Shown here one piece after another: positions 1 to 64,000 of a stretch of 64,000 nucleotides of DNA. The stretch comes from Cytobacillus gottheilii. Lineage in GTDB: Bacteria > Bacillota > Bacilli > Bacillales > Cytobacillaceae. The notes beneath the pieces are model-generated. The model did not search any database and was not told where the DNA came from. It saw only the letters and a program-made list of their open reading frames with translations. A program made the translations under genes and the position numbers. The stretch lies in contig NZ_LT800494.1 in NCBI RefSeq assembly GCF_900166665.1, positions 4,632,001-4,696,000 on the forward strand, read 5' to 3'. Position 1 is the first letter of the stretch; every line of letters starts with the position of its first letter.

Positions 1-75
1 GATTTCATCAAGCTCCCTTTTTATTAAGTACTCCATCTCTTGCACTTCTTTTTGATTGATTAGAAATCCGATCAT
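1..75 (-). CDS. N-terminus of a conserved hypothetical protein (cut by window edge)
   Basis: Twenty-five codons run from an ATG at 73-75 to the window edge without a stop. The start is supported by a GGAGG ribosome-binding site at 83-87. The peptide begins MIGFLINQKEVQEMEYLIKR and looks amphipathic and helical. It resembles the start of a short uncharacterised Bacillus protein that I recall upstream of pdaB, but too little is present to assign a function. It diverges from pdaB. Confidence 0.55.
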   Translation of the reverse strand, partial: MIGFLINQKEVQEMEYLIKRELDEI

Positions 76-144
76 ATACCTTCCTCCAACTCTTTTTAGT
101 TCTAGTAGTATTTTCCACAAGTACTTTTATTATAAGTATTTTTT

Positions 145-174
145 GCATTTTCTAGACAAGCACAGCATACATAT
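145..174 (+). promoter_or_regulatory. Candidate sporulation promoter of pdaB
   Basis: A GCATT at 145-149 is followed after 16 bp by CATACATAT at 166-174. The second element fits the CATAnnnT -10 box of mother-cell sigma-E promoters, while the -35 is imperfect. pdaB is a sporulation gene in B. subtilis, so a sporulation sigma factor is expected. The assignment to sigma-E is inference. Confidence 0.45.
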
Positions 175-209
175 GTAGCAAGCAATGGATTGGACGAGGT
201 GATAATGGA

Positions 210-962
210 ATGAACTTTTTTTACGTACTAAATGGAAAACGTTTAAAACAGATGATCGTGATCATCACTGCCGCTTTTTTCACAGCATGGATTTTTTACT
301 TTCAGAACCTTATTCATATGCCGGCATTCTCCGTAAAAGATGGACCAAAAGCAATCTATAAAGGAGAAAAAAACGTGGCACTCACCTTTAATATTGGCTG
401 GGGCGATGAAAAGGCGGAGCCAATTCTCGACGTATTGAAAAAGGAAAATGTAAAGGCAGCTACTTTCTTTTTATCTGGTGCTTGGGCAGAGAGTCACCCT
501 GAGATTGTAGAAAGAATAGTGAAAGAAGGATATGAAATAGGGATGTTAGGTTATGAATACAAGGATTATACAGAGCTCGAACCTGAGAAAGTCAGACAGG
601 ATATCGCAAAAGCGCAAACCGCTTTCGGCAAACTGAATGTTAAAAACATTAAACTGCTGCGTGCACCGACAGGGCATTTTGACCAGAACACATTAAAAAC
701 AGCCGAAGGATTGGGCTATACCGTAGTTCATTGGAGTATCGACTCTAAAGATTGGACAAATCCGGGCTCAGAGGTGATTATTCAGAATACAGAGAAAGCA
801 AAAAAAGGGGATATTATCCTTCTTCATGCCTCTGATTCAGCAAAACAAACTGCTGCTGCTTTACCGGATATAGTCAAGAACATTAAAAATCATGGGCATA
901 AGCTTGTATCTGTATCAGAAATGATTGCCAATGCAGATGCCAAAACAGATGAAATCAAGTAA
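210..962 (+). CDS. pdaB: PdaB, sporulation polysaccharide deacetylase-family protein
   Basis: The 250-residue product matches the length and layout of PdaB, which is needed to keep mature spores stable. An N-terminal membrane anchor spans about residues 14-33, followed by a NodB-type domain from about residue 50. The ATG at 210 is placed 8 bp after GAGGTG; an earlier ATG at 205 stops at once. The LLRAPTG motif (about 149-155) and HWS (174-176) are present. In the first NodB motif the sequence reads TFNIGWGD (59-66), with Asn where the general family carries the catalytic Asp. The second motif lacks the usual HxxxH metal ligands, which I recall also being degenerate in other PdaB proteins. It may therefore act without classical deacetylase chemistry. 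A terminator shared with kbaA follows. Confidence 0.93.
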   Translation: MNFFYVLNGKRLKQMIVIITAAFFTAWIFYFQNLIHMPAFSVKDGPKAIYKGEKNVALTFNIGWGDEKAEPILDVLKKENVKAATFFLSGAWAESHPEIVERIVKEGYEIGMLGYEYKDYTELEPEKVRQDIAKAQTAFGKLNVKNIKLLRAPTGHFDQNTLKTAEGLGYTVVHWSIDSKDWTNPGSEVIIQNTEKAKKGDIILLHASDSAKQTAAALPDIVKNIKNHGHKLVSVSEMIANADAKTDEIK

Positions 963-989
963 AGCTCTAAAATAGTTCACCCGATAAAA

Positions 990-1049
990 CAAAAAACTGC
1001 TCTCCATCTGCATAACAATTAATGCAAATGGAGAACAGTTTATTTTTTT
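990..1049. terminator. Bidirectional terminator between pdaB and kbaA
   Basis: A 20-bp stem pairs 994-1013 with 1022-1041, allowing two G-U pairs, around an 8-base loop. T-rich sequence flanks one side and A-rich sequence the other, so it can stop both the plus-strand pdaB transcript and the minus-strand kbaA transcript. It overlaps the kbaA stop codon. Confidence 0.85.
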
Positions 1050-1711
1050 AGCGGTATATTCTTTTTTGCCTGCATTTGCTCGCGGCGCATCCGAGATTGT
1101 TCATTAATCTTTTGCAGGATTAATAATTGGTATGCATTGCAAATGAGCAGCGGGAAAATCATCAGCCATACCCAGCTATGCTCATTTACTCTCAGAATCG
1201 GCACCCATTCAATCGAGGTCACGACGATCATGAAAAACAGGGCAGGTATGAATGTTTCTTTTGATGAAATTCTTACTTTAAGAAACGCAGCAATTAATCC
1301 AGCTGCCAGCAGCATTCCTGCTAAACCTATATACGGAAGCAAGCTGTCTCCTTCTTCCGCAAATGCGTTATAGCGGAAGTATACAAGATCAAACAGTACA
1401 AATACTATTAGAACAACCTGTACACCGTTCCATAATTTATGGGACTTAAAGATCCCAAGTCCAAAGCGATGTATGGTTAAGTATGCAAAAAAGCCCATCT
1501 GGCTAATAATACTAAAAATCAGTCCAACGCCAAATAGCCAGAATAGAACGGAAAGAACCTCCAGAAAATCAAAAGGCATAAAGATTGAAGAGAATTCATC
1601 CCATCGTACAATAAATCCGGTGATGCTTGTTACTACTCCCCCAAGTAACAGGGTTGATAAGAATAATTTTACCCAAAGCCGGCTAGTCAATTTATTTTTC
1701 CCCCATAGCAT
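1040..1711 (-). CDS. kbaA: KbaA, KinB-signalling pathway activation protein
   Basis: A 223-residue integral membrane protein with about six hydrophobic segments (near residues 14-33, 50-75, 95-115, 125-143, 155-172 and 178-196) and a basic C-terminal tail ending IPLKK. In B. subtilis KbaA activates the KinB branch of the sporulation phosphorelay. Identification rests on the SQMGFFAYL stretch and on position between pdaB and gerD. The ATG at 1711 has GAGGAA a few bases upstream. It is somewhat longer than the B. subtilis protein (about 198 residues), mainly at the N-terminus and basic tail. It is transcribed away from gerD. Confidence 0.88.
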   Translation of the reverse strand: MLWGKNKLTSRLWVKLFLSTLLLGGVVTSITGFIVRWDEFSSIFMPFDFLEVLSVLFWLFGVGLIFSIISQMGFFAYLTIHRFGLGIFKSHKLWNGVQVVLIVFVLFDLVYFRYNAFAEEGDSLLPYIGLAGMLLAAGLIAAFLKVRISSKETFIPALFFMIVVTSIEWVPILRVNEHSWVWLMIFPLLICNAYQLLILQKINEQSRMRREQMQAKKNIPLKK

Positions 1712-1775
1712 TAAATTCCTCTACTATGATTGTACCAACCAAACATTGAAAAATCTAGGTACATCACAAGTTCAC

Positions 1776-1805
1776 GAATAATATTTGTCCTTTTTCTTCA
1801 TTCTA
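1776..1805 (+). promoter_or_regulatory. Candidate sigma-G promoter of gerD
   Basis: GAATA at 1776-1780 and CATTCTA at 1799-1805 are separated by 18 bp and fit the forespore sigma-G consensus (TGAATA and CATACTA). gerD is a known sigma-G gene in B. subtilis. The -10 ends 33 bp before the gerD start codon. Confidence 0.6.
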
Positions 1806-1838
1806 ATGTTAAGGATAAATGTGAAAGGAGTCTTCAAC

Positions 1839-2483
1839 ATGATAAAGTTAGCCCGTATACTTTTCCCTCTTCTTTTGTTAGTTCTTATCTCTGGGTGCGG
1901 CCAAGAAGAATCTGGCGGTCAAATGGACTATGATCAAACAAAGAAAATGGTTGTTGATATATTAAAAACAGATGATGGCAAAAAGGCAGTACAGGAACTG
2001 CTGGAGGATGAGAAAATAAAACAGAGTCTCATTATGGATGAAGCGATTGTTGCAGACACCATTCAAACAACACTTACTTCTAAAGAAGGTACCGAGTTTT
2101 GGAAATCTTCTTTTGAAGATCCTAAGTTTGCTGAAAGCATGGCAAAAAGCATGAAGGATGGAAATGAGCAATTACTTAAAGATTTAATGAAGGATCCTGA
2201 ATATCGCGGCATGATGATTGAAGTACTCAAAGATCCTGAACTGCAAAAAGAAGTGACCAATATTTTAAAAAGCAAAGAATATCGAGAACATCTGCAAACA
2301 GTGGTGACAGAGACGTTTGAAAGCCCCTTGTTTAAAGCAAAGCTGCAGGACATACTTCTTAAAGCCGCAGAAGAAGCGGGCGGAGGTGGCAGCGGCGGCG
2401 GCCAAGAAGGCGGCGAGGAGCAGCCAGCAGAAGGCGGCGAAGAAGGCGGAGGTGAAGAAGAATCTGGCGGCGGCGGAAGTTAA
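1839..2483 (+). CDS. gerD: GerD, spore germination lipoprotein
   Basis: GerD is an inner-membrane lipoprotein of spores needed for clustering of nutrient germinant receptors. The ATG at 1839 follows AAAGGAG by 8 bp and gives a 214-residue precursor. An upstream in-frame ATG at 1785 would bury the signal peptide and has no ribosome-binding site. A signal peptide ends in the lipobox LISGC, with the lipidated Cys at residue 20. The core MDYDQTKKMVVDILKTDDGK is nearly invariant in the family. The helical body is followed by a C-terminal tail of about 35 residues made almost only of Gly, Glu, Ser and Gln. B. subtilis GerD (about 185 residues) lacks such a long tail as far as I recall. It is monocistronic, with its own terminator. 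Confidence 0.92.
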   Translation: MIKLARILFPLLLLVLISGCGQEESGGQMDYDQTKKMVVDILKTDDGKKAVQELLEDEKIKQSLIMDEAIVADTIQTTLTSKEGTEFWKSSFEDPKFAESMAKSMKDGNEQLLKDLMKDPEYRGMMIEVLKDPELQKEVTNILKSKEYREHLQTVVTETFESPLFKAKLQDILLKAAEEAGGGGSGGGQEGGEEQPAEGGEEGGGEEESGGGGS

Positions 2484-2549
2484 TGAATTAACATCCCCGC
2501 AGATGGACAGCACTTTATACCGTCAGCAGCACTGATGATCTAAATGAAA

Positions 2550-2580
2550 AAGCGTGAAGCATAATGCTTCACGCTTATTT
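2550..2580 (+). terminator. gerD terminator
   Basis: A perfect 12-bp stem pairs 2550-2561 with 2565-2576 around a TAA loop and is followed by ATTTTCC. An A-run precedes it, so it could also work for the minus-strand salA transcript. Confidence 0.85.
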
Positions 2581-2623
2581 TCCTTCATGGTCAGTATGTT
2601 AATCTAAATAGCTTATAGTAAAA

Positions 2624-3679
2624 TTATATCTCAGTTGCTGCAACAATCTTCTTGGCTATATCTCCATAGATTTGTCCAAGTTTGTGCTCCTGATCATAAA
2701 CAGATGGAGCAAAGTCATCTTCATTATAATCTGGCTGTGCTAAAGGAAGCTGCCCTAAAACATCTGTACGCAATTCTTCCGCAAGCTTCTGCCCGCCGCC
2801 TTGGCCGAAAACATATTCTTTTTCACCGGTTACCTTGCTTTCAAAATAAGCCATATTTTCAACGACACCTAAGATTTCATGCTCTGTTCTTAATGCCATG
2901 GCTCCCGCTCTGGCAGCAACAAAAGCAGCCGTTGCATGCGGTGTTGTAACAACAATTTCTTTACAGGATGGCAGCATCGTATGCACATCCAATGCAACAT
3001 CCCCAGTTCCTGGAGGCAAGTCAAGCAGCAGATAGTCGAGCTCTCCCCATTCCACTTCATTGAAGAAACTATTCAGCATCTTGCCGAGCATAGGGCCTCT
3101 CCAGATAATAGGCGCATTATCCTCAACAAAGAAGCCCATAGAGATGACTTTTACGCCAAATCTTTCAACAGGGATGATTTGCTCTCCTCTAACAACTGGC
3201 CTCTTCGTAATGCCCATCATATCTGGTACACTAAATCCGTAAATATCCGCATCCACAAGTCCGACCTTTTTCCCTAAACGTGCTAAGGATACAGCGAGAT
3301 TAACTGAAACAGTTGATTTTCCAACGCCGCCTTTTCCGCTTGCAATAGCAATAAATTGTGTCTTGTTTCCAGGAGACAATAATCCAGCTCCACTTTCAGC
3401 GTTAGCTTGTCTATATTGAGTAAGAATCTCTTCTGGAAGTTCACTGAAACGAATGCCAACGGTCGCTGCTCCTGCCGCTTTTAAGCGATTGACGATTTCA
3501 GTCTGCAGTTGAAGCTGTTCAGCAGTACCCGTCTTTGCAATTAAAATTTTTACACTGACATGCGCTTTTTCTTCTTTAATTTTAATTTCCTCAATTGCAT
3601 TTAACTCACCTAATGTTTTATGTAAAAATGGCTCTTTCAGTTCGCTGATCGCGTCTTTCATGCGTTGCTCTGTTAACAT
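2624..3679 (-). CDS. salA: SalA, Mrp/NBP35-family P-loop ATPase
   Basis: A 351-residue Mrp-family protein. An N-terminal MIP18/DUF59-like domain (about 1-85) is joined to a ParA/MinD-type ATPase with the deviant Walker A motif SGKGGVGKST at about 114-123. Family members carry or transfer Fe-S clusters. In B. subtilis the orthologue SalA (YbaL) also affects protease expression by repressing scoC. The ATG at 3679 follows AAGGAGGGG at good spacing. It lies between gerD and cwlD as in B. subtilis. I do not see the CxxC pair typical of some Fe-S carrier members near the C-terminus, so an Fe-S role is not shown by the sequence. Confidence 0.9.
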   Translation of the reverse strand: MLTEQRMKDAISELKEPFLHKTLGELNAIEEIKIKEEKAHVSVKILIAKTGTAEQLQLQTEIVNRLKAAGAATVGIRFSELPEEILTQYRQANAESGAGLLSPGNKTQFIAIASGKGGVGKSTVSVNLAVSLARLGKKVGLVDADIYGFSVPDMMGITKRPVVRGEQIIPVERFGVKVISMGFFVEDNAPIIWRGPMLGKMLNSFFNEVEWGELDYLLLDLPPGTGDVALDVHTMLPSCKEIVVTTPHATAAFVAARAGAMALRTEHEILGVVENMAYFESKVTGEKEYVFGQGGGQKLAEELRTDVLGQLPLAQPDYNEDDFAPSVYDQEHKLGQIYGDIAKKIVAATEI

Positions 3680-3869
3680 CGTTGCCCCTCCTTATGTATG
3701 ATCACTCTTAATATTAGCATGGATAAAAACCAAGCATTAATTCTACTATAACATGTTTATCCCTATAGGATAGTAAACAAAAATTACACTTGTATGAATT
3801 ATTGGGCAGTAATGAGAACACACCATGTAAACGCTATCTATTCAGATTGTAATTTCTCCCTCGCAACAT

Positions 3870-3898
3870 GAAAAGGTGCTCATAATGAGCACCTTGTT
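3870..3898 (-). terminator. Terminator downstream of cwlD
   Basis: A 10-bp perfect stem pairs 3873-3882 with 3886-3895 around a 3-base loop, just after the cwlD stop. On the minus strand it is followed by TTTTC. Confidence 0.75.
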
Positions 3899-3904
3899 TT
3901 TCCT

Positions 3905-4624
3905 TTATTCTTCCTCTTCTAATTCCGCTTCATTTGTAAAATAGCGAAGAATTCCGTTATATATAGAAGCCGCAACCTTTTCCTGATACTCATCTGTTTT
4001 TAAACGAGCCTTTTCTTCAGGGTTTGATAAAAATCCGATTTCAACAAGTGCACCAGGCTTTTTCGCTTTATCAACGATATATACATTGTTGATAGGTTTT
4101 GCCTTTCTTGTTGTATTTTCCAGATTTCTGCGCAGTTCATCTTGTATAAACTTCGCTGCTTTGCCATTTTCAATTAAATGATTTGAATAAAAAGTTTGCG
4201 CACCGCTCCACTGCGGTGATGGAATGGAATTTAAATGAATGCTGAGATAGTATTCTGCATTGGATTCATTGATCAGTTCCAGCCGTTTTTTTAAGTCCTC
4301 TACTTTTCTCCTGCTATACCCCTTTGTCCCTTCTGGCGCTAAATCTCGATCCTCTTCACGCGTCATAAGGACAAGTGCACCTTGCTCCTGAAGATAGTCT
4401 CTAATTTTAAATGAAACATTTAAGGCGATATCCTTTTCAAGAGCATCTTCATCTCCAGCTCCGCCATCAGGTCCTCCATGACCGGGATCCAAAAGGATGA
4501 TCTTCCCTGTTAAAGGTAGGTTCCACGATTCCCATGAATCATCTTCAGAAAAATCGTATTGCAGAATAAAAAACAAAACCGCTAAACCAATGATAAAAAA
4601 GCCTGCTTTTATTTTTTTATTCAT
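3905..4624 (-). CDS. cwlD: CwlD, N-acetylmuramoyl-L-alanine amidase
   Basis: CwlD cleaves the peptide side chain from spore-cortex peptidoglycan as the first step to muramic-delta-lactam, working with PdaA. A single N-terminal hydrophobic segment (about residues 7-20) is followed by an Amidase_3 domain. The zinc-site motifs are LDPGHGGPDGG, LEKDIAL (Glu ligand), SIHLNS and VEIGFLSN with the catalytic Glu. The chosen ATG at 4624 (MNKKIKAG) gives 239 residues, close to the 237 of B. subtilis. Upstream alternatives are an ATG at 4633 and a TTG at 4636, and the GGGGAG nearby does not decide between them. It lies 72 bp downstream of ybaK and is probably co-transcribed. Confidence 0.92.
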   Translation of the reverse strand: MNKKIKAGFFIIGLAVLFFILQYDFSEDDSWESWNLPLTGKIILLDPGHGGPDGGAGDEDALEKDIALNVSFKIRDYLQEQGALVLMTREEDRDLAPEGTKGYSRRKVEDLKKRLELINESNAEYYLSIHLNSIPSPQWSGAQTFYSNHLIENGKAAKFIQDELRRNLENTTRKAKPINNVYIVDKAKKPGALVEIGFLSNPEEKARLKTDEYQEKVAASIYNGILRYFTNEAELEEEE

Positions 4625-4696
4625 GTAAGTCATCAACTCCCCGCTCGTCCTCCATTCAATATATGGGACAAGGAGGGGGATTAGAACATGAAAAGA

Positions 4697-5140
4697 TTAA
4701 TGCAGCCGAAGCTTCTGTCTCCGCTTTCCTTTGCTGTAACCTTCAAGCCACCAGTTGTTTACATACTGCTCACATAAATAATACAGCGATTCACTCATCG
4801 CCCCTTCCTGCCCATGACTCCAATACAGGAAAAAATGATAGAGCGTATCAGTGAAATGCACTCGCTCTTCCTTACAGCGCTCCATCACTTGATCATTCGT
4901 TTCTCCTCGAATGCCGAATCGGCTGTACTGAGCACCGAGCAAGTAAGCTTCAATCGCTACATCATAACATGCTTCCTCTATTCCGCTGTTCATGAGCAAG
5001 TTCGAGACTAACCGGGAAGACCCGAAGTATTGCTTTACCTTTTCTTTTAACTCTTTTATAGTTAGTTCCTTCAGAACGGATTTCTCATATTTAATTTGCT
5101 TTTCTCGTCTTTTTTCTGTAAATGTTGTGATCACAGTCAA
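4697..5140 (-). CDS. ybaK: YbaK-like DUF2521 protein
   Basis: A 147-residue soluble protein of unknown function. Recognition comes from the conserved VAIEAYLLGAQYSRFG and NNWWLEGYSKG stretches and from position just upstream of cwlD, as in B. subtilis. The start is a TTG at 5140 with AAGGGGTG at correct spacing. Composition is charged, with a basic C-terminus (KGKRRQKLRLH). Its tight link to cwlD is suggestive but proves no role in spore formation. Confidence 0.85.
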   Translation of the reverse strand: MTVITTFTEKRREKQIKYEKSVLKELTIKELKEKVKQYFGSSRLVSNLLMNSGIEEACYDVAIEAYLLGAQYSRFGIRGETNDQVMERCKEERVHFTDTLYHFFLYWSHGQEGAMSESLYYLCEQYVNNWWLEGYSKGKRRQKLRLH

Positions 5141-5341
5141 ATGTATTCACCCCTTGAAGATATTCTTTAACTCTTCAAAGACAGTCATTCAAAAATCCGC
5201 ATTGATTCATTTGCCATTTTTCTGCGATTCTTTTCCATTTTAATAAGAGGCGGTTATAGGTAAATACTATAGAGAAAGATGGACTTGTGATATACTTATG
5301 TCTTGAAAAATAAATCAACTACTTTTAGAGGAGGTGTCCGG

Positions 5342-5932
5342 TTGGAAGCTCTGATCTTAGAAATGATTGAGGCTTTTAAAGGATTATCTTACTTCGGCAT
5401 TATGCTTGCCTTAACATTCGAATTTGTTCCAGCTGAGCTCGTTTTGCCGTTAGCTGGCTTTTGGGTATATGAAGGGGACATGAATTTATATGGAGCGATT
5501 ATTGCCGGTTCCATCGGTGGTGTGCTCGGTCCATTGACATTATATGCATTAGGCCGATTTGGCGGCCGTCCAGTGGTTTTGAAATTTGGAAAGTATTTTT
5601 TAGTAAAAGAAGAGCATATTGACAAAGCAGATGAATTTTTTGCAAAGTACGGAGGAGCAGTTGCCTTTTTAGGCCGATTTATTCCTGGAGTGCGCACAGC
5701 AATTTCCATTCCATGCGGGATGGCGAAGATGAATATTTGGAAATTTATCATTTATACATATGTTGCCATGCTTCCTGTCACAGCCATTTATGTTTATTTA
5801 GGCTATGCTTTAGGGCCGCAATGGGAACGAGCTGGAGCCATCTTTGCTCAGTATGCGAACTATCTTCTGATCCCGATTGCGCTATTTCTTATTTGGTTCG
5901 TGTTTACAAGACTTCGGAAGAGAAAAATCTAA
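5342..5932 (+). CDS. DedA-family membrane protein
   Basis: A 196-residue polytopic membrane protein of the DedA/SNARE-associated family, members of which support lipid carrier recycling and membrane homeostasis. The start is the TTG at 5342, which follows AGAGGAGGTG by 6 bp; an upstream TTG at 5303 lacks a ribosome-binding site. Diagnostic stretches are FEFVPAELVLPLAGFW, an AGSIGG glycine-rich helix and FLGRFIPGVRTAISIPCGM, the family signature with its conserved Arg and Gly-Arg pair. The tail is basic (TRLRKRKI). It begins the accessory block and has its own terminator, so it is probably monocistronic. The exact substrate cannot be inferred. Confidence 0.88.
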   Translation: MEALILEMIEAFKGLSYFGIMLALTFEFVPAELVLPLAGFWVYEGDMNLYGAIIAGSIGGVLGPLTLYALGRFGGRPVVLKFGKYFLVKEEHIDKADEFFAKYGGAVAFLGRFIPGVRTAISIPCGMAKMNIWKFIIYTYVAMLPVTAIYVYLGYALGPQWERAGAIFAQYANYLLIPIALFLIWFVFTRLRKRKI

Positions 5933-5952
5933 GGTTTATTATCTTAATAACA

Positions 5953-5986
5953 AAAATAGCGGCTAATTTGCCGCTATTTTTATTTT
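5953..5986 (+). terminator. Terminator of the DedA gene
   Basis: An 11-bp perfect stem pairs 5953-5963 with 5970-5980 around a 6-base loop, followed by a T-rich run. Confidence 0.88.
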
Positions 5987-6087
5987 CCTTGTGCAGAATA
6001 GAAATCAGTTATGCAAAATACTGCCTGCAACATAAAATGTGTGCGCTGTATTATACTTTTGTTAATCATCAAAAAGGAGTGAACTAG

Positions 6088-6765
6088 ATGCAACACAAAC
6101 CAAGTATCCGTAAAGAAGACATCCTAAAGGCGTTCCAATTTCGCCATGCATGCAAGGAATTCGATCCGGCGCAAAAAATTACAGAAGAGGATTTTGCATT
6201 TATTTTAGAAACTGCAAGGCTTTCTCCATCCTCATTCGGTTTTGAACCTTGGAAATTTGTTGTTCTGCAAAATGAACAGATAAGAGAAAAGCTGCGAGCT
6301 GTTTCCTGGGGTGCACAAAAAACACTTCCCACAGCCAGTCATTTCGTTCTTATTTTAAGCAGAGTAAAACAAAGTCTTACTCCTGAATCGGTTTATATTC
6401 AGCATATTATGAAAGATGTCCATCAAATGCCGCCCGAAGTTGTCAAAGGGATCGGTGGAGCCTACTCCAACTTTATCGAAAATGAATTTAAGCTTAATGC
6501 CTTTGACGAACTGTTCTTTCAGTGGGCATCGAGACAATCGTATATTGCTCTCGGAAATATGATGACGGCTGCAGCCATGATTGGCGTTGACTCCTGTCCA
6601 ATTGAAGGCTTTGATAAAGGAAAAGCAGAGGCTATCTTAAAAGAAGAAGGCATTCTAACCGATGACTTCGGCCTCTCCTGCTTCGCTGCCTTCGGCTATC
6701 GCGCCCAAGATCCGAATCGCCCAAAATCCAGACAGCAGGCAGAAGATATTATTCAATGGGTTTAA
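6088..6765 (+). CDS. NAD(P)H-dependent nitroreductase family flavoprotein (YfkO-like)
   Basis: A 225-residue member of the FMN-dependent nitroreductase family. FRHACKEFDP near the N-terminus is the FMN-phosphate binding region. LETARLSPSSFGFEPWKFVVL and the WGAQK and YIALGNMMTAAA segments match YfkO/NfsB-type oxidoreductases, and SCPIEGF is the conserved turn before the last helix. Such enzymes reduce nitroaromatics, quinones or flavins using NAD(P)H; the natural substrate is not evident. The start ATG follows AAAAAGGAG at 8 bp. A strong terminator follows, so it stands alone. No regulator is adjacent. Confidence 0.88.
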   Translation: MQHKPSIRKEDILKAFQFRHACKEFDPAQKITEEDFAFILETARLSPSSFGFEPWKFVVLQNEQIREKLRAVSWGAQKTLPTASHFVLILSRVKQSLTPESVYIQHIMKDVHQMPPEVVKGIGGAYSNFIENEFKLNAFDELFFQWASRQSYIALGNMMTAAAMIGVDSCPIEGFDKGKAEAILKEEGILTDDFGLSCFAAFGYRAQDPNRPKSRQQAEDIIQWV

Positions 6766-6772
6766 TATAAAG

Positions 6773-6812
6773 AAAGGCTCGTAGGTCACATTTAATGACC
6801 AACGAGCCTTTT
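6773..6812 (+). terminator. Terminator of the nitroreductase gene
   Basis: A long stem pairs 6773-6788 with 6795-6810 with a single mismatch around a 6-base loop, followed by a T-rich stretch. The gap up to the kdgA stop (6932) shows nothing further. Confidence 0.85.
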
Positions 6813-6931
6813 ACTTTTATAAATGGAAGAATAGCGCACAAAACAATATATAGCTGTACAACAACTCTTTTTTATCATTCTTGTACTCTTAGCAAGAAAA
6901 TCTGTTATAAGTACCGCTTACACAAGATCCA

Positions 6932-7567
6932 TTAGTTTATTTTTTCAACATATTGACGGGCCAAGTCCGTTACTTTCTGGTAATCTCCATCCACTTTTGC
7001 TGCGTTGACTAAATTTCCGCCTACTCCAACAGCAACACATCCATTATCAAGCCATTCCTGAATATTATCCAGACTTACTCCGCCTGTTGGCATAATATTC
7101 ACATGAGGCAATGGCGCTTTTACTGCTTTGATATAATCCGGACCCACCAAGCTGCCTGGGAATAGTTTAATTACATCAGCCCCATATGTCATTGCTTCCT
7201 GCATTTCAGTAATCGTTACGCAGCCAGGCATATAAGGAATTCCATATAAATTACAAAGCTTCGCAACTTGTTTGCTGAAAGCAGGACTGACAACAAACTC
7301 ACTGCCTGCCATAATAGCTAATCTGGCTGTGGTTTCATCCAGTACGGTACCTGCTCCAACGACAACTCTGCTGTCATCTTTATATTCTGAGACCAGTGAT
7401 TTAATAGCATCTTCTACACCAGGGGTAGTGTATGTCAGCTCCACGCACGTGATTCCACCTTCAATACAGGCTTTTGTAATCTGTATAGCCTCTTCAGAAG
7501 AATCTGCGCGGATGACAGCGACGATTTTTGTTTGTGCAATCTGCTGCAAGGTGTTTACTTTTTTCAT
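6932..7567 (-). CDS. kdgA: KHG/KDPG aldolase
   Basis: A 211-residue TIM-barrel aldolase that splits 2-keto-3-deoxy-6-phosphogluconate into pyruvate and glyceraldehyde-3-phosphate, and 4-hydroxy-2-oxoglutarate into pyruvate and glyoxylate. The catalytic Glu is E43 in VELTYTTPG and the Schiff-base Lys is K134 in DVIKLFPG. GAGTVLD and MPTGGV complete the phosphate site. The start ATG follows AAAGGAATG. It lies 19 bp downstream of kdgK, so the two form a KDG-utilising operon, the last steps of pectin/glucuronate breakdown. Neither uronate isomerases nor a KdgR repressor is in the window, so it must be fed by genes elsewhere. Confidence 0.95.
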   Translation of the reverse strand: MKKVNTLQQIAQTKIVAVIRADSSEEAIQITKACIEGGITCVELTYTTPGVEDAIKSLVSEYKDDSRVVVGAGTVLDETTARLAIMAGSEFVVSPAFSKQVAKLCNLYGIPYMPGCVTITEMQEAMTYGADVIKLFPGSLVGPDYIKAVKAPLPHVNIMPTGGVSLDNIQEWLDNGCVAVGVGGNLVNAAKVDGDYQKVTDLARQYVEKIN

Positions 7568-7586
7568 TTATTTTCATTCCTTTCTA

Positions 7587-8552
7587 TCAGTTTGCTGTTT
7601 TTATAGAACCTGCGGATTCGATAAAATGCTCTAACTTCTCTCTTGTCGGCAGGCCTTCATTATCTCCCGGAGAGCTGAGCTGAATGGCACCAATAGCATT
7701 ACCGCGTATGACACTATCTTCAATGGACAGCCCTTCTGATAATCCGCTGATCACTCCTGCTGCAAATCCATCTCCTGCTCCAACAGTATCAATAATTTCA
7801 TCCACTTTAAAGCCTTTAATATAAGTTCCTTCATAATCCTGCCCTTTGGCATAAGCGCCTTTTTCCCCAAGCTTAATGACAACAAGCTTTACACCCTTAT
7901 GGAGATAGTAGTCAGCGATTTCTTCTGGTGTATCAAAGCCCGTTAAGATTTTCCCTTCTGAAATGCCTGGCAGAACTAAATCGCATTTAGCAGCAAGGTC
8001 ATTAATGCTTTGAACCATCTCTTCTTGACTATTCCATAAATTTGGACGCAGATTCGGATCAAATGTTATAGTAGCCCCGGCTTTTCTGCCTTCTTCGGCA
8101 AAAAAGTGAGAAACAGCCTTTGTCTCAGAGGAAAGTGCCAAAAATACACCCGTTAGATGTACAACATCAAACTTAGAGAAGTCTACCTCCTTAAATTGAT
8201 CCAGTCCAATTCTGGAAGCCGCACTTCCTTTTCGGAAACTGGCAACATGAGGATCCCCCTCTGTCACCTTTTCTTTCATCTGCAAACCTGTAGCATAGTC
8301 GTTGCTCTCAAAAACGAATGAACTGCTTATATGTTCACTTTCAATAAATCTTTTAATCGATTTGCCTAAAGGATCATTTCCCACTTGAGTGGCATAATAC
8401 ACTTCATGGCCAAGTCTCGCCATGCCAACGCTTACATTTAACTCTGCTCCGGCAATCGAGCGCGTAAATTTCTGCACCTTTTCCAGCGGGCCAAATTCAT
8501 CAGAAACAAACAAGCCCATTGCTTCGCCGATTGTTACGATCCTCTTCCCCAT
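7587..8552 (-). CDS. kdgK: 2-keto-3-deoxygluconate kinase (PfkB family)
   Basis: A 321-residue ribokinase/PfkB-family sugar kinase that phosphorylates KDG to KDPG, the substrate of the next gene. GGxG-like residues near the N-terminus (SIAGAELNVSVGMARLG) and the C-terminal signature DTVGAGDGFAAG with the catalytic Asp identify the family; the aldolase neighbour gives the substrate. The ATG at 8552 follows GAGGTGG by 5 bp. A GTG at 8561 is in frame but would lie inside that ribosome-binding site. It has a good sigma-A promoter with a palindrome at the start site. Other sugar acids cannot be excluded as substrates. Confidence 0.9.
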   Translation of the reverse strand: MGKRIVTIGEAMGLFVSDEFGPLEKVQKFTRSIAGAELNVSVGMARLGHEVYYATQVGNDPLGKSIKRFIESEHISSSFVFESNDYATGLQMKEKVTEGDPHVASFRKGSAASRIGLDQFKEVDFSKFDVVHLTGVFLALSSETKAVSHFFAEEGRKAGATITFDPNLRPNLWNSQEEMVQSINDLAAKCDLVLPGISEGKILTGFDTPEEIADYYLHKGVKLVVIKLGEKGAYAKGQDYEGTYIKGFKVDEIIDTVGAGDGFAAGVISGLSEGLSIEDSVIRGNAIGAIQLSSPGDNEGLPTREKLEHFIESAGSIKTAN

Positions 8553-8629
8553 TTTATCCACCTCACTGATTTACTCCATACTTCTTATTGCATTTATTGT
8601 TCTTTAACATGTTCGTAGTTTCATATTGT

Positions 8630-8679
8630 GGAACTATGTTCCGTAAATTAATTATACCTTGCCTCTATTTAATGGTCAA
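8630..8679 (-). promoter_or_regulatory. kdgKA promoter with palindromic operator
   Basis: On the minus strand TTGACC (8674-8679), a 17-bp spacer and TATAAT (8651-8656) form a near-consensus sigma-A promoter. Directly downstream, at the expected start site, is the perfect palindrome GGAACATAGTTCC (8630-8642). A related half-site GTTCCACAATATGAAAC extends it. Repression by a KdgR/IclR-type regulator binding there is inference; no such regulator is in the window. Confidence 0.75.
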
Positions 8680-8714
8680 TGAGAAAAAGGCTGCAGATAT
8701 TTTCTTATGCAAAT

Positions 8715-8765
8715 GAAAAAGACACTGTTTGACTGCTGATTTTTCTTCGTCAGTCATTCAATGTC
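8715..8765 (-). terminator. Terminator downstream of the sensor kinase gene
   Basis: On the minus strand a 7-bp outer stem (8759-8765 with 8721-8727) and an inner GACTG/CAGTC stem form a hairpin followed by TTTTTC. It separates the two-component operon from the kdgKA promoter. Confidence 0.7.
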
Positions 8766-8783
8766 CCCCTTTGGTAGCGGTTT

Positions 8784-10532
8784 TCACTGCTTATGCTCTT
8801 TTGCATTATCCATTGCCGGAATTAATATCCGAATGAATGTCCCTTTATTCCGTGTACTGTTTACTTGAATGGTGCCATCGTGCAGTTGTACAAGTTGTTT
8901 GGCAATCGCCATGCCAAGCCCTGTTCCCATACTCGTATCACTTGTATTGGTCCCCCGGTAGTAACGCTGAAATAGCTTATCAAGTGTTTCCTGATCCATG
9001 CCAATTCCATCATCTTCAACTTTAATCACAATAAAATGCTGTTCAATCAAAGAAACCGAAACAGTAATGGATGTATGAGCCGGATTATATTTAATGGCGT
9101 TTTGAATTAAATTATCCAGTATCCGCTGAAACCATTTGGGATCAATATGAGCTGATATGCTCTCAGGAGAAGGATTAAATTGCAGGTTCATATTCCTGTT
9201 GTTTGGATCATTAACAAAATAAATGATGGTTCTGCGGATAAATTCATTCAGATCAACTTCTTCTTTTACAATAGGGAGTGCCTGATTCCGCAGCCGATAA
9301 GTCAGTGTCAGGTCCTCAAGCAAATCCATCATATACGCAGATTTGTCAGTGATAATTTCCCCAAACTCCTTTGTTTCCTGTTCAGACCAAGAATAATTTG
9401 GTGATTTCAGCATTTGAGAGTAACCTGCTATGGAAGCAAGCGGAGTTTTTAAATCATGTGATATCCCGCTAATCCACTCTTCTCTTGTCTTTGTCATTTT
9501 CAGCCGCTCAGATTCATTATCTTTTAACGTTTTGGTTAATTGATGTAGAGCTAGAATAAAATCTTTATATAATCGGTATTTCTTTTTTAGCTTTCCCTTT
9601 TTATTCACCAGGACAGATTGTTGATGGAGATCCTGAGGTTCTTCAAAAATACCATCACCAAGATTTTTGATCCATTTCATCATGGTAATCAGCGGGATTC
9701 CAAACTTGCGGGCATACAAAACTGTTCCAATTAACAATAATAAAAACAGAACAAGAAAGGCGATAAGGAAGCTTTGACTAATACTGTTATAGATCCTTTC
9801 GTCTATGTTTGCTGCTGAAAATCCCCCATCTGTGCCAGCAATAATGGCCTGTCCAGTATCATTATCAAAATGAGAGCTGACTGAATTTTTTTCTGTTTCT
9901 GATAGCATGGAAAGTTCCTCGATAGTATAATCGTTAGGCTGACCCTCTGCAGCATAATCATCCACTACTTCTCCTGACGAATTAATGAATTGAACCCATT
10001 CATTTTTTTTATTTATTTCGTCCATCATTATAGGTGTAAGTTTTAGCTGCTGATTGTCCCAGTCAACCATCATACTGATCTTTGCTAAAAGATCTTCCAG
10101 AGCAGTTCCTTTTCTAATTAGCAGATAATAAGGCTGTATTTGTTCCCAATCCAATAATTCAAACGAGGAGTATTTCTTGGACTCGCCTAAAACCAGTGAA
10201 GCAAGCTCTCCCTCATCTAACTCTTCCGGAGGGGTTACAGCCGTATTATAAAAACCAGCAACCCTTCCTTCTTGCGAAAAAACAATCAGCTCCATACCTT
10301 GCTTTTTCGCCAGCACTTTCAGTTTGTCATCAAACTCAGCTTTTCCATTATGCATGGAGATTACCCCAGAGAAGTAAAATGAATCAGCATTTGATAAGTC
10401 CTTCTCTATCTCGGCACTGCTAATCGAAAAGCCAATCATTCCCCAGATCGCTATGAATAGGAGAAGCAGCAGAATAAAGCCTATTATAATCTGAAATAAA
10501 AACTGGACGATAAAACGTCTATAAATGTTCAT
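8784..10532 (-). CDS. Sensor histidine kinase with large extracytoplasmic domain
   Basis: A 582-residue membrane kinase. TM1 spans about residues 9-35, an extracytoplasmic sensor of about 215 residues follows, TM2 lies at about 252-273, then a HAMP-like linker. The dimerisation domain carries the phospho-acceptor His359 in SGISHDLKTPLASIAGYSQML. The ATPase domain has the N box (NLIQNAIKYN), G1 (DDGIGMD), F box and G2 (GTGLGMAIAKQL). The ATG at 10532 is used because GGAAGGTG precedes it; this gives a 14-bp overlap with the regulator gene. I do not recognise the sensor domain. Its partner is the upstream regulator, and the divergent ABC genes are the likely target. This differs from the short intramembrane-sensing BceS kinases. 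Confidence 0.9.
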   Translation of the reverse strand: MNIYRRFIVQFLFQIIIGFILLLLLFIAIWGMIGFSISSAEIEKDLSNADSFYFSGVISMHNGKAEFDDKLKVLAKKQGMELIVFSQEGRVAGFYNTAVTPPEELDEGELASLVLGESKKYSSFELLDWEQIQPYYLLIRKGTALEDLLAKISMMVDWDNQQLKLTPIMMDEINKKNEWVQFINSSGEVVDDYAAEGQPNDYTIEELSMLSETEKNSVSSHFDNDTGQAIIAGTDGGFSAANIDERIYNSISQSFLIAFLVLFLLLLIGTVLYARKFGIPLITMMKWIKNLGDGIFEEPQDLHQQSVLVNKKGKLKKKYRLYKDFILALHQLTKTLKDNESERLKMTKTREEWISGISHDLKTPLASIAGYSQMLKSPNYSWSEQETKEFGEIITDKSAYMMDLLEDLTLTYRLRNQALPIVKEEVDLNEFIRRTIIYFVNDPNNRNMNLQFNPSPESISAHIDPKWFQRILDNLIQNAIKYNPAHTSITVSVSLIEQHFIVIKVEDDGIGMDQETLDKLFQRYYRGTNTSDTSMGTGLGMAIAKQLVQLHDGTIQVNSTRNKGTFIRILIPAMDNAKEHKQ

Positions 10533-11229
10533 GACGAACACCTTCCGGAACAAATTTATAGCCCAGCCCCCGAACCGTTACAATGTACTTAGGTTTACTT
10601 GGGTTTTCTTCAATTTTTTCACGAAGCTTTCTAATATGTACCATAATCGTATTATCCTCACCCAGAAACGCTTCGCCCCATACTCGCTCATAGAGCTGGC
10701 TTTTGCTGAACAGCTGGTTCGGATGTTTACAAAAGAATAGCAGCAGCTGATATACTTGTGCAGGCAACTCAACCTGTTTCCCTTTTACTTTGACTTCTCC
10801 AGACGAGGCATTTACAGACAAATACCCAAATTGATAGTTTGTTTGAGCAGGGATTGTCCTTAACATATTCCTGCGCAGGTGAGCTTTAATTCTGGCCACA
10901 ACTTCCAGTGGATTAAACGGTTTTGTAATATAGTCGTCCGCTCCTAGAGCAAATCCTGAAAGTTTATCTAAATCTGTTGATTTTGCTGTTAAAAAGAAGA
11001 TCGGAGCATCCGTCGTTTCTCTAATTAATGGACAGATTTCGAAGCCGCTCCGATTCGGCAGCATTACATCAAGCAGAATCAAATCGTATCGTTTCATCTT
11101 ACAAAGGGAGAGTGCTTCCTCTGCTGTACCTGCCGTATCAATATGTTTAAAGGATTCTTTTGTTAAAATAATTTTTAGCATTTGTACAATGGCTTTTTCA
11201 TCATCGACAATTAATATATGTTCTTGCAT
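10519..11229 (-). CDS. OmpR-family response regulator
   Basis: A 236-residue regulator. The receiver domain (about 1-120) has the acidic pocket D9/D10, the phospho-acceptor D54 in LILLDVMLPN, and the conserved Lys in DDYITKPF. A winged-helix DNA-binding domain follows, with the recognition region around DNTIMVHIRKLREKI and RGLGYKF at the end. The start ATG follows AGAGGTG. It is first in the two-gene operon with the kinase and divergent from the ABC genes. The 11-bp-period direct repeat in the intergenic region is a fitting OmpR-type target. Confidence 0.93.
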   Translation of the reverse strand: MQEHILIVDDEKAIVQMLKIILTKESFKHIDTAGTAEEALSLCKMKRYDLILLDVMLPNRSGFEICPLIRETTDAPIFFLTAKSTDLDKLSGFALGADDYITKPFNPLEVVARIKAHLRRNMLRTIPAQTNYQFGYLSVNASSGEVKVKGKQVELPAQVYQLLLFFCKHPNQLFSKSQLYERVWGEAFLGEDNTIMVHIRKLREKIEENPSKPKYIVTVRGLGYKFVPEGVRHEHL

Positions 11230-11292
11230 AGATTTTTTTCACCTCTTTTACTTACATCCCCATCTTACCATTAGATGTAATTTCGGATGGAA

Positions 11293-11349
11293 GAATTAAG
11301 GTTGAATTAAGGTGAAGTTTCTTCTTACATAAGATTGAGTCCTTATACT
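11293..11349 (+). promoter_or_regulatory. Direct-repeat operator and promoter of the ABC exporter genes
   Basis: The 10-mer GAATTAAGGT occurs twice, at 11293-11302 and 11304-11313, with an 11-bp period like boxes bound by OmpR/PhoB regulators. A -10 box TATACT lies at 11344-11349, while the -35 position (about 11321-11326) is not consensus. This arrangement, with repeats about 43 to 63 bp before the start site, suggests activation by the adjacent regulator. The link is inference. Confidence 0.6.
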
Positions 11350-11389
11350 GAATATCAATTACACATTTATGAAGGGAGTATTAAAAATT

Positions 11390-12079
11390 ATGTTTGTAAT
11401 CAGCAAAAGGGAATTTTTCAGTTTATTTAAAAGTATAAAGTCCATTATAGTCATCGCAATTTTATTAGCAACTGCTTATTATTCATCGAAATTCTCAAAT
11501 GTATTAACGAATGTCATAGACTTTACTGCAGATGAAATGAACTATGTTCATACAATTGGTCTGCTTTCATTATTGTTATTGTTTGGACAATTATTTGTAT
11601 TAGGACTTTCACATGATTGCATTAATAGAGAAACACATGAACGCACAATGCGTTTTCTGGTGACAAGAACATCCCGGTCGTCTATTATGTTCGGAAAATT
11701 TTTGGGGATTGTTCTATTCTGGACAGTCTGTGTCACCATATCGTTTTTAATCATCAGCATTTTTGCCAAACAGTTCGACTTTTTTAGCTTTTTTCAAGTC
11801 ATGAGCCTTTTAATCTACCAGATCTCATTGACGGTTCTGCTTTCTACAATCATACCTAAGCCAGGCATTACCATGTTCCTCGGCATTCTCCTTGGTATCG
11901 CCTATCCGATTTTTGGGATGTGGATTACGTTTACGTCAAATGAATGGGTAAGCTGGCTTAAGTTTGTCACTCCATTTTACTATTTAGAGCATGATAACTA
12001 TTTATTCTTGATTATTAACATACTGGCGGCATTTCTGCTGTTTATCTCAGCTATCATTTTCAAAAGGAGGGAATTTTAA
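11390..12079 (+). CDS. ABC-2 type transporter permease
   Basis: A 229-residue membrane protein with six predicted spans, typical of ABC-2 exporter permeases. The segment INRETHERTMRFLVTRTSRSSIMFGKF between the second and third spans is the usual cytoplasmic coupling region. The ATG at 11390 follows AAGGGAG by about 12 bp. An ATG at 11369 is in frame but has no ribosome-binding site. It overlaps the ATPase gene by one base (TAATG), so the two are translated together. The substrate is unknown; peptide antibiotic or lipid export is common for this family. Confidence 0.85.
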   Translation: MFVISKREFFSLFKSIKSIIVIAILLATAYYSSKFSNVLTNVIDFTADEMNYVHTIGLLSLLLLFGQLFVLGLSHDCINRETHERTMRFLVTRTSRSSIMFGKFLGIVLFWTVCVTISFLIISIFAKQFDFFSFFQVMSLLIYQISLTVLLSTIIPKPGITMFLGILLGIAYPIFGMWITFTSNEWVSWLKFVTPFYYLEHDNYLFLIINILAAFLLFISAIIFKRREF

Positions 12080-12984
12080 TGACCGCGATTGAAACGGCTC
12101 AGTTAAGGAAGGCATATGGAGCACATCAAGTGGTGAAGGGAATTGATCTGGTTATAGAAAAGGGCGAAGTTTTTGGTTTTCTTGGCCGCAATGGTGCCGG
12201 AAAATCAACATTCATTAATATGCTGACAGGCATTATCCACCCGACATCCGGCACCTTTTCGCTGCTTGGTGTTCAGGGCTCTATTGAGAAAGTAAAGAAA
12301 CGGGTTGGTGTAATGCCTGACTACTCTACTTTTTATGAATCTTTAACGGCATTTGATCATTTAAAGTTTCTGTCAGCACTTTCTGGAAAGCCTACTGGCA
12401 AACAACATTGTATGGCGGTCTTGCGGTCTGTCGGATTAGATGAGCATGCACATGTTAAAACCTCTAAATTTTCTTTTGGCATGAAAAAGAAGCTCGGTAT
12501 TGCCCAGGCAATCATTCATGACCCGGAGCTCATTTTTCTCGATGAACCAACGTCTGGATTAGATGCAGAATCTGTTCTTCATATTCATAAGCTGATTCGT
12601 GATTTAAAAGAGCGCGGAAAGACCATTTTTATGACCTCCCACAATTTAGATGAGGTAGAAAAAGTGTGCACCCGAATTGCCATCATGAAAGAAGGCAAGG
12701 TTGGCAAAATTGGCACGATGGAGGAACTGCGGACTTTTTACCGTTCCACACTGACTGTAACGGTTAAGCATTCTCCTATGTCTAAAGGAGATCATCATAC
12801 AATGATGGAATGGCTGCAAACAGTGGGCACTGATGTTTCTGCTGCTGATTCACAAGTCACACTTACCCTTGATCATGAGAAAAAAATTGCAGAAGTCATC
12901 CGTGCTTTTAATCAGAAAAAAATCGATGTGTACCGTGTCAGTGTTGATGAACCTTCGCTTGAGGAGATATTTTTAGAAGAGTAA
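12079..12984 (+). CDS. ABC transporter ATP-binding protein
   Basis: A 301-residue ATPase of the exporter type. Walker A is GRNGAGKST at 36-44, the signature is FSFGMKKK in place of LSGGQ as in BcrA/CcmA-like ATPases, and Walker B is LIFLDEPTSGLD with an H-loop in MTSHNLDEVEK. A C-terminal extension of about 80 residues ends SLEEIFLEE, as in drug-exporter ATPases. The ribosome-binding site AAAGGAGG lies inside the end of the permease gene. With the permease it forms a full exporter. The gene is followed by the 314-bp repeat element rather than by a simple terminator. Confidence 0.93.
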   Translation: MTAIETAQLRKAYGAHQVVKGIDLVIEKGEVFGFLGRNGAGKSTFINMLTGIIHPTSGTFSLLGVQGSIEKVKKRVGVMPDYSTFYESLTAFDHLKFLSALSGKPTGKQHCMAVLRSVGLDEHAHVKTSKFSFGMKKKLGIAQAIIHDPELIFLDEPTSGLDAESVLHIHKLIRDLKERGKTIFMTSHNLDEVEKVCTRIAIMKEGKVGKIGTMEELRTFYRSTLTVTVKHSPMSKGDHHTMMEWLQTVGTDVSAADSQVTLTLDHEKKIAEVIRAFNQKKIDVYRVSVDEPSLEEIFLEE

Positions 12985-12999
12985 AAGGTGACAAAATTT

Positions 13000-13313
13000 A
13001 AGAGGCTGGGACAAAACGAAATTAATCTTTCTAAAACACGAATATTCAATATCATGGTTTAGGTATATACAAATCCGTTCCATTGCGCTGCAGACCCTCG
13101 CTTTCCGCGGGGAGGAAGCTGAGCCTCCTCGGAGCAAGCTCCTGCGGGGTCTCACCTTTTCCTCTATTGCCCACAGGAGTCGAGGGCCCCCGCTCCATTT
13201 CACTCATGTTAATAAAATATATTTTATAATCATAAAAAACCGAATGGTTAGAAAGATGACTTCCTAACCATTCGGTTCTATGGGTGTGTTAAATACTTTT
13301 GTCCCAGCCTCTT
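13000..13313. repeat. Repeat element with 17-bp terminal inverted repeats
   Basis: The ends AAGAGGCTGGGACAAAA (13000-13016) and its exact complement (13297-13313) bound a 314-bp unit that fills the gap between two convergent genes. Inside are a GC-rich core (13090-13195) whose sequence recurs at 20330-20446, and a second hairpin pairing 13238-13251 with 13264-13277. No reading frame of credible coding potential is inside. The outer repeat plus flanking T-run can act as a terminator for both neighbouring genes. It looks like a non-autonomous MITE-like or REP-like element; no target-site duplication is clear. GAGGCTGGGACAAAA-type hairpins are, to my knowledge, frequent in Firmicutes. Confidence 0.75.
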
Positions 13314-13345
13314 GCTTTTTTCAGCGTTAAAGTGAAGTGAAATTA

Positions 13346-15049
13346 TCAAATTCTCGTCCAAACTCCAACACTTCTGATTTCTTTATATTCTGGTTCCCAT
13401 ACTGCATCGTTTACAGCTTTAGCAGGATCTGTTATTTCTGCTCTTGCAATTCCCTCTTCCATTGCTGCTTTTGCTACTTGAACTGCCACATAAATCGATA
13501 CTTCATGCAAATGCTCAATAGATGGAAGAAGAGATGCACCAGGCTGACTGCTGTCAGACATTTCGGCAACGGCATTTGAAGCGGCAACGAACATCCCTTT
13601 TGAAATAACTTCGGCTTTAGCCACTATCGCTCCAAGTCCCAGCCCGGGGAATACAAATGCATTGTTCGACTGACCAATCTCATAAGTGATTCCATTATGT
13701 TCGATATTATTAAACGGACTGCCAGTGGCAATAAGCGCTTTTCCATCTGTCCATTTAATCAGGTTTTCAGGTACAGCTTCTGCAAGAGAAGTCGGATTAG
13801 ACATCGGCATGATGATCGGGCGTTCCACATGTTTTGCCATCTCTTTAATAATCTCTTCTGTAAACGCACCCGCTTGTCCAGAAGTACCAATTAAAATCGT
13901 AGGCTTTACTCTCTGCACAACTTCTTTTAATGTTATAAGTCCTTCCTCATTACGGTCCCAGCCTTCTACTTCTGCAGCTGATCTGACATAAGGCTTTTGG
14001 AAGTCAAAAACATCTGGTGTTTCATCTGTCAGTAAACCTCTGTAATCAATAGCCCAGAACTGTCCATATGCCTCTTCTTTTGTCAGTCCATCAAGAATCA
14101 TAGCATCAGCGATTTGATCAGCATTTCCAATTCCGGCAGCTCCTGGTCCAAAGACCACAACGCGCTGATCCTTCATAGAAACTCCTGTGACTTTCAACGC
14201 TGACATAATTGCAGCAAGTGTAACTGCACCTGTCCCTTGGATGTCATCATTGAACGTAAGGATTTTATCACCATATTTATCTAATATTTTACGGGCATTT
14301 ACATTCCCAAAATCCTCCCAGTGAAGAAGAACTTCCGGAAAATGAGATCTAGCAGACTCAATAAATGAATCAATAAATTCATCATATTGCTCGCCGCGAA
14401 CACGAGGGATTTTATTCCCTACATAAAGAGGATCAGAAATTAGTTCCTGATTGTTTGTCCCCACATCCAGGACGACCGGAAGAACACGGCTAGGGTCAAT
14501 ACCAGCAGCTGCTGTATAAACAGCAAGCTTTCCGATAGCAATATTAATGCCTCCTACCCCTTGATCTCCAATGCCAAGAATACTTTCGGAGTCTGTAACA
14601 ACGATTAAATCGATTCCATCTTTAGGCTGCCCAAGGTTTTGAAAGGCTTCTTCAATTCCTTTTGGATCATCGATAGAAAGGTATAAGCCCCCTGGGCGAC
14701 GGTAAGTATGTGAGTAGGACTGGATTGCATCGCTGACCGTAGGTGTATAAATAATTGGCAGCATTTCTGCTAAGTGCTCTTTTAGCAGCCGATAGAATAA
14801 AACAACATTGCGGTTATATAAATCATATAGCAATCCGTTTTTAAACAAATTAGTCGTTCTCATTGAGTATTGCTCATAAGCTCTGCTTACTTGCTCCTCT
14901 AATGTAAGAACCTGTGCAGGCAGAAGTCCATTCAGACCCAGGTCTTCTCTTTCCTCTTTTGTAAATGCGATCCCTTTATTTAAATAAGGATTAGAGAGGA
15001 TTTCTTTCCCTTTTAATGGTGTGATAATAATATCCTTAGAAGCACTCAT
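13346..15049 (-). CDS. maeA: NAD-dependent malic enzyme
   Basis: A 567-residue large-form malic enzyme that converts malate to pyruvate, CO2 and NADH. Motifs are [26 protein letters not shown] (malate/NAD region), [15 protein letters not shown] with the metal-binding Asp residues, and the Rossmann motif [13 protein letters not shown]. The length fits both MaeA and MalS of B. subtilis, and the symbol is chosen from its place beside MalK/MalR, which control maeA there. The ATG at 15049 follows GAAGGA. It is last in a same-strand series malK, malR, transporter, malic enzyme. A hairpin before it suggests partly separate transcription. Confidence 0.92.
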
Positions 15050-15159
15050 GAAATTTCCTTCTTTCTTTATAATAAGGTTGTCTATTATCTTATTTTAACA
15101 TGTTCATTACCTTTGAATTCTACTTATAGGTAATTAACTTATTTATATTATTTTCTAAC

Positions 15160-15197
15160 TAAACAAAGCAGACAGTATGAATGCTGCCTGCTTTGCA
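15160..15197 (-). terminator. Hairpin after the transporter gene
   Basis: CTGCTTTG at 15188-15195 pairs with CAAAGCAG at 15164-15171, extended by CAG/CTG inside. The downstream tail on the minus strand (TTTAGTTAG) is only weakly T-rich, so termination may be partial and allow read-through into the malic enzyme gene. Confidence 0.5.
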
Positions 15198-15212
15198 TTT
15201 GTCTTGTTAAAA

Positions 15213-16556
15213 TTAGCTTACCAATTTCAAAAGCATAATCGCAAGGATTACAGTAGCTGCACCGCCAAGTCTTGTTGCAATTTGTGCGAAAGGCATTAAT
15301 GACATACGGTTGGATGCCGAGAGAATCGCAACATCTCCAGTCCCTCCAAGTCCGCTATGACAGCCTGTTACAATTGCTGAATCAATTGGATGCATATTCA
15401 TAAGCTTTCCAACAAAATAACCTGTTGCAACCATAGCAACAACGACTGCGACACACACAACGATGTATGAAGGAGTGACAATCTTTACAACATCTTCTAA
15501 TGGAATGTACAAAAGACCCAGTCCAACCATTAATGGCCACGTTAAGCTTGAAGATACAAATTTATACATATGGTGTGCACCTTGTTCAATCTTTGCAGGA
15601 ACAAGCTTGAAGCACTTAACCAATGCAGCTGCAACAATCATTAATACTGGACCAGGCATTCCCAGCACCATATGGCCAAGTCCGCCAACAATAAAGAACG
15701 TACAAGCAATTAAAAGACCTGCACCCATTAGTGGGAAATCAACTGGTTTATTAATGGTAGTGGATTCTGTAATGCCGTCTCCCCCTTTGGATTTAACCAA
15801 AGTACCATTTCCAGTTAAATGTGGTTTCTTTGTTCCTAAGCGGGAAAGAAGACCAGCACAAATGATGGCTGCAATATTCCCGATGACTGCCGCTGGAATT
15901 AACTGTCCAACAAATGTTTCTGCATCAGCACCTAAAACTTGCCCGTATCCAATGGAAAGCGGCAGAATACCTTCACCAATTCCTCCCCCGATAATCGGAA
16001 CAACGATAAAGAATAATGTGTGCTTAGCGGAATACCCAAACAGCATGCCCACCAAAACTCCAGCCCCTACTGAAGCAAGCGTACCAAGAACGAGCGGTAC
16101 AAACATTTTTGAGAAACCTTGAAGAAGCACTTTGCGGTTCATGCCAAGAATACTTCCTGCTACAAGGATTGAGATATAAAGATATAAAAAGTTCGATGAT
16201 TTCATTAATTGAGTTACTGCTGTCATACCTGTTTCATTAATTAGATTAAAATACGCTAATATGGATGGTACGAGCAAAGCCATAATTGCAGGTCCGCCAA
16301 TATCCTTTAAAACAGGGATTTTCATCCCAATTTCCCCCAGAAGAATCCCCATTGTGATAATGATGGCGAAGCCGCCAATCATATCTGTAGGCAATACTTC
16401 ATAAACTGTTGCAAGATAAACAACTGTAGCGATACATAGATAAAGCGGTAATGGAATAACCCCGATATTTATATGAAGTAAATTAAATTTACTTTTTGCA
16501 CCAGAACCTCCAGGAATAGGAGTAAGCGATTCCAATTTCTTAGCTGTTTGTGCCAT
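15213..16556 (-). CDS. 2-hydroxycarboxylate transporter (MaeN/CimH type)
   Basis: A 447-residue secondary transporter of the 2HCT family, which moves malate or citrate with sodium or protons. It has about 11 hydrophobic spans and the two family motifs: GGGIGEGILPLSIGYG in the first half and CHSGLGGTGDVAILSASNRMSLMPFAQ in the second, the paired GGxG re-entrant loops. The ATG at 16556 follows AGGGGG. Neighbours MalK, MalR and malic enzyme make malate the likely substrate, as with MaeN of B. subtilis (448 residues), but CimH-like citrate/malate uptake cannot be excluded. A perfect palindrome lies in its promoter region. Confidence 0.88.
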   Translation of the reverse strand: MAQTAKKLESLTPIPGGSGAKSKFNLLHINIGVIPLPLYLCIATVVYLATVYEVLPTDMIGGFAIIITMGILLGEIGMKIPVLKDIGGPAIMALLVPSILAYFNLINETGMTAVTQLMKSSNFLYLYISILVAGSILGMNRKVLLQGFSKMFVPLVLGTLASVGAGVLVGMLFGYSAKHTLFFIVVPIIGGGIGEGILPLSIGYGQVLGADAETFVGQLIPAAVIGNIAAIICAGLLSRLGTKKPHLTGNGTLVKSKGGDGITESTTINKPVDFPLMGAGLLIACTFFIVGGLGHMVLGMPGPVLMIVAAALVKCFKLVPAKIEQGAHHMYKFVSSSLTWPLMVGLGLLYIPLEDVVKIVTPSYIVVCVAVVVAMVATGYFVGKLMNMHPIDSAIVTGCHSGLGGTGDVAILSASNRMSLMPFAQIATRLGGAATVILAIMLLKLVS

Positions 16557-16591
16557 ACATAAATCCCCCTTTGATTTGTTACTGGTTCATC

Positions 16592-16627
16592 ATAGTATTT
16601 AGTAAACCGTTTTCATAGTTTATGAAA
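16592..16627 (-). promoter_or_regulatory. Candidate MalR-dependent promoter of the malate transporter
   Basis: The palindrome TTTCATA-3 bp-TATGAAA occupies 16611-16627. Downstream on the minus strand is a -10-like TACTAT (16592-16597), while the -35 position is not consensus and is covered by the palindrome. That is the layout of an activator-dependent promoter. MalR as the binder is inference from gene context. Confidence 0.5.
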
Positions 16628-16644
16628 GTTTATCCCTTCTTTTT

Positions 16645-16682
16645 GTAAATAAAAAAAGTAAGCAGGATAATTCACTGCTTAC
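16645..16682 (-). terminator. Terminator after malR
   Basis: GTAAGCAG at 16675-16682 (minus strand) pairs with CTGCTTAC at 16658-16665 around a 9-base loop and is followed by a run of seven T. It overlaps the malR stop codon. Confidence 0.85.
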
Positions 16683-17386
16683 AAAAAATTTTTTATTAGA
16701 TGTTCTTTAAAGCGATTATATTCGTGCTGGTAAACGGGCCTGCCAACCGTTCCATAGATGACTTTTACATCCAATATACCAATTTCCTTTAAGAAATTAA
16801 GATATTTTCTGGCAGATACTCTTGATATGCCAACATTTTCGGCAACCTCATCTGTTGAAAAAGCTGTTCTTTTTAATTCTTGTACAGATTCCCATACCTG
16901 TTTTAGTGTATCTTTTGTTAAGCCCTTTGGAAGTTCTTCCGCTATGGCCGTTTCTTCCCTGTTTAAAAGATAATGATCAAGCTCCTGCTGACTAAATTCT
17001 TTTTGCTTATAAGCCAGCATTGCTTTTTGCTGGTAACTTGTTAGTGCAGCATTGAATCTTTCAAACTCAAACGGTTTGATTAAATAGTCTGCCACTCCAT
17101 ATCGCAATGCTTTTTGAATTCGTCCCAAGTCAGATGCAGCTGAGATAATAATGACATCTATTTCAAGCTCGTTTTTCCTAAGGTACGTTAATAGTTCAAG
17201 TCCAACCTTACCTGGCATAAAAAGATCTAAAAGAATCAGCTGAATGTCATTACTCTTCAGCAAACGGATCGCTTCATCAACTGAGCCCGCAGTTGCAGTT
17301 AAACGAAAACCCTCAATCTTTGAAAGATATTGCTTATTAATTTCCGCTACCATCGGGTCATCTTCAACAATCATCACTTGAATCAT
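16679..17386 (-). CDS. malR: MalR-type response regulator (CitB/DctR family)
   Basis: A 235-residue regulator with a receiver domain carrying the acidic pair E8-D9-D10, phospho-acceptor D54 in LILLDLFMPGK and conserved Lys in DYLIKPFEFE. A helix-turn-helix follows (FSTDEVAENVGISRVSARKYL region). Length and architecture match B. subtilis MalR, which activates malate uptake and malic enzyme genes. It starts 2 bp after the kinase stop with AAGGGGAA as ribosome-binding site, so the two are translationally linked. A terminator follows directly. Confidence 0.88.
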   Translation of the reverse strand: MIQVMIVEDDPMVAEINKQYLSKIEGFRLTATAGSVDEAIRLLKSNDIQLILLDLFMPGKVGLELLTYLRKNELEIDVIIISAASDLGRIQKALRYGVADYLIKPFEFERFNAALTSYQQKAMLAYKQKEFSQQELDHYLLNREETAIAEELPKGLTKDTLKQVWESVQELKRTAFSTDEVAENVGISRVSARKYLNFLKEIGILDVKVIYGTVGRPVYQHEYNRFKEHLIKNFL

Positions 17387-17388
17387 TT

Positions 17389-18984
17389 TTATTCCCCTTC
17401 TTCCTTGTACGGTATATACACAGCAAAATTCGTGCCCTTGCCAATTTTTGAGGAAACAATTAAATCTCCTTCCAGCCTCTCAATGGCCTGCTGCAGAAGA
17501 TAGAGCCCGAACCCGCGATTTTCGCCTTTTGTCGAGAATCCCTTTTCCAGTATTTGATCTTGCATTGACTGTTCTATGCCCTTCCCTGTGTCTTTTACTT
17601 CTACTGTTAAAATTTCTTCGGCGTAGTCCAGCAGCAGCTCGACTTTTTTATTAGGACAGTCTGCAACGGCCTCTAATGCATTATCGATTAAATTCCCTAT
17701 AATAGTAATGAGTTCATTCGTTGCTTTCGATTGCTCCGGCTTCGGAATTTTATTTGGGCATTCAATTGATAGGGAAGCTCCTGATTCTCTTGCAAAGCTA
17801 AGCTTTCCAATTAGAAACCCCGCAAGTACAGGATCAAGTACCATTTTCGTAACAAAACCTACTTCCGTTTCGCGGTGACTGACTGTCTCACTCACATAGC
17901 TAGCAAGTGTCTCATATTGCTCTGTACGAACCAATCCCAGAATAACATGAAGTTTATTCATAAATTCATGCGCCTGTGCACGGAGAGCATCAGCATAATT
18001 ACGGACACCTGTGAGTTGTTCAGCAAGAAGCTGAACCTCTGTTTTATCTCGAAATGTAGCGATTGCTCCCACCGCCTGGTTTTCAACAACTACTGGAACT
18101 CTGTTAACGAGAATGGTGACTCCATTTAACTTTTGCTCTTGATCCAGCTCCGTCTGCCCGGATTTAATAATGCGCGTTAACCTAGTCTCTGGCAGATAAT
18201 TTTCAATGCTCTGTCCCATAGGGTCTCCTTCAATGCCCGCTTTTTTAAAAAGCTTCGAGGCTGCTCGATTCACTAAAGTAATTTTCCCTTCCTGATCAAT
18301 TGCGATGATTCCTTCCCGTACAGATTGCAGCATGGAGCTCCTCTCTTCTAGCAGCTTTGCAATCACAGATGGTTCAAGTCCTAAAAGGATTTTTTTAATA
18401 TACTTAGCAAGCCCTACTGCACCGAGGATACCAATCAGGATGCCAATTAATGTACCGATCACCATAACCATTTGACCTTTATGTACAGCCTTCGTAACGG
18501 TATCTAATGAAATCCCCACTGCTGCTGCTCCAATTTGAATGCCCTGTGCATTTTTAATAGGCGTAAACGCCCTTAATGATGGACCGAGCGAGCCTTTTGC
18601 GGTCGATACATACTCTTTCCCTTGGAGAACTGGCCCTTCATCTCCTCCTCTAAAATGCTTGCCAATTTCATTAGGATCCGGATGTGAAAGACGAATTCCT
18701 TCCATATTTATTACCACAACAAAGTTAACCTCGGTCAGTTCTCTTATTTCATTGGTAAATGGCTGAACACTTTCCTGATTCGTTTGTTCATCAAGCGCAC
18801 TAATGACTTGCGGACTGATTGCCACCATCCTGGCTACATTTAGCGCTTTGTCTTTCTGTGTATCTTCAACACTGGAGGTAATCCCTCTGCTTATGAGCAA
18901 ATCCGTTATTCCAAGTGACAGCGCCACAACAATACAAACAAATAGAATAATGGCCGCTTGTAAACTAATCTTTGGCTTTTTCAT
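17389..18984 (-). CDS. malK: MalK-type sensor histidine kinase
   Basis: A 531-residue CitA/DcuS-family kinase. TM1 lies at about 9-31, a periplasmic-type PAS/Cache sensor follows with the ligand-contact stretch GIRLSHPDPNEIGKHFRGGDEG, TM2 at about 172-195, then a cytoplasmic PAS domain (about 215-320). A SpoOB-type dimerisation domain carries the phospho-acceptor His in LRAQAHEFMNKLHVILGL. The ATPase domain includes GNLIDNALEAV (N box), DTGKGI and GFGLYLLQQ. The ATG at 18984 follows GGAGGT. It matches B. subtilis MalK in length and order and presumably senses external malate. Confidence 0.88.
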   Translation of the reverse strand: MKKPKISLQAAIILFVCIVVALSLGITDLLISRGITSSVEDTQKDKALNVARMVAISPQVISALDEQTNQESVQPFTNEIRELTEVNFVVVINMEGIRLSHPDPNEIGKHFRGGDEGPVLQGKEYVSTAKGSLGPSLRAFTPIKNAQGIQIGAAAVGISLDTVTKAVHKGQMVMVIGTLIGILIGILGAVGLAKYIKKILLGLEPSVIAKLLEERSSMLQSVREGIIAIDQEGKITLVNRAASKLFKKAGIEGDPMGQSIENYLPETRLTRIIKSGQTELDQEQKLNGVTILVNRVPVVVENQAVGAIATFRDKTEVQLLAEQLTGVRNYADALRAQAHEFMNKLHVILGLVRTEQYETLASYVSETVSHRETEVGFVTKMVLDPVLAGFLIGKLSFARESGASLSIECPNKIPKPEQSKATNELITIIGNLIDNALEAVADCPNKKVELLLDYAEEILTVEVKDTGKGIEQSMQDQILEKGFSTKGENRGFGLYLLQQAIERLEGDLIVSSKIGKGTNFAVYIPYKEEGE

Positions 18985-19230
18985 GTCAACCTCCAGGCAA
19001 GTATTATTTATATTATGGATATAATGGCAAATTTAATGAGAAGAGGCTGCTCAGCTTATTGGGCTTTAAGCAGTCTCTGCATATGAACATTTACTTCAAA
19101 CTAAACGCAAAATGAAACCATGCTGACTTTTATTATAATATTTGCAGTAAAAGGGAAGCTTTTTGTAATTAAAAAAAGCTGAAGCTAACTACATACTGGC
19201 TTAATCTCCCGCCGCATAAATCTCTTATAA

Positions 19231-19264
19231 TAAAAAAAGACCCCCAACCATATGGTTGAGAGCC
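19231..19264 (-). terminator. rplM-rpsI operon terminator
   Basis: A stem centred on CAACC-ATAT-GGTTG (19239-19264), extended by several G-U pairs, is followed on the minus strand by seven T. The remaining 250 bp up to malK contain a further 10-bp imperfect hairpin at about 19041-19078 and presumably the malK promoter, which I could not place. Confidence 0.85.
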
Positions 19265-19279
19265 TTCTGAAACGTAAAA

Positions 19280-19672
19280 TTAACGTTTTGAGAACTGAGG
19301 TGCACGACGAGCGCCTTTAAGACCGTATTTTTTACGTTCTTTCATACGAGCGTCACGAGTTAATAGTCCAGCACTCTTAAGTGTAGGACGGAATTCTGGA
19401 TCAGCTTGAAGCAATGCACGAGAGATCCCGTGACGGATTGCGCCTGCTTGACCAGTGTATCCACCACCATTAACATTTACATGAATGTCATAGCTGCTTA
19501 CTGTTTCAGTAGCAACAAGTGGCTGCTTTACAACTTCACGAAGAGCTGCAAATGGGATGTAGTCAGTGATTTCACGACCATTGATGATGATGTTTCCGTC
19601 GCCTGGAACTAAACGAACACGTGCAACGGAGCTTTTACGACGACCAGTACCAATATATTGAACCTGTGCCAA
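19280..19672 (-). CDS. rpsI: 30S ribosomal protein S9
   Basis: A 130-residue uS9 whose C-terminal tail RAPQFSKR reaches the P-site tRNA; the final Arg is the conserved residue that contacts the anticodon loop. The N-terminal [16 protein letters not shown] motif is diagnostic. It lies 22 bp after rplM in the usual L13-S9 pair and ends at a strong terminator. Confidence 0.98.
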
Positions 19673-19694
19673 GATAATAACCTCCCTTTAAAAA

Positions 19695-20132
19695 TTATCC
19701 ACGAAGTTCGTAAACTTCAGGTTGTTGAGCTTGGTGCGGATGCTCGCTACCAGCATATACATTTAACTTCTTGAAAATTTGACGGCCAAGAGAGTTCTTT
19801 GGAAGCATGCCTTTGATTGCAAGCTCTAACATTCTCTCAGGATAGTTCGTACGCATTTCAAGAGCAGTTCTAGACTTTAATCCGCCTGGGTGCATGCTGT
19901 GACGGTAGTAAATCTTGTCAGTTAGCTTTTTACCAGTTAAGTGGATTTTTGAAGCATTGATAATAATTACATGATCACCTGTGTCAACATGCGGTGTAAA
20001 AGTTGGTTTATGTTTACCACGTAGGATTGATGCAACTTCACTAGAAAGACGACCTAAAGTTTGTCCTTCAGCATCAATCACGTACCATTTACGTTCGATA
20101 TTATTTGAATTCGCCATAAACGTTGTACGCAT
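19695..20132 (-). CDS. rplM: 50S ribosomal protein L13
   Basis: A 145-residue uL13, an early-assembly protein of the large subunit. [19 protein letters not shown] and the [11 protein letters not shown] segment identify it. The start ATG ([11 protein letters not shown]) has GGAGGG 8 bp upstream and the same N-terminus as B. subtilis L13. It is the first gene of the rplM-rpsI operon, with its own promoter and a leader hairpin that probably binds L13. Confidence 0.98.
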
Positions 20133-20134
20133 CG

Positions 20135-20232
20135 ATATTCCCTCCTAATAATTCCATAATTCATTCGTTTTTTGGTTTCATATATCACACAATAAGTTCC
20201 GGGGCTTATCGTGGGTTTAATAACAATACCAT
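20135..20232 (-). ncRNA. L13 leader (autoregulatory mRNA leader)
   Basis: The roughly 100-nt untranslated leader of rplM contains a 9-bp stem pairing CACGATAAG with CTTATTGTG (20205-20213 and 20188-20196) around CCCCGGAA. This resembles the L13 leader of low-GC Gram-positive bacteria, where L13 is thought to bind and repress its own operon. The assignment is by position and remembered motif; a covariance-model search would decide it. Confidence 0.65.
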
Positions 20233-20237
20233 ATGCT

Positions 20238-20266
20238 ATAATATAACTTTGGGAGAACAATGTCAA
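20238..20266 (-). promoter_or_regulatory. rplM-rpsI promoter
   Basis: TTGACA (20261-20266), a 17-bp spacer and TATTAT (20238-20243) form a near-consensus sigma-A promoter upstream of the L13 leader. Confidence 0.85.
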
Positions 20267-20329
20267 GAAAATGTTACACCTGGATTAGTTGTTTTAGAAA
20301 AAAATTTAAAATACATATATATATATGAT

Positions 20330-20446
20330 TTCCACAGCAGGACACTCGCTTTCCGCGGGGCGGGCGCTAAGCCTCCTCGTCGCTGTGCTCCTGTGGGGTC
20401 TCAGATTCCCACTCCTCCCGCAGGAGTCTCGTATCCTTCCGTTCCA
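20330..20446. repeat. Second copy of the GC-rich repeat core
   Basis: The segment shares the 16-mer CTCGCTTTCCGCGGGG (20345-20360) and much of the following 90 bases with the core of the 13000-13313 element. CTCCTGTGGG (20388-20397) pairs with CCCGCAGGAG (20417-20426); in the other copy the same stem differs at one position on each arm. Terminal inverted repeats of the 17-bp kind are absent here. It sits between the truA stop and the rplM promoter. The rest of the 20133-20487 gap is the L13 leader and promoter. Confidence 0.7.
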
Positions 20447-20487
20447 ATCAGCAAGTATAGCTATATCGATTTAAATATTTTTGTAAA

Positions 20488-21252
20488 TTAATCCAACTTA
20501 CATTTTCCATCATTCTCATAAAAAACTTTCCATAAATACAATCCTTGCGGAGGCGCTGTTTTCCCTGCTTTGGTGCGGTCTTTTGCCTCAAGAATTACCG
20601 GTATTTCATCTGCCGGCAGCTGTCCATTCCCAACCGCCAGCAGGGTGCCTGCTAAGATTCTGACCATATTATATAAAAAGCCATTTCCTCTAAAACTGAA
20701 AATCAGCAAATCTCCGTCTTCCTTGACATCTATTGAAGTAATTCTGCGCACTTTATCTTCCACTTCTGTTTTTGCAGAACAAAAGCTTGTAAAATCAAAT
20801 TCACCAATTAGATAAGGTATCGCCATCCTGATTGCTGAAATGTCCAGCTGGTATGGATACAAAGAAGCATAGTTGCGCTGAAACGGATCCCTCTGTGCCC
20901 TTCTCTGGACAAAATAACGGTACTCCTTTCCGCTTGTATCAAAACGGGCATGAAAGGCATTAGACGTCCATTCTGCGTGTGTGACGGCAACATCAGACGG
21001 CAGCAGAGCATTGAGTGCAACCGTCCATCTATCTTCCGGGATTTCCAGCGGAGTATCAAAGTGGATGACCTGCCCTTTTGCATGTACTCCTGCATCGGTA
21101 CGGCCGGATGCTGTAATTTTCACTTCAGCACCTTTATGAAGCTTAGTCAATGCCTCCTCGATCACTCGCTGGACTGTACGCTTCCCTGGCTGCACCTGGT
21201 AGCCGGCAAAACTGGTACCATCATATGAAACTGTACATTTCATTCTTTTCAT
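20488..21252 (-). CDS. truA: tRNA pseudouridine synthase A
   Basis: A 254-residue TruA, which makes pseudouridine at positions 38-40 of tRNA anticodon stems. The catalytic Asp is in SGRTDAGVHA, and YDGTSFAGYQ near the N-terminus and RGNGFLYNMVRIL near the C-terminus are conserved. The ATG at 21252 is chosen because GGAGCT precedes it by about 9 bp; an in-frame TTG at 21261 lies on top of that site. It lies 15 bp after ecfT, so it belongs to the ecfA1-ecfA2-ecfT-truA operon, as in B. subtilis. Confidence 0.95.
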   Translation of the reverse strand: MKRMKCTVSYDGTSFAGYQVQPGKRTVQRVIEEALTKLHKGAEVKITASGRTDAGVHAKGQVIHFDTPLEIPEDRWTVALNALLPSDVAVTHAEWTSNAFHARFDTSGKEYRYFVQRRAQRDPFQRNYASLYPYQLDISAIRMAIPYLIGEFDFTSFCSAKTEVEDKVRRITSIDVKEDGDLLIFSFRGNGFLYNMVRILAGTLLAVGNGQLPADEIPVILEAKDRTKAGKTAPPQGLYLWKVFYENDGKCKLD

Positions 21253-21267
21253 GACTATCAAGCTCCA

Positions 21268-22065
21268 TTATGTTCTCAGCAGGATTAGAATGACTGTTAG
21301 AGCTGCCAGCAGAAGCAGCATCATCGTATCCGTCATTCTCCAGCTTAGCTGTCTATATTTTGTTCTTCCTTCACCGCCGCGATAGCCTCTTGCCTCCATG
21401 GCAGTAGCAAGCTCCTCCGCTCTCTTAAAAGAGCTGACGAACAAGGGAATCAATAGAGGAATCACTGCTTTTACTCTCTCCTTGATTGGACCGCCAGAAA
21501 AATCAACACCACGTGCGGTTTGTGCTTTCATGATTTTATCGGTCTCTCCCATAAGGGTTGGAATAAACCGCAGAGAAATCGACATCATTAAGGCCAGCTC
21601 ATGAACCGGGAACTTCACCTTTTTAAGAGGACCTAATAGTGTTTCAAGGCCGTCCGTTATTTCAATTGGCGTAGTGGTTAACGTTAAGATTGAAGTCATT
21701 AGGATTAATAGAAAGAAACGCAATGAGATAAAAATCCCTTGTCTAAGTCCCTCTTGATAAATGGTAATCGGTCCAAGCTCAAAAATGATGGCGCCTTCCC
21801 GTGTTAAAAACAAATGCAGAATCAGGGTGAAAATAACAAGCAGAAAGACCGGCTTTAATCCTGCTAAAATAAATCGCACTGGCACTTTTGATAACAGGAT
21901 CATAGCAAATGTATAGATAATGAGTGCAGCATACGTATAAACATTATTAGCAATAAAGACAACACAGACAAACAAAAAAATGAGAATCAGCTTTGAGCGG
22001 GGATCCATTCGATGAATAATCGATTCTGCTGGAACATAGCGCCCAAAAATCATTTTTTCCATCAT
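21268..22065 (-). CDS. ecfT: Energy-coupling factor transporter transmembrane protein EcfT
   Basis: A 265-residue membrane protein with five to six spans, the shared transmembrane part of group II ECF vitamin/cobalt transporters. The two coupling motifs MEARGYRGG (an A-R-G signature) and AQTARGVDFSGG bind the ATPases. The ATG at 22065 overlaps the TGA of ecfA2 by 4 bp (ATGA), with GGGAGGAG upstream. No substrate-binding S component is in the window, so the module serves S proteins encoded elsewhere. Confidence 0.95.
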   Translation of the reverse strand: MMEKMIFGRYVPAESIIHRMDPRSKLILIFLFVCVVFIANNVYTYAALIIYTFAMILLSKVPVRFILAGLKPVFLLVIFTLILHLFLTREGAIIFELGPITIYQEGLRQGIFISLRFFLLILMTSILTLTTTPIEITDGLETLLGPLKKVKFPVHELALMMSISLRFIPTLMGETDKIMKAQTARGVDFSGGPIKERVKAVIPLLIPLFVSSFKRAEELATAMEARGYRGGEGRTKYRQLSWRMTDTMMLLLLAALTVILILLRT

Positions 22066-22931
22066 AGAGAATCTCCTCCCTTTAAAAGCTTCATGGCTTC
22101 TTCAGCGAGATCTTCCATAGATAAGCACGTCTTCGCAAACTTTCTTCCAAATGCAGATTCCATTTTATGCTGCAGCTTCACAACCTCAGGAACATCGAGT
22201 CCCAGTTCCAGCAGCCTTTCAGGATTTGAGAAAATTTCTGAAGGTGTTCCCTTCCTCTCGACCTTGCCATTATGCATAATGACAATTTGATCGGCGTAAC
22301 GGGAAGCATCCTCCATACTATGTGTGACAAGCACAGTAGAAAGGTTTCTTTCCTGGTGAAGGGAGGCAAACATATTCATAATCTCCTGCCTTCCTCTTGG
22401 ATCAAGACCCGCTGTCGGCTCATCAAGCACAATGACAGCCGGCTCCATTGCCAGTACACCAGCAATCGCAACACGCCGCATTTGCCCGCCTGAGAGCTCA
22501 AATGGCGATTTTGTTAGGATACCTTCAGACAGTCCTACCTGCTGAATTGCACGGCGAGCTCGCGCCTTTGCTTCTTCTTCGGAAACACCAAAGTTCATGG
22601 GACCAAAGCAAATATCTTTTTCAACGGTTTCTTCAAATAGCTGATGCTCTGGAAATTGAAAAACAATACCTACCCTTTGACGCACTTGCTTCAAGTTTTT
22701 TTGTTTTTTATTTTGTGTGATGACGGTATCACCAATTTTCACAGTACCTTTAGTTGGCTTAATTAGTGCATTTAAGTGCTGCAATACGGTCGATTTCCCT
22801 GACCCTGTATGACCAATGAGTGCTAAAAATGTACCTGCCGGCAAATCAATTGATACATCTTCAATCGCAAGCCGTTCAAACGGCGTATTTGCCTGATAAC
22901 GGTATTCTACATTTTGGAGTGTGATGTCCAT
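22062..22931 (-). CDS. ecfA2: ECF transporter ATPase EcfA2
   Basis: A 289-residue ABC ATPase. Walker A is [10 protein letters not shown]-loop [16 protein letters not shown], signature [16 protein letters not shown], Walker [16 protein letters not shown]. The [10 protein letters not shown]-loop and the MRRVA signature are typical of the A2 subunit. It overlaps ecfA1 by 25 bp and ecfT by 4 bp, so the three are translated as a unit. Confidence 0.95.
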
Positions 22932-23743
22932 AACTCATTCACCAACTCCTCTTCTGTTAAATGATACTTCGTCAATGGAATTCCTTTTTTCTTAAACATT
23001 TTGCTCATCTTAACTGGAAAAGGAATATCAAGCCCCAGCTGCACAAGCTCTTCGTCCAGTTGAAAGATTTCATCGGGTGTGCCTTCTCTATAAAGCTGTC
23101 CTTTATTCATGACAATAATTCGATCTGCTTTGGCAGCTTCTTCTAGATCATGCGTAATTGATATAACAGTCATGTGATGATCCTGCTTTAGTTCTCTTAC
23201 TGTATCCAGGACTTCCTCCCTGCCGCGGGGGTCGAGCATAGAGGTTGCTTCATCCAAGATGATCAAATCTGGTCTTAGCGCTATAACCCCAGCTAACGCT
23301 ACACGCTGCTTCTGTCCTCCTGATAAATGGTGCGGCTCTTGATCAAGAAATTGGTCCATTTTAACCTTTTCGAGTGATTGTAAAACTCGATCCACCATCT
23401 CTTCTCGTGCCACTCCGTGATTTTCTAAACCAAAAGCCACATCATCCTGCACAGTTGTTCCAACAAACTGATTATCGGGATTTTGAAAAACCATACCGAT
23501 TTTTTTGCGGACTTCCCAAACGGTATCCTCTGAAAGCAGCAAGCCATCCACAGAAATCGTTCCCTCCTGTGCATATTGCAGCCCATTTAAAAGCTTTGCT
23601 AATGTTGATTTGCCAGAACCATTATGGCCAACAATCGCAAGCCATTCTCCTTCATATATAGAAAAGGATACTCCTTTTAAGGCATAATCCGCCTCTTCAT
23701 CGTATTGAAAAGAAATATCCTGTAAACGGACAAGTTCATTCAT
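22907..23743 (-). CDS. ecfA1: ECF transporter ATPase EcfA1
   Basis: A 278-residue ABC ATPase, partner of EcfA2. Walker A is GHNGSGKST, the Q-loop [16 protein letters not shown], signature [16 protein letters not shown], Walker [25 protein letters not shown] in place of DEPT is typical of the A1 subunit. It opens the ecf-truA operon. The 150 bp upstream hold the promoter, which I could not assign with confidence. Confidence 0.95.
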
Positions 23744-23896
23744 CCAAATACGCTCCTCTCAGCCTTTCTAATCTCTTCTATTCTCCGCTATCCTTGTTTG
23801 CATGACAAGTTTTCATATGAGCAAGCCATGCTAAAAATAAAAATATATAATGGCAGTAAAACAAATATATCATGGTGTACAAACAGCTATTTTTTA

Positions 23897-23924
23897 AAAA
23901 CAAAAAACCCGCCAACTTGGCGAG
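23897..23924 (-). terminator. Terminator upstream of ecfA1, ending the rplQ-side transcript
   Basis: CTCGCC (23919-23924, minus strand) pairs with GGCGGG (23908-23913), followed by TTTTTTGTTTTT. It is the first strong terminator downstream of rplQ, about 590 bp past the rplQ stop. Confidence 0.85.
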
Positions 23925-23959
23925 CTTGAATAGTAAGACTATAGCATATTTAGGCTTGT

Positions 23960-24510
23960 ACTTCACATAGTAAAACGATCTACATGAATTTCTAAGCGTG
24001 TAGAATCATGCTGCCTCCCTATTTAAAGCTCATGATGCAGCTGCATTAAATCCTGTAAAATTCAATATATGATGACATTAGTCTATTAAACATTAACTAG
24101 GTCACATGCGATCCTATAGCACCTAATTAATTTAATTAAAATAAAGCCTGCATCTCTTCCAAAACAGGCCATCCTGTTTGTCCGCTAAAGCTATGAGGAA
24201 GAGATGCAACGAGCTAGACGAGTCGCGAAGGAAAGGGATAAACCAGTCAGTAAAAATTGTCTGGTTAAAGTACTATTTAAAAAGTACTCCTTCTTTCTTT
24301 ACTTTTTACATTAGTGTACATAGTAAACTAAATACACGCTCATCATAACACTCAGATTGGCTTATTACTGGACTTAGTAATTAAAGGAAGCAAGTCCATT
24401 TACAAAAAGGGGGCAAAGAACAAGTTTGTACTTAAACTGTCCAGCGCCCCACTTGTTGTTGTGCGTCGAACAGGACAGTCAGCAGACTGATCTGTTCATT
24501 CGCTAAGGTT
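23960..24510. other. Gene-less, hairpin-rich region between rplQ and ecfA1
   Basis: No credible gene is present. Strong inverted repeats are: GCATCTCTTCC (24150-24160) with its complement (24197-24207), enclosing AACAGG/CCTGTT (24163-24168 and 24173-24178); AACCAG/CTGGTT (24241-24246 and 24261-24266); AGTACT repeated at 24269-24274 and 24283-24288; and ACTGTCC/GGACAGT near 24436-24480. The same gap is, as I recall, short in B. subtilis. It may be a long 3' untranslated region or a separate RNA ending at the 23897-23924 terminator. The strand cannot be fixed from symmetry alone. Confidence 0.55.
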
Positions 24511-24513
24511 TTA

Positions 24514-24900
<387 letters not shown>

Positions 24901-24933
24901 TCATTCCCCGAGCTTTATACACTTGCTTAATGA

Positions 24934-25878
24934 TCAATCGTCTTTACGCAAGCCTAAACCAAGCTCTTCTAATTTATGTTTCACTTCTTCAAGTGATTTT
25001 CTTCCTAAGTTACGAACCTTCATCATATCTTCTTCAGTCTTGTTAGCCAATTCCTGAACAGTGTTGATGCCTGCGCGCTTTAGGCAGTTATAAGAACGAA
25101 CAGAAAGATCAAGTTCTTCAATAGTCATTTCAAGTACTTTTTCTTTTTGGTCTTCTTCTTTTTCAACCATGATTTCAGCATTTTGTGCTTCATCAGTTAA
25201 ACCGACAAAGATATTTAAATGCTCAGTTAAGATCTTCGCTCCAAGTGCAACCGCATCTTGAGGACCTGTACTTCCGTCAGTCCAAACATCGAATGTTAAC
25301 TTATCATAGTTAGTCATTTGCCCTACACGTGTATTCTCTACTTGATAGGAGACACGAGCAACTGGTGTATAGATCGAATCAATCGGAATCACACCGATCG
25401 GCTGATCTTCGCGTTTGTTTTGGACAGCAGGCGTATAGCCTCTTCCGCGTTTTGCAGTCAAGCGCATGTGTAAGTGACCGTTTGAGCCAAGTGTAGCGAT
25501 ATGAAGATCTGGATTAAGAATCTCTACATCACTGTCATGCGTGACATCCGCTGCTGTAACAACACCTTCGCCTTGCACATCAATTTCAAGTGTTTTCTCT
25601 TCATCGGAGTAGATTTTCAGTGCTAGCTTCTTAATGTTTAAAATGATAGATGTTACATCTTCTACGACGCCTTCAATTGTTGAGAACTCATGAAGTACCC
25701 CATCAATTTGGATCGATGTGACAGCGGCACCTGGGAGTGAGGATAAAAGGATACGACGTAAGGAGTTACCCAGAGTTGTACCATATCCACGCTCTAGTGG
25801 CTCTACGACGAATTTCCCGTACTTAGCATCATCGCTGATCTCAACCGTTTCGATTTTTGGTTTTTCTATTTCGATCAT
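24934..25878 (-). CDS. rpoA: DNA-directed RNA polymerase subunit alpha
   Basis: A 314-residue alpha subunit. The N-terminal assembly domain contains [22 protein letters not shown], a linker with acidic EKEEDQKEK follows, and the C-terminal domain has [20 protein letters not shown] and [11 protein letters not shown], which contact UP elements and activators. The ATG at 25878 follows AAGGAGG; the TTG one codon earlier is not needed. Alpha is the scaffold for beta and beta', encoded at 44917-52175. A promoter of its own lies in the 174-bp gap after rpsK. Confidence 0.98.
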
Positions 25879-26007
25879 CAAAATATACCCTCCTTCAAAA
25901 CGTCGAAACCCCGGCTAGTTTGTTCTAACCGAAATTCCCCCATGTATACGTTCCCGTTTTGTGCACAACAACTGGAATAATTATTCTGTATAAAAACGAA
26001 AGTTTGT

Positions 26008-26036
26008 ATCATATCCCATTATAGACAAGGATACAA
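26008..26036 (-). promoter_or_regulatory. Internal promoter before rpoA
   Basis: TTGTAT (26031-26036), a 17-bp spacer and TATGAT (26008-26013) lie in the gap between rpsK and rpoA. This would give extra rpoA-rplQ expression independent of the upstream ribosomal genes. Confidence 0.6.
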
Positions 26037-26052
26037 AATCTATACAGTAAAA

Positions 26053-26442
<390 letters not shown>

Positions 26443-26463
26443 TTAAAGTACCTCCTTTACAGA

Positions 26464-26829
26464 TTATTTCTTCTTGTTCGCTACAGTCTTACGAGGACCT
26501 TTGCGTGTACGTGCGTTGTTTTTCGTGTTTTGTCCACGAACAGGTAAACCACGACGATGACGAAGACCGCGGTAGCTTCCGATTTCCATTAAACGTTTAA
26601 TGTTAAGTGAAACTTCACGGCGAAGGTCACCTTCAACTTTTAATTTGTCGATTTGCTCTCGGATTTTGTTTAATTCATCTTCTGTAAGATCGCGAACGCG
26701 AGTGTCTTCAGCTACACCAGCTTCAGCTAGAATCTTAGAAGAAGTGTTTTTACCAATACCATAGATATAAGTTAATGAGATAACCACACGTTTCTCACGT
26801 GGTACATCTACACCAGCAATACGTGCCAT
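26464..26829 (-). CDS. rpsM: 30S ribosomal protein S13
   Basis: A 121-residue uS13 of the small-subunit head, contacting L5 and P-site t[17 protein letters not shown] at the start and [13 protein letters not shown] near the end identify it; the basic tail [13 protein letters not shown] reaches the tRNA. It lies 22 bp after rpmJ. Confidence 0.98.
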
Positions 26830-26851
26830 TTATACGCGCACCTCCTTGTTA

Positions 26852-27219
<368 letters not shown>

Positions 27220-27411
27220 CGAACGCGTCTCCCTTCTTCTAATCAAATACAAAATCTTAAATGCTCAGGATCATCCCAAAGCAGTCAGCTTTTCTTTTGT
27301 TAATTACGCGGTCAGGTTCCTAAAGATCTGCTCCAAACCTGAAGAGTTACTAAATTATTGTACTGCTTATGGCAGCCGAAAAGATCGGGACAACCATTCA
27401 ACAACCTTATA

Positions 27412-27420
27412 ATTATAGCA
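27412..27420 (-). promoter_or_regulatory. Candidate promoter upstream of infA
   Basis: TATAAT (27412-27417, minus strand) is preceded by TGC, giving an extended -10 promoter, while the -35 is weak. It lies in the 284-bp gap between map and infA and would drive infA, rpmJ, rpsM, rpsK. The leader contains a 6-bp CAGGTT/AACCTG stem of unknown role. Confidence 0.55.
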
Positions 27421-27503
27421 TACTGACTATGTTTACGTCTTGTAAAAAGAAAAAATTCTTTTTATGCGCAAAATGTCCAGAAAAACTTTGTGAAACCTTA
27501 TGT

Positions 27504-28948
<1,445 letters not shown>

Positions 28949-28957
28949 TTAACCAAT

Positions 28958-30253
28958 TTATTTTATAAAGCCTTTATAATGACGTTTAACAAGCTGTGAT
29001 TCAAGCTGCTTCATTGTATCAAGTGCAACACCGACAACAATTAGTAAGCTTGTTCCTCCAATTTGCGCTGAATCTGGTAATCCTGCGATGTTAATGAAAA
29101 ACATCGGCACAATTGAGATCGCGGTAAGGAATAATGCACCGACAAACGTTAAACGGTAGAGAACGCGAGTTAAGTATTCCTGCGTGTTTTTACCTGGTCT
29201 AATACCTGGTACATACCCGCCCTGCTTCTTCAAGTTCTCAGAAATTTGCTCTGGGTTTACTTGAATGAAAGCATAGAAATACGTAAATGCAATAATCAGC
29301 GCACTATAGATTACCATGCCAATTGGCTGTGTGTAATCAAATACGTTGATAATCCAATTCGTTACACTATTTGATTCAAAGAAACCCGCAATCGTTCTTG
29401 GTGTAATGATAAATGACACTGCGAAGATTACTGGAATAACTCCAGCCGCGTTTACTTTCAATGGCAAATGTGTATTTTGCATACCAGCAGAAGTATTGCC
29501 TGCTGATACCCGTTTTGCATATTGCACAGGAATTTTCCTTAAAGCCTGTTGGATAAAAATTGTACCAACGATTATAGCAATAACTGCAATAAGGATCAGC
29601 ACCATTGTAATGATGCGAAGGAATAAATCGTCTCCCGCATTTTCAAATTGCTGAGCATAAATCTGATTGACGATATTTGGAATACCAGCAACGATCCCAG
29701 CAAAAATGATAATGGAAATTCCGTTTCCTACTCCCTTTTCAGTAATTTGCTCGCCAAGCCACATTAAAAATGCAGTTCCAGCGGTCAATACTGTTGCAAT
29801 AAGCAGGTATGAACCTATACCAGTATTCTCAATTAGCATACCGCCTGCAAGGTTATTAAACCCGTAAGACATACCAAGAGCCTGGATAAATCCAAGCACA
29901 ATAGTAAAATAGCGTGTAAACTGTGCTAGCTTACGGCGCCCAACATCTCCTTGCTTAGACCATTCCGTAAATTTAGGCACAACATCCATTTGCAGAAGCT
30001 GAACAATGATTGATGCTGTGATATACGGCATGATCCCCATTGCAAGAATGGAGAAGTTTAGAAGTGCACCGCCGCCAAATGTATTAAGCACACCAAATAC
30101 ATTTAGTGAATCCTGAGCTTGTAATACATCGGCATTCACACCTGGTACAGGTATGAACGTACCGATGCGAAAAACAATCAGCATTAAAAGGGTGAATATA
30201 ATCTTGTTTCTTATATCACCCACGCGCATAAAATTGGAGATTGTCTTAAACAT
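28958..30253 (-). CDS. secY: Protein translocase subunit SecY
   Basis: A 431-residue channel protein with ten transmembrane spans, the pore of the Sec translocon. FIPVPGVN in the plug region and NPEQISENLKKQGGYVPGIRPG in the large C-terminal cytoplasmic loop are diagnostic. The start overlaps the rplO stop by one base. It works with SecE, encoded at 56827-57009. Confidence 0.98.
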   Translation of the reverse strand: MFKTISNFMRVGDIRNKIIFTLLMLIVFRIGTFIPVPGVNADVLQAQDSLNVFGVLNTFGGGALLNFSILAMGIMPYITASIIVQLLQMDVVPKFTEWSKQGDVGRRKLAQFTRYFTIVLGFIQALGMSYGFNNLAGGMLIENTGIGSYLLIATVLTAGTAFLMWLGEQITEKGVGNGISIIIFAGIVAGIPNIVNQIYAQQFENAGDDLFLRIITMVLILIAVIAIIVGTIFIQQALRKIPVQYAKRVSAGNTSAGMQNTHLPLKVNAAGVIPVIFAVSFIITPRTIAGFFESNSVTNWIINVFDYTQPIGMVIYSALIIAFTYFYAFIQVNPEQISENLKKQGGYVPGIRPGKNTQEYLTRVLYRLTFVGALFLTAISIVPMFFINIAGLPDSAQIGGTSLLIVVGVALDTMKQLESQLVKRHYKGFIK

Positions 30254-30693
30254 TAAATCACCTCTGTTGTACCGCCGGCAGCTTCAATAGCTTCCTTTGC
30301 AGCAGAAGAGAATTTATGAGCTTTAACTGTAAGCTTTTTCTCAACTTTGCCTTTAGCAAGAATTTTGATTCCTGCTCTTTCCTTGCTGACAACGCCTGTT
30401 TCGATTAGAAGCTCTGGGGAAACCACAGTTCCATCTTCAAAGCGGTTCAATGCATCAAGGTTAACAACAGCGTAATCTTTACGATTGATGTTTGTAAAAC
30501 CGCGTTTCGGCAAGCGTTGGAATAAAGGTGTTTGACCACCTTCAAAACCAGGACGTACACCGCCGCCTGAACGTGCGTTTTGACCTTTATGACCTTTACC
30601 AGCAGTTTTACCATTACCAGAACCGATTCCGCGTCCTTTACGTTTGCGTTCTTGACGTGAACCTTCTGCAGGTTTTAATTCATGAAGTTTCAT
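30253..30693 (-). CDS. rplO: 50S ribosomal protein L15
   Basis: A 146-residue uL15 with the Gly/Arg/Lys-rich N-terminal extension [20 protein letters not shown] that threads into 23S rRNA and the [19 protein letters not shown] core. It overlaps secY by one base and follows rpmD by 33 bp. Confidence 0.98.
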
Positions 30694-30726
30694 ATTGCAC
30701 CTCCTTATTTTATAGAAGAGTGATGA

Positions 30727-30909
30727 TTAGATTTCTTTTACCGTTACAAGGTGAGCAACCTTGTTGATCATACCGCGGATTGCAGTGTTATCTTGGTGCT
30801 CAACTGTTTGGTGCATTTTACGCAAGCCAAGGGCTTTAACTGTTTCGCGTTGGTCCTGTGGGCGGCCAATCACGCTGCGAGTGAGGGTCACTTCTAGTTT
30901 ATTCGCCAT
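30727..30909 (-). CDS. rpmD: 50S ribosomal protein L30
   Basis: A 60-residue uL30. [20 protein letters not shown] and [14 protein letters not shown] are the signature. It lies 13 bp after rpsE and is of standard bacterial length. Confidence 0.97.
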
Positions 30910-30922
30910 CTGATTTCCCTCC

Positions 30923-31444
<522 letters not shown>

Positions 31445-31447
31445 CTA

Positions 31448-31810
31448 TTAAAATTCCAACCCGTTTTCGCGTGCAGCATCAGCTAATGCTTTTACGCGGC
31501 CATGATAGAGGTATCCTCCACGGTCGAATACTACAGAATTAACTCCTTTTTCAACAGCACGTTTTGCAACTAGTTCTCCAACTTTAACAGCTGCATCAAC
31601 ATTGCTTGTAGAATCAAGGTTAACATCTTTATCAAGTGATGATGCACTTGCGATTGTTACTTTGTTTACATCATCAATTAATTGAGCGTAAATGTGTTTG
31701 TTTGAACGGAACACATTTAAACGAGGACGAACTGCAGTTCCAGAAAGCTTTGCACGAACACGTGCATGTCTTTTTTTACGAACTGCATTTTTATCAGCCT
31801 TCGTAATCAT
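31448..31810 (-). CDS. rplR: 50S ribosomal protein L18
   Basis: A 120-residue uL18, a 5S rRNA-binding protein. The ATG at 31810 ([19 protein letters not shown]) follows AAAGGAG at 8 bp; an in-frame GTG three codons upstream overlaps that site. [18 protein letters not shown] and [23 protein letters not shown] identify it. Confidence 0.97.
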
Positions 31811-31842
31811 TTCGGTCACTCCTTTCGTTTACCTAAGCGGCA

Positions 31843-32379
31843 TTACTTACCTGTTTTACCTTCTTTACGGCGCACATATTCGCCTTCATAACGGATCCCT
31901 TTACCTTTGTAAGGCTCTGGAGGACGAACGTCACGGATGTTAGCTGCTAAAGCACCAACGCGTTCTTTGTTAGTTCCTTTAACGATAACTTTTGTATTAG
32001 ATGGTACTTCGATTTCAAGACCTTCTTCAGGCTCGATTTCTACAGGGTGAGAATAACCAACGTTTAACACTAGCTTTTTCCCTTGTTTTTGAGCACGGTA
32101 ACCGACACCGATAAGCTCTAAACCTCTTTCAAAGCCTTTGGAAACTCCCTCAACCATGTTAGCGATCAATGCACGAGTAGTTCCGTGAAGAGCACGGTGC
32201 TCTTTTGATTCAGTTGGACGAACAATGTTAATGATGTTCTCTTCCACTTTCACTTCGATATCAGGGTTAAATGAACGAGAAAGTTCACCTTTAGGACCTT
32301 TAACTGTAACTGTTTCTCCATCAATTGTAATTGTTACGCCAGATGGAATTTCGATTGGTTTTTTACCTATACGAGACAT
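31843..32379 (-). CDS. rplF: 50S ribosomal protein L6
   Basis: A 178-residue uL6 made of two similar alpha/beta domains. [15 protein letters not shown] at the start and the C-terminal signature [25 protein letters not shown] region place it near the sarcin-ricin loop. It lies 31 bp after rpsH. Confidence 0.98.
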
Positions 32380-32410
32380 TTATTGCACCTCCATTCATTA
32401 AGAAACTCTA

Positions 32411-32809
32411 TTACCAAACGTATGCTAGTACTTCTCCGCCAACTTGTTTAGCGCGAGCTTCTTTATCTGTAAGAACTCCTTGAGAAGTAGAAACTAGTGC
32501 GATACCTAAACCGTTAAGTACACGAGGTACTTCATCAGCTTTTGCGTATACACGAAGACCAGGCTTACTGATACGCTTAAGACCAGTAATAACACGCTCG
32601 TTGTTAGCACCGTATTTTAAGAAAATGCGGATAATGCCTTGCTTATTGTCTTCGATAAACTCAACATCACGCACGAATCCTTCACGCTTAAGGATTTCAG
32701 CAACTTCTTTTTTGATATTAGAAGCAGGAACTTCTAATTTTTCGTGACGAACCATATTCGCATTACGGATGCGAGTAAGCAAATCTGCAATTGGATCTGT
32801 CATGACCAT
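32411..32809 (-). CDS. rpsH: 30S ribosomal protein S8
   Basis: A 132-residue uS8, a primary 16S rRNA binder. [18 protein letters not shown] and the C-terminal [20 protein letters not shown] signature are diagnostic. In other bacteria it can repress its own operon; I see no obvious site here. It follows rpsZ by 29 bp. Confidence 0.98.
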
Positions 32810-32838
32810 TGTTTTTACCTCCTTCCCAACTTTGGGTT

Positions 32839-33042
<204 letters not shown>

Positions 33043-33049
33043 TTAGCGA

Positions 33050-33589
33050 TTACTTTTGGAATGGCATTCCAAATTGAGTTAAAAGTTCACGAGCTTCTTC
33101 ATCAGTATTAGCTGTAGTAACGATAACGATATCCATACCACGAACTTTGCTTACTTTATCGTAATCAATCTCAGGGAAGATTAATTGTTCTTTAACACCA
33201 AGAGTGTAGTTTCCACGGCCGTCAAAAGACTTTTTAGAAATACCGCGGAAGTCACGTACACGTGGAAGAGAAACTGATACTAATTTATCAAAGAATTCGT
33301 ACATACGCTCACCGCGTAATGTAACTTTAGCACCGATCGGCATGCCTTCACGAAGACGGAAGCCAGCGATTGATTTCTTCGCACGAGTCACAAGTGGTTT
33401 TTGACCAGTGATTTGTCCAAGCTCTTCAACAGCATTATCTAATGCTTTAGAGTTTGAAACAGCATCACCGACACCCATATTGACAACGATTTTTTCAAGC
33501 TTAGGAACTTGCATTACTGATTCATAGTTGAACTTGCTCATAAGAGCAGGTGTAATTTCTTTACTGTGTTTTTCCTTTAGGCGGTTCAT
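33050..33589 (-). CDS. rplE: 50S ribosomal protein L5
   Basis: A 179-residue uL5 that binds 5S rRNA and bridges to S13. [20 protein letters not shown] and [17 protein letters not shown] are the signature. The gene starts 26 bp after rplX with a GGGAGG ribosome-binding site. Confidence 0.98.
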
Positions 33590-33615
33590 TCAGAGTACCT
33601 CCCTTCTTCATTTAA

Positions 33616-33927
33616 CTATTTATCTAGAACTTCACCGGATTTTTTTGCTACACGTACTTTTTTGCCATCAACCGTTTTGTAGCCTACACGACTTGGTTCA
33701 CCAGACTTAGGGTCAACAGGCATAACGTTTGATACATGAACAGGTGCCTCTTGGCTGATGATTCCGCCTTGCGGATTCACTTGGGAAGGCTTAGCGTGTT
33801 TCTTAACAACGTTTACTCCTTCAACTAGCACTCGGCTTTGTTTTGGGAATGCTGCTAGGATAACACCTGTTTTGCCTTTATCCTTACCAGAGATGACCAT
33901 AACTTTATCACCTTTTTTTACATGCAT
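33616..33927 (-). CDS. rplX: 50S ribosomal protein L24
   Basis: A 103-residue uL24 with a KOW motif ([20 protein letters not shown]), an assembly initiator of the large subunit. The ATG at 33927 follows AAGGAGGTG; the eight-codon extension to 33951 has no support. It follows rplN by 36 bp. Confidence 0.97.
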
Positions 33928-33963
33928 CTGTGCGCACCTCCTTAAAGGCAATTTGATTTATAT

Positions 33964-34353
<390 letters not shown>

Positions 34354-34373
34354 TCAATCTCCCAACCGAACAA

Positions 34374-34652
<279 letters not shown>

Positions 34653-34658
34653 TCAATA

Positions 34659-36301
<1,643 letters not shown>

Positions 36302-36304
36302 TCA

Positions 36305-36583
36305 TTAACGTCTTGTTTTCTTATCATCATTGCCATGGCCTTTGTATGCACGAGTTGGAGCGAATTCTCCAAGCTTGTGTCCTACCATGTCTTCTGTGAC
36401 ATATACAGGCACATGTTTACGACCATCATATACTGCAATAGTATGTCCGATGAATTGCGGGAAGATCGTAGAACGACGAGACCAAGTTTTAGTAACAGAC
36501 TTACTTTCGGTTTCGTTTAGCTTTTCGATCTTTGTCATTAAATGTTCGTCAACAAAAGGTCCTTTTTTTAAGCTGCGACCCAT
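36305..36583 (-). CDS. rpsS: 30S ribosomal protein S19
   Basis: A 92-residue uS19 in the small-subunit head, partner of S13. [19 protein letters not shown] and [19 protein letters not shown] are diagnostic. Confidence 0.98.
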
Positions 36584-36643
36584 GATTGAACCTCCCTTCG
36601 TGATTGTTCTACGGCCCTGTTCTGGAACCGTAGTTCAATCCCG

Positions 36644-37495
<852 letters not shown>

Positions 37496-37509
37496 TTAGA
37501 TCAATGATC

Positions 37510-37794
37510 TTAAGCTTCGAAAATCTCGATTTCTTTGCTGTCGGCAGTTAATTTCACAATCGCTTTACGACGTTTGTTTGTATATCCGCCAAATTTGCCC
37601 ATACGCTTGAATTTACCTTTGTAGTTCATGATGTTGACTTTTTCAACCTTCACGTCAAAGATTTCTTCAACAGCGTCTTTAACTTGTGTTTTGTTTGCTC
37701 TTACATCAACTTCGAAAGTGTATTTCTTCTCAGCCATGATGTCAGTAGAACGTTCTGTGATAACGGGGCGCTTAATGATATCGCGTGCATCCAT
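37510..37794 (-). CDS. rplW: 50S ribosomal protein L23
   Basis: A 94-residue uL23 at the tunnel exit, docking site for trigger factor and [24 protein letters not shown] is the signature. The start overlaps the rplD stop by one base. Confidence 0.98.
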
Positions 37795-38417
37795 TATGCA
37801 AGCACCTCCTCTACTTTTTCAACCGCTTGTTTCGTCATGATTAATTTATCATGATTTAAAACATCTAACACACTAATTCCAGCAGCAGTTACAACAGTTA
37901 CACCAGGGATGTTACGAGCAGATAATGCTACGTTTTCATCAAGGTCAGCTGTTACGATAAGTGCTTTAGAATCAACTGATAGACCTTTTAGAAGACCTTT
38001 GAAATCCTTTGTTTTTGGAGCTTCAAAAGCTAAACCTTCTAATACAAGTACATTTTCATCTAAAACTTTAGAAGAAAGTGCAGATTTAATTGCTAAACGG
38101 CGTACTTTTTTAGGTAATTTATAGCTGTAGCTGCGTGGTACAGGACCGAATACAGTACCGCCTCCGCGCCATTGTGGTGATCTGATAGATCCTTGACGAG
38201 CACGGCCAGTTCCTTTTTGGCGCCATGGCTTACGTCCACCGCCCGCTACTTCAGAACGAATTTTTGTTTTATGAGTTCCTTGACGTAAAGATGCTCTTTG
38301 CATTACTACTGCTTCGAACATTACGTGGTTATTAGGCTCAATACCAAAGATTGATTCGTTAAGTTCGATATCACCAACTTTAGAACCGCTTTGGTTATAT
38401 AATGCTACTTTAGGCAT
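37794..38417 (-). CDS. rplD: 50S ribosomal protein L4
   Basis: A 207-residue uL4 with a long tunnel loop ([21 protein letters not shown] and [19 protein letters not shown]), which is intact. In Escherichia coli L4 represses this operon; the sequence does not show whether that applies here. Confidence 0.98.
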
Positions 38418-38442
38418 TTATGTTTCCTCCTTTCCAGTGTAA

Positions 38443-39072
38443 TTACTTCGCTTTTACCGCGCTTTTAATTTTAAGAAGTGCTTTTCTAGGACCTGGCACA
38501 TTTCCTTTGATTAAAAGAAGGTTGCGTTCTGCATCCACTTTAACGATTTCAAGGTTTTGAACTGTGATTTGCTCGCCGCCCATGCGTCCTGGTAATAATT
38601 TACCTTTGAATACACGGTTTGGAGCTACAGGACCCATTGAACCAGGACGACGGTGGTAACGTGAACCGTGCGCCATTGGCCCGCGAGATTGTCCGTGGCG
38701 TTTAATAGCACCCTGGAAACCTTTACCTTTTGAGATTCCTGTTACATCAACAGTTTCGCCCTCAGCGAAAATTTCTACTTTGACTTCTTGACCAACTTCA
38801 TACTCAGCTAAGTTTACGTCGCGGAATTCACGAACGAAGCGCTTAGGAGTAGTGTTTGCTTTTGCAACATGACCTTTTTCAGGTTTGTTTGAAAGCTTTT
38901 CGCGTTTGTCTTCGAAACCGATTTGAATCGCTTCGTAGCCATCTGTTTCAGAAGATTTCTTTTGAAGAACAACGTTTCCAGCAGCTTCAACAACTGTTAC
39001 CGGGATTAGATCACCGTTTTCAGCAAATACTTGAGTCATACCAATCTTTCTTCCTAAGATTCCTTTGGTCAT
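38443..39072 (-). CDS. rplC: 50S ribosomal protein L3
   Basis: A 209-residue uL3. The ATG at 39072 ([16 protein letters not shown]) is chosen over a GTG three codons upstream that lies 1 bp from the ribosome-binding site [26 protein letters not shown] near the peptidyl-transferase centre carries the usual Gln residue. Confidence 0.97.
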
Positions 39073-39112
39073 TTCAGTCACACCTCCTACAATATGTTAG
39101 TTATTTATTAAA

Positions 39113-39508
<396 letters not shown>

Positions 39509-39552
39509 TCAGCAACCTTTCACATCATCGCAGTCAAAGACCAACATTGTCT

Positions 39553-39581
39553 ATTATACAGAAACTATAAATGAATTGCAA
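39553..39581 (-). promoter_or_regulatory. S10 operon promoter
   Basis: TTGCAA (39576-39581), a 17-bp spacer and TATAAT (39553-39558) precede an untranslated leader of about 125 nt. The leader contains an ACACAC/GTGTGT stem with an inner GC-rich stem (about 39473-39507), possibly a control hairpin. Confidence 0.85.
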
Positions 39582-39985
39582 CATAAATATTGATTCATTT
39601 CCGTTTCGCGCACTTTTTTAATTATATCTACTTATACACCTTATTTCAAGTCATTCTTTTAACTAACAGCAATTTCTATTTTATAATCAGGATATTGATG
39701 TGTTTCTTCTATATTACTGTTCCAATATAGGAATATCTTATATCCCCTGGGAACCAGCTTCCTTCGTTAAACTAAATCATCGTTTCCTTCACATATGCTA
39801 ATTATGTATTAAGGAGTTATCTTTTAGAATTACATACTGCATGAGTTTGATTACCGTTCTACACTAAACAGATATTTTTAAGGTTTTATTTGTGGAATAT
39901 TGTTATTCGGATTTTACATGCATAGAAACAAGAAGCCGCAGCTCTATATTAAGACTGCAGCTAAAAGGGCTTATTGACTTTTTGT
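39582..39985. other. AT-rich gap between tuf and the S10 promoter
   Basis: About 400 bp without a gene. The only structure I see is a hairpin at about 39932-39960: AGCTGCAG pairs with CTGCGGCT on the minus strand, followed by a moderately T-rich tail. It may be a backup terminator for the tuf transcript. No promoter other than that of rpsJ is clear. Confidence 0.5.
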
Positions 39986-39988
39986 CAT

Positions 39989-40019
39989 AAAAAAATACCA
40001 GGAGATAAATCTCCCGGTA
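39989..40019 (-). terminator. tuf operon terminator
   Basis: TACCGGGAGA (40010-40019, minus strand) pairs with TCTCCTGGTA (39996-40005) around TTTA, followed by seven T. It ends the rplGB-rpsL-rpsG-fusA-tuf transcript. Confidence 0.9.
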
Positions 40020-40029
40020 CTTAATTTAA

Positions 40030-41217
40030 TTATTCAACGATTGTAGCAACTACGCCAGCGCCTACAGTACGTCCACCCTCACGGATAGAGAATTTAGTAC
40101 CTTCTTCGATAGCGATTGGAGCGATTAGCTCAACGTGCATTTCGATGTTGTCCCCAGGCATAACCATTTCTACGCCTTCAGGTAGGTTACAAATACCAGT
40201 TACATCAGTTGTACGGAAGTAGAACTGAGGACGGTAGTTTGTGAAGAATGGAGTGTGACGTCCACCCTCTTCTTTAGATAATACGTAAACTTCTGCTTTG
40301 AACTTTGTGTGTGGCTTGATCGTACCTGGCTTAGCAAGTACTTGTCCACGTTGGATATCTTCACGTGCAACACCACGTAGAAGTGCACCAATGTTGTCAC
40401 CAGCTTCTGCATAATCAAGAAGCTTACGGAACATTTCAACACCTGTTACAGTTGTTGATTTTGGCTCTTCAGTGAAACCAGTGATATCGATAACGTCTCC
40501 AACTTTAACTACTCCACGCTCAACACGTCCAGTAGCAACTGTTCCACGTCCAGTGATAGAGAATACATCCTCAACTGGCATCATGAATGGCTTGTCAGTG
40601 TCACGAGTTGGTGTTGGGATATACTCATCAACAGCAGCCATAAGCTCGTTGATTTTTTCTTCCCATTGAGCATCTCCTTCAAGTGCTCTTAGAGCAGAAC
40701 CTTTGATAACTGGAATGTCATCGCCAGGGAACTCATATTCAGATAGAAGGTCACGAACTTCCATTTCTACTAACTCAAGAAGTTCTTCGTCGTCTACCAT
40801 GTCACATTTGTTCATGAATACAACAAGGTAAGGTACACCTACTTGACGAGAAAGAAGAATGTGCTCACGAGTTTGTGGCATTGGGCCGTCAGCAGCAGAA
40901 ACAACTAGGATTCCGCCGTCCATTTGTGCAGCACCAGTGATCATGTTTTTAACATAGTCAGCATGTCCTGGGCAGTCAACGTGTGCATAGTGACGGTTTG
41001 GAGTTTCGTACTCAACGTGTGCAGTTGAGATTGTGATTCCACGCTCGCGCTCTTCTGGAGCAGCGTCGATTTGATCATATCCGCGTGCTTCACCGCCGCC
41101 TGCTTTTGAAAGAACAGTAGTGATAGCAGCTGTTAAAGTAGTTTTACCATGGTCAACGTGTCCGATAGTACCGATGTTAACATGGGGTTTTGAACGGTCA
41201 AATTTAGCTTTTGCCAT
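40030..41217 (-). CDS. tuf: Elongation factor Tu
   Basis: A 395-residue GTPase that brings aminoacyl-tRNA to the ribosome. G1 is GHVDHGKT at 19-26, switch [22 protein letters not shown], and NKCD gives guanine specificity. RGITI in switch I and the C-terminal [16 protein letters not shown] match kirromycin-sensitive wild-type proteins. It lies 120 bp after fusA and ends at a strong terminator. Only one copy is in this window. Confidence 0.98.
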
Positions 41218-41337
41218 TTTAAAAGTCCTCCTTCGGATTGTAAAAGTTAAGTATTTTTTAATGACGGCCGGAAGATAACTCCCGGCAGTCTAATAGCCTA
41301 CATTAGTAGTTATACTTGATTGAAAAGGTAAAATCAA

Positions 41338-43416
41338 TTATTCACCTTTATTTTTTTTGATGATTTCTTCAGAAATTGATTTTGGAACTTCTTCATAGTG
41401 ATCAAAGTGCATTGAGAACACACCGCGACCTTGCGTGCTAGAACGCAATGAAGTTGCGTAACCAAACATTTCTGATAGTGGAACCATAGCACGAACAACT
41501 TGTGCATTACCACGGGCATCCATACCTTCTACACGTCCACGACGTGAAGTAACGTTACCCATAATGTCACCAAGGTATTCTTCAGGAATGATTACTTCAA
41601 TTTTCATAACCGGCTCAAGAATTACAGGGTTACATTTTGAAGCAGCATTCTTAAGTGCCATTGATGCAGCAATTTTAAACGCCATTTCAGATGAGTCAAC
41701 ATCATGGTAAGAACCATCATATAGTCTTGCTTTGATGTCAACAAGTGGATATCCAGCAAGTACACCTCTATCTAGAGAGTCTTCTAGACCAGCTTGAACT
41801 GCAGGGATATATTCACGAGGAACTACCCCACCAACGATTGCGTTTTCGAATTCAAAGCCTTTTCCTTCTTCGTTAGGAGAGAATTCAATCCAAACGTGTC
41901 CGAATTGTCCACGTCCACCAGATTGACGTGCAAATTTACCTTCAACTTGCGCTGAAGAACGGAAAGTTTCACGGTATGCAACCTGAGGTGCACCAACGTT
42001 TGCTTCCACTTTAAATTCACGACGCATACGGTCTACCAGGATATCCAAGTGAAGCTCACCCATACCTGCGATAATAACTTGTCCAGTTTCCTGGTCAGTA
42101 TGCGCGCGGAATGTCGGATCTTCTTCTTGAAGTTTTTGAAGAGCAGTTGTCATCTTATCTTGGTCAGCCTTTGACTTAGGCTCGATAGAAAGCTGAATAA
42201 CTGGTTCAGGGAATTCCATAGATTCAAGGATTACTAAATCTTTCTCATCACATAAAGTATCACCAGTTGTAGTGTCTTTTAGACCTACAGCTGCAGCGAT
42301 ATCTCCTGCATATACTGTAGAGATCTCTTCACGAGAGTTTGCATGCATTTGCAGGATACGACCTACACGCTCACGCTTGTCTTTTGTAGAGTTCTTTACA
42401 TATGATCCAGAATTAAGTGTACCTGAATACACACGGAAGAATGTTAGCTTACCAACGTAAGGGTCAGTCATAACTTTAAACGCAAGTGCAGAGAATGGTG
42501 CATCGTCACTAGAAGGACGAGTTACCTCTTCATCTGAATCCGCTAGAGTACCTTTAATTGCAGGTACATCTAATGGAGATGGAAGATATGCAATGACTGC
42601 GTCTAGCATTTTTTGAACACCTTTGTTTTTGAAAGCTGATCCACAGATAACAGGGTAGAATTCAACGTTTACAGTACCTTTACGAATTGCCGCTTTTAGC
42701 TCTTCGTTAGAGATTTCTTCTCCACCAAGGTATTTCTCCATTAATTCTTCATCAAGTTCAGCTACCGCTTCAATTAACTTTTCACGATATTCTTCTGCTT
42801 GATCCATGTATTCTGCAGGAATTTCACGTTCTTGGATATCTGTACCAAGGTCGTTACCATAGAACGTTGCTTTCATTTCAATTAAATCGATGATGCCTTC
42901 GAATTGATCTTCAGCACCAATCGGTAATTGAATAGCAGCTGCATTTGCTTGCAGGCGGTCATGTAATGTGCTTAGTGAGTATAGGAAATCTGCACCAAGC
43001 TTATCCATTTTGTTTACGAAAACAACACGTGGTACACCATATGTTGTTGCTTGACGCCAAACTGTTTCAGTTTGAGGCTCAACACCAGATTGAGCATCAA
43101 GTACTGCTACAGCACCATCAAGTACACGAAGTGAACGTTCAACTTCAACAGTGAAGTCTACGTGTCCTGGTGTATCGATGATGTTAACACGGTGACCTTT
43201 CCATTGAGCAGTAGTAGCGGCGGAAGTAATTGTAATTCCGCGCTCCTGCTCTTGTTCCATCCAGTCCATCTGTGAAGCACCTTCGTGCGTTTCACCGATC
43301 TTGTGGATACGGCCAGTGTAATAAAGTACACGTTCAGTTGTTGTTGTTTTACCGGCATCAATATGCGCCATGATACCAATATTACGAGTATTTTCTAAGG
43401 AGAACTCTCTTGCCAT
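41338..43416 (-). CDS. fusA: Elongation factor G
   Basis: A 692-residue translocase GTPase with five domains. G1 is AHIDAGKTT, switch [17 protein letters not shown], switch [10 protein letters not shown], and NKMDK for guanine. Domain IV contains [12 protein letters not shown]. The length and start match B. subtilis. It is placed between rpsG (51 bp) and tuf (120 bp). Confidence 0.98.
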
Positions 43417-43467
43417 TGGGTCTTTCTCCTTCCTAGTATAAGGGTTATTTTATTTAATAAGGTTATC

Positions 43468-43938
43468 TTACCAGCGATAGTGAGCAAACGCTTTGTTTGC
43501 TTCAGCCATTTTATGCATATCTTCACGTTTCTTAACAGATGCACCAGTGTTGTTTGCTGCATCAAGGATTTCGTTAGCTAAACGCTCTTCCATTGTTTTT
43601 TCACCGCGAAGACGTGAGTAGTTCACTAACCAGCGAAGACCTAAAGTCGTACGGCGGTCAGGACGCACCTCAACTGGTACTTGGTAGTTAGCTCCACCAA
43701 CACGGCGTGCTCTAACTTCAAGTACAGGCATGATGTTTTTTAACGCTTGATCAAAAACTTCCATTGGCTCTTTGCCAGTGCGTTCTTGAATAGTATCAAA
43801 TGCAGAATATAGGATCGCTTGCGCTTTCCCTCTCTTACCATCGATCATCATTTTGTTGATTAAACGGCTGATAAGCTTTGAGTTGTAAATCGGATCTGGC
43901 AATACGTCTCTTTTTGCTACAGGACCTTTACGTGGCAT
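43468..43938 (-). CDS. rpsG: 30S ribosomal protein S7
   Basis: A 156-residue uS7 that nucleates the small-subunit head. [20 protein letters not shown] and [19 protein letters not shown] are diagnostic. It is 49 bp after rpsL in the streptomycin operon. Confidence 0.98.
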
Positions 43939-43987
43939 TTAATTTTCCTCCTTTCAGAAAGGGTTGTATTTTAAATTGTTTGTTTTA

Positions 43988-44410
43988 TTATTTCTTAGCT
44001 GCTTTCGGACGCTTAGCACCGTATTTAGAACGGCCTTGCATACGATTGTTAACACCAGCTGTATCTAAAGCACCGCGTACGATGTGGTAACGTACACCCG
44101 GTAAGTCTTTTACACGTCCTCCACGGATCAGAACAACGCTGTGTTCTTGAAGGTTGTGTCCAATACCAGGAATATAAGCGTTAACCTCAATTCCGTTTGT
44201 TAAACGAACACGTGCATATTTACGTAACGCCGAGTTCGGTTTTTTTGGAGTCATTGTACCAACACGTGTACATACACCGCGTTTTTGTGGTGAAGAAACA
44301 TTTGTTTGTACTTTTTTGAAGCTGTTGTAACCTTTGTTAAGCGCAGGTGAATTTGACTTCTCCTCTTTCGTTTTACGAGGCTTGCGCACTAATTGGTTAA
44401 TAGTAGGCAT
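43988..44410 (-). CDS. rpsL: 30S ribosomal protein S12
   Basis: A 140-residue uS12 at the decoding centre. The ATG at 44410 ([18 protein letters not shown]) follows GAAGGGAGG; the frame to 44452 is leader. [11 protein letters not shown] and [12 protein letters not shown] carry Lys at both positions linked to streptomycin resistance, so the sequence is wild type. Confidence 0.97.
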
Positions 44411-44514
44411 GATTGTTTTCCTCCCTTCATCTTTTCGTGTAAGCCCACACATCCAGGTGGTTCATTTTGAAGCAAAAACAAAGTTCTTGCAGAAGTCTTC
44501 CGCAAAAACAGTTT

Positions 44515-44763
44515 TTAATTAATTATCGCAACAGCAGTTGCTCCAACTTGTATCCCGCATGCTTTTCCGAGCTTTTTCATCGAATCCGCATATTGAATCG
44601 GAACAAGTAATTCCTTCGCTGTATTCTCTACTTTTGCCAGTACATGTTGATCAGCATCAGCAGCCAATATAACTTCTTGGACTGTTCCTGTTTTTAGAGC
44701 CTTTACTGTTTGCTTTGTTCCTACTACAAAGTTTTTTGCCTGCAATACTTTTTCATAAGACAT
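44515..44763 (-). CDS. rplGB: L7Ae-family ribosomal protein (YbxF)
   Basis: An 82-residue L7Ae/L30e-fold RNA-binding protein that recognises kink-turns. It carries GTKQTVKALKTG and KKLGKACGIQVGATAVAI. The start at 44763 (MSYEKVL) matches B. subtilis YbxF, and an ATG one codon earlier is equally close to GGAGG. It opens the rpsL-rpsG-fusA-tuf operon with its own promoter. Confidence 0.93.
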   Translation of the reverse strand: MSYEKVLQAKNFVVGTKQTVKALKTGTVQEVILAADADQHVLAKVENTAKELLVPIQYADSMKKLGKACGIQVGATAVAIIN

Positions 44764-44808
44764 CATTCATATCCTCCAAAGTATCCAGTTAATAGGAGCA
44801 CCTTTGCT

Positions 44809-44837
44809 ATATTAGCATCTTTAAAACTTAATGTCAA
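44809..44837 (-). promoter_or_regulatory. Promoter of rplGB-rpsL-rpsG-fusA-tuf
   Basis: TTGACA (44832-44837), a 17-bp spacer and TAATAT (44809-44814) make a near-consensus sigma-A promoter about 45 bp before the rplGB start. Confidence 0.88.
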
Positions 44838-44871
44838 CAAAGATTTCAAACTGGGCAGATAAATATCATTT

Positions 44872-44909
44872 AAATGCGGTATTTGCTCGAGAAAGCAAAT
44901 ACCGCATTT
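44872..44909 (-). terminator. Hairpin downstream of rpoC
   Basis: A perfect 15-bp stem pairs 44872-44886 with 44895-44909 around an 8-base loop, 7 bp after the rpoC stop. The tail (TTTAAATGATATTT reading through the stem end) is not a clean T-run, so it may be a weak terminator or mRNA-end stabiliser. Confidence 0.7.
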
Positions 44910-44916
44910 CTATTAA

Positions 44917-47900
44917 TTATTCAACTGTTACTGCATCTTCAGCAGCTTCGTTGGCAGTATAAGGCTCTGCTGTTCGGTAACGCTGCATGCCTGTTCCGGC
45001 TGGTACAAGCTTACCGATGATAACATTTTCCTTCAAGCCAAGCAGCTCATCACGTTTTCCTTTAATTGCAGCATCCGTAAGAACCCTTGTTGTTTCTTGG
45101 AAGGATGCAGCAGATAAGAAGGAATCGGTTTCGAGTGAAGCTTTTGTGATTCCAAGCAATACCGGGCGTCCGGTTGCAGGAATTTTCCCTGCAAGAAGAG
45201 CTTTTTCGTTTGCATCAGTAAACTGGTGGATATCAAGCAATGTACCTGGAAGCACATCTGTTTCAGCCGCATCAATGACACGTACCTTACGAAGCATTTG
45301 ACGAACCATAACTTCGATATGCTTATCCCCAATTTCAACCCCTTGCATACGGTAAACTTTCTGTACCTCACGCAGTAAGTATTCTTGAACTGCTGTAACA
45401 TCTTTGACCTTGATTAACTCTTTCGGGTCAATTGAACCTTCAGTTAATTCTTGACCGCGTTCAACTTGATCGTTGACAGCAACCTTTAAACGCGCTGTGT
45501 AAGGCGCATTATATGTGCGTGATTCAACTTCGCCTTGAACGACAATTTCATGCTGGCGGTCGCGGCCTTCATTAATGCCTACGATTACACCATCAATTTC
45601 TGAAATAACAGCCTGACCTTTTGGATTACGAGCTTCAAAGATCTCCTGGATACGTGGTAGACCTTGTGTAATGTCGTCTCCCGCAACCCCGCCTGTATGG
45701 AATGTACGCATTGTTAACTGCGTACCTGGCTCACCGATGGATTGAGCAGCAATGATACCAACTGCTTCCCCAACCTCAACCTCTTGACCTGTTGCAAGAT
45801 TACGGCCATAACACTTCTTACATACACCGTGGCGAGTATTACAAGTAAATGCTGAACGGATCCACACAGTTTCAATTCCTGCATCAATAATTTGAACAGC
45901 AATGTCTTCTGTAATTAGATCATTCTCAGCTACAATTACTTCTTTTGTTTCAGGATGCTTTACAGTTCTTCTTGCATAACGTCCAATTAAACGTTCGTCA
46001 AGAGCTTCAATTACTTCTGTTCCATCCTTTAAGGCTGAAATCTCAAGACCGCGGTCAGTACCACAATCATCATCACGAACGATAACATCTTGAGCAACAT
46101 CAACAAGACGGCGTGTTAAGTAACCAGAGTCAGCCGTTTTAAGAGCTGTATCGGCAAGACCTTTACGCGCACCGTGAGTGGAGATGAAGTATTCCAATAC
46201 CGTTAGACCTTCACGGAAACTTGATTTAATTGGAAGTTCAATAATACGTCCAGCCGGGTTGGCCATTAGTCCGCGCATACCAGCAAGCTGTGTAAAGTTA
46301 GACGCGTTACCACGGGCTCCGGAATCACTCATCATGAATATCGGGTTCGATTTATCAAGAGATTTCATCAATCTTGATTGAATATCATCCTTCGCAGCAC
46401 TCCAGATGGAAATAACTCTGTCATAACGCTCATCTTCTGTGATTAAACCACGTCTGAATTGCTTCGTGACATTATCAACCTTTGTTTGTGCTTCTTGGAT
46501 GATCTGCTCTTTATCACCTAATACTACGATGTCGGATACACCAACTGTAATACCGGCTTTTGTAGAATAGCGGAATCCAAGATTTTTCATACGGTCAAGC
46601 ATTTTAGATGTTTCAGTAATCTTAAAGCGTTTAAATACTTCCGCAATAATATTACCTAAAATTTTCTTCTTGAACGGATCTACAAGCGGCATTTCCTTGA
46701 TTGCTGCAGGTACGTCTGTACCAGGATCTACAAAGTACTTCTTAGGCGTTTCTTCTTCTAAGTTAGTTTTTGTAGGCTCATTAATGTATGGGAATGTCTC
46801 AGGTAAAATCTCATTAAAGATCAGTTTTCCAACTGTCGTAATTAAAAGCTGGTTGTTTTGCTCTTCTGTAAAGGTTTGATTGTTTAATGAAGAAGCATTA
46901 ACTGCTACTCTCGTGTGAAGGTGAACATATCCATTTTGGTATGCCAATAGGGCTTCACTCGTATCATTAAAGATCATTCCTTCTCCAACTGCTCCTTCTC
47001 TTTCAAGAGTTAAGTAGTAGTTACCTAGCACCATATCCTGAGAAGGTGTTACAACTGGTTTTCCATCTTTCGGATTCAAGATGTTTTGTGCCGCTAGCAT
47101 TAGAAGTCTTGCTTCAGCTTGAGCTTCTGAAGAAAGCGGAACGTGAACTGCCATTTGGTCTCCGTCAAAGTCAGCGTTATAAGCTGTACATACGAGCGGA
47201 TGCAAACGGATTGCACGGCCTTCTACAAGTGTTGGCTCAAATGCCTGAATTCCAAGTCTATGCAGAGTAGGGGCACGGTTAAGAAGAACTGGATGTTCTT
47301 TAATAACACTTTCTAGTACATCCCAAACTTCCGGCTGCACTCTTTCAATTTTACGTTTTGCCGATTTAATATTATGAGCAAGACCTTTTTCAACCAATTC
47401 CTTCATAACAAAAGGCTTAAATAGTTCTAATGCCATTTCTTTTGGTAATCCGCACTGATACATTTTCAAGTTTGGTCCAACAACGATAACGGAACGACCT
47501 GAGTAGTCAACACGTTTACCCAGAAGGTTTTGACGGAAACGTCCTTGCTTTCCTTTTAGCATATGTGACAATGATTTCAATGGACGGTTACCCGGTCCAG
47601 TAACTGGTCTGCCACGGCGGCCATTGTCGATTAGTGCATCAACCGCTTCCTGAAGCATACGCTTTTCGTTTTGAACGATGATGCTTGGAGCACCAAGGTC
47701 TAATAAACGCTTTAAACGATTATTACGGTTGATAACACGACGATAAAGGTCATTTAAGTCAGAAGTAGCGAAACGTCCGCCATCTAACTGTACCATTGGG
47801 CGAAGCTCTGGAGGAATAACAGGAAGAACATCAAGAATCATCCAAGAAGGTTCATTACCAGAACCACGGAATGCTTCAATAACTTCTAATCTTTTAATTG

Positions 47901-48516
47901 CACGTGTACGACGCTGCCCTTGAGCAGTGCGCAGTTCTTCTTTAAGTGTATCAGCCTCTTTGTTCAGGTCGATATCTGAAAGAAGTTTTTTAATGGATTC
48001 AGCACCCATTGATGCTTGGAACTTAGTTCCGTATTTTTCACGGTATGCACGGTATTCCTTTTCGGATAACAGCTGCTTTTTCTCAAGTGCTGTATCACCA
48101 GAATCTGTCACTACATAGGAAGCGAAGTAAATAACCTCTTCCAAAGCACGTGGTGACATATCTAAAACAAGCCCCATTCTGCTAGGGATCCCTTTGAAGT
48201 ACCAAATATGAGAAACAGGAGCCGCAAGCTCAATATGACCCATTCTTTCACGACGTACTTTTGCGCGTGTTACTTCAACGCCGCATCGGTCACAAACTAC
48301 ACCTTTGTAACGAACTCGTTTGTATTTTCCGCAATGACATTCCCAGTCTTTTGTAGGACCAAAAATGCGCTCACAGAACAAACCGTCCTTTTCTGGCTTT
48401 AATGTACGATAGTTAATCGTTTCAGGTTTTTTTACCTCACCATGTGACCAAGAACGAATCTTGTCAGGTGAAGCTAGACCTATTTTCATATACTCAAAAT
48501 TATTTACATCTAGCAA
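44917..48516 (-). CDS. rpoC: DNA-directed RNA polymerase subunit beta'
   Basis: A 1199-residue largest subunit. The N-terminal zinc ribbon has [20 protein letters not shown], the catalytic Mg site is [10 protein letters not shown], the bridge and trigger regions are [22 protein letters not shown] and [16 protein letters not shown], and a second zinc cluster has [15 protein letters not shown]. The length equals B. subtilis RpoC. It lies 98 bp after rpoB. The variable C-terminus ends AAEDAVTVE. Confidence 0.99.
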
Positions 48517-48614
48517 GGGGCCTACCTCCCTTTTGATCTCCGGATTTTACCCATTTTGCCTAAATTATTATTGAATGGAGGAGGACATGGTTGCCCTCAC
48601 TCCGTATGCTTCAT

Positions 48615-52175
<3,561 letters not shown>

Positions 52176-52589
52176 CTGATTCACCCCTCAAATCAAGCTA
52201 ATTTATTTAGAAAAGCGCAAGCGCACCTGCATCCGTTCGATACACATTGGTTTCCAGCGACATTGAATGCTGCACGCTGGATCATTGTTTCACGAAAAAA
52301 AGAGGCACTGAAGCACTAATCAGTTTCAAAACTTATTCTTCAAAAAACATTATAGCCTGCGTAAAAGTGTCTAATTATGAATAGTACACCTTTTAACCGC
52401 AAGCAAGCCGATACTCATAAGACAAAAAGAAAAAGGGTTTTAGTCATAAAACCACATTTCCACAATACGACTATTATTTTATTAGCATTCCCAATAAAAC
52501 CAAATTTATACAAGAGATGATTAATTTAGTTTAGATCAGAAATATAATATGTTGGCATTTTACAATACTATCATAGCGAAAATGTCAAG
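52176..52589 (-). promoter_or_regulatory. rpoB upstream region with leader hairpins
   Basis: No gene is seen in 414 bp. On the minus strand TATAAT (52349-52354) with a weak -35 is the likely rpoBC promoter. The leader after it contains CCAGCG/CGCTGG (near 52254-52280) and a short GCGCTTGCGC hairpin followed by TTTTC (about 52209-52222), which could act as an attenuator. The upstream terminator at 52437-52454 insulates it from the stalk-protein operon. Confidence 0.5.
52430..52454 (-). terminator. Terminator downstream of the methyltransferase gene
   Basis: GGTTTTA and TAAAACC (52437-52443 and 52448-52454) form a short stem with a 4-base loop, followed on the minus strand by CTTTTTCTTTTTG. 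The stem is AT-rich, so efficiency may be moderate. Confidence 0.6.
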
Positions 52590-53192
52590 TCAATCTTTTT
52601 TTGCTTTAATAATAAAATAGCCTTTCTTCTTCACAACCGTTTCTACTTCAGGGAAAAGGTCACTTAATTTCTCTATTGCAGAAGGCGCTCCCTGCTTTTT
52701 TTGAATAACGACCCAAAGCTCTCCTTCGGGGAGTAACGCTTCATAACTCTGCTCAAATATTTCATGCACAACTTGCTTCCCTGCACGAATAGGCGGGTTC
52801 GTTAAAATAGCAGCAAACTTATTTCCTTTTACCTTTTCAAGGCGATCACTTTCATACACATGAACGTTCTTAATATGATTTAACTCAGCATTTTCCTTTG
52901 CAAGACCAAGAGCACGAGTATTCACATCGACCATATGAACAGTCCGAGTACTCAATTTCTTAGCTGCCGACAATCCGATAGGTCCATACCCGCAGCCTAC
53001 ATCCAGAATGTTCCCCTCTATTTGAGGCTCCATAAATGTTTCAATTAGCAGCTTTGAACCAAAGTCAACCTCTGCTTTCGAAAAGACACCATTGTCTGTT
53101 TTAAAAACAAAAGAGCTTCCATTCAATGAATAACGCCATGTTTTCGGCTGACTTTCTACCTTTTGAGTTTGGGAATAGTAATGCTCAGACAT
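52590..53192 (-). CDS. Class I SAM-dependent methyltransferase (RsmC-like, YbxB)
   Basis: A 200-residue protein with the SAM motif ILDVGCGYGPIGLSAAK and the catalytic motif LTNPPIRAGK, as in the small RsmC-like RNA guanine-N2 methyltransferases. It matches B. subtilis YbxB in length and position between rplL and rpoB. The rRNA target is not shown by the sequence. It lacks the N-terminal pseudo-domain of E. coli RsmC. Confidence 0.9.
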   Translation of the reverse strand: MSEHYYSQTQKVESQPKTWRYSLNGSSFVFKTDNGVFSKAEVDFGSKLLIETFMEPQIEGNILDVGCGYGPIGLSAAKKLSTRTVHMVDVNTRALGLAKENAELNHIKNVHVYESDRLEKVKGNKFAAILTNPPIRAGKQVVHEIFEQSYEALLPEGELWVVIQKKQGAPSAIEKLSDLFPEVETVVKKKGYFIIKAKKD

Positions 53193-53298
53193 AATATCAC
53201 CTCCGGGCGGGGATAAAGTAGAAGATTAATCATACAAATTAAGGACGGAGAGTTCGAAATTACTTCTATAATATAGAAGAAAAAAAGAATGCATAAGT

Positions 53299-53328
53299 GG
53301 AAAAAAACCCGCTTTAACAGCGGGCTTT
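53299..53328 (-). terminator. Terminator downstream of rplL
   Basis: AGCCCGCT (53319-53326, minus strand) pairs with AGCGGGTT (53306-53313) with one G-U pair and is followed by seven T. It probably sets the high ratio of stalk proteins to downstream products. Confidence 0.88.
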
Positions 53329-53337
53329 TTAACATTA

Positions 53338-53703
53338 TTACTTAACTTCTACGCCAGCTCCAACTTCGTCAAGCTTAGCTTTGATTTCTTCAGCTTCTTC
53401 TTTAGAAATGCCTTCTTTAAGAGCTTTAGGAGTGTTATCAACAAGTTCTTTCGCTTCTTTAAGACCAAGGCCTGTGATTTCACGAACAACTTTGATAACT
53501 TTGATTTTTTGGTCGCCTGCAGAAGCAAGAACCACATCAAATTCAGTTTTCTCTTCAGCAGCACCGCCAGCAGCAGCTCCACCAACCATTGCTACAGGAG
53601 CAGCAGCAGTTACACCAAATTCTTCTTCGATTGCTTTTACTAAGTCGTTAAGTTCTAAAACAGTCATATTTTTAACTGCTTCAATGATTTGTTCTTTAGT
53701 CAT
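53338..53703 (-). CDS. rplL: 50S ribosomal protein L7/L12
   Basis: A 121-residue bL12, the multi-copy stalk protein that recruits translational GTPases. An N-terminal dimerisation region ([20 protein letters not shown]) and an Ala/Gly hinge ([19 protein letters not shown]) lead to the C-terminal domain [19 protein letters not shown]. It lies 72 bp after rplJ. Confidence 0.98.
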
Positions 53704-53775
53704 GAGTATGTTTCCTCCTTATATTTGGTTTGAATCTATTAGTTTAACGAGTAATTTAACTTACGCGCCTTGTTC

Positions 53776-54261
53776 TTATTTTTGATCTGCAACAGCTTTT
53801 GCAGCAAGAGCAAGGTTGCGGACTGGAGCTTGAAGTACGCTGAGTAGCATAGAAAGTAAACCTTCGCGGGATGGTAGTTCCGCAAGAGCTTTAATATCTT
53901 CTGCTGAAGCAACATTACCTTCAATGACACCTGCTTTGATTTCTAATGCTTCATGCTTTTTCGCGAAATCGTTTAAGATTTTCGCTGGAGCAACAACATC
54001 TTCTGTGCTGAACGCTACTGCGTTTGGACCAGTAAGCGATTCGTTTAAACCAGTAAGTTCAGCTGCTTCAGCTGCACGGCGAGTTAAAGAGTTTTTGTAC
54101 ACTTTAAATTCTACGCCAGCTTCACGAAGCTGCTTACGAAGTTCAGTTACTTCTGCAACAGAAAGACCACGGTAGTCAACAACAACTGTTGATAAACTTG
54201 CTTTAAATTTATCAGCAATTTCTTCTACGATTTGTTTCTTTTGTTCGATTACGCTGCTCAT
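53776..54261 (-). CDS. rplJ: 50S ribosomal protein L10
   Basis: A 161-residue uL10, the stalk base that binds L7/L12 dimers by its C-terminal helix. [20 protein letters not shown] is the conserved rRNA-binding region. Its mRNA carries an L10-binding leader, so synthesis of the stalk complex is self-limited. Confidence 0.97.
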
Positions 54262-54304
54262 CCTTACACCTCCTGTAGAATTTCTGCATTTATACCGGCC
54301 GGCT

Positions 54305-54450
54305 TATAAAAAACCTCCATATCCGAAAGAGACATGGAGGTTGTATACAATAGCTAATGTAAGCAATCAATCTATCGTATGACCTCGGCAGGAAATTAAG
54401 CTATAAGCACCTGCTGTCTTCGGTACAAATGTTATTTATTTTTCACAACA
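54305..54450 (-). ncRNA. L10 leader (ribosomal protein autoregulatory element)
   Basis: The untranslated leader of rplJ contains the paired segments ACCGAAGACAGCAGGTGC and TTTCCTGCCGAGGT characteristic of the L10-binding kink-turn element. It ends in a 9-bp hairpin (54334-54342 with 54312-54320) followed by six T, an attenuator. L10 binding is expected to favour termination. Confidence 0.88.
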
Positions 54451-54456
54451 AAATAC

Positions 54457-54485
54457 ATATTACTAAATGTATTATTGTTTGTCAA
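54457..54485 (-). promoter_or_regulatory. rplJ-rplL promoter
   Basis: TTGACA (54480-54485), a 17-bp spacer and TAATAT (54457-54462) lie just downstream of rplA and drive the L10-leader transcript. Confidence 0.85.
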
Positions 54486-54510
54486 ATCCTTTTTTAACCA
54501 AACTCTGTAA

Positions 54511-55209
54511 TTATTTTACTGTTACAGAAGATGGATCTACTTTTACGCCAGGGCCCATTGTAGAAGTAACAGAAACGTTCTTCATGTATGTGCCTTTAGC
54601 AGCAGAAGGTTTTACTTTAAGCATAGTATCGAAGATTGTGTTGAAGTTTTCAACTAGCTTTGTATCTTCAAAAGATACTTTACCAATCGGAACGTGGATG
54701 TTACCAGCTTTATCAACACGGTATTCAACTTTACCTGCTTTAATTTCATTTACTGCTTTTTCAACGTCAAATGTTACAGTGCCAGTTTTAGGGTTTGGCA
54801 TTAAGCCTTTAGGTCCTAATACACGCCCAAGCTTACCAACTTCACCCATCATGTCTGGAGTTGCAACGATAACGTCGAACTCAAACCAACCTTGTTGGAT
54901 TTTGTTGATGAATTCAGAATCGCCAACAAAATCAGCACCAGCAGCTTCTGCTTCTTTTGCTTTTTCACCTTTAGCGAAAACTAAAACGCGTTGTGTTTTA
55001 CCAGTTCCGTTTGGAAGCACAACTGCTCCACGGATTTGCTGGTCAGCTTTCTTAGGATCTACACCTAAACGGAATGCCACTTCAACAGTTGCATCAAATT
55101 TAGCGAAGTTTGTTTTTTTAACAAGCTCGATTGCTTCAACAACCGGGTATGCTTTAGTGTTATCAACAAGCTTTGCAGCTTCGATAAACTTTTTACCTTT
55201 TTTAGCCAT
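54511..55209 (-). CDS. rplA: 50S ribosomal protein L1
   Basis: A 232-residue uL1 of the E-site stalk. [20 protein letters not shown] and the signature [19 protein letters not shown] are diagnostic. It can bind its own mRNA in other bacteria. It follows rplK by 165 bp. Confidence 0.98.
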
Positions 55210-55374
55210 TTTAAAATTTCCTCCTATATTGTGGTTTTAGCGGAATAACCTCCCACGTGACGAAACAGCTTTCCTGTTAAGAAAGCGTTCGGACAACTCA
55301 TAAAGCGTCCGCACTAATAAAGGTTGCGCGTGAAACCAAATTCAGCGTCGCAACCTCATCAATTACAGCAGGGA

Positions 55375-55800
55375 TTAGTCTTCGATAACAATACCCATGC
55401 TGCGTGCAGTACCTTCAACCATACGCATTGCAGCTTCAACACTTGCAGCGTTTAGATCAGGCATTTTTGTTTCAGCAATCTCGCGTACCTTGTCACGCTT
55501 GACTGTTGCTACTTTATTACGGTTTGGTTCACCAGAACCAGACTCAATTCCAGCAGCTTTCTTAAGAAGAACAGCAGCAGGCGGAGTTTTCGTAATAAAT
55601 GTAAATGAACGGTCTTCAAACACCGTGATTTCAACAGGAATGATTAAGCCAGCCTGTTCAGCTGTACGAGCGTTAAACTCTTTACAGAATCCCATGATAT
55701 TAACACCGGCTTGACCAAGTGCAGGACCTACCGGCGGTGCTGGATTCGCTTTACCTGCAGGAATTTGCAACTTAACAAGTTTGATTACTTTTTTAGCCAC
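55375..55800 (-). CDS. rplK: 50S ribosomal protein L11
   Basis: A 141-residue uL11 at the GTPase-associated centre. The GTG at 55800 (reading [17 protein letters not shown] onward) follows GGAGGTG; the longer frame to 55854 is leader. The Pro-rich [18 protein letters not shown] is intact, as in thiostrepton-sensitive strains. Confidence 0.97.
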
Positions 55801-55930
55801 GAGACACACCTCCTTAAAGTCCGTGATGTGGTAATAGGGAATAAACCCTCCCACTCAACTCATATTCTTTATATTAAGATAAAGAACTAACAATTGTCCG
55901 GTCTCATTCCGAGACATACTGACCTTTGAA

Positions 55931-55959
55931 ATTCTACCACTTTCCCAAACTGATTTCAA
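55931..55959 (-). promoter_or_regulatory. rplK-rplA promoter
   Basis: TTGAAA (55954-55959), a 17-bp spacer and TAGAAT (55931-55936) precede an untranslated leader of about 120 nt. The rest of the gap to nusG holds no gene. Confidence 0.83.
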
Positions 55960-56073
55960 GTTTTTTTGAAAATATATGAAGTTAATCATAAAACCGCCTG
56001 CTTAAAGATGCGAAAAGCCCTCGTTCGAATGACCTCCACACCTTCTTCATCTGAGACAGCCGTCTGATTACCC

Positions 56074-56607
56074 TTAAATTTTTTCGATTTGAGAAAAATC
56101 AAGTTCAACAGGCGTGTCACGGCCAAACATGTTCACTAGCACTTTGATTTTCGCTTTATCTTTATCAATCTCTTCAATCGTACCTGTAAAGTTAGCGAAA
56201 GGCCCTTCTTGAACTTGTACAGTTTCACCAAGCTCGAAGTTAACATCAACTCGTTTTTCGTCCACACCCATACGCTTGAGGATGACCTGAACTTCTTCCG
56301 GCAGAAGAGGGGTTGGTTTTGATCCAGATCCTGCAGAACCTACGAAGCCTGTTACACCTGGCGTATTTCTGACAACATACCATGAGTCATCAGTCATGAC
56401 GATTTCCACTAGAACATACCCTGGGAATACCTTGCGTTTAACAACCTTCTTTTTCCCGTTTTTAAAATCTGTTTCTTCTTCCTCTGGAACCACAACTCTG
56501 AAGATTTTATCTTGCATCCCCATCGATTCGACCCGTTTTTCCAAATTTGCTTTTACTTTATTTTCATAGCCAGAGTACGTATGAACAACATACCAATTCT
56601 TTTCCAT
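56074..56607 (-). CDS. nusG: Transcription termination/antitermination factor NusG
   Basis: A 177-residue NusG with an NGN domain (WYVVHTYSGYENKVKANLEKR; FPGYVLVEIVMTD; NTPGVTGFVG) and a C-terminal KOW domain (ETVQVQEGPFANFTGTIEEID). It binds RNA polymerase and couples it to S10 or Rho. The Shine-Dalgarno GGGAGGGA lies 21 bp before the ATG, separated by a small hairpin AGGAC/GTCCT that may bring it into range. Confidence 0.97.
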   Translation of the reverse strand: MEKNWYVVHTYSGYENKVKANLEKRVESMGMQDKIFRVVVPEEEETDFKNGKKKVVKRKVFPGYVLVEIVMTDDSWYVVRNTPGVTGFVGSAGSGSKPTPLLPEEVQVILKRMGVDEKRVDVNFELGETVQVQEGPFANFTGTIEEIDKDKAKIKVLVNMFGRDTPVELDFSQIEKI

Positions 56608-56753
56608 TCAAGAGGACTTGTTCGTCCTTCCCTCCCTGCAATTTCATAATTTTATTTCACAATCTTCAGCCAGCGATTGTTTACAAACAAGTACATATCT
56701 ACTTACGCAGATGATGCTGATTCCATCTCTTCGCTTTTCATTTTTTAACCAAA

Positions 56754-56775
56754 TGAAAAAACCCGTTTCCGGGCT
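56754..56775 (-). terminator. Terminator between secE and nusG
   Basis: AGCCCG-GAAA-CGGGTT (56760-56775, minus strand) with a stable GNRA loop is followed by six T. It must be leaky, or nusG has its own promoter, since nusG is downstream. Confidence 0.82.
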
Positions 56776-56826
56776 TCTGCGAATTTGACCTGTATTATTT
56801 TCCATTATACCATGGAATCACAGGGG

Positions 56827-57009
56827 TTATTCAAGAATTAAACGAATCAATTCGGAAATTCCAAGATCAAGCACAGCGAAAAACACTGAAAAGAACACAA
56901 CAACTGATAATACAGTAACTGTATACTTTGTAAGTTCTTTGCGTTTTGGCCAGCTGACCTTTTTCATTTCCCGTCCAACTTCACGGAAAAAATTCACGAT
57001 GCGTTGCAT
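56827..57009 (-). CDS. secE: Preprotein translocase subunit SecE
   Basis: A 60-residue single-span SecE. The amphipathic surface helix (FFREVGREMKKVSWPKRKEL) precedes the transmembrane segment (about 30-55). It clamps SecY. Its length is the short Gram-positive form. It lies 182 bp after rpmG. Confidence 0.97.
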   Translation of the reverse strand: MQRIVNFFREVGREMKKVSWPKRKELTKYTVTVLSVVVFFSVFFAVLDLGISELIRLILE

Positions 57010-57191
57010 TTCGTAACCCCCAACTTCAAGAGATATATCCTAAAAGCCCACATTAATGTGCTATTTATTCTAAGATCAAATAAGTAACCTTACCGAAAAA
57101 AGGCGTAAACAGAGGCTTAGCTGTACTTATCTTTCGAATGACTTGTACTAAAAAAACCATTCTGGCGTAAGCAGCCGCAAATTTTCTACGC

Positions 57192-57335
57192 TTATTTTGT
57201 TTCTCGATGTACTGTATGCGTACTGCATGTGCTGCAAAACTTTTTAAATTCCAGCCGCGTTCCATCTTTGCTCGCAGATGTAGAATAATTTCTTTTTCCG
57301 CATTGTGAACACGCTAAAACAGCTTTTTTTTGCAT
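57192..57335 (-). CDS. rpmG: 50S ribosomal protein L33
   Basis: A 47-residue bL33, [20 protein letters not shown] to THTVHRETK. The two CxxC pairs (CSQC and CSTC) make it the zinc-binding form. ATG at 57335 follows GGTGGAG. It lies upstream of secE as in B. subtilis, where this copy is rpmGB. Confidence 0.93.
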
Positions 57336-57372
57336 AGTCTCCACCTGCTACACTTTCATTTACGTCTTTAAA

Positions 57373-57401
57373 ACTGTACCACGGGCGACAAATGATGTCA
57401 A
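57373..57401 (-). promoter_or_regulatory. rpmG-secE promoter
   Basis: TTGACA (57396-57401), a 17-bp spacer and TACAGT (57373-57378) lie between sigH and rpmG. Confidence 0.82.
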
Positions 57402-57425
57402 TAACTGCAAAATTCTAAATTATAT

Positions 57426-58082
57426 TTACAGAGAAAACTCTCGAACTTCCAAATATCGCTCAAGCTTGCGCTTTACTCGCTGCAGCGCATTATCAATCGA
57501 TTTCACATGACGATTAAGTTCTTCGGAAATCTCCTGGTATGATTGCCCGTCCAAATATAGAGCAAGGACTTTTCGTTCCAGGTCACTCAGCAGCTCGGAC
57601 ATTTTTACTTCAATTTGGTCAAATTCCTCCTGGTTGATGATCAGTTCCTCTGGATCCATCACCTTTGCACCAGAAATGACATCCATCAGCGTTCTGTCTG
57701 ACTCCTCATCATAAATAGGCTTGTCCAAAGATACATATGAGTTTAAAGGGATATGCTTTTGCCGTGTGGCTGTTTTGATGGCGGTAATAATTTGTCTGGT
57801 AATGCATAATTCTGCAAAGGCTTTAAAAGAAGATAACTTGTCGCCTTTATAGTCGCGGATCGCTTTATAAAGACCAATCATGCCTTCCTGTACAATATCT
57901 TCCTTATCTGCACCAATCAAAAAATAGGACCTTGCCTTTGCTCTTACAAAGTTGCGATACTTATGAATCAAGTAATCTAACGCTTGACTCTCACCCTTAT
58001 GCACCAATTCAATCAGCTCTTCATCCTCAAGCTCCAAAAAGGCAATGTTGTTATCATCATTCGTCTTGAAGTCAGTACTCAC
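57426..58082 (-). CDS. sigH: RNA polymerase sigma factor SigH
   Basis: A 218-residue sigma-70 factor for the transition to stationary phase and entry into sporulation. Region 2 contains YRNFVRAKARSYFLIGADKEDIVQEG and AFAELCITRQIITAIK; region 4 ends SYQEISEELNRHVKSIDNAL. The GTG at 58082 follows GGAGGG by 7 bp and matches the 218 residues of B. subtilis; upstream in-frame codons run through the promoter and rae1 and are not used. Confidence 0.97.
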   Translation of the reverse strand: MSTDFKTNDDNNIAFLELEDEELIELVHKGESQALDYLIHKYRNFVRAKARSYFLIGADKEDIVQEGMIGLYKAIRDYKGDKLSSFKAFAELCITRQIITAIKTATRQKHIPLNSYVSLDKPIYDEESDRTLMDVISGAKVMDPEELIINQEEFDQIEVKMSELLSDLERKVLALYLDGQSYQEISEELNRHVKSIDNALQRVKRKLERYLEVREFSL

Positions 58083-58118
58083 TAAGATCCCTCCGACCGT
58101 ACAAGCATGGATAGAAAT

Positions 58119-58148
58119 ATTATACAGTACATTTTTTTCAAGCGTCAA
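58119..58148 (-). promoter_or_regulatory. sigH promoter
   Basis: TTGACG (58143-58148), an 18-bp spacer and TATAAT (58119-58124) lie in the gap after rae1. It is a sigma-A promoter, which in B. subtilis is repressed by AbrB; I cannot place an AbrB site. Confidence 0.83.
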
Positions 58149-58152
58149 CCGC

Positions 58153-58662
58153 TCATTCCTTCCCTCGGCGCCATTTTTCAAAAATTTCTGCCACTTCATC
58201 CGGGAGAGCAATTTTAGAAGACGGTCTTTTCTCTTGGATTTTTTTGACCTTTTTTTGAATTTTACCTTCAATGACATTCATCTCATTGAGCAGCTCGCGG
58301 GCTGACTTCCGTAAAGCGCCTTGGCCAAAAATCACCCATTGCTCCGTATAATCAGAAGTAGCCACATGAATTTGCGTCCGGATGTTATTCAGGTCACTCG
58401 CAAGCTTTTCAATTCGTTCATCTGCCGACTCGTTATTCCGCGTAAAAATAACTTCCACTTTATAGTTTTTATACTTTTTTTCCGTTCCTTTTACAAAATG
58501 CGCGTCAAACACAATAATGACCCGAAACCCAGTATACCCTTGATATTCAGCCATTTTTTCCACTAGCCTGTCCCTGGCCGAAGCTAAATCCTTCTTTTTA
58601 AGCTCATCCAGCTCTGGCCAGGCGCCAATTATGTTATAGCCGTCTACAATCAAAATATCCAT
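58153..58662 (-). CDS. rae1: Rae1/YacP, NYN-domain ribosome-associated endonuclease
   Basis: A 169-residue PIN/NYN-fold protein. ILIVDGYNIIGAW holds the first active-site Asp, VIIVFDAHFV the second, and DERIEKLASDL a third acidic cluster. The B. subtilis orthologue enters the ribosomal A site and cleaves mRNA in frame. The C-terminal third is very basic. It overlaps rlmB by one base. Confidence 0.92.
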   Translation of the reverse strand: MDILIVDGYNIIGAWPELDELKKKDLASARDRLVEKMAEYQGYTGFRVIIVFDAHFVKGTEKKYKNYKVEVIFTRNNESADERIEKLASDLNNIRTQIHVATSDYTEQWVIFGQGALRKSARELLNEMNVIEGKIQKKVKKIQEKRPSSKIALPDEVAEIFEKWRRGKE

Positions 58663-59405
58663 TATCGTACATCAGGATTACGTTTCCTGTATACCTCATA
58701 CATAAGCAGTGCTGCAGCAACAGATGCATTCAAAGATGTTACATGTCCAGCCATCGGTAAACTCAGCAAAAAGTCACATTTGTCTTTAATCAGCCTGCCC
58801 ATTCCCTTTCCTTCACTGCCGATTACTAAACCCAGCGGCATAGTTCCATCAAATTGTCTGTAGTCTTGCTTACCGGATGCGTCTGTTCCTGCAATCCATA
58901 CACCACGTTCTTTTAATTCATCGATTGTTCTGGCCATATTGGTCACCCGTGCAACCGGTATATGCTCAATGGCACCAGTGGATGCTTTCGCTACAGTTGC
59001 CGTCAGTCCTACGGCTCTTCGTTTTGGAATGATAATACCATGCGCTCCTGCAGCATCAGCTGTCCGCATAATCGATCCAAGATTATGAGGGTCTTCGATT
59101 TCATCAAGCAGCAGGAAGAAAGGATCTTCATTTCTTTCTTCAGCACGAGCAAAAAGCTCGTCCACCTCTGCATACTGATAAGCTGCTACTGCCGCTACAA
59201 CTCCTTGATGTGTTCCTTCAACAAGCTGATCCAGCTTTTTTTTCGGTACAAATTGAACAAGCACGCCATTTGTTTTTGCTAAACCGATTACTTGCTGCAT
59301 CTGGCCGCTTTGGGAACCTTCAGCTATAAAAATTTTATTAATATCCCGATCCGATTTTAACGCTTCTATAACCGGGTTTTTACCAATGATAAAATCCTGA
59401 CTCAT
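58662..59405 (-). CDS. rlmB: 23S rRNA (guanosine-2'-O-)-methyltransferase RlmB
   Basis: A 247-residue SPOUT methyltransferase with an N-terminal substrate-binding domain (IIGKNPVIEAL) and the knotted SAM domain: LDEIEDPHNLGSIMRTADA, LVIGSEGKGMGRL and SLPMAGHVTSLNASVAAA. It modifies the P-site loop of 23S rRNA at the position equivalent to G2251. It is one base after mrnC and overlaps rae1. Confidence 0.93.
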   Translation of the reverse strand: MSQDFIIGKNPVIEALKSDRDINKIFIAEGSQSGQMQQVIGLAKTNGVLVQFVPKKKLDQLVEGTHQGVVAAVAAYQYAEVDELFARAEERNEDPFFLLLDEIEDPHNLGSIMRTADAAGAHGIIIPKRRAVGLTATVAKASTGAIEHIPVARVTNMARTIDELKERGVWIAGTDASGKQDYRQFDGTMPLGLVIGSEGKGMGRLIKDKCDFLLSLPMAGHVTSLNASVAAALLMYEVYRKRNPDVR

Positions 59406-59406
59406 T

Positions 59407-59826
59407 CTATTTGCCTCCTTCCTTTAGTTCGACGGAGCGGAATGCGGCTTGTATTAATTCCTCAAGCCGCTGCTCTCTGTCTGCTAAATATAAATAACCG
59501 ACCAACGCTTCAAACGCTGTACTGTAGCGATAGGTTTGGACGTCCGTGTTTTTAGGAATGGTTCCTGACTTAGCGTTCCTGCCTCTTCTCACAACTGCTT
59601 CCTCTTCCTCCGAAAGCAGACCTTCATTTAGAAAACCATGTATAACATGGGCTTGAGCCTTTGCTGACACATATCGTGTACCTTCTTTATGAAGCTGATG
59701 CGGTCTTACTTTTCCGCTTTGCAAAAGATGCCTTCGTACATATATCTCATAAACAGCATCTCCCATATAGGCAAGCGCAAGACTATTTAATTGTTTTTCA
59801 TCTAATTTTTCACTGTAGCTGAGCAT
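59407..59826 (-). CDS. mrnC: Mini-ribonuclease III
   Basis: A 139-residue RNase III catalytic domain without a double-stranded-RNA-binding domain, used in 23S rRNA maturation. [16 protein letters not shown] holds the catalytic acid cluster, and [29 protein letters not shown] the second. The ATG at 59826 follows GAGAGG and starts 4 bp after cysS; a TTG start at 59871 would overlap cysS by 41 bp. Confidence 0.94.
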
Positions 59827-59830
59827 TTGT

Positions 59831-61234
59831 TCAGCCTCTCTTCCATCTGGTCCCTTGAGCTGTATCCTCAAGAATGATATTCATTTCCTTTAGCTTGTCG
59901 CGAATATCGTCTGCCAGCTGGAAGTTACGGTCTTTTCTTGCTTGAATTCTCTGCTCCAGCAATTGTTCAATTTCCTCATCAAGCAGTTCTTCTTGTTCTT
60001 TTTCAAGTGAAAGGCCTAAAACGGAGAATAAATCTTCAAACTCCTTTAAAAATGCATCAATAACAGCTGCAGAAGTGTTTTTCTCCATCAGATAGTAGTT
60101 AGCAAGCTTAGAAAGTTCAAATAGAACAGAAATAGCATTTGCAGTATTAAAATCATCGTCCATTGCAGTAATGAATTCTTCATGATGCTGACTGATCTTT
60201 TGCAGCCATTCTTCATTATGATCTGTCAGTTCCGCACTTGCCTGTTTGCGGTGCTTTAAGTTTTCATACGAAGTACGGATGCGCTCTAATCCAACTCTTG
60301 TGTTTTCGAGAAGTTCATCGTTGTAATTAATAGGATTACGGTAGTGAACAGAAAGCATAAAAAATCTTAATACTTGCGGGTCATGCTTCTTAATAATATC
60401 GTGCACAAGGACAAAGTTACCTAATGACTTCGACATCTTTTCATTATCAATATTAATATAGCCATTATGCATCCAGTAGCGTGCGAAGGTTTTTCCTGTT
60501 AAAGCCTCCGATTGAGCGATTTCATTCTCATGATGCGGGAATGAAAGATCTTGGCCGCCAGCATGAATATCAATCGTATCTCCCAGGTATTTTTTCGCCA
60601 TTGCCGAGCACTCGATATGCCAGCCTGGACGTCCTTGGCCCCAAGGACTATCCCACTTGATTTCGCCTTCTTTGGCTGATTTCCACAATACAAAATCCAG
60701 TGCATCTTGCTTCTTTTCTCCAATTGCAATCCGAGCACCAACTCGAAGTTCATCTATAGACTGATGTGAAAGCTTTCCATACCCATCAAATTTTCGCGTA
60801 TGGAAGTATACATCTCCTTCTGATTCATATGCATAGCCCTTATCAATTAGCGTTTGAATAAACTCAATGATAATATCCATGCTTTCAGTTACACGCGGAT
60901 GAACATCTGCACGTTTGCATCCTAGAGCTGTTACATCTTCAAAATAAGCATCAATAAAACGCTCCGCAATTTGCGGCACTTCTTCGCCCAATTCTTTCGC
61001 TGTACGAATTAACTTATCGTCAACATCTGTGAAATTTGAAACATAGTGTACATCGTAGCCTCTATATGTTAAATAATTTCTCACTGTATCAAATACAATT
61101 GGCGGACGGGCGTTCCCTATATGAATATAGTTATAAACCGTTGGTCCGCATACATACATTTTCACTTTCCCTTCCTCTAAAGGAATAAACGGTTCTTTTT
61201 TTCTTGTCAATGTATTATAAAGCTGAATAGCCAT
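59831..61234 (-). CDS. cysS: Cysteine--tRNA ligase
   Basis: A 467-residue class I synthetase. The HIGH motif is HIGNARP after [11 protein letters not shown] (zinc ligand Cys), [11 protein letters not shown] and [12 protein letters not shown] give further zinc ligands, and KMSKSLGN is the second signature. The ATG overlaps the cysE stop by one base. Expression depends on the shared cysteine T-box, so the enzyme rises when tRNA-Cys is uncharged. Confidence 0.98.
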
Positions 61235-61881
61235 TATACTTTGCTCCTTTCTTTCTTTAACAACTCTAATTCATTTTTTAAGGCTAAAAGTTCCTCATCT
61301 ATTTCTTTCATTCGATCAAAAAGCGGATCCGGCAAATCCGTGTGATTTAAATCCTTGATCTTCACACCATCCTGCACCTTCACTCGTCCCGGAATCCCAA
61401 CCACTGTTGAATTAGGAGGAACATCGTGAAGCACCACTGAGCCAGCGCCGATTTTTGCATTTTCCCCTATCGTAATCGAGCCCAGTACTTTAGCTCCTGT
61501 CGCAATAAGGGCATTATCCAAAATAGTTGGATGCCGCTTTCCTTTTTCCTTGCCTGTTCCGCCTAATGTTACTCCTTGGAAAACTGTGACATTATCTCCA
61601 ATTTCACATGTTTCTCCAATAACAACTCCCATCCCATGATCAATAAAGAATTTCCTCCCTATTTTTGCACCAGGATGAATTTCAATTCCGGTGAAGAACC
61701 GGCTGAGCTGTGAAATCATTCTTGCCAGGAAATAAAATCGCTTTTTGTAAAACTTATGAGCAAGTCTGTGTGCCCAAACAGCATGCAAACCAGAATACGT
61801 TAAGATGACCTCCAAACTGCTTCGTGCAGCGGGATCTTGTTCAAAAACCACTCCAATGTCCTCTTTCATTCGCTTAAACAT
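61234..61881 (-). CDS. cysE: Serine O-acetyltransferase
   Basis: A 215-residue left-handed beta-helix acetyltransferase making O-acetylserine for cysteine synthesis. The active-site His is in [21 protein letters not shown], and hexapeptide repeats run to about residue 165. The ATG at 61881 ([20 protein letters not shown]) follows GGAGGGG; the longer frame lies in the leader. The C-terminal tail is charged ([15 protein letters not shown]), longer than minimal. Confidence 0.96.
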
Positions 61882-62059
61882 AAACACCCCTCCTCTGGGC
61901 GATTTGCTTTTCTCGAATAGTATTTTCCGGGAAATATTATCCGTGTGTCTTGGAATATTGCGCGTGTAAATCAGGAAACTGAATACTGCTGCCATTTGCT
62001 AATGAGTAAAAGACAAACATGGAAAACTCCTCCGCTATCATTCCCTTACCTTTGATCAA

Positions 62060-62330
62060 AATAAAAAACGCCCCTGTCAAATGACAGAGACGTTTTACCC
62101 GCGGTTCCACTCTGTTTAGACTAATCGTTTGAACGATCATGCCTCAACTTTAGCCTAATAACGGATAGGTTCCGCCTATATCTACAGCACTCTTTTCTAA
62201 AGAGTTATCTTATCGTTCGATACAGGGCTCAGAGGGGCACTTCAAAAAATGAGAGGCCTGAACCACTTTCAGCCGGTGATGGTTCTCTCTAAAAAGCTTC
62301 ATTTCCCTACTTTTCCTCTTCCACGCTTTA
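62060..62330 (-). ncRNA. Cysteine T-box riboswitch of cysE-cysS
   Basis: The T-box sequence AGAGTGGAACCGCGGGT (62097-62113) is exact and pairs with uncharged tRNA acceptor ends. It is followed by a terminator, a 15-bp stem 62082-62096 with 62065-62079, then a T-run. In stem I the likely specifier is TGC (62237-62239) in the GAAGTGCCCC context, a Cys codon, which fits the genes downstream. The terminator forms when tRNA-Cys is charged. The gap between this and the cysE start is ordinary leader. Confidence 0.95.
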
Positions 62331-62341
62331 AATTATTTTTA

Positions 62342-62371
62342 ATTATATTTACTATATTACATTTTTCCCAA
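62342..62371 (-). promoter_or_regulatory. cysE operon promoter
   Basis: TTGGGA (62366-62371), an 18-bp spacer and TATAAT (62342-62347) lie directly after the gltX stop and start the T-box RNA. Confidence 0.75.
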
Positions 62372-62375
62372 TATG

Positions 62376-63833
62376 TTAACCTAAAATGCTCATGATTCTG
62401 GTTTTTACTTTTTCTTTACCTAAAAGCTCAATGGCCTGCGGCAGATCCGGACCATGTGTCTGGCCTGTTGTTGCAGAACGTATCGGCATAAATAAGTTTT
62501 TCCCTTTTTGTCCTGTCTGCTTTTGTACAGCCTTCATTGCTGCTTTAATTCCATCAGCAGCAAACGGCTCAAGCTTTTCAATTTCAACTAAGAATGCATT
62601 TAACACTTCCGGCACCTGTTCGCCAGAAAGCACTTCTTTTGCTTCGTCTTCTATATTCATTTCCTCGGTAAAAAACAGTTCAGACATTTCGACGATCTCA
62701 GCACCGAAGCTCATTTTTTCCTGGTACAAAGCAATGAGTTTTCGCACCCACTCTTGTTTTTCAGGTGATAGCTGTTCCTCTACTTTTCCGGTTTTCACTA
62801 GATGCGGCAGAGAAAGGCTGACAAGTCGATCCAGATCAATCTTTTTCATATACTGATTGTTCAGCCATGTTAATTTTTGTTTATCAAACAGTGCTGGGGA
62901 TTTAGAAAGACGGCTTGCGTCAAATAAATCAATAAATTGTTCTTTACTATAGATTTCTTCTTCTCCAGCAGGCGACCAGCCAAGCAGTGCAATAAAGTTA
63001 AAGAGAGCTTCCGGTAAATAGCCAAGCTCTTCATATTGCTCAATAAATTGAATGATGGACTCATCCCGCTTGCTTAATTTTTTTCGGCTTTCATTGACAA
63101 TTAAAGTCATATGACCAAAAACAGGAGGCTCCCAGCCTAAAGCTTCATAAATCATTAATTGCTTTGGTGTGTTTGAAATATGATCATCTCCGCGTAGAAC
63201 ATGTGAGATGGCCATTAGATGATCATCGACAGCTACTGCAAAATTATATGTTGGAGTCCCATCCTTTTTCACAATTACATGATCACCAATGCCGTCTGAT
63301 TCAAACGATACCTGTCCTTTTACCATGTCATCAAAAGAGTATACAACCCCTTTTGGGACAAGGAATCGGATGCTCGGCTTTCTGCCTTCTGCTTCTAATG
63401 CTGCTCTTTGTTCATCCGTTAAATTGCGGCACTTTCCAGAGTAAATTGGATTTTCACCTTTTGCCATCTGTGCTTCGCGTTCTGCTTCCAGCTCTTCTTC
63501 TGTGCAGTAGCATTTATAAGCATGACCCTTCTCCAGCAATTCTTGTGCATATTTTTGATAAAGGTCATTTCTTTCAGATTGACGATAAGGACCATACTCT
63601 CCTTCTTTATCTACACTTTCATCCCAATCGATTCCAAGCCAATTTAGATATTTAAGCTGGCTCTCTTCTCCGCCTTCGATATTGCGCTTCTTATCAGTAT
63701 CCTCAATGCGGATAATAAATTTTCCGCCTTGCCTGCGTGCAAATAAATAATTGAATAAAGCTGTACGTGCATTTCCAATATGTAAATGTCCAGTTGGACT
63801 TGGTGCATAACGGACACGGATATTATTTGACAT
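62376..63833 (-). CDS. gltX: Glutamate--tRNA ligase
   Basis: A 485-residue class I synthetase. [13 protein letters not shown] is the HIGH motif and KLSKRDES the KMSKS equivalent. Cys residues in CYCTEEELE and the downstream CRN mark the zinc-like module. In Bacillus this enzyme is usually non-discriminating and also charges tRNA-Gln for the amidotransferase; that is family knowledge. The ATG at 63833 is 7 bp after GGAGG and an ATG one codon earlier is closer than ideal. Confidence 0.97.
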
Positions 63834-63895
63834 CATAGTGCCTCCTTATTTTTTCGCTTCATTTTTCGTAATTTCTCTAAGCTGCTAATGCTGCA

Positions 63896-64000
63896 TTAGC
63901 TTTCGCGCTTTTTTAATAACACAACCGCCTGGGAAACAATCCCTTCACCTCTGCCAGGAAAACCAAGCTTTTCAGTTGTTGTTGCTTTCACATTAATGTT
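63896..64000 (-). CDS. ispF: IspF, C-terminal end (cut by window edge)
   Basis: The last 34 residues of 2-C-methyl-D-erythritol 2,4-cyclodiphosphate synthase of the MEP isoprenoid pathway. [19 protein letters not shown] is the conserved C-terminal signature, which includes the CDP-binding Thr and Glu. The rest lies beyond 64000. It is upstream of gltX, as in B. subtilis. A short palindrome GCTAATGC-A-GCATTAGC overlaps the stop region. Confidence 0.93.

Follow-up and report, generated by a model that had tools for sequence, protein, structure and literature searches.

A miniature element with the ends of an IS1182-family subgroup that probably replaces terminator hairpins in Cytobacillus gottheilii

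What is a structured and apparently gene-free piece of DNA with inverted ends doing between two convergent genes, and what occupied its place before? The question is raised by 314 bases at positions 13000-13313 (+, in the orientation of the family consensus) of the window, the whole 64,000-nucleotide stretch of Cytobacillus gottheilii DNA that was analysed; these boundaries were set by extraction of copies, a check of the terminal inverted repeats (TIRs) and an empty site in a sister genome. Upstream lies an ABC-transporter ATPase gene (12079-12984, +) and downstream a malic enzyme gene (13346-15049, −), both named from sequence, and the convergent intergenic setting given in a preliminary description of this DNA is thereby borne out. 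The statement that no gene lies inside also holds, as only a mechanical 76-aa open reading frame (ORF; 12973-13203, −) overlaps the element and is not convincing as a gene. Upstream of the malic enzyme ORF on the − strand stand a carboxylate-symporter-like ORF (15213-16556) and a response-regulator-like ORF (16679-17386), and 13346-17386 (−) resembles what we take to be a malate-use locus, its ORFs being named from sequence. Elsewhere in the window, 54299-54441, 20169-20230 and 39437-39536, all on the − strand, match L10_leader, L13_leader and S10-Clostridia, respectively, at or above the Rfam gathering score.

The left TIR, AAGAGGCTGGGACAAAA (13000-13016, +), and the right TIR, TTTTGTCCCAGCCTCTT (13297-13313, +), are exact inverse complements over 17 nt, as had been claimed, and were defined by inverse-complement comparison together with a genome-wide count of ends. 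Gapless extension of the window copy carries the match to 24 nt at 88%. The usual right end across the family is TTATGTCCCAGCCTCTT, with one mismatch to the left end, and the perfect 17 bp of the window copy would seem to be partly luck. Between the ends lie a GC-rich core folding as one long imperfect hairpin (13092-13188, on neither strand in particular; homologous stretch 13075-13206) and a predicted internal intrinsic terminator with a 20-pair stem and a T run (13236-13279, −), which reads leftwards behind the malic enzyme gene. The structured core and the 3′ hairpin described earlier are both real by folding, with z-scores of −6.6 (+ strand) and −9.6 (− strand) and none of 100 shuffles equally stable, and an Rfam 15 search of the element gave no match at the gathering score.

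The element belongs to a large family, with at least 68 full-length copies in its own genome. The DNA search of this genome scored the best 40 of 313 first-look candidates, with 40 long matches listed, and the first 100 of 134 matches to the end 15-mer were listed; as 93 loci were examined, the 68 copies extracted from them are a lower bound. Identity to the window copy is 79.7-94.3%, and the mean pairwise identity is 86.5%. Chance is excluded by the count of the end 15-mer (one mismatch allowed), which occurs 68 and 66 times on the two strands against 1 and 0 for a reversed control. A search of the genome and its relatives for the pair of ends, proposed in the preliminary description, was run and found the pattern in 18 places here, in one place in the sister and in none of 34 other congeners (control 0), and thus in two of the 36 genomes of the genus. 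On plasmids, the element matched seven records, none covering 80% of it and mostly in the core.

The copies are not all independent, since L039/L040 and L041/L042 have identical flanks and duplicated segments give L074/L076/L080 and L004/L006 1-1.8 kb in common; most copies have unrelated flanks. The segments of about 1-1.8 kb that adjoin copies (L074, L076, L080; L004, L006; L003) recur with 97-99.9% identity. The outer flanks of L003 and L076 lie side by side in the sister, an arrangement that would arise if stretches with an element at each end had been relocated or had recombined. At L037 and L054, one-sided element ends are followed by a single N and an identical efflux-pump-like stretch at both places; a reading of these two as larger elements was rejected, as a single N and then unrelated sequence are likely to mark assembly joins.

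What preceded the element can be read in the sister genome, C. gottheilii FJAT-2394 (G043). At the window locus its flanks are about 94% identical, and where the element sits it has AAAATTTAAAAGATCCCC-ATTA-GGGGATCTTTTAAATTTT, a perfect hairpin with the predicted make-up of a textbook intrinsic terminator. With 60 further sister stretches, both flanks were found for 33 element sites, sites with one flank only or with rearranged flanks in the sister being left out. Twenty-three of these sites are empty in the sister, five are filled in both genomes (L043, judged by eye, L044, L103, L108 and L114), and five were uninterpretable and set aside (L085, L091, L092, L106 and L116). The best hairpin is present at all 23 empty sites, and reaches or exceeds the 5% level of length-matched random sister windows at 20 and the 1% level at 16. 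In the own genome both arms of the old hairpin fall below 0.75 identity at 16 of the 23, and at the remaining seven one or both arms reach 0.75-0.86, values that concern short arms with a shuffled mean of 0.65-0.76. As a small control, five further hairpins of the aligned blocks were compared, and four are kept.

Such a pattern might also come about if the element had inserted in the ordinary way next to a terminator and the old terminator, then redundant, had decayed. Flanks and intergenic gaps have indeed diverged at several sites, and three hairpins are weak (L050, L069 and L105, matched by about 10-13% of random windows). However, the element lies in the hairpin's own place, edge to edge: at 10 of 22 sites (the 23 empty sites minus L104) both of its edges are no more than 6 nt from those of the hairpin, and a limit of 12 nt takes in 14 sites. 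Edges that fall inside the stem are often placed symmetrically (+7/−7, +7/−8, +9/−9); at the other eight sites the mapped edges are not within 12 nt of the hairpin, mostly where flanks have diverged. The exchange also runs in the opposite direction, as the C. gottheilii sister copy at 2313741 is an exact swap for AAGCACTCTGATCATTTTCAGAGTGCTT of the own genome and the copy at 305726 faces a hairpin there. These are the two clear hairpin-bearing empty sites among 15 sister copies tried, the others being filled in both genomes, having diverged or rearranged flanks, or not being located. No clear remnant of the old hairpin lies beside the element at the 23 empty sites, and no target duplication or direct repeat was seen by eye at the 68 flank pairs. 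Insertion followed by decay is on these grounds improbable. Direct replacement is preferred, in which insertion appears to remove the target hairpin without target duplication. The precise insertion with target duplication that had been suggested as a check thus gave a different answer, with no duplication and a pre-existing, putative terminator hairpin removed and replaced.

The likely source of the mobility is indicated by the ends. In congener G047 an IS1182 transposase gene, broken by an assembly gap, lies between AAGAGGGTGGGACAAAAC and TTATGTCCCAGCCTCTT, and among 348 genomes of the order, 66 have relatives of its protein at E <=1e-60. Both ends carry the TIR in 23 of the 25 loci that were read, and in 21 neither end departs from it by more than one mismatch; no left end is visible in the remaining two of the 25. 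The autonomous IS measures 1818-1849 bp in 20 of the 23 TIR-bearing loci. The C. gottheilii sister has four copies, 99.8-100% identical over about 1.83 kb, whose ends are those of the window element, with an IS1182 copy likewise starting AAGAGGCTGGGACAAAAC, as does the left TIR at 13000-13016. Against NF033551 the partner transposase reaches 441 bits (cut-off 270), and it also matches PF13751, PF01609 and PF05598, so that the TIR connects the element to NF033551 transposases by a link of sequence. GAGGCTGGGACAWAA is the TIR of an IS1182-family subgroup.

These Bacillales IS (L339-L348 and others, including the four in C. gottheilii) have the same TIR and a similar gene context as the element, and at two sites the same kind of empty site: own-genome sites were located for two of the four sister IS copies, both being terminator hairpins, and the other two were not located. 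Unlike the element, they are about 1.8 kb long and carry a transposase gene of about 545 aa, and subterminal and internal sequence is not shared, homology being confined to the ends. Since the window's own assembly has no match to a transposase of this type at E <=1e-10, the partner is deduced from the sister. With a TIR-sharing IS in the sister but not in the own assembly, the element is best read as a miniature, transposase-less element (MITE) whose driver is missing from the assembly. It has the features of one, being short, bounded by TIRs, without a transposase gene, present in many dispersed copies and matched by empty sites in a relative. That it is non-autonomous, dispersed and mobile, as first proposed, is accordingly upheld by the 68 copies, by filled against empty sister sites and by the autonomous IS with the same TIR.

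Three other IS were considered as partners and rejected. The resident IS1182 (506 aa, 1704 bp) has the TIR GAGGGCACTGAAAAA and insertions with 8-9 bp direct repeats, the 453-aa IS1182 of C. gottheilii and relatives has CAGACTGTAGACAAA-like ends with repeated hairpins outside, and the 547-aa IS of a congener (L166) ends in GGGGGTGTCCCAAAAG. IS1182 copies of the 452-453-aa type (L158, L161, L162 and relatives, in congeners) carry a whole terminator-like hairpin on both sides, which looks like a duplicated target.

Taken as a whole, the element is very probably a MITE of the IS1182-family subgroup with TIR GAGGCTGGGACAWAA, moved by replacement of terminator hairpins. The transposase-less miniature would derive from that subgroup, and a transposase present in the sister genome and absent from the own assembly would act in trans on its ends. 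The palindrome targeted would be that of a rho-independent terminator, with symmetric cuts at the stem base or close to it; the hairpin would be removed and the element left instead, with no target duplication. The lost terminator may then be replaced by the element's own − strand intrinsic terminator together with the TIRs, which would recreate the A..stem..T outline, and tandem copies would persist almost only if the internal terminator is oriented with the transcription of the upstream gene.

The gene context is consistent with targets of this kind. Placed among six-frame ORFs of at least 80 aa rather than annotated genes, 32 of the 68 copies lie between convergent genes, 29 between tandem genes and none between divergent genes, with seven unclassified. 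For same-end elements in other genomes the counts are 31 convergent, 20 tandem, 0 divergent and 11 unclassified, from 62 of 75 stretches (omitting nine that lacked a partner end and four from C. gottheilii), a set in which several Shouchella right ends are mis-assigned and lengths are unreliable there. The autonomous IS copies are convergent in 16 cases, tandem in two, divergent in none and unclassified in seven. Terminators as targets would account for this context, with copies lying behind genes because that is where their targets are, and none between divergent genes.

A predicted intrinsic terminator is present on the − strand of all 68 copies, and on the + strand too in nine. Of the 29 tandem copies, 28 are placed so that the gene upstream reads the − strand, that of the internal terminator (two-sided p ~1e-7), L094 being the exception in the other orientation, and in convergent pairs the two orientations stand at 15:17. 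As nearly all tandem upstream genes read the strand with the internal terminator, the element probably stands in for the terminator removed. The terminator role ascribed to it earlier is likewise favoured by gene context, orientation and the predicted − strand intrinsic terminator at 13279-13236.

We infer that the 28:1 bias reflects selection for copies that restore putative termination. Alternatively, transposition could be polar relative to the T tail of the target, with no selection for termination needed. The restriction of the bias to tandem pairs speaks for polarity, tandem targets being polar and convergent ones often two-sided. The two TIRs, however, are nearly identical, and same-TIR elements with other interiors in other genera divide into 13 in the same and seven in the opposite orientation, on a rough end assignment. 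TnSha1, moreover, according to the available part of its description, has been inserted in both orientations at one repA terminator (PMC4923244). Polarity by itself is unlikely, though it deserves to be kept in mind, and selection for restored termination is the reading we prefer.

Hairpin-targeted transposition that deletes the hairpin without duplication has been described for IS1272 and TnSha1 of staphylococci in the available parts of two reports (PMC5678879, PMC4923244). The second of these includes terminators among the insertion sites; in the available part of the first, neither the word 'terminator' nor 'MITE' turned up. As far as these texts go, both systems are like the element in using hairpin targets that include terminators, in removing all or part of the hairpin and in leaving no target duplication, and their transposase belongs to the same IS1182 family as the element's inferred partner. 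Unlike the element, they carry a transposase, and TnSha1 also a gene. The element is a gene-less, high-copy MITE that contains an internal terminator of its own and shows a bias in orientation, and the likeness is drawn without the letters of the IS1272 TIR. Group IIC introns are retroelements for which a terminator hairpin is the insertion landmark, and they insert beside it by reverse transcription without replacing it. They thus resemble the element in their use of terminator hairpins and differ in that the element replaces the hairpin. In the Bacillus cereus group, a relative, bcr1 (named in PMC2267715) is also a short, dispersed, intergenic structured repeat with mobile-element features; it is about 150 bp long and presumably of another family. 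An open-access literature search found no IS1182-family MITE and no terminator-replacing MITE. Hairpin-replacing transposition as such is known; the novelty here lies in the lack of a gene, the scale, sites that can be read both before and after the event, and the biased orientation.

Comparison of two sister genomes thus resolves some two dozen natural events for a single small element, and because the states before and after can be read, the target rule of terminator palindromes and symmetric removal is directly testable. The case illustrates one route by which bacteria can have many of their terminators replaced, and the 28:1 orientation bias makes a clean prediction for term-seq. There is also a warning, as hairpins with GAGGCTGGGACAWAA behind genes of Bacillaceae can be mobile DNA rather than host-evolved terminators. 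If the proposed mechanism is true, a single mobile sequence has taken the place of dozens of terminators native to one species. In several Bacillaceae genera the TIR encloses different interiors, of about 60-660 bp, so that the mechanism may be a general mode of terminator turnover in bacteria. On balance we lean towards a class of portable terminators, MITEs that swap host terminators for themselves by means of a hairpin-replacing IS1182 transposase, escape doing harm by having a terminator inside and are kept only in the restoring orientation.

The GC-rich core has a distribution of its own. Among 41 genomes searched with the element, 33 gave a match, and outside the own genome the matches listed were mostly to the core only. 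An alignment of 20 sequences shows the core as a conserved long hairpin; of its 35 pairs, 10 have both partners altered in one sequence or more. Copies without a core exist in the own genome (L036, L057 and L106), and at the shared site L044 the core is present here and absent in the sister. The core would accordingly be a separate hairpin repeat, widespread in Bacillales and nested in the element, and since core-less copies exist beside a widespread core, the unit may be seen as a mobile shell plus a nested hairpin repeat. It had been proposed that ends occurring independently of the core would make the unit a composite and not one element; the first part stands, as the core is separate and copies without it exist, but the ends still move as one unit. 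We know of no described name for this hairpin repeat, and it has no Rfam match at the gathering score. A B. subtilis 190-bp repeat is presumably a candidate for it, although a literature search for that identity found no paper; a text search with the letters of the TIR and core found only an unrelated viral paper.

The strong structure on both strands, the covariation of the core and the presence of some copies in duplicated segments are features that a structured terminator or regulatory RNA family, evolved by the host and spread by gene conversion or segmental duplication rather than as a transposon, could also show. Against this stand the presence and absence of the element site by site against unrelated hairpins, TIRs in common with an autonomous IS, the unrelated flanks of most copies and the want of an Rfam match at the gathering score, and we hold a host origin of this kind to be very improbable. 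A mobile element with a nested core is the reading retained.

The core is partly or wholly missing at L102, L121, L036, L057 and L106, and in L313 as compared with L323; by eye, the junctions resemble deletions between short repeats such as CCGTTCCA/CCGCTCCA, which fits slippage over the hairpin. The resident 1704-bp IS1182 (506 aa, TIR GAGGGCACTGAAAAA) lies at five loci of the own genome outside the window (L123-L127), each time in the apical loop of the core hairpin. The apparent IS1182 pairs at four of these loci are parted by runs of N and are probably single copies split by assembly, and the insertions are accompanied by 8-9 bp direct repeats of the loop.
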